From a virus, in the IMG/VR virus record IMGVR_UViG_3300022594_000026, positions 1 through 26,203 of that record: 26,203 bases of DNA. One strand, 5' to 3'. Below, piece by piece: positions 1 to 26,203 of the stretch. The position numbers and the translations under genes were made by a program. Numbering within the stretch: the first letter of the stretch is position 1; every line of letters begins with the position of its first letter. A model generated the notes under the pieces. That model had not been told where the DNA came from. It saw only the letters and a list, made by a program, of their open reading frames with translations, and did no database searches.

Positions 1-28
1 CCTATATATTTTTGTTGTATAGTCGGCC

Positions 29-103
29 CGCGAGGTAGCTCAGTAGAAGAGCGCTGGGCTCATATCCCAGAGGTCAGAGGTGCGACTCCTCTCTTCGCAA
101 CCA
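29..103 (+). tRNA. Initiator-type tRNA-fMet (anticodon CAT)
   Basis: A full cloverleaf can be drawn by hand. The acceptor stem is 29-35 with 93-99, the D stem 38-41/49-52, the anticodon stem 54-58/66-70 with CAT at 61-63, and the T stem 76-80/88-92. The discriminator A is at 100 and CCA is encoded at 101-103. Two hallmarks of bacterial initiator tRNA are visible: an unpaired C1 x A72 at the end of the acceptor stem, and three consecutive G-C pairs (GGG/CCC) next to the anticodon loop. Other positions are unusual. The D-stem pair 11-24 is C-G, as in elongators. The D loop has 7 nt and lacks the G18-G19 pair. The T loop reads TGCGACT, so position 55 is G where U (pseudouridine) is expected. It ends 27 nt before the terS start. 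Initiator identity is well supported; charging and use in the cell are not shown. Confidence 0.88.
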
Positions 104-130
104 TTCCCGTTAACCCGGTGCAAAAGATAC

Positions 131-754
131 ATGATAGAAATTCAGCCTAGCGCAGACAAGCCTCTGCCCTTTGACCTGTCCGATGAGCAACCGAAGACTC
201 ATGCGGATAGCATTGCTATTGCCGCAAACACCGTAGATTTTGTTGAGCGGCTCGGCGGGATGCTCGACTACGACGCCAAAGACTTCCAAGCTGCCGCTGC
301 GCTAGCTACAGGAAAGACAAAACCCAACGTGCCCACAACGGTTTCAAAATCAGGCATGGCAAAGGTTCTCGCAGTTGCGGTTAAGGAATGTGACTTCCAA
401 GTATTTGCCGATGTGCAGCAAGCCCGCAATTTCGTAACAAACAAACTCGTAGCGCTCGCCGACTGCGGAGACCCAAAGCTGGAGCTCAAAGCGTTAGAGC
501 TACTTGGCAAGCACAGCGATATCGGACTTTTTACCGAGCGCTCAGAAATTACTGTGCACCACACAAGCTCCACCTCCCTAGAAAATTCTATTAAAGAACG
601 CGTGAAACGCTTGATGAACGCAGAGATTACGGATGTGATTCCGTTCGACGATCTGGATGCGCATCTGGGCGCAATAGACGAAGGGGAGTTTGAAGAGGAA
701 AAGTTGATTGATACAGATACGGAAGAACCTCCAACAGATTCAACCACTGAGTAA
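131..754 (+). CDS. terS: Terminase small subunit
   Basis: This 207-aa protein is the likely DNA-recognition subunit of the packaging motor, which selects phage DNA and hands it to the large subunit. It has an acidic N-terminus and a helical core. Around residues 115-165 there is a segment rich in ALADCGDPKLELKALELLGK, followed by DIGLFTE and a basic helix (IKERVKRL), a layout typical of small terminases in this kind of phage. The C-terminal 45 residues are very acidic. The ATG at 131 was chosen because an open frame extending upstream to position 80 would overlap the tRNA. No strong ribosome binding site precedes it. It lies 18 bases before terL, which supports the assignment. Confidence 0.78.
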   Translation: MIEIQPSADKPLPFDLSDEQPKTHADSIAIAANTVDFVERLGGMLDYDAKDFQAAAALATGKTKPNVPTTVSKSGMAKVLAVAVKECDFQVFADVQQARNFVTNKLVALADCGDPKLELKALELLGKHSDIGLFTERSEITVHHTSSTSLENSIKERVKRLMNAEITDVIPFDDLDAHLGAIDEGEFEEEKLIDTDTEEPPTDSTTE

Positions 755-772
755 ATTCCCGTAACAAAACAA

Positions 773-2299
773 ATGAACCTCGACGTATCCAAAATGTCCC
801 TAGCGGACGTGCTCAAAGTCCTTCCGAGTCTGTCGGAGTCGGACCAACGGGTGTTGGAGGCTCAGCTTGCCAAGCTCGAAGAGCTCAAGAGTCGGGAGTT
901 GATGCAGGAAAAGTTCATTAAGTTCGTGGAGAGGGTCTGGCCGAGCTTCATTGCTGGTCGGCATCACAAGCGGATGGCCGAAGCGTTCGAGAGAGTGGCA
1001 CGTGGGGAGTGCAAACGGCTGATTATCAACATGCCGCCCCGCCATACGAAGTCAGAATTCGCTTCATACCTGCTCCCTGCGTGGTTTTTGGGCAAATTTC
1101 CGGGCAAAAAAGTGATTCAGACGTCCCACACCGCTGAATTGGCGGTGGGTTTTGGTCGAAAAGTGCGTAACTTGGTAGATACCGAGCAGTATCACGACAT
1201 TTTTCCCGAACTTGGGCTGCAAAGTGACTCAAAAGCGGCTGGTCGGTGGAACACATCCAAGGGTGGTGACTATTTTGCGATTGGTGTGGGCGGTGCAGTG
1301 ACCGGTAAGGGTGCCGACTTGCTCATTATTGACGACCCGCACTCAGAACAAGAGGCTGCGATGGCAGCTACCAACCCCGAAGTTTATGACAAGGTGTATG
1401 AATGGTACACGTCAGGTCCCCGTCAGCGTTTGCAGCCCGGTGGTGCGATTGTGATTGTGATGACGCGCTGGGCTCAGCGTGATTTGACTGGGCAGGTACT
1501 TAAAAATGCAGCATTACGTGGCGAAACCGACTGGGAAGTCATTGAGTTTCCGGCGATCTTGCCCTCTGGCAACCCGCTTTGGCCTGAGTTCTGGAGCATG
1601 GGTGAACTATCAGCGCTCCGAGAAGAATTGCCGAATTCAAAGTGGCAGGCACAGTATCAGCAGAACCCCGTGGGTAATGAGAGCGCGATTGTTAAACGAG
1701 ATTGGTGGCAGTGGTGGGAAGAAGATGAGCCTCCTGAGTGCGAGTACATCCTCCAGACGTGGGACACCGCGTTCGAGAAACATCAGCGTGCCGACTATTC
1801 CGCCGGGACGACTTGGGGCATCTTTACCCACCATAAAGACCAGTCGAAGAACATCATCCTCCTCAACACATATAAGAAGCGTGTGGAGTGGGTGGACTTG
1901 AAGCGTGACGTATTGAAAGAGTACAACATGTTTGAGCCGGATGGTCTGTTGATCGAGAAGAAGGCGACGGGTGCACCCCTCATCTATGAGTTACGAGCGA
2001 TGGGCATACCGGTGATGGAGTACACACCAAGTAAGGGGCAAGACAAAATTGCCCGTTTGAACTCAGTCTCGGACATAATTGCGTCTGGGAAAGTCTGGGT
2101 TCCCAAAACTCGTTGGGCTGAAGAGCTAGTGGACGAGATTGCAGCGTTCCCATCAGGCGAACATGATGACTTGGTTGACGCGACGACACTTGCACTGATG
2201 CGCTTTCGTCAGGGGGGGTTTTTACGTCTGCCATCAGATGAGCCCGAAGATATCAAATGGTTCCGAAGCCGCAATAAAGAGCGGTACTACACAGTGTAA
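773..2299 (+). CDS. terL: Terminase large subunit (packaging ATPase/nuclease)
   Basis: This 508-aa protein is the ATP-driven DNA packaging motor and headful or site nuclease. The ATPase half shows a Walker A-type loop at residues 87-94 (MPPRHTKS), Walker B with catalytic acidic residues at 183-188 (LLIIDD), and a coupling motif around 228-233 (IVMTRW). The RNase H-like nuclease half shows D331 (QTWDTAF), E395 (LLIEKK) and an acidic cluster at 465-469 (HDDLVDA). Length and motif order fit full-length large terminases. The ATG at 773 has no clear Shine-Dalgarno sequence, and an in-frame ATG at 794 is an alternative. The portal gene follows 9 bases later. Confidence 0.96.
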   Translation: MNLDVSKMSLADVLKVLPSLSESDQRVLEAQLAKLEELKSRELMQEKFIKFVERVWPSFIAGRHHKRMAEAFERVARGECKRLIINMPPRHTKSEFASYLLPAWFLGKFPGKKVIQTSHTAELAVGFGRKVRNLVDTEQYHDIFPELGLQSDSKAAGRWNTSKGGDYFAIGVGGAVTGKGADLLIIDDPHSEQEAAMAATNPEVYDKVYEWYTSGPRQRLQPGGAIVIVMTRWAQRDLTGQVLKNAALRGETDWEVIEFPAILPSGNPLWPEFWSMGELSALREELPNSKWQAQYQQNPVGNESAIVKRDWWQWWEEDEPPECEYILQTWDTAFEKHQRADYSAGTTWGIFTHHKDQSKNIILLNTYKKRVEWVDLKRDVLKEYNMFEPDGLLIEKKATGAPLIYELRAMGIPVMEYTPSKGQDKIARLNSVSDIIASGKVWVPKTRWAEELVDEIAAFPSGEHDDLVDATTLALMRFRQGGFLRLPSDEPEDIKWFRSRNKERYYTV

Positions 2300-2308
2300 G
2301 GACACGAC

Positions 2309-4795
2309 ATGGAAAAAGGTTTATACGCAGCGCCCGAGGGCTTGTCTGATTTGGCTGACATGGCCGATATGCCGGACTTGGAGATTGACATCGAGTTGGA
2401 GCCCATCGACGGTGAGATGGAAGATGTCGAGGAAGCAGAAGGTACTGCTGAAGACTTTGATGCCAACCTTGCAGAGTTCATGGACGACAAGGACTTGCAG
2501 TCTTTGGGGGAAGAGCTAGTCGGTGATTTTGACAAAGACACTGGCGACCGACGCGATTGGATTCAGACGTACGTGGACGGTATTAAGTTACTAGGCTTGA
2601 AGTACGAGGACCGGACTGAGCCATGGCAAGGTGCTTGCGGTGTATTCCACCCCATGCTGACAGAGTCGGTTGTGCGCTTCCAGTCGGAGTCCATGATGGA
2701 GACGTTCCCAGCGATGGGTCCTGTCAAAACTCAGATCGTTGGAGCTATTGACGTACTCCGAGAAGAAGCAGCGGCCCGGGTTAGAGAGGATATGAACTAT
2801 CAGCTCACCGAGGTGATGACTGAGTACCGCAGCGAGCATGAAAAACTTCTATGGTCTCTGCCCTTGGCAGGCTCTGCCTTCAAGAAGGTGTACTTCGACC
2901 CATCGAAAGGTCGTCAAGTAGCTACGTTTATTCCTGCCGAGGACATCGTCGTGCCGTATGGCGCATCGAATATTGAGGATGCCGAGCGGGTCACGCATGT
3001 GATGCGTAAGACTGAGAACGAGTTGAAGAAGCTCCAGCACGCTGGGTTCTATATGGAGTGTGAGCTGGGCGAGCCAGTGGTTGAGTTGGACGACATTGAG
3101 AAGCAGAAGGCTGAAGAGAATGGCATGAGTGCTATTCAGGATGACCGCTACCGCCTGCTTGAGATGCACGTCATGCTCGACTTGGAAGGGTTTGAGGACA
3201 AAGAAAATGGTGAGGAGACCGGCATTGCGCTGCCATACGTGGTGACCATCGAGAAGGGCTCACGCAAAATCTTGGCTATTCGTAGGAATTGGTACGAGGA
3301 TGATCCTCTCAAGCTGAAGCGCCAGCACTTTGTACACTATCAGTACATCCCGGGCTTTGGGTTCTACGGCTATGGGCTGATTCACTTGATTGGCGGCTAC
3401 GCCAAGAGCGCTACGATGCTAGTTCGTCAATTGGTTGACGCTGGTACGCTGTCTAACTTGCCCGGTGGTTTGAAGTCTCGCGGCTTGCGCATCAAGGGTG
3501 ATGACACTCCCATCCAGCCCGGTGAGTTCCGTGACGTGGACGTGCCGAGCGGCTCGATCCGGGACAACATCCTGCCACTCCCATACAAGGAGCCATCACA
3601 AGTTCTGTTTAGCTTGTTCAACCAGATCGTCCAAGAAGGCCGTGCGTTTGCGTCTTCGGGTGATATGAGTGTGAGCGACATGAGCGCCAATGCCCCAGTG
3701 GGTACAACGCTTGCCTTGTTGGAGCGTACGCTTAAAGTGATGTCGGCTGTGCAGGCCCGCTTGCACTATGCGATGAAGCAAGAATTCAAACTCTTGAAAG
3801 TTATCATCGCCGACTACACACCAGAAGACTACGCCTACGAGCCAGAAGAAGGTAGCCGCTCGATTAAACGCGCCGACTATGACATGGTTGACGTGATCCC
3901 TGTGTCTGACCCCAACGCAGCTACCATGGCGCAGAAGGTTGTGCAGTATCAGGCCGTGCTCCAGTTGGCCCAGAGCGCTCCGCAGTTGTATAACCTCCCG
4001 CTCTTGCACCGTCAGATGATTGAGGTGTTGGGCATCAAGAACGCTAGCAAGCTCGTGCCAGTAGAGGACGACGCGATGCCGACGGACCCAGTGCAGGAGA
4101 ACCAGAACCTGTTGACTGGCAAGCCCGTGAAAGCGTTCATGGAGCAGAACCACCAAGCGCATATTGCGGTGCACCAAGCAGCTATGCAAGACCCCAAGAT
4201 CATGCAGTTGGTTGGGCAGAACCCACAAGCTCAGGCGATTATGGCTGCGGCTATGGCTCACTTAAACGAGCACATTGCGTTCGAGTACCGCAAGCAGATG
4301 GAAGAGAAGATGGGCATGGTCTTGCCGAGCGAAGAGAATCAGAAACACCTCTCGTCCGAGCAAGCCGACCACATTGCGATGATGGCGGCTCAGGCTTCGC
4401 AACAGCTTCTTCAGCAGAACAAAGGCGAGGCTCAACAACAGCAAGCTCAGCAACAGATGCAAGACCCCGTGGTCCAGATGCAGATGCAAGAGCTACAGAT
4501 CAAGCAGCAAGAGTTGCAGCTCAAGGCTCAGAAACAGCAAGCCGACAGCGCAGCTAAAGCACAGCAGCTTCAGATCGAGCAAGCGCGTATTTTGGTGCAG
4601 AAAGAAATCGCTGCCATGCAGGTCAACGCATCCACAAATGTGGCAAAAGACAAGCTCAACCATCAAGCGCAACTAGAGACTACGCGCATGGGTGTGGACG
4701 TGGGTAAAGCCAAGGCCCAGATGCAACAGCAACGCGCACAAGCGCAACAAAACCGTATGGCTCAAAACCGCGTACCACGCGACAAAAAGGAGTAA
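2309..4795 (+). CDS. Portal protein
   Basis: This 828-aa protein should form the dodecameric ring at the capsid vertex through which DNA enters and leaves. The call rests on its place directly after terL, its size (typical of the large portals of podoviruses), and a central region with features of this group, for example YIPGFGFYGYGLIHLIGGY around residue 345-363. Residues about 1-60 are strongly acidic. Residues about 695-828 are extremely Gln-rich and predicted to form a long helix or coiled coil, as in the barrel extension of P22-like portals. An AAGG ribosome binding site lies just before the ATG. Family membership is inferred from order and general features, not from an alignment. Confidence 0.88.
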   Translation: MEKGLYAAPEGLSDLADMADMPDLEIDIELEPIDGEMEDVEEAEGTAEDFDANLAEFMDDKDLQSLGEELVGDFDKDTGDRRDWIQTYVDGIKLLGLKYEDRTEPWQGACGVFHPMLTESVVRFQSESMMETFPAMGPVKTQIVGAIDVLREEAAARVREDMNYQLTEVMTEYRSEHEKLLWSLPLAGSAFKKVYFDPSKGRQVATFIPAEDIVVPYGASNIEDAERVTHVMRKTENELKKLQHAGFYMECELGEPVVELDDIEKQKAEENGMSAIQDDRYRLLEMHVMLDLEGFEDKENGEETGIALPYVVTIEKGSRKILAIRRNWYEDDPLKLKRQHFVHYQYIPGFGFYGYGLIHLIGGYAKSATMLVRQLVDAGTLSNLPGGLKSRGLRIKGDDTPIQPGEFRDVDVPSGSIRDNILPLPYKEPSQVLFSLFNQIVQEGRAFASSGDMSVSDMSANAPVGTTLALLERTLKVMSAVQARLHYAMKQEFKLLKVIIADYTPEDYAYEPEEGSRSIKRADYDMVDVIPVSDPNAATMAQKVVQYQAVLQLAQSAPQLYNLPLLHRQMIEVLGIKNASKLVPVEDDAMPTDPVQENQNLLTGKPVKAFMEQNHQAHIAVHQAAMQDPKIMQLVGQNPQAQAIMAAAMAHLNEHIAFEYRKQMEEKMGMVLPSEENQKHLSSEQADHIAMMAAQASQQLLQQNKGEAQQQQAQQQMQDPVVQMQMQELQIKQQELQLKAQKQQADSAAKAQQLQIEQARILVQKEIAAMQVNASTNVAKDKLNHQAQLETTRMGVDVGKAKAQMQQQRAQAQQNRMAQNRVPRDKKE

Positions 4796-4798
4796 TAG

Positions 4799-4996
4799 TT
4801 GGATAACAGCCGAGTGCTTGCTTACATCGCCAAGGAGATCGACAAACTCCGTGGCGACCAGAATTCCTTCCTCTCCGGAGGAGGTGCTAAAACGTTTGAC
4901 GAATATCGTCACGTCTGTGGGGTCATCCGAGGTCTGACTCACGCAGAAACCATTGTCAAAGACCTTGTGCAACGAATGGAGCAATCTGATGAGTGA
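4799..4996 (+). CDS. Small protein between portal and co-chaperonin, function unknown
   Basis: This 65-aa protein starts at TTG 4799, 6 bases after a good AAGGAG ribosome binding site (4787-4792) that lies inside the end of the portal gene. Its stop overlaps the start of the next gene by 8 bases (ATGAGTGA), so the two are probably translationally coupled. The sequence looks mostly helical (YIAKEIDKLRGDQ, then THAETIVKDLVQRMEQS), with no membrane segment or known motif that I recognise. Its position suggests a role in head assembly, but this is inference. Confidence 0.7.
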   Translation: MDNSRVLAYIAKEIDKLRGDQNSFLSGGGAKTFDEYRHVCGVIRGLTHAETIVKDLVQRMEQSDE

Positions 4997-5402
4997 ACTT
5001 AATTTAGCGGGTGCAGTGGACCTGTCTGGTCTGTTGAACAAACCTGTTGAGGATAAGGCGAAGCAACTGCCTGAACCCAAGCGTTTTCATGTACTTTGTG
5101 TAGTCCCCGAGGCTATGGAGAAGTACGCCGACAGTGAAATTGGCATCATCAAATCTAGCCAAGCTATGCACTATGAAGAAGTCCTGACTTCCGTATTGTT
5201 TGTAGTGAAACTTGGTCCTGACGCGTATAAAGATGAGACTCGTTTCCCATCCGGTCCGTCATGCAAGGAAGGTGACTTCGTCATCGTTCGCCCCAATTCA
5301 GGCACCCGCCTGAAGATTCATGGCCGTGAATTCCGCATCATCAATGATGACTCGGTTGAAGCAGTTGTGGAAGACCCACGCGGTATTGGCCGTGTTGCTT
5401 AA
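4989..5402 (+). CDS. GroES-like co-chaperonin (Cpn10)
   Basis: This 137-aa protein resembles phage-encoded 10-kDa chaperonins. Residues from about 30 onward form the Cpn10-like beta barrel. A segment starting GIIKSSQAMHYEEVL sits where the GroEL-binding mobile loop belongs. It is followed by VVKLGPDAYKDETRFPSGP, then CKEGDFVIVRPNSGTRLKIHG and a terminal strand with VEAVVEDPRGI. T4 gp31 is the established precedent: a phage co-chaperonin that replaces GroES so the host GroEL can fold the capsid protein. Its place upstream of the scaffold and capsid genes fits that role. ATG 4989 was chosen because it is the conserved-looking start overlapping the previous stop; an ATG 36 bases upstream lies inside the preceding gene. 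Confidence 0.82.
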   Translation: MSELNLAGAVDLSGLLNKPVEDKAKQLPEPKRFHVLCVVPEAMEKYADSEIGIIKSSQAMHYEEVLTSVLFVVKLGPDAYKDETRFPSGPSCKEGDFVIVRPNSGTRLKIHGREFRIINDDSVEAVVEDPRGIGRVA

Positions 5403-5414
5403 TAGGAGATAGAA

Positions 5415-6395
5415 ATGGACAAATTTGAAGACGATTTTGAGTTTCCTGATGAAAAGGAAGCTAAAAAAGCTGCTGCTGAAGACGCTAAGTTTGAAGTAGA
5501 AATCGAAGACGATACCCCCGCAGAAGACCGTGGCCGTAAAGCTGCGCCACCTCCTGAAGACCCAACAGAAGATGAGTTGAGCTCATACGATGAGAAGGTC
5601 CAAGCGCGTATCAAGAAGTTCACCCGTGGCTACCACGATGAACGCCGTGCAAAAGAAGAAGCCCTGCGCGAACGTCAGGCTGCTGAAGCCTACGCCAAAC
5701 AGATTCTTGAAGATAACAAACGTCTTCAAAAGCAGCTTGCTACAGGAAGCCAAGTTCTGATTGAGACCTCTAAGTCCGCCGCAGATACTGAGCTAAACAG
5801 CGCAAAACGCGCCTACAAAGAAGCTATTGAAAACGGTGACATTGACGCCCAAGCAGAAGCTCAGGCTCAGATTGCTCGTGCTGCTTTAAAGGTAGAACGT
5901 GTACAAGGTATGCGCCCTATTCAAGAACAAGAATGGGCACCGCCTCCATCCGAGTTACAACAACCTACGACTCCTCGCCGTACTCAACGCTGGTTGGAAA
6001 ACAATAGCGATTGGTTTGGTAAAGACGATGAAATGACTATGACTGCTATGGGGCTTGACAAGAAGCTCCAACGGGAGTATGGTTCAGACTATATCGGGAG
6101 TGAAGAATACTTCCGTACCATCGACAAAACGATGCGCAAACGATTCCCTGAGCACTTTGAAAGTGAGCAGAGCTATGAGGATGACGAAACGCCTCCCAAA
6201 AAGACGTCAGAACCGGCTGAAGAGGAAACTCCCCGCCGTGCAACAAAATCCGCTACTGTTGTGGCCCCGGCCTCACGTAGCACCCCGCCTAATCGTATTA
6301 AGTTGAAGGCATCCGAAGCAGCGATAGCTCGCCGTCTTGGGGTTCCAATTGAACAATACGCTAAACAGGTTGCTTTGCTGAAAAGAGGTGAATGA
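5415..6395 (+). CDS. Capsid scaffolding protein (putative)
   Basis: This 326-aa protein probably acts as the internal scaffold for capsid assembly. The first 60 residues are highly acidic. Residues about 65-170 are charged, Ala/Glu/Lys/Gln-rich and helical, as expected for a coiled coil. Residues about 180-255 contain a more conserved-looking segment (RRTQRWLENNSDWFGKDDE). The C-terminus is basic and ends with a short helical element (RLGVPIEQYAKQVALLKRGE) like the coat-binding tails of scaffolds. It sits between the portal region and the major capsid gene. A clear ribosome binding site (AGGAGA) precedes the ATG. No protease domain is visible. Confidence 0.75.
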   Translation: MDKFEDDFEFPDEKEAKKAAAEDAKFEVEIEDDTPAEDRGRKAAPPPEDPTEDELSSYDEKVQARIKKFTRGYHDERRAKEEALRERQAAEAYAKQILEDNKRLQKQLATGSQVLIETSKSAADTELNSAKRAYKEAIENGDIDAQAEAQAQIARAALKVERVQGMRPIQEQEWAPPPSELQQPTTPRRTQRWLENNSDWFGKDDEMTMTAMGLDKKLQREYGSDYIGSEEYFRTIDKTMRKRFPEHFESEQSYEDDETPPKKTSEPAEEETPRRATKSATVVAPASRSTPPNRIKLKASEAAIARRLGVPIEQYAKQVALLKRGE

Positions 6396-6856
6396 TGGAA
6401 AACGCTACTAAACAAAATCGACTGGCCCGTGAATTAGATGATCGCACGGTTTCGCACCGCCCAACGGCGTGGCGTTTACCCGAGACTCTGCCCAGCCCTG
6501 ATCCCCGTTCTGGGTGGTCTCATCGCTGGATTCGCACCGGTATTTTGGGTGCAGCCGACCCATCAAATATTTCTTCTAAGCTCCGCGAAGGATACGAACC
6601 CTGCAAAGCAGAAGAATATCCCGAGCTAATGATGCACGCTACTACCGAAGGTCGCTTTAAAGGCAACATTGAGGTGGGTGGTTTGTTGCTCTGCCGCATC
6701 CCGTCCGAGTTCTTGGATCAACGAGCAGCGTATTACGCTAATCAGAACAAGTCTCAAATGGAATCCGTGGACAACAATTTCCTTCGTGAAAGTGATCCTC
6801 GTATGCCCTTGTTTTCGGACAAGAAGTCGAAGGTTACTTTCGGTTCTGGTTCTTAA
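6395..6856 (+). CDS. Conserved head-region protein, function unknown
   Basis: This 153-aa soluble protein lies between the scaffold and the decoration-type gene. Two consecutive ATGs exist, at 6392 and 6395. The second is preferred because the AGAGG ribosome binding site at 6384-6388 then has 6 bases of spacing. The stop of the scaffold overlaps this start, so coupling is likely. The middle contains RWIRTGILGAADPSNISSKL, then a two-strand segment (GGLLLCRIPSEFLDQRAAYY). The C-terminus is polar. No membrane segment or enzyme motif is visible. Position suggests a minor head component or assembly factor; this is inference. Confidence 0.72.
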   Translation: MENATKQNRLARELDDRTVSHRPTAWRLPETLPSPDPRSGWSHRWIRTGILGAADPSNISSKLREGYEPCKAEEYPELMMHATTEGRFKGNIEVGGLLLCRIPSEFLDQRAAYYANQNKSQMESVDNNFLRESDPRMPLFSDKKSKVTFGSGS

Positions 6857-6871
6857 TTTTTGGAGTCACAA

Positions 6872-7468
6872 ATGGCATTTCCTACCGTTTCGGCACCTTA
6901 TGGTCTTGATCCCGTCAATTCTCTCGACGGCAAGCCATACGCTGGTGCAACACGCCTGATTCCAGTTGCTGCTGGTTTTGCAACCGCTATTTTTAATGGC
7001 GACACAGTGCAAATCGACACTACTGGTTATCTCATCAAATCAACCTCTACTAACGCTGGCACTATCGTCGGTGTGGTCATGGGCGGTCAATACACTAACT
7101 CTTCGGGCCAATTGGTTCAAGGTCAGTACATTCCTGCTTTGGCTTCCACCACCGCTAACCCAGCTTACGCTTACGTTGTGGACGATCAACAAGCTCTGTT
7201 CCGCGTTGCTGTTGTTACCTCTGGTACAACTATGGGCACTGCAAGCCGCGCTGATGTCGGTTCTAACGTTCCTTTGGTGTTGAACGCAGGTTCTACTACT
7301 ACCGGCAATTCCGCTTTTGGCGTGACTTTGACTGGTGCTGGTACTACCGCAACAATCCCAGTGCGCGTTATCGACGTCGTTGAACAGACTGCAACTGCTC
7401 CCGGTGTTTACTGCGAGTTGTTGGTGAAGATCAACGCCCACCAATACAACAACACCACTGGTGTTTAA
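6872..7468 (+). CDS. Capsid decoration-type structural protein
   Basis: This 198-aa protein is rich in Gly, Thr, Ala and Val, almost free of charged residues, and predicted to be all-beta. It sits directly upstream of the major capsid gene, where many phages encode a decoration or cementing protein. The central part (TIVGVVMGGQYTNSSGQLVQ, then YAYVVDDQQALFRVAV) alternates strands and turns. ATG 6872 follows a GGAG ribosome binding site; a TTG at 6860 in the same frame is less likely because it removes that site. The role is inferred from composition and location. Confidence 0.72.
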   Translation: MAFPTVSAPYGLDPVNSLDGKPYAGATRLIPVAAGFATAIFNGDTVQIDTTGYLIKSTSTNAGTIVGVVMGGQYTNSSGQLVQGQYIPALASTTANPAYAYVVDDQQALFRVAVVTSGTTMGTASRADVGSNVPLVLNAGSTTTGNSAFGVTLTGAGTTATIPVRVIDVVEQTATAPGVYCELLVKINAHQYNNTTGV

Positions 7469-7481
7469 GGAGTAAATTACC

Positions 7482-8414
7482 ATGGCTATTTCACGCGCAC
7501 AACTGCTCAAAGAATTGCTCCCCGGCCTGAACGCTTTGTTCGGCATGGAGTATGCACGCTACGGCGAAGAGCACAAAGAGATTTACGAAACCGAAACTTC
7601 CGAGCGTAGCTTTGAAGAAGAAGTTAAGTTGTCTGGCTTCTCTGCTGCCCCTGTTAAGAACGAAGGCCAAGCCATTCGTTACGACAACGCACAAGAAGCA
7701 TGGTCTACTCGATACAACCACGAGACTATCGCCCTCGGTTTCTCCATCACTGAAGAAGCTGTGGAAGATAACTTGTACGACAGCTTGTCTGCTCGTTACA
7801 CCAAGTCTTTGGCTCGCGCCATGGCTTACACCAAGCAAGTTAAAGCTGCTTCCGTCTTGAACAACGGTTTCAGCGGTAGCTACTTGGGTGGTGACGGCGT
7901 CTCGTTGTTTGGTTACAACAGCTCCAACACTTTGGTTAACCATCCTTTGATCTCTGGTGGCACCAACAGCAACACTCCTTCTGTGCAAGCTGACTTGAAC
8001 GAGACTTCTTTGGAAGCCGCCGTTATTCAAATCGCCGCTTGGACTGATGAACGTGGTCTGTTGATCGCTGCTAAGCCAAAGAAAATGGTTGTGCCCCCAG
8101 CCTTGCAGTTCGTTGCTACTCGTTTGTTGGAAACTAACCTCCGTGTTGGTACAACTGACAACGACATCAACGCGATCAAGAACAACGGTGCTATCCCTGA
8201 AGGCTACACCATTAACCACTTCTTGACCGACAACAACGCTTGGTTCTTGACCACAGACGTGCCTAACGGTTTGAAGCACTTCGTTCGTACACCATTGCAA
8301 AATTCTATGGATGGTGACTTCGACACAGGCAACGTTCGCTACAAGGCCCGCGAGCGTTACAGCTTCGGCTGGTCTGATGCTCTGGGTATCTGGGGCAGCT
8401 CTGGCTCTAACTAA
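7482..8414 (+). CDS. Major capsid protein
   Basis: This 310-aa protein is the probable shell subunit of the HK97-like fold. The N-terminal helix (LLPGLNALFGMEYARYGEEH) is followed by a segment with EVKLSGFSAAPVKNEGQAI that resembles an E-loop, and then a long helix-rich region starting FSITEEAVEDNLYD. The C-terminus (RYKARERYSFGWSDALGIWG) is typical of capsid proteins in this phage type. The gene has a strong ribosome binding site (TAAGGAG), is followed immediately by a strong terminator, and uses pyrimidine-ended codons heavily (GCT, AAC, TTC), as expected for a very highly expressed gene. Confidence 0.9.
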   Translation: MAISRAQLLKELLPGLNALFGMEYARYGEEHKEIYETETSERSFEEEVKLSGFSAAPVKNEGQAIRYDNAQEAWSTRYNHETIALGFSITEEAVEDNLYDSLSARYTKSLARAMAYTKQVKAASVLNNGFSGSYLGGDGVSLFGYNSSNTLVNHPLISGGTNSNTPSVQADLNETSLEAAVIQIAAWTDERGLLIAAKPKKMVVPPALQFVATRLLETNLRVGTTDNDINAIKNNGAIPEGYTINHFLTDNNAWFLTTDVPNGLKHFVRTPLQNSMDGDFDTGNVRYKARERYSFGWSDALGIWGSSGSN

Positions 8415-8436
8415 TCTAGGTTTTTGCTTAGATGCG

Positions 8437-8461
8437 AAAGGGAGCTTCGGCTCCCTTTTTT
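8437..8461 (+). terminator. Rho-independent terminator after the capsid gene
   Basis: A 9-bp perfect stem (8437-8445 with 8450-8458) closed by a UUCG tetraloop runs straight into a run of T. It lies 23 bases after the capsid stop codon and probably ends the packaging/head transcript. Confidence 0.93.
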
Positions 8462-8499
8462 GTCTTTTAACCTTCACAATGCTTCATTAGGATGGCGTT

Positions 8500-8509
8500 A
8501 CAGCGCTGT
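8500..8509. repeat. 10-bp perfect palindrome ACAGCGCTGT
   Basis: ACAGCGCTGT is its own reverse complement. It lies between the capsid terminator and the ribosome binding site of the small acidic gene at 8539. It could be an operator, but no convincing promoter is visible beside it, so function is unproven. Confidence 0.4.
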
Positions 8510-8538
8510 TGCTGTATTTATGGTTCACAGGAGCTAGT

Positions 8539-8790
8539 ATGTACAAAATTGAAATCGACATCTCCGCTTGGGGCGGCGACGAAAAAGTTACCATCGAAAC
8601 GTCTGACTTTGACAAAATTGAACTCATCCGTGAGTTCATCGAGTTCCAGCAAGAAAACGGTTGGGCTGCGGACTACGAGCATGTTGTTGAGTTTGAAGAA
8701 GACGAAGCCGACACAGAACTTGAAGAAGTAACTGACGAACAAACATCTGACATCCACGTTTCAGTGTTTATCTTCGACGACAAAGAGTGA
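8539..8790 (+). CDS. Small acidic protein, function unknown
   Basis: This 83-aa protein has very high Glu/Asp content, especially in residues 45-70. A possible small alpha/beta unit is seen at the N-terminus (MYKIEIDISAWGGDEK), followed by a helix (KIELIREFIEFQQENG). ATG 8539 was chosen for its AGGAG ribosome binding site at 8529-8533; a longer frame starting upstream lacks one. The gene stands alone between two UUCG terminators, so it is probably made from read-through or its own weak promoter. A DNA-mimic or host-takeover role is conceivable from the acidity but is not shown. Confidence 0.65.
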   Translation: MYKIEIDISAWGGDEKVTIETSDFDKIELIREFIEFQQENGWAADYEHVVEFEEDEADTELEEVTDEQTSDIHVSVFIFDDKE

Positions 8791-8794
8791 TTTG

Positions 8795-9175
8795 CTAAGG
8801 GGCTTCGGCCCCTTTTTTCTTTGCTTTTTTGGCTGCTTGCCGTTCATCATGGTGGTGGATACGGTGACAGTTGGCGCACAGAATAACGCACTTCTTGGCT
8901 TCTTCCATAGCAAGGGCGTATTTGCCGTTGCTAACCAAATCGTTTACGGATGCTGTCTTTGTAGCGGGGTCTATGTGGTGAAAATCCAACGTGGCTATGT
9001 GATTAAACCCACATTTTGTGCAGTACAGCGTGGACTTGTACGCCTTCCAGTCCTTGCGCATTGAGGACCGCCTCTCGGAGGACCGTTTCTTTGTCGCTTC
9101 TTTTGTCTTTTGGTAGTGCTTTGCCGAGTACTCTTTAGCCTTGGCTTTGAACACTGCTGGGTCTTTGTAAGGCAT
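8795..9175 (-). CDS. HNH endonuclease (first copy)
   Basis: This 126-aa protein is a probable free-standing HNH nuclease that nicks or cuts DNA. The N-terminal half is extremely basic (Lys/Arg-rich). The C-terminal half has a zinc pair CTKC, the catalytic DFHHIDP, a linker helix, and the closing CVILCANCHRIHHH. The start ATG (9175-9173) overlaps the stop of the GNAT gene as TGATG, so it is translationally coupled to it; a longer reading beginning at 9193 would lie inside the GNAT gene. Such genes in phages are often homing-type mobile genes, though small HNH proteins near terminases can also aid packaging. Here the distance from terL and the opposite strand favour a mobile insertion. Confidence 0.85.
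   Translation of the reverse strand: MPYKDPAVFKAKAKEYSAKHYQKTKEATKKRSSERRSSMRKDWKAYKSTLYCTKCGFNHIATLDFHHIDPATKTASVNDLVSNGKYALAMEEAKKCVILCANCHRIHHHDERQAAKKAKKKGAEAP
8797..8818 (+). terminator. Rho-independent terminator shared with the end of the HNH gene
   Basis: The stem AAGGGGC/GCCCCTT (8797-8803 with 8808-8814) has a UUCG loop and a T-run on the plus strand. It ends the 8539-8790 unit. The same bases encode the last residues of the minus-strand HNH gene, so it also stands between converging genes. The minus-strand side has no T-run. Confidence 0.88.
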
Positions 9176-9603
9176 CAGAGCTTCAGTCTCCAATAAAGCG
9201 TTTTATCTGCGCCCCAAGGTTTTGATGGGTCAAACAACTTGAACCCTCTGGCGATCAAACTGTTAGAAGATGCCGGGTTGTCATGCGTGTCTGTAACCAC
9301 CCAATTCCAACCTAGAGCACGGGCTTGCTGAAGACGAACTCGGATAAGCCTTTTCTGTATTCCTTGTCCACGATGAGCCGGTAACACGCCTGCACGGCAC
9401 AAATAACCGCAATCACTCCAACGCAAGGAGGGAACAAGACCAGCAAAAGCAACCGGAGTGTTGTCCTCAGAATATGTAATCCACCAGTAGCCAGATGTTG
9501 TAGAAGCAGGTTCATCATAGGGTAAGCATTGTTTTTGAAGTTGAGAAAGCGCCAGCTGTGTGTCTGGACGGCTTAAGTCAACACGGTGGATTTTGTAGCG
9601 CAT
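9175..9603 (-). CDS. GNAT-family N-acetyltransferase
   Basis: This 142-aa protein has the GNAT layout. There is an N-terminal strand-helix. A beta pair lies around PVAFAGLVPSLRWSDCGYL. Motif A follows with the acetyl-CoA pyrophosphate loop HRGQGIQKRLI. The C-terminal part contains NPASSNSLIARGFKLF, the usual motif B region. The acceptor substrate cannot be told. ATG 9603 was chosen over an upstream TTG at 9609; the ribosome binding site is weak (GGAAA). It leads a two-gene minus-strand cassette with the HNH gene, in a region otherwise devoted to virion genes, so it looks like an accessory (moron) gene that may modify a host or phage protein or small molecule. Confidence 0.85.
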   Translation of the reverse strand: MRYKIHRVDLSRPDTQLALSQLQKQCLPYDEPASTTSGYWWITYSEDNTPVAFAGLVPSLRWSDCGYLCRAGVLPAHRGQGIQKRLIRVRLQQARALGWNWVVTDTHDNPASSNSLIARGFKLFDPSKPWGADKTLYWRLKL

Positions 9604-9639
9604 GAACAATTATTTTCCAGCAATATGACAAAACCATGC

Positions 9640-9667
9640 TTGACGCCGGATAAATTTCGTGTATATT
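9640..9667 (+). promoter_or_regulatory. Sigma70-type promoter for the gene at 9756
   Basis: TTGACG (9640-9645) and TATATT (9662-9667) are separated by 16 bases, close to the housekeeping consensus. It restarts plus-strand transcription after the minus-strand cassette. The expected transcript start is near 9674. Confidence 0.72.
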
Positions 9668-9671
9668 CATA

Positions 9672-9742
9672 GCAACCGGAATCTTTCGGTGTGCCAAACA
9701 GGTCCGGCTGACCTCATGCAGATTGGTACATCACAACGCATG
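9672..9742 (+). promoter_or_regulatory. Structured 5' leader with three predicted hairpins
   Basis: The leader between the promoter and the gene at 9756 can fold into three stem-loops. The first is 9672-9694, about 9 bp with one bulged G and the loop ATCT. The second is 9700-9714, 5 bp with a 5-nt loop. The third pairs 9715-9719 with 9738-9742 around an 18-nt loop. The ribosome binding site TAAGGAA (9743-9749) follows at once. I do not recognise it as a known riboswitch or thermometer. Hand folding only. Confidence 0.5.
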
Positions 9743-9755
9743 TAAGGAAATTCTC

Positions 9756-10220
9756 ATGGGATTCGCAACTCACCTCGGCCCTTGGTTGTTGGGCACTACA
9801 AAGAACACCACTGGCACCACTGCCGCCCTCACACGTAATACAGGCTGCACCGTTGTGTCTCAGTCCGCTGACGTTGTATTTGGTACATTGACTGGCAACG
9901 CCATTGCTGTTCCAGCAGGCGCACAAATCATTGATGTCAAAGTTGTCACCACTACCGTATTCAGCGCAGCTACTACAGCTTTGTTGAGCATCGGCGGTAC
10001 AGCGTTCACAACTACCGGTACTATCACTTCTGTTGGTAGCGTGGCATTGGGTGCAAACGCAACTACCCCCGGTGGCTGGCTGAACGTTGGTGCTACCGAC
10101 ACATTCATCTCTTACACATTGGCTGGTACATCGTTGACCACTGGTGCTGCTACGATCATCGTGACTTACGCGGTGCGCGATTCGAGCGGCAACCAAGCAC
10201 AACCTGCATCACAGCAGTAA
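9756..10220 (+). CDS. Thr/Ser/Ala-rich structural protein, probably virion surface
   Basis: This 154-aa protein is nearly free of charged residues and dominated by Thr, Ala, Gly, Val and Ser in alternating beta-like patterns (for example TTTVFSAATTALLSIGG). It begins MGFATHLGPWLLGT. ATG 9756 follows TAAGGAAA with proper spacing; the same frame upstream to 9723 would run through the structured leader. It has its own promoter, leader and terminator, which suggests it is needed in large amounts, like a decoration or major tail component. No known domain can be named with confidence. Confidence 0.75.
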   Translation: MGFATHLGPWLLGTTKNTTGTTAALTRNTGCTVVSQSADVVFGTLTGNAIAVPAGAQIIDVKVVTTTVFSAATTALLSIGGTAFTTTGTITSVGSVALGANATTPGGWLNVGATDTFISYTLAGTSLTTGAATIIVTYAVRDSSGNQAQPASQQ

Positions 10221-10229
10221 TCAATCCTC

Positions 10230-10253
10230 CGGGGGCTTCGGCCCCTGTTTTTT
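10230..10253 (+). terminator. Rho-independent terminator after the 9756 gene
   Basis: A 7-bp stem (10230-10236 with 10241-10247, one G-T pair) has a UUCG loop and is followed by six T. It lies 10 bases after the stop codon at 10220 and isolates this gene as a monocistronic unit. Confidence 0.9.
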
Positions 10254-10271
10254 AGCTTAAGGAGAATTGAT

Positions 10272-10787
10272 ATGACGATGCAATTTGACGTCAGGACGGC
10301 CAAGATTCAAGGCTCTGGGCAGATGGTTGTAGGCCGCGTTCGCATGAAACAAGGCACAATCATTGGCAACGGAACCGCTGGCCAGATTGATTTTTTTGAC
10401 ACCATCACCGCCCCTGTTGCGGCTACTTACGGTCGTTCTGGATACACGGTAACTGTGACTTCCACTGCGCATGGTTTGGCTACTGGCAACATTATTGGTA
10501 TTGGGTACATCGCCGCTAGTGGCGTAGCTCCAGTTTCAGGTAATTTTGCAGTTACTGTGGTTGATGCAAACACTTTTACCATCACTGATTTGAACTCTGG
10601 CACGATTGCTACAGGTACAGTTTGCAACTATTGCAACACTGGCAACGGCAACTGGATCATGGGTTTGAACACTTTGACTGGCGTGCAGCCGTTTCAGCTT
10701 TTGGTTCCCGGCGAAGGTATCTTGTGCCAACGCGGTATCTACAGTTTGTCCACAAACATTGCATCAACGCAAGTGAGTTATGGCTGA
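10272..10787 (+). CDS. Beta-rich structural protein, function unknown
   Basis: This 171-aa protein contains, around residues 55-120, a compact beta module (TVTVTSTAHGLATGNIIGIG, then NFAVTVVDANTFTITDL) that recurs in many phage tail and head proteins. The C-terminal part (FQLLVPGEGILCQRGIY) is also beta-like. The ribosome binding site AAGGAGA lies 8 bases before ATG 10272; a second ATG is 6 bases downstream. The stop overlaps the next gene's start by 8 bases (ATGGCTGA), tying it to the glycosyltransferase. A virion surface component is likely; no enzyme motif is seen. Confidence 0.72.
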   Translation: MTMQFDVRTAKIQGSGQMVVGRVRMKQGTIIGNGTAGQIDFFDTITAPVAATYGRSGYTVTVTSTAHGLATGNIIGIGYIAASGVAPVSGNFAVTVVDANTFTITDLNSGTIATGTVCNYCNTGNGNWIMGLNTLTGVQPFQLLVPGEGILCQRGIYSLSTNIASTQVSYG

Positions 10788-11532
10788 TACAGAGAAGAGC
10801 ATTAACCTAGCTGGGCGCAAACTCATGGTTGCGATCCCGGCTTACGATGGCAAGCTGAACATTGATTCAGCTTTTGCCTTGTCCAATCTGGCCGTTCAGG
10901 TCCAGTCGTTGGGGGTTAAGCTCTACCTCACGCACCTCTCGGGGTGCTCCCTTATTACGAAGGCTCGCAACTGCTTGGTTGCGGACTTCTTGAAATCCGA
11001 CGCAGACACGCTTCTGTTCATTGATGCTGATGTGGTGGTTACCGCTGATGCAGTGCTCCGCCTCATGGCCTTGAGTTTGGACAAAGACATCACGGCTGGC
11101 ATCTACCCGCGTCGCGGCATGGACCGCAAGTTCTTCCTTGACTACTACCTCGATGAGAACGGTGGCTTGGAGTTTGACAAGAACGGCTTGATGCGCGTGA
11201 AGCGCATTGGCACAGGATTTATGATGATTCAGCGTCACGTCCTTGAGACGATGATTGCAAACCACCCAGAGTGGGATTACTTCAACAATGTGGACAACCG
11301 CACAGACAGCGCCATTTTTGATTTGAAGATCGTGAACGGCGAGTATTACGGCGAAGACTACTTGTTCTGTGATCGCGCCACAGAAGATGGATTCACAGTT
11401 TTCTTAGACCCATCAATCAGCTTGCCCCACGTTGGCCAAGAGAAGTTCACTCGGGACTTCAACGAAGACGTGTTGCAGCCTTTGTTGGAGCAGCACTGCA
11501 CTCCAAAACTGAAAGTTGTAAATGGCGACTAA
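10780..11532 (+). CDS. Glycosyltransferase (GT-A fold, family 2-like)
   Basis: This 250-aa protein shows an N-terminal nucleotide-sugar-binding start (KLMVAIPAYDGKLNIDSAFA). It continues with a helix that carries LITKARNCLVADFL, and the metal-binding DxD-type motif LLFIDADV (D82-D84). Later comes an acceptor-side segment with GTGFMMIQRHVLE and a YYGEDYLFCDRA motif, where an acidic pair usually acts as the base region. No membrane segment is present, so it should be cytoplasmic. It is translationally coupled to the beta-rich structural protein upstream, which makes modification of a virion protein a reasonable inference; sugar and acceptor are unknown. Confidence 0.83.
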   Translation: MADTEKSINLAGRKLMVAIPAYDGKLNIDSAFALSNLAVQVQSLGVKLYLTHLSGCSLITKARNCLVADFLKSDADTLLFIDADVVVTADAVLRLMALSLDKDITAGIYPRRGMDRKFFLDYYLDENGGLEFDKNGLMRVKRIGTGFMMIQRHVLETMIANHPEWDYFNNVDNRTDSAIFDLKIVNGEYYGEDYLFCDRATEDGFTVFLDPSISLPHVGQEKFTRDFNEDVLQPLLEQHCTPKLKVVNGD

Positions 11533-11782
11533 GAAGAAAACCCCTTCTCTTGCTGTTGGTCGTGGTGAGAAACTCCCAGTGTCTAAGGGCGCAGGGCTGA
11601 CCGCCAAGGGCCGTGCTAAGTACAACGCAGCTACAGGTAGCAATCTGAAGGCCCCACAGCCTGAAGGCGGCAAGCGCAAGGACTCGTTCTGTGCTCGAAT
11701 GTCCGGTATGCCCGGACCGATGAAAGACGAGAAGGGTAAGCCCACTCGTAAAGCCGCAGCCTTAGCAAGATGGAAGTGCTGA
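11522..11782 (+). CDS. Small basic conserved protein (DUF6321-like)
   Basis: This 86-aa protein is rich in Lys, Gly and Ala, and has the layout GAGLTAKGRAKYNAATGSNL, then KDSFCARMSGMPGPMKDEKG, ending in RKAAALARWKC. I recognise this as the pattern annotated in other phages as DUF6321, with unknown function. It overlaps the end of the glycosyltransferase gene by 11 bases. The basic character suggests nucleic-acid contact, but nothing proves it. The two Cys and the final RWKC are worth noting as possible metal or disulfide positions. Confidence 0.78.
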   Translation: MATKKKTPSLAVGRGEKLPVSKGAGLTAKGRAKYNAATGSNLKAPQPEGGKRKDSFCARMSGMPGPMKDEKGKPTRKAAALARWKC

Positions 11783-11783
11783 A

Positions 11784-12032
11784 ATGGAAAACATGGTCTG
11801 GAACATTATTCTGTCGGCTGGCATGGGCTTGTTGACTTGGGTTTTGAAGGATAAGTCCGATGAGCTTGCCCGAGTCACCATCCTGCTCAACCGCACCCGC
11901 GAAGAAATCGCCAAAGAGTACGTCACCAAAGTCGAAGTACACGCCGACATTAACCGGGTCTTGGACAGGCTTGATCGCTTGGATGAAAAACTGGACCGCC
12001 TTATGGAGAGTAAACATGCCAGCCACCAGTGA
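11784..12032 (+). CDS. Small membrane-anchored coiled-coil protein
   Basis: This 82-aa protein starts with a hydrophobic segment (residues 5-21, VWNIILSAGMGLLTWVL). A charged helical region with clear leucine heptads follows (INRVLDRLDRLDEKLDRLME). This resembles small phage membrane proteins of unknown role. It is placed among small basic proteins rather than in the lysis cassette, so a lysis function is not assumed. Its end overlaps the next gene's start by 17 bases. Confidence 0.72.
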   Translation: MENMVWNIILSAGMGLLTWVLKDKSDELARVTILLNRTREEIAKEYVTKVEVHADINRVLDRLDRLDEKLDRLMESKHASHQ

Positions 12033-12489
12033 AAAACAAAAGAAGTTTATGGATGCCGTAGCGCATAACCCAGCATTTGCCAAGAAAGTCGGCGTGCCGG
12101 AAAAAGTAGGAAAAGACTTTAGCGAGCAAAGCAAAGGTTTGAAGTTTGGCAAGGGCTCTAGCTCTCGTGCGGACCTTCAAAAAGTAAACAAGCCTGATAC
12201 CCGTCATGGCAGGAATGAACTCTTTAAAAAATGTGCTACGACTATGGCTAAAAGCGACAGCAAAGAAGACATGAAGATGGATAAGAAGCAAGACGTTGCC
12301 CTTATCAAAAAAGCCTTCAAAGAGCATGACAAGCAAGAGCACAAAGGCGGCAAGGGCACAACCTTGGCGTTGAAAAAAGGCGGCAAAGCCATGCCTAAGA
12401 TGGCTAAAGGCGGCGGCGTTGAGTCCAAGGGTAAAACCAAGGGCACCATGGTCGCTATGTGCGGCGGCGGCATGATGAAAAAGAAATAA
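12016..12489 (+). CDS. Lys/Gly-rich protein with GGxV...KGKTKG tail
   Basis: This 157-aa very basic protein begins MPATSEKQKKFMDAVAHNPA, similar in style to the DUF3008-type N-terminus of other small phage proteins. The middle is Lys-rich (MKMDKKQDVALIKKAFKEHD). The C-terminus is Gly-rich (MAKGGGVESKGKTKGTMVAM) and ends in Met/Lys. ATG 12016 is preceded by GGAGAG; a longer frame from 11860 would overlap the previous gene almost entirely. The same tail motif recurs in the neighbouring genes at 13179 and 15002. Function unknown; DNA binding or internal-head packing is possible. Confidence 0.72.
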   Translation: MPATSEKQKKFMDAVAHNPAFAKKVGVPEKVGKDFSEQSKGLKFGKGSSSRADLQKVNKPDTRHGRNELFKKCATTMAKSDSKEDMKMDKKQDVALIKKAFKEHDKQEHKGGKGTTLALKKGGKAMPKMAKGGGVESKGKTKGTMVAMCGGGMMKKK

Positions 12490-12498
12490 GGGGTTGCC

Positions 12499-13170
12499 AT
12501 GAAAAAAGCTAAACGATACGACGAAGGTGGCGTTACCGAAGGCCAAAACTCAAATATTGACGACGACACTCGCGCTCGTGCGATGAAGTTCATACGTGAA
12601 CAAGCAGAAAAGAGTAGCGAAGACGAAAGCTCTGGCGAAAAAACTGTTTCTCGTTCGACTAAAGCCAAGGTTTCTTCTAAACCTGCGGAACCTAAAGCCG
12701 ATGCCCGTGATGCAGAAGCTGGCAAGAGCCGTGGTCGTCCTGCTGAAGGCGAGCCAAAGATGACTAAGTATCGTTCAGAAGCCCGTGAGCCATCCGGTTC
12801 TCCTACACCCGGCAACGGTAACTCTGTGGAAGGCACTGACCTTTCCCGCAACATCAAGAATACCCTGAGCGCTTTGGCACCTATGGGTGGTGGTATTGGC
12901 AAAATTGGTGCTGAACTCGCTATGAGTGGCCGCGCCGCTAAAGCCGCTGAAGCTGCTGCTGAAGCTAAAAGAGTTTCTGATGCTGCTGCTAAAGCTACTC
13001 GCGCCGCTCGTATGGCTAAAGTTGCTCCCCGCGCAGAACGCGAAGCTAAGACATTGAACCCTAATGCTTGGACTGCTGGCCCTAAAGGCATGAAAGAAAA
13101 CTTCAAGTCCGGTGGTGGCGTCAAGGGCTGGGGCATCGCCCGTGGCTCACGTAAAGCAAAAACATACTGA
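12499..13170 (+). CDS. Low-complexity basic protein with GGGV tail
   Basis: This 223-aa protein starts MKKAKRYDEGGVTEGQNSN. It continues with a long disordered Ser/Glu/Lys region to about residue 115, then an Ala-rich helical stretch (residues about 145-185). It ends with the basic Gly-rich tail SGGGVKGWGIARGSRKAKTY. Tails of this kind (GGxV, basic Gly repeat) recur in several neighbours. A good start context is present 9 bases after the upstream stop. No fold or enzyme motif is recognisable. The Ala/Lys-rich helix resembles histone-like or internal virion proteins in composition only. Confidence 0.68.
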   Translation: MKKAKRYDEGGVTEGQNSNIDDDTRARAMKFIREQAEKSSEDESSGEKTVSRSTKAKVSSKPAEPKADARDAEAGKSRGRPAEGEPKMTKYRSEAREPSGSPTPGNGNSVEGTDLSRNIKNTLSALAPMGGGIGKIGAELAMSGRAAKAAEAAAEAKRVSDAAAKATRAARMAKVAPRAEREAKTLNPNAWTAGPKGMKENFKSGGGVKGWGIARGSRKAKTY

Positions 13171-13178
13171 GGTGAATC

Positions 13179-13391
13179 ATGCCTAAAGACAAAATTTACA
13201 CAGCGGACATGGGCCAACCCCCAAAGGAACCCGATGACGCATCCGCTGGCCGCAAGATGAAGAAAACTGAACCCGGTATGCCTGAGCAGCCCGGTAGCGG
13301 CATCATCGTGAAAAAAGCTAAAGGCGGCTCTGTATCCGCCCGCGCTGACGGCTGCTGCTCCAAGGGTAAAACCCGTGGGAAGATGGTGTAA
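13179..13391 (+). CDS. Small basic protein with GGSV...KGKTRGK tail
   Basis: This 70-aa protein has an N-terminal half that is Pro/Lys-rich and probably disordered. The C-terminal half is KGGSVSARADGCCSKGKTRG followed by KMV. The adjacent Cys-Cys pair and the GKTRGK end form a motif I have seen as a recurrent tail in phage proteins of this gene neighbourhood, with unknown meaning. A GGTG-type ribosome binding site precedes ATG 13179. It lies 8 bases after the preceding stop codon. Confidence 0.7.
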   Translation: MPKDKIYTADMGQPPKEPDDASAGRKMKKTEPGMPEQPGSGIIVKKAKGGSVSARADGCCSKGKTRGKMV

Positions 13392-13393
13392 CT

Positions 13394-13630
13394 ATGATGG
13401 CCAGTCGAGGCATGGGGGCTGTGTCCCCTTCCAAGATGCCTAAACCCAAGGTTATCAAGAAGCGTGACGGAGACTATCCTGTTGACGTGTATGCTGAAGG
13501 TGGCAAAGTAGGTTTGTACGCTAACATCAACGCCAAACGCAAGCGCGGGGAAAAGATGCGCAAGCCCGGTGCCAAAGGTGCGCCGACGGCCCAAGCGTTT
13601 ATTGACTCCGCAAAAACCGCAAAGAAGTAA
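13394..13630 (+). CDS. Small basic conserved phage protein
   Basis: This 78-aa basic protein ends in a conserved-looking block at residues about 35-78: AEGGKVGLYANINAKRKRGE, then KMRKPGAKGAPTAQAFIDSA. This block is common in small proteins of similar phages, and its role is not known to me. Two consecutive ATGs (13394 and 13397) are possible starts. It follows the previous stop by 2 bases and precedes the gp4-like gene by 3 bases. Confidence 0.74.
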   Translation: MMASRGMGAVSPSKMPKPKVIKKRDGDYPVDVYAEGGKVGLYANINAKRKRGEKMRKPGAKGAPTAQAFIDSAKTAKK

Positions 13631-13633
13631 ACC

Positions 13634-14563
13634 ATGGCAGTTACATCCGGCTTAACCTCATTTAACCTTGACCTCACTGAGTTGGTCGAGGAGGCGTTCG
13701 AGCGGGCTGGACGTGAGCTGCGTTCGGGGTATGACCTGCGTACTGCGCGGCGCAGCCTCAACATTATGTTCGCCGACTGGGCGAACCGTGGTATCAACAT
13801 GTGGACGATTGAGCAAGGTCAGATTGACTTGGTTCAAGGCCAGAGCACCTACGCCCTGCCAAACGACACAGTGGATTTGCTTGAGCACGTCATCCGTACC
13901 CAAGCGGGGCAAGTCTCCAATCAGGCCGACTTAACCATCACACGCATTAGCGTTTCTACCTATGCGACCCTCCCAAACAAACTTCAGCAAGCTCGTCCGA
14001 TTCAGGTGTGGGTGCAACGGCTCGACGGCCAGACTGCGGCGGCAATCACGGCTCTTAATGGCGGCATTTCGAGTACTGACGCTACGATTACTGTAGTCTC
14101 TACGCAGGGTATGCCAGCAGCTGGCTTTGTCAAAATTGGCAACGAGACAATCAACTACACCGCTATCAGCGGTAACCAGCTCACAGGTTGTTTCCGTGGG
14201 CAGAATGGCACTACCGCTGCCGCTCATTCAACTGGCGCAGCCGTTGCAATGCAGAACCTACCCGCTGTAACTGTGTGGCCGACCCCAGATGGGTCTCAGC
14301 AATACCAATTTGTTTACTGGCGACTGCGCCGTACTCAGGATGCTGGCGGCGGTGTGAACGTCATGGACGTGCCTTTCCGTTTTATTCCGTGTATGGCTGC
14401 TGGGTTGGCGTATTACATCGCGGGCAAAATTCCAGAAGGTGCTGAGCGCATCATGATGCTGAAGCAACAGTACGATGAGGCTTGGGAATTGGCCGCTTAC
14501 GAAGATCACGAGAAGGCTTCTATTCGTTTTGTCCCACGTCAGCAGTACATCGGGGGGACCTAA
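13634..14563 (+). CDS. P22 gp4-like head-tail adaptor with inserted beta domain
   Basis: This 309-aa protein is the likely first neck ring bound to the portal after packaging. The N-terminus shows the adaptor helices (LVEEAFERAGRELRSGYDLR, then LNIMFADWANRG) and a strand region ending QGQSTYALPNDTVDLLEHV. The C-terminus resumes with TVWPTPDGSQQYQFVYWRLR and a helix (MLKQQYDEAWELAAYEDHEK), as in P22 gp4-type proteins. Between them, residues about 135-208 form a Gly/Thr-rich beta insert (VKIGNETINYTAISGNQLTG), absent from the minimal family. Start ATG 13634 follows the upstream stop by 3 bases. The family call rests on pattern recognition. Confidence 0.8.
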   Translation: MAVTSGLTSFNLDLTELVEEAFERAGRELRSGYDLRTARRSLNIMFADWANRGINMWTIEQGQIDLVQGQSTYALPNDTVDLLEHVIRTQAGQVSNQADLTITRISVSTYATLPNKLQQARPIQVWVQRLDGQTAAAITALNGGISSTDATITVVSTQGMPAAGFVKIGNETINYTAISGNQLTGCFRGQNGTTAAAHSTGAAVAMQNLPAVTVWPTPDGSQQYQFVYWRLRRTQDAGGGVNVMDVPFRFIPCMAAGLAYYIAGKIPEGAERIMMLKQQYDEAWELAAYEDHEKASIRFVPRQQYIGGT

Positions 14564-14991
14564 TGGGTAACCGGTTTGCCAGCGGTAAATGGGCGATTGC
14601 TGAGTGCGACCGTTGCGATCAGCGGTTTAAACTCAAGGTGCTAAAGCGAGAAGTCATAAAAGGGAAAAACTACGATCTGTTGGTGTGCCCAGAGTGTTGG
14701 GACCCAGATCACCCCCAGTTGCATTTGGGGGAGTTTCCAGTTGATGATCCTCAAGGTTTGCGTAGCCCACGTCCAGATCGCAGCTATGTTTCTTCTGGCA
14801 ATACAGGGTTGCAGATTTTGAACGGCAACAGCACAAGCATTTTGGAGCAAGGGTTCCAAGGCGAAGGCAGTAGAAACATACAATGGGGCTGGAATCCCGT
14901 TGGCGGGTCTGCTGGGATTGATGATGGTCTAACGCCAAACTACTTGTCGTTAGTGGTAGAAATTGGTACAGTCAGTATCACAACGACGTAA
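14563..14991 (+). CDS. Zinc-ribbon structural-region protein
   Basis: This 142-aa protein carries an N-terminal four-Cys zinc ribbon: C15 and C18 (CDRC), then C42 and C45 (CPEC), with a basic hairpin between them. The C-terminal half is Gly/Asn-rich and beta-like. ATG 14563 overlaps the stop of the gp4-like gene as TAATG, so translation is coupled; a longer frame from 14482 would lie inside that gene. The pairing with the adaptor gene suggests a neck-associated or DNA-contacting role. This is inference; no enzyme domain is visible. Confidence 0.75.
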   Translation: MGNRFASGKWAIAECDRCDQRFKLKVLKREVIKGKNYDLLVCPECWDPDHPQLHLGEFPVDDPQGLRSPRPDRSYVSSGNTGLQILNGNSTSILEQGFQGEGSRNIQWGWNPVGGSAGIDDGLTPNYLSLVVEIGTVSITTT

Positions 14992-15001
14992 GGAGTCGAA
15001 C

Positions 15002-15199
15002 ATGTCTTTTAAATCAGGCGCACAAGGCGTAAACATCAAGGGCAAAACCAAGGGTAAGAACCTTGGTGACAGCGGCCCAACCGTAGCTACCCAAAAGGGC
15101 AAAGCTGGTAAAGGCGGCAAGGGCGGCGGTAAAACCGATGCAGACATGATGAGCATGGGTCGCGGTATGGCCAAAGTTGCTAATCAAAAGCGAGGCTAA
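15002..15199 (+). CDS. Small Gly/Lys-rich protein with KGKTKG motif
   Basis: This 65-aa very basic protein is almost entirely low complexity: FKSGAQGVNIKGKTKGKNLG, then a GKAGKGGKGGGK stretch, then MSMGRGMAKVANQKRG. ATG 15002 has AAGGAG at 14990-14995. The KGKTKG motif matches the tails of the genes at 12016 and 13179, but here it is near the N-terminus. Function unknown; strong positive charge suggests nucleic-acid binding. Confidence 0.7.
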   Translation: MSFKSGAQGVNIKGKTKGKNLGDSGPTVATQKGKAGKGGKGGGKTDADMMSMGRGMAKVANQKRG

Positions 15200-15201
15200 T
15201 C

Positions 15202-15462
15202 ATGGCTACATTCAGCAAAAAAATGATGGGCAAAGAAGTTGGTGATGCCAGCGTTTATGCCAAGCCTCATGGCGTCAATGCAAAAGCCACAAAGATGACA
15301 GACCCAAACACTTTGTCTGCGAAGCAAGTCAACCCTCGCACAAAATCAATGCGCGTGAGTGCTGGTGACCCTGCCGCCGACGACGTCAAAACTGACGGCA
15401 TCAAAATCCGTGGTACAGGTGCAGCAACCAAGGGCTTGTACGCCCGTGGGCCAATGGCGTAA
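15202..15462 (+). CDS. Small conserved phage protein ending in GTGAATKG...RGPMA
   Basis: This 86-aa protein starts MATFSKKMMGKEVGDASVYA and ends DGIKIRGTGAATKGLYARGP followed by MA, a tail pattern I associate with small proteins of similar uncultured phages. It is basic, has no membrane segment, and lies 2 bases after the previous stop. The C-terminal Gly/Arg pattern is a variant of the motif shared by the other small proteins here. Function unknown. Confidence 0.73.
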   Translation: MATFSKKMMGKEVGDASVYAKPHGVNAKATKMTDPNTLSAKQVNPRTKSMRVSAGDPAADDVKTDGIKIRGTGAATKGLYARGPMA

Positions 15463-15465
15463 AAC

Positions 15466-16164
15466 ATGACGTACACCGAGCTTGTAGCCGCTATTCAGAC
15501 GTACACGGAAAACAATTTTCCGACGATTACGCTCGCCGATTCTTCTACTGTGTCATCGACGCAACAGATTAACCGTTTCATTGAGCAAGCTGAACAACGC
15601 ATCTACAACTCGGTACAGTTTCCTTCGCTGCGCAAAAACGCAACGGGGGTGACTACGGCAAACAACAAATACGTCTCATGCCCAAGCGACTTCTTGTCGG
15701 CATATTCTTTGGCCGTTATTGACGCCACAGGCGCGTACGAGTACCTGCTCAACAAAGACGTGAACTTCATACGTCAGGCGTACCCACAACCAACCGACAC
15801 GGCCATCCCGAAGTACTACGCGCTGTTTGGTCCGACTGTGTCCCCCACTGCGGGCATCACGAATGAGCTTACGTTTATTCTTGGCCCAACTCCCGACGCT
15901 ATCTATAGCGTGGAGCTTCACTACTATTACTACCCTGAGTCCATCGTGACTGCGGGTACGACTTGGTTGGGCGACAACTTTGATACCGTGTTGTTGTATG
16001 GGTGCTTGGTTGAGGCCTACACATTCATGAAGGGCGAAGCCGACCTCATTGCGCTGTACAACACCAAGTACATGGAAGCATTGCAGCTTGCCAAACGCCT
16101 CGGCGACGGCCTCGAAAGACAAGACGCGTACCGCTCCGGCCAATATAGACAGGCAGTCCAATGA
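15466..16164 (+). CDS. Head-tail adaptor/neck protein (SU10 adaptor-like)
   Basis: This 232-aa protein begins with a helix (MTYTELVAAIQTYTENNFPT) and an INRFIEQAEQRIYNSVQFPS segment. A beta region with KYVSCPSDFLSAYSLAV follows, and a conserved-looking block YYYYPESIVTAGTTWLGDNF precedes two final helices. This arrangement fits small adaptor proteins that form rings below the portal. It is a second adaptor in addition to the gp4-like protein at 13634. The ATG at 15466 lies 3 bases after the previous stop. The family name is my best match from memory and would need a profile search. Confidence 0.68.
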   Translation: MTYTELVAAIQTYTENNFPTITLADSSTVSSTQQINRFIEQAEQRIYNSVQFPSLRKNATGVTTANNKYVSCPSDFLSAYSLAVIDATGAYEYLLNKDVNFIRQAYPQPTDTAIPKYYALFGPTVSPTAGITNELTFILGPTPDAIYSVELHYYYYPESIVTAGTTWLGDNFDTVLLYGCLVEAYTFMKGEADLIALYNTKYMEALQLAKRLGDGLERQDAYRSGQYRQAVQ

Positions 16165-16589
16165 CCATCGCACAAGGCGCAACAAACACATTCAAGATCG
16201 GTTTGCTCGACGGCAACTACGACTTGGCCGCAGGTTCGTTCAAGATTGCGCTGTATACCGGCGCGGCTTCGATTGGCCCAGACACAACTACGTACACAAC
16301 AGATGGCGAGGTTGTGGCTTCTGGGTACACCGCTGGCGGCAATGCGTTGACAATCACACAAGTACCTACAATTGGGAATCAGTCGGGCAACGCTACAGCG
16401 TATCTGTCGTTCAGCAACGTGACTTGGACTTCGGCCTTGACCGCTCGCGGCGCGTTGATTTATCAGGTTGGTGGTGGCAACCCCTCTGTGTGCGTGCTGG
16501 ACTTTGGCGCGGATAAGACTTCGACAACAACTTTTACCGTGCAGTTCCCCGCTGCTACCAACACATCTGCAATCATAAGGATCAGCTAA
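16161..16589 (+). CDS. Beta-rich virion protein (paralogue 1)
   Basis: This 142-aa protein overlaps the adaptor stop by 4 bases (ATGA). The order of elements is FKIALYTGAASIG, then YTTDGEVVASGYTAGGNALT, then LSFSNVTWTSALTARGALIY, then a C-terminal strand pair ending SAIIRIS. The same order is found in the gene at 16790, so the two are probable paralogues. The composition is low in charge and high in Thr/Ala/Gly, as in tail or head surface proteins. Role unknown. Confidence 0.74.
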   Translation: MTIAQGATNTFKIGLLDGNYDLAAGSFKIALYTGAASIGPDTTTYTTDGEVVASGYTAGGNALTITQVPTIGNQSGNATAYLSFSNVTWTSALTARGALIYQVGGGNPSVCVLDFGADKTSTTTFTVQFPAATNTSAIIRIS

Positions 16590-16780
16590 TGCTAGTCACA
16601 ACAACCAAAGGCGACATGGACGACTCTTTGCTGCAAAAGCAAGAAGGTTTTGTGGACGACGACAACGAGTACACCACATGGGTTGAGTATTGGTTGGACG
16701 GCGAGCTGGTCCATCGTTCGGCGCATGTCACGTTGAAAAAAGCACTGCCTATTGGTGGTGAAGTCGGCACTTTCTCTTAA
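16589..16780 (+). CDS. Small acidic protein between the two paralogues
   Basis: This 63-aa protein starts MLVTTTKGDMDDSLLQKQEG and has a short beta-like core (TTWVEYWLDGELVHRSAHV) before a short tail. It overlaps the upstream stop by one base (TAATG). I have seen proteins of this pattern beside similar structural genes, without known function. It may be a partner or chaperone of the flanking proteins; that is speculation. Confidence 0.75.
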   Translation: MLVTTTKGDMDDSLLQKQEGFVDDDNEYTTWVEYWLDGELVHRSAHVTLKKALPIGGEVGTFS

Positions 16781-16789
16781 GGAACCATC

Positions 16790-17266
16790 ATGGCAAATAC
16801 CGCATCACTATGCACGTCGTTTTTAAGCGAAGTGCTCACGGCGACACACAACTTTGGCACTGCACCTATCCGTGCAGCCACAACCGCCGATACATTTAAA
16901 GCCTCTTTGTACTTGACAACAGGTTCAATCGACGCTTCAACAACGGCTTACACAGCTACGGGCGAAGTAACAGGCACAAACTACACCGCTGGTGGAGTTG
17001 TTGTGACAAACGCGACCGCACCCGCTTCGACCAATACATCTGCCACAGCAGGAACATCCTACTGGACTCCTTCTGCCAGCATTTCGTACACCAACGTAAC
17101 TTTGTCCACCGCGTTCAATGCAATGCTGTTGTATAACTCAACACAAAGCAACAAGGCCGTGGGCGTGTACACATTTGGCTCTCAGACCATTACTGCGGGT
17201 ACGTTCGCTTTGACCATGCCTGCTAACACAACTAGCACCGCGCTGCTGCGTATTGCCACAACTTAA
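16790..17266 (+). CDS. Beta-rich virion protein (paralogue 2)
   Basis: This 158-aa protein follows a clear TTAAGGA ribosome binding site. It shares its element order with the 16161 product: FKASLYLTTGSID, then YTATGEVTGTNYTAGGVVVT, then ISYTNVTLSTAFNAMLLYNS, ending with TFALTMPANTTSTALLRIAT. It differs by an N-terminal extension of about 20 residues (TSFLSEVLTATHNFG). A virion surface role is likely from composition and place just before the repeat protein and fibres. Confidence 0.74.
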   Translation: MANTASLCTSFLSEVLTATHNFGTAPIRAATTADTFKASLYLTTGSIDASTTAYTATGEVTGTNYTAGGVVVTNATAPASTNTSATAGTSYWTPSASISYTNVTLSTAFNAMLLYNSTQSNKAVGVYTFGSQTITAGTFALTMPANTTSTALLRIATT

Positions 17267-17292
17267 AGCGGAGGCGGCGTAAGCCGTAAGCC

Positions 17293-18141
17293 ATGTTTGG
17301 TATATCCGCTTTTGCACAATCTCCTTTTGCGGCGTTAGGGTCTAACGACATTTATGTCGCCCTAACGGGTAAGAGCGCGTCTGGTTTTGTTGGCACTGTT
17401 GTTGCCACTGAGTCTCCGACCGCGACGGGAGATGTTGCACAAGGTTTTGTTGGCGTAGCGGTTCCGACAATATCGGTAGCTCTGACGGGCGTATCAGCGG
17501 CGGGTTTTGTTGGCACGGTTGTTCCGTCCTCGGCTCAAGCGGTATCTGGCAAATCAGCTTCTGGTTTTGTTGGGACAGTGGTTCCGGTTGATTCTCCGAC
17601 TGAGACTGGGGACGTTGCACAGGGTTTTGTTGGCGCAGTGGTTCCAACGATCTCAGTGGCTTTGGCCGGGGTTTCGGCTGCGGGTTTTGTTGGCACGGTT
17701 GCTTCTGAATCGTCTCAGGCCCTATCTGGTAGAGCAGCTTCTGGTTTTGTTGGGGCAGTGGCTCCGGCGGTCTCCCCAGAGTTGGTAGGTATCTTTGCCC
17801 AAGGCGATGTTGGTACGCCATCTGCAAGCAGTACGGTGGGATTGACGGGGGTGTCTTCGAGCGGTTTTGTCGGGGCTGTGTATCCGGGCAAGGCGGCTCC
17901 AGCAATCGGAGATGCGGCATCGGGCTATGTTGGCTCGGTCGGTAAAACAATTTCGGTTGCACTAACGGGCATTTCTGCTAAAGGATACGTAGGAACCACC
18001 AAGGCTGTTTACTGGACAACCATCATCGACAACCAAACACCGAACTGGCAAAATATAACGGATACGCAAAGCGCAGGCTGGTCGATAATTGACGATGCTG
18101 AAACCGCTGACTGGCAAGTCCTTGCGACAGTGGACTACTAA
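17293..18141 (+). CDS. Repeat-built structural protein (20-residue units)
   Basis: This 282-aa protein has about 24 leading residues, then ten full units of 20 residues and half of an eleventh, following TGxxAxGFVGTVxPxxSxAL. Unit types alternate in threes (KSAS, DVAQ, VSAA), giving a 60-residue super-period. The last 45 residues switch to an 11-residue tryptophan repeat (WTTIIDNQTPN, WQNITDTQSAG, WSIIDDAETAD, WQVL). It is most likely an extended beta structure, such as a fibre shaft. GGAGG lies far from the ATG (18 bases), so initiation may be weak. The exact role is unknown; location before the fibre genes supports a tail-surface part. Confidence 0.78.
   Translation: MFGISAFAQSPFAALGSNDIYVALTGKSASGFVGTVVATESPTATGDVAQGFVGVAVPTISVALTGVSAAGFVGTVVPSSAQAVSGKSASGFVGTVVPVDSPTETGDVAQGFVGAVVPTISVALAGVSAAGFVGTVASESSQALSGRAASGFVGAVAPAVSPELVGIFAQGDVGTPSASSTVGLTGVSSSGFVGAVYPGKAAPAIGDAASGYVGSVGKTISVALTGISAKGYVGTTKAVYWTTIIDNQTPNWQNITDTQSAGWSIIDDAETADWQVLATVDY
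17365..17994 (+). repeat. 60-bp coding tandem repeats (180-bp higher order)
   Basis: About 10.5 units of 60 bp encode the 20-residue repeat. The core TGGTTTTGTTGG recurs with little change in most of the first seven units. Units 1-3 and 4-6 are nearly the same at the protein level, pointing to duplication of a 180-bp block. Later units are more diverged (GDVG, GYVG). Confidence 0.88.
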
Positions 18142-18150
18142 GGAATAAAC

Positions 18151-18651
18151 ATGGCATTGGTACTAGCAGATCGCGTAAGGGAAACGACCACAACAACGGG
18201 TACGGGTACAGTGACTTTGCTCGGCGCGTTTACCGGGTTTCAGTCCTTTGCCGTCATTGGCAACGGCAACTCTACGTACTACACAATTGCAGATCAAGGC
18301 GGCGCTAACTGGGAAGTTGGCATTGGCACCTACACGTCATCGGGAACCACACTGGCCCGTACAACGGTGTTGTCTTCTAGCAACGCTGGCTCGTTGGTTA
18401 ACTTCCCAGCAGGTGTCAAGGATGTGTTTGTTACATATCCGTCAGAGCGCTCGGTCAACTTGGACTCAGCAGCCACCGAAGCACGCGCACCTCAATTTAA
18501 CGCAACCAACGGTTTGCTTGTGAACTGCATGACTGTGTCGGCAAACTACACCGTCGCGGTGGGTGATAGCGCAATGAGTGTCGGCCCGATCACGATCAAC
18601 TCGGGCGTTTCAGTAACAGTATCTAGCGGTTCTCGTTGGGTTGTCATTTAA
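18151..18651 (+). CDS. Tail fibre/receptor-binding-type protein
   Basis: This 166-aa protein begins ALVLADRVRETTTTTGTGTV, a common N-terminal module of phage fibre proteins. A beta region follows (GNGNSTYYTIADQGGANWEV, then SSGTTLARTTVLSSSNAGSL). The final 25 residues (SVGPITINSGVSVTVSSGSR and WVVI) are nearly the same as the end of the next protein, suggesting a shared trimerisation or capping element. A good TAAGGAA ribosome binding site precedes it. No chaperone domain is present. Confidence 0.78.
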   Translation: MALVLADRVRETTTTTGTGTVTLLGAFTGFQSFAVIGNGNSTYYTIADQGGANWEVGIGTYTSSGTTLARTTVLSSSNAGSLVNFPAGVKDVFVTYPSERSVNLDSAATEARAPQFNATNGLLVNCMTVSANYTVAVGDSAMSVGPITINSGVSVTVSSGSRWVVI

Positions 18652-19371
18652 AGAACAAGGCATTAGAATGTGCAAAGCTAGGAGTAAACCGTGACCACAG
18701 CATATACCTCATTGTTGGGACTTGCACTACCCGTTACCGGTGAGTTATCTGGTACGTGGGGCAACACCGTCAACAATTCCATCACGCAGCTCACTGAAGA
18801 GTCTATTGCGGGTGTGTCAACACAGAGCGTTACTTCGGCAGACTGGACACTGACCACAACCGGTTCGGGTCTGAGCAACCAAGCACGTACAGCCATTTTG
18901 ATCCCCACGGGCACTCCCGGGGTCAGCCGCAACATCATTGCTCCCTCGTCCAGCAAAGCGTATGTGGTGATTAACCAGTCCAACGCGCAAGTGATCTTGA
19001 AGGGCTCGGCTACAACCGGTGTGATTATCCCCGGCGGGTCAACGCTCATGTGCGCATGGAACGGCACAGACTTTATTGCAGTCACGGCGCTTACTCTGTC
19101 ATCTGGTACAACCGCACAACGCCCATCCACAGCAGCCACCGGTATGCTGCGGTACAACTCCACATTGGCCCAGTTTGAAGGTTATGATGGCGCGAGTTGG
19201 GGCGGCATTGGCGGTGCACAAGCAGGCGGGGTTATTCAGACCAACAAGACTGAAGTGACCATTGATTACACTCTCCCAGCGGGCAGCAACGGCTTCTCGG
19301 TTGGCCCCATTACCATCGACTCTGGTGTTAGCGTAACTGTTACGTCCGGCCAAGTCTGGGTGATTATTTAA
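18577..19371 (+). repeat. Duplicated C-terminal fibre module (18577-18651 and 19297-19371)
   Basis: The two 75-bp segments encode xSVGPITIxSGVSVTVxSGxxWVxI at the very end of adjacent genes. The DNA differs mainly at third positions, so the copies are old or kept by selection. The entry spans both copies and the sequence between them. Confidence 0.75.
18691..19371 (+). CDS. Tail fibre-type protein starting with GTG
   Basis: This 226-aa protein starts at GTG 18691, 6 bases after AGGAG (18680-18684); no ATG alternative fits. It begins MTTAYTSLLGLALPVTGELS and continues GTWGNTVNNSI, a module I associate with fibre proteins of similar phages. The centre is beta-rich (RNIIAPSSSKAYVVINQSNA). Residues about 145-175 hold a short Trp-containing segment (MLRYNSTLAQFEGYDGASWG) typical of fibre heads. 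The last 25 residues match the end of the 18151 product. Likely part of the adsorption apparatus. Confidence 0.78.
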   Translation: MTTAYTSLLGLALPVTGELSGTWGNTVNNSITQLTEESIAGVSTQSVTSADWTLTTTGSGLSNQARTAILIPTGTPGVSRNIIAPSSSKAYVVINQSNAQVILKGSATTGVIIPGGSTLMCAWNGTDFIAVTALTLSSGTTAQRPSTAATGMLRYNSTLAQFEGYDGASWGGIGGAQAGGVIQTNKTEVTIDYTLPAGSNGFSVGPITIDSGVSVTVTSGQVWVII

Positions 19372-19380
19372 GGAAAACGC

Positions 19381-20640
19381 ATGTCAACGATAAGCGCATC
19401 AACAACCAGCACTACCGCATATAAAGTTACTGCGGACACCACAGGCACTCTTGTATTCCAAACAGGTGCTACGCCGACTACGGCAATGACTTTGGGTGCA
19501 GACCAGAGCGTTACGTTTGCAGGTACACCAACATACACGGGCGGCACAGCAAACGGTGTTGCCTATCTCAACGGTTCCAAGGTGCTTACTACTGGTAGTG
19601 CGTTGGTCTTTGATGGTACGAACTTGGGTATTGGGACGAGTTCTCCAAGTTCAAAATTAACCGTTAACGGAAATGCGGCGGTTCTTGGTGGAAATAAATT
19701 GTATTTGTGGAACGCAGCAAACAATTCGGCTCCATACATTGCAAATAACGGGTCAATTTCGTTTTACAACACATCCGATGTTTTGGGAATGTCTCTTGAT
19801 GGTTCAGGCAACCTAGGCTTGGGAGTTACTCCTAGTGCGTGGGGGTCAACCAATAAGGCTATTGATTTAGGAACTTATGCTTCGTTTGGATACAGAGCAT
19901 CAAACGGTCTTACAGTTGTTGCGGGGAATCTTTACATCAACGCATCTGACCAATTTATTTTAAAAACAACCAACCCTGCGGCGCTTTACCAAATGGGTGC
20001 TACTGGTGAGCATTATTGGTACAACTCTCCGTCTGGAACTGCTGGAAGTGTTGCCACAGTAAATAGATTAATGACGCTTGATGGCAGCGGTAACTTGCTG
20101 GTGGGACGTACAAGCGCAGGAAGCCGCTCTGCAAAAGTTTCTATCGCAGCAAACAGTGCAAATAATGACGGTCTTTTTATTGATGGATGGGGTGCGGGAA
20201 TAGCTGTTGCATTAACACTTAGTACAGCCGTTTCTTCCTCATCAACCGCTGTTGCATTTAACTATTCTGGTACAGAAGTTGGTTCAATAAAAACCACCAG
20301 CACTGCAACATCTTATATAACTTCTTCTGACTATCGCCTAAAAAACAAGATTGCACCAATGACAGGCGCATTGGCTAAAGTAACTGCGCTCAAACCTGTG
20401 ACTTACAAGTGGAATTTGGATGATTCTGAGGGTGAAGGTTTCATTGCCCATGAGCTTGCTGAAGTTTGTCCTTATGCCGTTACTGGTGAAAAAGATGCAG
20501 TAGACGATGAAGGTAAACCAGTATATCAAGGTATTGATACCAGCTTCTTAGTGGCTACTTTGACCGCCGCCATCCAAGAACAACAAGCCATCATCCAACA
20601 ACTACAAGCTGACGTAGCAACCCTCAAAGGAGCCGCATAA
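19381..20640 (+). CDS. Tail fibre with C-terminal S74 self-cleaving chaperone (1)
   Basis: This 419-aa protein has a shaft of beta repeats carrying the recurring turn LDGSGNLGLGVTPSAWGS. A peptidase S74 domain starts near residue 316: S316-D317-Y-R-L-K321 matches the catalytic Ser-Asp and Lys (+5) of intramolecular chaperones such as endosialidase. The chaperone includes GFIAHELAEV and ends in a coiled coil (AIQEQQAIIQQLQADVATLK). In the known family the chaperone folds a trimer and then cuts itself off before the Ser. It is the first of three such genes. The stop overlaps the next start as TAATG. Confidence 0.92.
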   Translation: MSTISASTTSTTAYKVTADTTGTLVFQTGATPTTAMTLGADQSVTFAGTPTYTGGTANGVAYLNGSKVLTTGSALVFDGTNLGIGTSSPSSKLTVNGNAAVLGGNKLYLWNAANNSAPYIANNGSISFYNTSDVLGMSLDGSGNLGLGVTPSAWGSTNKAIDLGTYASFGYRASNGLTVVAGNLYINASDQFILKTTNPAALYQMGATGEHYWYNSPSGTAGSVATVNRLMTLDGSGNLLVGRTSAGSRSAKVSIAANSANNDGLFIDGWGAGIAVALTLSTAVSSSSTAVAFNYSGTEVGSIKTTSTATSYITSSDYRLKNKIAPMTGALAKVTALKPVTYKWNLDDSEGEGFIAHELAEVCPYAVTGEKDAVDDEGKPVYQGIDTSFLVATLTAAIQEQQAIIQQLQADVATLKGAA

Positions 20641-21791
20641 TGGCCTCAACAATCACAGCCGACAACGGCTCAGTATCAGGTAGCGCTGGCATCAAGTCTA
20701 GCGCCGATAGTTCTGGTGTTTTAGCTCTTGCTACAGGTTCAGGTACTACTGCTGTAACGATTGATGCAAGTCAGAACATGGGCTTGGGTGTTACTCCTAG
20801 TGCGTGGACAGCAACAAAAGCACTTCAAATTGGGCAAGGTGCTGCTGTTTATGGCGGTACAGGTCAAAACGGTGCATATATTTCATCCAATGCCTACTAC
20901 GGTTCTGGATGGACTTATATTGGCACAGGCTACGCAACTAAATACGAGCAAAGCGAATCCAACTCTGGCGCTCATAAATGGTGGATTGCCCCATCAGGCA
21001 CAGCAGGTAACGCCATCACCTTCACCCAAGCTATGACGCTTGATGCTAGTGGGAATTTGGGTATTGGTACTACAAGTCCAGACGGTAAGTTTGTTGTTCT
21101 TGGGACAGCAGGTTCAAACCCTTACAGCCACTTTAAAGATGCAAACGGTGCAGACTTCTTTATTCAAGCCGTAGGTAACTCAGATTGCCGAACAGGTACA
21201 GCCTCAAACCATCCTTGGCTAATGTTTACCAACAACTCAGAAAAAGCCCGTATAGACTCCAGCGGTAACTTGCAGGTGGGGACTACGGGGCAACTATCCA
21301 ATGAGCGTTTTGCAGTTGTTTCAGGGGGAACTACTCAAACAGCATACTTTAAAGGCACTAGCGGAGCAACAGATACAACAATTAATGTTTGGAACGCAAC
21401 AACAACAGGAGATGCAAAATTTATTCAGTTTATTACTGAAGCATCCCCAACATTACGTGGCTCCATTACTTATAACCGCGCTGGGGGATTAACAGCATAC
21501 AACGTAACGTCTGACTACCGCGCAAAAGACATCATTGGCCCTGTTTCTGACAGCGGTACATTAATTGATTCCGTGCCTGTTTACATGGGTAAGATGCACG
21601 GCGCTGAAATTGAACGTCCAATGTTCATTGCTCACGAAACGCCTTCTTATGCTCATACTGGCGAAAAAGATGCCGTAGATCAAGAAGGAAACCCCGTGCT
21701 GCAACAAATGGACCCATCGGCTCTTGTACCTGTTTTGTGGGCAGAAGTCCAATCCCTCCGCAAACGCCTCGCAGCCCTTGAATCTAAATAA
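20640..21791 (+). CDS. Tail fibre with C-terminal S74 self-cleaving chaperone (2)
   Basis: This 383-aa protein has a beta shaft with repeats such as LDASGNLGIGTTSPDGK. The S74 domain starts near residue 291, with S291-D-Y-R-A-K296 as catalytic residues, then FIAHETPSYAHTGEKDAVDQ and a final short helix (EVQSLRKRLAALESK). The position after the RA pair is variant (RAK instead of RLK), but Ser and Lys are kept, so self-cleavage should remain possible. Translation is coupled to the first fibre. DNA segments shared with the two other fibre genes suggest exchange or duplication. Confidence 0.9.
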   Translation: MASTITADNGSVSGSAGIKSSADSSGVLALATGSGTTAVTIDASQNMGLGVTPSAWTATKALQIGQGAAVYGGTGQNGAYISSNAYYGSGWTYIGTGYATKYEQSESNSGAHKWWIAPSGTAGNAITFTQAMTLDASGNLGIGTTSPDGKFVVLGTAGSNPYSHFKDANGADFFIQAVGNSDCRTGTASNHPWLMFTNNSEKARIDSSGNLQVGTTGQLSNERFAVVSGGTTQTAYFKGTSGATDTTINVWNATTTGDAKFIQFITEASPTLRGSITYNRAGGLTAYNVTSDYRAKDIIGPVSDSGTLIDSVPVYMGKMHGAEIERPMFIAHETPSYAHTGEKDAVDQEGNPVLQQMDPSALVPVLWAEVQSLRKRLAALESK

Positions 21792-21800
21792 GGAAACATC

Positions 21801-22109
21801 ATGACAACATATCTCTGGACAATTCCACAAATGGACCGCCTCACTTCTGACGGTTTTGTATTTACAGCGCATTACAACGTCACAGCAACAGACGACACCT
21901 ACAGCGCCAGCACATACGGCACAACATCTTTTACTCAAGTTGAAGGTGAGACATACGTGCCTTACGCTGATTTGACTGAAGCTCAAGTTGTTGGTTGGGT
22001 GCAAAACGCAATCGGCAAAGACACAGTTGAGACAAGTCTGCAAAACCAGATTGATCTGCAAAAGAATCCAGTGCAAGCCGCTGGTGTGCCTTGGGCAACA
22101 CAGGAGTAA
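21801..22109 (+). CDS. Small conserved protein between fibre genes
   Basis: This 102-aa acidic protein starts MTTYLWTIPQMDRLTSDGFV and continues FTAHYNVTATDDTYSASTYG. It is beta-like in the first two thirds, then helical (LTEAQVVGWVQNAIGKDTVE). Proteins of this pattern accompany fibre genes in many phages. It may be a fibre assembly factor or adaptor, which is inference. The ribosome binding site is TAAGGAAA at 21790-21797. Confidence 0.76.
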   Translation: MTTYLWTIPQMDRLTSDGFVFTAHYNVTATDDTYSASTYGTTSFTQVEGETYVPYADLTEAQVVGWVQNAIGKDTVETSLQNQIDLQKNPVQAAGVPWATQE

Positions 22110-22112
22110 GTT

Positions 22113-23378
22113 ATGACCGTCACCATTAACGGAACAAGCGGCATCACCGCGCCAGGCACTGAAACCTTTGGTGACGGTACGGCCCTAGGTGGAGCTACAA
22201 ACCCTATTGTCTCAATGGCAAAGGGTGCGAACAACTACGTTCAAGGCTACATCGTCAACAACACTGATGCCGCCAACTCTTCTGCTGATCTTGTTTGCTA
22301 CCCTTCAAACGGTACAGACAGTTCTGGTTGGATTGACATGGGTATTACTGGCCCTACGTTTTCCCAAGCTGCTTACGGCATTACAGGGCAAAACGAAGGC
22401 TACATCTTTATGTCTGCGCCTAGCGGTGCATCTAAGACTGGTAACTTGGTTTTAGCTACTGACAGCACTGGCACACAGAACGCTATTAAGTTTGCCACTG
22501 GCGGCTTTGGCTCTACTACTGAGCGTATGCGTTTGGATGCTAGTGGGAATTTGGGTGTTGGTACTACAAGTCCTCAATCTAGGCTGCACGTAAACACACC
22601 GACAATTAGTTCGGCAACTTTGCGAGAGCTTATTGTTGAATCTCAGTCTACAGGCGCTGGAAATACTTTAGGGTCTTTGGTTGGCGTAACTTTTTCACAG
22701 TCAAGCACTGCTTATGCTGGAGGTGGTTTATTAAGAACTTCTGGCGTCTATGGCGTAAGCACTGACAATAGCAACTTTTCAAGAAGTTTAGGTTTAGCTT
22801 TTTATACAAGCGCCCAAGATAGTGCAGCCGTAGAACGTGCCCGTATAGACTCTAGCGGTAACTTGCTGGTGGGAAAAACAGCTTCTCTTGCCTCATCTGT
22901 TGGAATTGAAAACAGACCTGATGGTCAAATTTATGCAGGAATGGCAGGTTCTACTGGTGCAGCAACTACGCTTAATGTGTATTCAACTGGCGCAGCAGCA
23001 TATCGTTTTTATGTAGGGATGGATGGGCGTGTAAATGCAACACTAACAACAATCTCTGCTATTTCAGACGAGCGTTTAAAAGAAAACATTCGCGATTTAG
23101 ATTTGGGTTTGACTGATATTCTTGCTTTGAAGCCTCGCCGATACGATTGGAAAGAAGGTAAAGGAGCAGACATTAAAAATGCTGTTGGCTTTATAGCTCA
23201 AGAATTTGAAACTGTTTTCCCAACTTCTGTTGGCTCTTCTAAAGCTGGCGAAGACGGCATCGAGTACAAGAACATCTGCCATGAGGAATTGATCCCTACT
23301 TTGGTAAAAGCCATCCAAGAACAACAAGCTATCATTGAATCCCTTACAACCCGCATCACAGCATTGGAAAAAGCATGA
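22113..23378 (+). CDS. Tail fibre with C-terminal S74 self-cleaving chaperone (3)
   Basis: This 421-aa protein begins MTVTINGTSGITAPGTETFG, a common fibre N-terminus. The shaft has a LDASGNLGVGTTSPQSR repeat. The S74 domain starts near residue 318, with S318-D-E-R-L-K323 as the catalytic set. It contains GLTDILALKPRRYDWKEG and GFIAQEFE, and ends in a coiled coil (AIQEQQAIIESLTTRITALE). This is the most canonical of the three S74 domains. The stop overlaps the next start as ATGA. Confidence 0.92.
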   Translation: MTVTINGTSGITAPGTETFGDGTALGGATNPIVSMAKGANNYVQGYIVNNTDAANSSADLVCYPSNGTDSSGWIDMGITGPTFSQAAYGITGQNEGYIFMSAPSGASKTGNLVLATDSTGTQNAIKFATGGFGSTTERMRLDASGNLGVGTTSPQSRLHVNTPTISSATLRELIVESQSTGAGNTLGSLVGVTFSQSSTAYAGGGLLRTSGVYGVSTDNSNFSRSLGLAFYTSAQDSAAVERARIDSSGNLLVGKTASLASSVGIENRPDGQIYAGMAGSTGAATTLNVYSTGAAAYRFYVGMDGRVNATLTTISAISDERLKENIRDLDLGLTDILALKPRRYDWKEGKGADIKNAVGFIAQEFETVFPTSVGSSKAGEDGIEYKNICHEELIPTLVKAIQEQQAIIESLTTRITALEKA

Positions 23379-23527
23379 TTAAACTCGAACTCTCTATTGA
23401 CGCCGTTAACTTCATCCTTCAGGTCCTTGGCGAACTGCCAACAAAGTCTGGCGCTTTCCCCTTGGTAATGGAAATCAAAAACCAAGCCGACCCGCAAGTG
23501 CCTAAAGAAGAATCCAAGGCGGAGTAA
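23375..23527 (+). CDS. 50-residue conserved phage protein
   Basis: This short ORF begins MIKLELSIDAVNFILQVLGE and continues LPTKSGAFPLVMEIKNQADP, ending in an acidic Lys/Glu tail. Its ATG overlaps the stop of the third fibre gene (ATGA). Small proteins with this opening (a strand, then VN-ILQ-LG and a helix) are frequent next to fibre and lysis genes of similar phages, with unknown role. The SD for the next gene lies at its 3' end. Confidence 0.75.
   Translation: MIKLELSIDAVNFILQVLGELPTKSGAFPLVMEIKNQADPQVPKEESKAE
23521..23524 (+). promoter_or_regulatory. Ribosome binding site supporting an ATT start
   Basis: GGAG at 23521-23524 is 6 bases before ATT at 23531, ideal spacing for initiation, whereas the first in-frame ATG (23552) is 27 bases away with no site of its own. 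Confidence 0.55.
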
Positions 23528-23530
23528 ACC

Positions 23531-24250
23531 ATTGATCCAATCAGTCTTCTCATGCTGGCTCAAGGCGCAGTTGCGGCTATCCGCACTGGCTGTCAAATGC
23601 TGTCAGAAGGGAAGGCTGATCTTGATAAGTTCAAAAAGACAGTTGAGGAAGGCATCGGCGACGCTAAAGAGATATTTAAAGAAGTAACTGGACTTTGGGG
23701 GTGGCTTCAGGGTTTGTTATCTGGGGCAAAAAAGAATAAAGAATCAACACCAGAGCCGCTTGGCGAGGTGGTGACAGAACCCAAAAAGAGAACAAAGCGC
23801 CAACCAGAGCTGACTTACGAAGAGTTTCAAGCACAAGCAGTCCACGAAATATGCGAGAACATGAAAGTGTATTTTGAAGCCATCCGAGGTTTGCAAATGC
23901 ACTGTCAAGAACTGATAACCGACTCGGCAACCACCGAGAATGTTGCGTCTGCTGCGATTGACCGCATTGAGATTGAGTGGCAGCTAAAGCAGATGTCAAC
24001 GCAAGTGAGAGAAGCGATGGTGTACACACCGGAGCACTTGGGGTTACAAGACTTGTACGCTCGGTTCAACCGGATGTACGAACAGATTTTGGAAGAGCAG
24101 GAGTTTGCCCGTGATGTAGCGGCCAAGAAAGAACGAGACACAGCATGGCAACGCGAATACCGCAACGAAGTGTTCAAAGCCAAGCTGGTGTACGCAGTAG
24201 CGGTGGTGATCGGTCTGCTGGAGATAATGGGGTTGTATTTCACTCTATGA
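23531..24250 (+). CDS. Coiled-coil protein with C-terminal membrane anchor
   Basis: This 239-aa protein is read from a proposed ATT start, giving an N-terminus xDPISLLMLAQGAVAAIRTG; the first ATG would be at 23552 (232 aa) and removes a probable conserved start. The sequence continues with a helical region (KADLDKFKKTVEEGIGDAKE), a basic linker, a long helix, and a single C-terminal membrane segment (residues about 218-237, VYAVAVVIGLLEIMGLYFTL). The body should be cytoplasmic with the tail in the membrane. It precedes the holin group, so a role in lysis timing or virion entry is possible but unproven. It overlaps the next gene as ATGA. Confidence 0.68.
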   Translation: MDPISLLMLAQGAVAAIRTGCQMLSEGKADLDKFKKTVEEGIGDAKEIFKEVTGLWGWLQGLLSGAKKNKESTPEPLGEVVTEPKKRTKRQPELTYEEFQAQAVHEICENMKVYFEAIRGLQMHCQELITDSATTENVASAAIDRIEIEWQLKQMSTQVREAMVYTPEHLGLQDLYARFNRMYEQILEEQEFARDVAAKKERDTAWQREYRNEVFKAKLVYAVAVVIGLLEIMGLYFTL

Positions 24251-24432
24251 GCGAATTCACACGTTGGGTTGTCATCGTCTCACTCATCATTATTGGTTTG
24301 ATGGGGCTGTCGTTTTTGGCGGTGTATCAAGCCAAGCAGCTAAAAAAGACAGAGGCTGTTTTGATGCGCGCGGAAGAGCGGGACAAGAAATTGCAGAAAC
24401 TTTTAAAGGAAAAGGAAAAGGACGATGAATGA
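24247..24432 (+). CDS. Small membrane protein with charged coiled coil
   Basis: This 61-aa protein has an N-terminal membrane segment (residues 7-27, WVVIVSLIIIGLMGLSFLAV and Y), followed by a helix of mixed charge (KKTEAVLMRAEERDKKLQKL and more). ATG 24247 overlaps the preceding stop (ATGA); a longer frame from 24145 lies inside that gene. The layout recalls an inner-membrane spanin or holin modulator, but no outer-membrane lipoprotein partner (lipobox) is seen nearby. It overlaps the holin start by 8 bases. Confidence 0.72.
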   Translation: MSEFTRWVVIVSLIIIGLMGLSFLAVYQAKQLKKTEAVLMRAEERDKKLQKLLKEKEKDDE

Positions 24433-24886
24433 TCTACTCAATCTGCTTAAGGGTTTTGCGCCCACTCTCGCAACTGCTGTTGCTGGGCCTCTTGGGGGCG
24501 CTGCTATTAGCGCCATTGCTGCTAAGTTTGGTGTCGGAGAAAGTGTGGAGGAAGTGGCTAAAGCCATTGCAGGAGACCCCGCAGCCGCAGCCAAACTTCA
24601 AGAGCTAGAACTCGAATACGCCAAGCTCGATGCCGCCGACCGCGACTCAGCACGCAAGCGTGAGTTGGAAATTGCCACAAGCGCCAGCGCTCCTTGGTAC
24701 AGCAAAGTGGTCACCCCCGTCCTAGCTATTGGCATGTTCGTGCTTTGGGCGGCAGTCAACATTTTGCTTTTGAACCATAGCATCCCCGATGGTATGCGCG
24801 AGATCGTGATCCGTATGCTGGGTAGTTTGGATGCGGCCACCATGCTGATCCTGTCTTACTATTTTGGTAACTCACATAAACACTGA
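24425..24886 (+). CDS. Holin (3-TM, GTA-holin-like)
   Basis: This 153-aa protein should form the membrane lesion that starts lysis. It has an N-terminal hydrophobic Gly/Ala stretch (LATAVAGPLGGAAISAIAAK), a charged helix (KLQELELEYAKLDAADRDSA) and, in the C-terminal third, two membrane segments (VVTPVLAIGMFVLWAAVNIL and a final one near MLILSYYFG). The APWYSKVVTPVLA junction is typical of the gene-transfer-agent 3TM holin type. It lies just before an HNH gene and the endolysin. Confidence 0.82.
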   Translation: MNDLLNLLKGFAPTLATAVAGPLGGAAISAIAAKFGVGESVEEVAKAIAGDPAAAAKLQELELEYAKLDAADRDSARKRELEIATSASAPWYSKVVTPVLAIGMFVLWAAVNILLLNHSIPDGMREIVIRMLGSLDAATMLILSYYFGNSHKH

Positions 24887-24888
24887 GG

Positions 24889-24894
24889 TATAAT
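24889..24894 (+). promoter_or_regulatory. Perfect TATAAT box before the second HNH gene
   Basis: TATAAT occurs directly after the holin stop. The best -35-like partner is TTGGTA at 24864-24869 with a 19-base gap, so the promoter is weak or doubtful. It also falls between the GAGG ribosome binding site and the TTG start of the HNH gene, so a transcript begun here would lack that site. Confidence 0.3.
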
Positions 24895-25449
24895 TTGTGG
24901 ATGACAAAAAATAACATCTTGTCCACAAACTTAATCTTCAACGCTGTACAGGATGCCATATCGAAGAAAAAAGATACGGCAGCTAGTATTTTTGAAAACC
25001 CAGAAAACTCTCGAAAGTACAAGTGTTGCGTTGAAAATTGCTCTCGAAATGCGTACGCGAAAAATTATTGCAATGCGCACTATCTTAGGCATCGAGCGGG
25101 AAAAAGTTTAGACGTCGCAGTACGGGCACGAAAAAGAGAAGATGCTTGTTCGGTATGCAACGAAAAAACGGGGGCAAAAGGCGGATGGGGGATGTGCCCG
25201 AAGCACTACAAAACAGCTCGCCAAAAAGCAATCAAGGAATGTTTAGTTGCGTTTTTTGGGGGAAAGTGCAAAAAATGTTTGGGGGTGTTTCCAACGGAGG
25301 TTTATGATTTCCATCATCTTGAACAAAAAGATGAAAGCCCAAGCCATGCAATAGCAAGTCTTTCGGTTGAAAAGATCGCTGCTGAGATAGGCAAATGCAC
25401 ACTGTTGTGCGCCAACTGTCATAGGATTGAACATGCAAGAGAATTTTGA
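24895..25449 (+). CDS. HNH endonuclease with zinc-finger modules (second copy)
   Basis: This 184-aa protein has two N-terminal Cys/His modules: C45-C49-C59-H62 (CVENCSRNAYAKNYCNAHYL) and C85-C88-C101-H104. The HNH domain follows: CKKC at 125-128, DFHH at 138-141 and CTLLCANCHRIEH at 168-180. The modules probably bind DNA and the HNH part cuts it. The start is TTG 24895 (6 bases after GAGG) or ATG 24901. It separates holin from endolysin and overlaps the endolysin start by 17 bases. The DNA is A-rich with many AAA codons, unlike the neighbours, which suggests it came from elsewhere. Confidence 0.85.
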   Translation: MWMTKNNILSTNLIFNAVQDAISKKKDTAASIFENPENSRKYKCCVENCSRNAYAKNYCNAHYLRHRAGKSLDVAVRARKREDACSVCNEKTGAKGGWGMCPKHYKTARQKAIKECLVAFFGGKCKKCLGVFPTEVYDFHHLEQKDESPSHAIASLSVEKIAAEIGKCTLLCANCHRIEHAREF

Positions 25450-25957
25450 AAAATGTTTTAGCTCCGTTATAAAGTCAGAAGGTGGCTATGTTTTTGACAA
25501 AGATGACGCAGGTGGTGAGACGAACCTTGGGGTTACTAAAGCTGCTTGGGCTTCTTATCTTGGCCGCGCTATTCAGGATGGCGAGATGAAGGCATTGACG
25601 GTTGACGTGGTCAAGCCGTTCTACAAAAAGATGTACTGGGACAAGATGCACTGCGATGACTTGCCCAAGGGTCTCGACTACGCGGCGTTTGATTTTGCTG
25701 TGAACGCTGGTGTTGGCCAGTCGTCAAAATTCATTCAACGCAGTGTTGGTGCAAAGGATGACGGCGCTATTGGACCTGCGACTCTGGCAGCGGTGGCGAA
25801 AGCTGACCCTCGGATGTTGTTGCTTGGGTTCACAAACCAGAAGGTTTTGTTTTATCGCGGCTTGGTTGAGAAGAACGCCACCCAAGAGAAATTTCTCAAA
25901 GGCTGGCTGGCGCGTGCTACAGAGGTTGAAAACAAAGCGATGACAATGCTGGCTTGA
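25433..25957 (+). CDS. Endolysin, GH108-type muramidase
   Basis: This 174-aa protein is the peptidoglycan-cutting enzyme of lysis. The N-terminus carries the catalytic Glu of the family in SEGGYVFDKDDAGGETNLGV (E16). A segment follows with FYKKMYWDKMHCDDLPKGLD and YAAFDFAVNAGVG. The C-terminal half has the peptidoglycan-binding repeat-type motif DDGAIGPATLAAVA. There is no signal peptide, so it depends on the holin for access. ATG 25433 follows AGGA with 6-base spacing; this site lies inside the upstream HNH gene. An earlier TTG (25427) is less likely. Confidence 0.9.
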   Translation: MQENFEKCFSSVIKSEGGYVFDKDDAGGETNLGVTKAAWASYLGRAIQDGEMKALTVDVVKPFYKKMYWDKMHCDDLPKGLDYAAFDFAVNAGVGQSSKFIQRSVGAKDDGAIGPATLAAVAKADPRMLLLGFTNQKVLFYRGLVEKNATQEKFLKGWLARATEVENKAMTMLA

Positions 25958-25988
25958 TACCGTAGCCTTTTGATGGGAAAATGCCGCC

Positions 25989-26203
25989 ATGCCCTTACAG
26001 AAAATACAACTCAAGCCCGGTGTAAACCGAGAAAACACTCGTTACACCAATGAAGGCGGCTATTATGAGTCGGACAAAGTTCGCTTTCGTCAGGGCACGC
26101 CCGAGAAAATTGGGGGCTGGGCGCGTATCTCGTCGGCATCTTTTCTAGGCATCTGCCGTTCACTGTGGAATTGGTTCGTGAATGTGTTAATCCTGTGTTT
26201 CCA
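25989..26203 (+). CDS. P22 gp10-like packaged-DNA stabilization protein (3' truncated)
   Basis: Only the first 71 codons are inside the window; the reading frame is open to the edge. The N-terminus MPLQKIQLKPGVNRENTRYT, then YYESDKVRFRQGTPEKIGGW, is typical of the neck protein that seals the DNA channel below gp4 in P22-like phages. The ATG has a weak GGGA site 11 bases upstream. The final residues before the edge (LWNWFVNVLILCF) look less like the family than the earlier part, perhaps from divergence or a sequence error at the contig end. Confidence 0.78.
   Translation, partial: MPLQKIQLKPGVNRENTRYTNEGGYYESDKVRFRQGTPEKIGGWARISSASFLGICRSLWNWFVNVLILCF

Follow-up and report, generated by a model that had tools for sequence, protein, structure and literature searches.

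The only tRNA gene of the 26.2-kb virus record analysed here (the window, meaning that whole stretch of DNA), at positions 29-103 on the plus strand, is in our view, with a probability of roughly 70%, a working initiator-type tRNA(CAU) that serves the phage as an exchangeable accessory gene, is expressed late, has its elbow re-paired as A18-G55 and independent of host modification, and carries in U38 a change at a nuclease site. The analysis establishes the gene itself, its initiator determinants, the covariation of positions 18 and 55 across viral tRNAs, U38, and a late-operon slot whose content turns over among relatives. Phage tRNAs of the initiator type are already known from T5, with its tRNAfM, and from Sinorhizobium prophages (PMC12429752); what is new here is the combination of the A18-G55 elbow with U38.

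The tRNA gene and position 38

ARAGORN calls one tRNA-Met(cat) in the window, at 29-103, and the same segment matches Rfam RF00005 at 60.3 bits (E 6e-11). An identical copy is found in L141, a phage contig that overlaps the window or is nearly identical to it, and it is because of the tRNA model score together with this copy that we take the gene to be real. Its raw folding energy is ordinary (z -0.54) and was uninformative as proof of a real gene. The features discussed below are as follows.

12-28, plus strand: conserved promoter-like element TTGTTGTATAGTCGGCC, ending at the 5' end of the tRNA (20-base exact match in five related viral contigs)
29-103, plus strand: initiator-type tRNA(CAU) with encoded CCA (ARAGORN; Rfam RF00005, 60.3 bits; classifier, +21.2 bits)
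29-35, plus strand: 5' acceptor strand CGCGAGG, with C1 not paired to A72, then G2-C71, C3-G70 and G4-C69 (sequence and structure)
42-48, plus strand: D loop AGTAGAA, with A18 at 45 and G19 at 46 (sequence and 18/55 covariation)
54-70, plus strand: anticodon arm CTGGG-CTCATAT-CCCAG, with GGG/CCC, anticodon CAT at 61-63 and U38 at 65 (sequence)
81-87, plus strand: T loop TGCGACT, with U54 at 81, G55 at 82 and C56 at 83 (sequence and covariation)
93-103, plus strand: 3' acceptor strand CTTCGCA, A73 and CCA (sequence)
104-123, plus strand: conserved leader TTCCCGTTAACCCGGTGCAA, from the slot to the terminase gene (common to L002 and L170, and to L171 with one change)
131-754, plus strand: probable small terminase subunit gene (open reading frame preceding TerL, conserved in relatives)
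773-2299, plus strand: large terminase subunit gene, TerL (phrog_38, E 3e-109)

All the stems of the tRNA are intact. C1 lies at 29 and A72 at 99, the GGG/CCC pairs at 56-58/66-68 and C11-G24 at 39/51; the D arm reads GCTC-AGTAGAA-GAGC, the variable loop AGGTC and the T arm AGAGG-TGCGACT-CCTCT. A preliminary description of this DNA had listed C1xA72, the GGG/CCC stem, the CAT anticodon, G55, a 7-nt D loop and C11-G24, and each of these is present in the sequence. It had also described the D loop as lacking G18-G19, which is half right: set against the common 7-nt loop AGTGGTA, the loop AGTAGAA reads A14 G15 T16 A18 G19 A20 A21, so that G18 is gone but G19 is kept. Position 38, which it overlooked, is T (at 65) where the usual base is A.

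Enteric VapC toxins cleave tRNAfMet between A38 and C39, and a Leptospira VapC also cleaves tRNAfMet (PMC4105405). The U38 of the window tRNA alters this site and may affect cutting. A complete scan found U38 with the same anticodon arm in 86 viral contigs, and the same arm with A, C or G at position 38 in at least 120, so that U38 accounts for at most about 42%; none of the 116 cellular initiators of the Actinomycetota control has U38, and all 116 have A38. It has been proposed that phage tRNAs bear anticodon-loop changes against host nucleases, and Shigella phages have been reported to avoid encoding tRNA-fMet (PMC10264068). The first idea is consistent with our viral counts, and the window tRNA shares with those phage tRNAs a change in the anticodon loop, here at the initiator-specific VapC cut site. 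Such avoidance is not a general rule among phages; the window phage, unlike the Shigella phages, carries an initiator, and one whose elbow is changed too.

These observations raise an alternative, namely that the main value of the gene is as a decoy or escape copy resistant to VapC-like host nucleases that cut initiator tRNA. U38 falls on the A38/C39 cut (PMC4105405) and is present in those 86 viral contigs and absent from the cellular control, the elbow is non-standard, and phage tRNAs counter tRNA-cutting defences (PMC10264068), rescue of cells from such defences being established for tRNA-Tyr and tRNA-Lys (PMC11555353). However, A38 is kept in 54 of the 72 phage CAT tRNAs with G55, and the elbow and U38 are therefore separate changes. 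We regard this account as a serious possibility, although the odds are somewhat against it.

Initiator identity

The positions that act as formyltransferase and P-site determinants are established knowledge, and by these the tRNA at 29-103 is of the initiator type. Position 1:72 has no Watson-Crick pair (C1xA72); the pairs read by the formyltransferase, 2:71, 3:70 and 4:69, are G-C, C-G and G-C and, with A73, equal those of E. coli metZ; and three G-C pairs (GGG/CCC) stand in the anticodon stem above CAU. Two further bases depart from the pattern: the minor determinant A11-U24 is replaced by C11-G24, and A38, which is usual but not strictly defining for initiators, is replaced by U38. With the tRNAfMet genes metZ/W/V of E. 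coli, the window tRNA thus has in common C1xA72, G2-C71, C3-G70, G4-C69, A73, CCA, GGG/CCC, CAU and the AGGTC variable loop, and it differs from them in C11-G24 for A11-U24, in its 7-nt D loop, in A18-G55 for G18-U55 and in U38 for A38. Formylation and use in initiation are predicted from this set of bases.

For a comparison across the molecule we used a position-by-position profile from which nucleotides 1 and 72 were left out, trained on 87 viral CAT tRNAs with an unpaired 1:72 against 36 with G-C at 1:72. Its leave-one-out accuracy was 117/123. In bits toward the initiator, the window tRNA scored +21.2, metZ +50.5, metT -36.1 and ileX (Ile2) -69.5; since the training labels come from the 1:72 pairing alone and some of the 'elongators' are probably initiators (one scored +43.5), the margin is indicative. 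The initiator identity that the preliminary description had proposed is thereby supported, the formyltransferase and P-site determinants being present and the profile score favouring the initiator over elongator Met and Ile2.

The alternative, that this is a tRNA for elongator Met or for Ile2 (modified to lysidine) and only looks like an initiator, draws on the D arm. The AGCTCAG sequence of that arm and its C11-G24 pair resemble those of elongators, the D-arm positions weigh against the initiator in the classifier, and the whole-molecule score of the window tRNA is 24.5 against both metZ and metT; this tie, which leaves overall identity to E. coli tRNAs without a decision as an identity test, arises because the D arm is elongator-like. 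But an elongator or Ile2 tRNA would have a Watson-Crick pair at 1:72 and an elongator profile as its best match, neither of which is found here; C1xA72, GGG/CCC and the 2:71, 3:70 and 4:69 pairs are initiator marks, and the classifier gives +21.2 as against about -36 for metT and -70 for ileX. C11-G24 itself is shared by 28 of the 72 viral CAT tRNAs that have G55 and by 55 of the 201 that have U55, and is found in 12 of the 29 viral G55 CAT tRNAs that have a GGG anticodon stem. An elongator identity is in our judgement improbable.

The initiator copy had been called uncommon for a phage, which the viral counts contradict: 96 of the 157 distinct viral tRNAs that carry the GGG-CTCATA-CCC arm lack both a Watson-Crick and a G-U pair at 1:72, and T5 has an annotated tRNAfM. 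The T5 gene (AY543070, 32428-32505) is likewise phage-encoded, annotated as an initiator and unpaired at 1:72, but it is part of a large array of tRNA genes, with T1xT72, no GGG/CCC arm and an ordinary G18-U55. Sinorhizobium phiLM21-like prophages, which belong to another phage group, resemble the window phage in having a single tRNA-Met or tRNA-fMet gene (PMC12429752). The unpaired 1:72 combinations in the 157 arm-matched phage tRNAs (L082-L291) include T-T (25), C-A (21), A-C (14), A-A (13) and C-T (11), a diversity that looks as if only the absence of a pair were selected. The phage tRNAs nearest to the window tRNA by sequence (L321, L344, L376, L422 and similar) have C1xA72, with GGA/TCC replacing GGG/CCC.

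The A18-G55 elbow

In the ordinary tRNA elbow U55, the base that becomes pseudouridine (Psi55), is paired with G18, and C56 with G19; of all tRNA modifications Psi55 is said to be the most universally conserved, TruB being the enzyme that converts U55 and TrmH the one that methylates G18 (reviewed in PMC7912444). The window tRNA has A18 with G55 in place of G18 with U55, and keeps G19-C56 and U54-A58 (G46, C83, U81 and A85). The altered contact between the D and T loops that had been remarked on is therefore real, but it is a compensated A18-G55 pair, with G19-C56 kept.

To see what accompanies G55, we looked in viral contigs for CAT tRNAs that combine the GGG/CCC arms with G55, leaving the D loop free. 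The search gave 25 contigs and 22 distinct sequences, of which 21 were readable, and all 21 have A18-G19. A second viral search, also with a free D loop, accepted any tRNA with the AGGTC variable loop and G55, and its list of matches is a lower bound. Among 975 distinct viral tRNAs, a set in which the search for G55 inflates its share but not its association with position 18, 810 have GG at 18-19 with U55, 6 have GG with C55, 19 have other bases with U55, and 130 have AG with G55, a count that shared ancestry inflates, about 30 coming from one phage. No tRNA combines AG with U55, so that A18 is seen only with G55 (130 against 0). The ten further G55 cases, read by eye, comprise four with AG or AGG at 18-19, two with U18, one with a clear G18 and three that could not be parsed. 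The swap is found across many isotypes, and the tRNAs closest in sequence to that of the window lie on contigs without a match to the window proteins tested. Taken together, the covariation, the range of isotypes and the contigs without such a match argue that A18-G55 is a compensatory replacement, and a paired swap that recurs in this way looks like a selected design, not damage.

The decay of a tRNA gene, with the loss of G18 and U55 as damage, would account for changes at two tRNA positions that rank among the best conserved, in a gene that is dispensable in relatives. It is very improbable nonetheless, as both changes occur together in 130 distinct viral tRNAs with zero A18/U55 intermediates, the stems are all intact with CCA encoded, and L141 holds an identical copy.

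Suppressor tRNAs obtained from randomised D and T loops in the Steinberg laboratory, around 2004, reportedly followed the rule that 55 is U where 18 is G and G where 18 is A, the A18-G55 arrangement being called, it is said, a 'specific purine trap'. The phage tRNAs follow the same rule; those suppressors came from laboratory selection, whereas the phage tRNAs are natural and show the swap in excess in the initiator type. Neither A18-G55 nor a 'purine trap' was named in any paper that our own literature search turned up.

In a further count we picked loci by the anticodon arm alone. G55 was present in 7 of 157 distinct initiator-type tRNAs as against 1 of 395 neighbouring viral tRNAs (Fisher p 8e-4); the A18-G55 elbow is thus over-represented in phage tRNAs of the initiator type. 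The cellular controls came from one phylum, Actinomycetota, and E. coli: the initiator pattern in 119 Actinomycetota genomes gave 116 matches, every one with U55 and A38 and none with G55, and a broader G55 pattern matched five places in 396 genomes, none of them an intact tRNA. An A18-G55 tRNA-Met is also carried by phages in culture, among them Campylobacter phage F336 and Brevundimonas phage Gurke; the elbow is ordinary in a Mesorhizobium phage and in the Erythrobacter phages that a converted tRNA-Gly query retrieved.

One uncultured virus, IMGVR_UViG_3300033233_000006 (131 kb; L456, L497-L503), has its tRNAs at about 45.4-53.7 kb, with G55 in 33 of the 34 called by ARAGORN and A18 in nearly all. 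Its swapped tRNAs cover nearly all amino acids and so amount to a whole tRNA set. The virus encodes a Gp23-type (T4-type) capsid protein and a Ro60/TROVE-like protein. When 30 of its larger proteins were compared with Pfam, none matched a known tRNA-modifying or tRNA-cutting enzyme that would explain the swap.

The genomic slot and the probable use of the gene

Upstream of the tRNA, the aligned TTGTTGTATAGTCGGCC block is conserved while the DNA before it diverges. We infer from this conservation that the element at 12-28 may act as a promoter; no sigma-70 consensus promoter was called there. If TATAGT at 18-23 serves as the -10 element, the transcript would begin no more than 1-2 nt from the first base of the tRNA, which lies about 6 nt past TATAGT, and the tRNA would be leaderless, a layout with which the sequence is compatible. 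Downstream, the leader TTCCCGTTAACCCGGTGCAA is kept in relatives regardless of what the slot contains, and the 131-754 reading frame that follows had no family match in profile searches. L141 extends 4.2 kb further upstream, where the longest reading frames run leftward, so that the rightward structural block begins with the tRNA. Elsewhere in the window, a GroES-like co-chaperonin gene (4953-5402; phrog_3188, E 6e-7; a Cpn10 match just under the Pfam cut-off) lies between portal and scaffold-type genes, and the structural block contains on the minus strand a GNAT acetyltransferase (9175-9609, Pfam) and an HNH-like reading frame (8795-9193, recognised by eye, with no Pfam match).

The content of the slot differs among relatives whose TerL is 95-99% identical to that of the window. 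It is tRNA-Asn in L002/L168 and L170 (the L002 copy at 1083-1158), a reading frame followed by tRNA-Asn in L169, and no tRNA in L171, whose TerL is 99% identical; L003, a close relative, is also without a tRNA. Among 80 terminase relatives compared, a tRNA was seen only in L002, within the DNA examined. As the flanks are conserved but the content differs, the slot is an exchangeable site for accessory RNA genes beside a late-type putative promoter, and since L171 and L003 have no tRNA the gene is not essential. That it is instead what remains, at the end of a prophage, of a host tRNA gene used as an attachment site is hardly credible: tRNA genes are common attachment sites and this one lies at a contig edge, but we rejected such an origin on the further reading frames in the 4.2 kb upstream in L141 and on the same place in relatives holding another tRNA or none, and the window proteins scanned included no recognisable integrase.

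The reading that we prefer, a working late initiator, can be laid out as follows. Sitting between the promoter-like element and the small-terminase gene, the tRNA would be transcribed with the late structural genes and processed; its acceptor end and anticodon stem keep the features read by methionyl-tRNA synthetase, the formyltransferase and the ribosomal P site, so that it should be charged with Met, formylated and used in initiation. With G18-U55 changed to A18-G55, and G19-C56 and U54-A58 kept, the L shape should hold, and in the absence of U55 and G18 the molecule should fold and work, without Psi55 or Gm18. The phage would thus be supplied with initiator tRNA late in infection, independently of host modification of the elbow, and the benefit may lie in this supply or in evasion: modification-free folding might be useful when the phage makes much tRNA quickly, or the tRNA might go unnoticed by an enzyme that recognises the standard elbow. 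U38, a change at a known nuclease site, might also spare it from initiator-tRNA nucleases, to which it is perhaps resistant. Both purposes suggested in the preliminary description find a place here, in that added initiation capacity late in infection would fit a gene that opens the rightward structural block, after a promoter-like element, and avoidance of host modification or cleavage is plausible, as G55 cannot become pseudouridine, A18 is not the G that receives the 2'-O-methyl group and U38 alters the VapC site. Counting against the preferred reading are the elongator-like D arm, the relatives without a tRNA and the lack of a recognisable sigma-70 site.

A broader generalization, which we offer tentatively and consider rather doubtful, is that phages re-code the elbow from G18-Psi55 to A18-G55, chiefly in initiator-type tRNAs but in one phage in almost all its tRNAs, so that these neither need nor allow Gm18 and Psi55 and escape host enzymes, or host or phage nucleases, that read the standard elbow. 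The covariation of 18 and 55 across phage tRNAs is the part likely to surprise a specialist, and recurrent natural phage tRNAs that are unable to carry Psi55 and have a compensating D-loop change offer a testable case of modification independence or defence evasion. By the viral counts, initiator-type tRNAs are common in phages, contrary to the impression of avoidance. Because initiator tRNA is a known toxin target, an altered copy supplied by the phage is relevant to the long-standing question of what phages gain from their tRNA genes.
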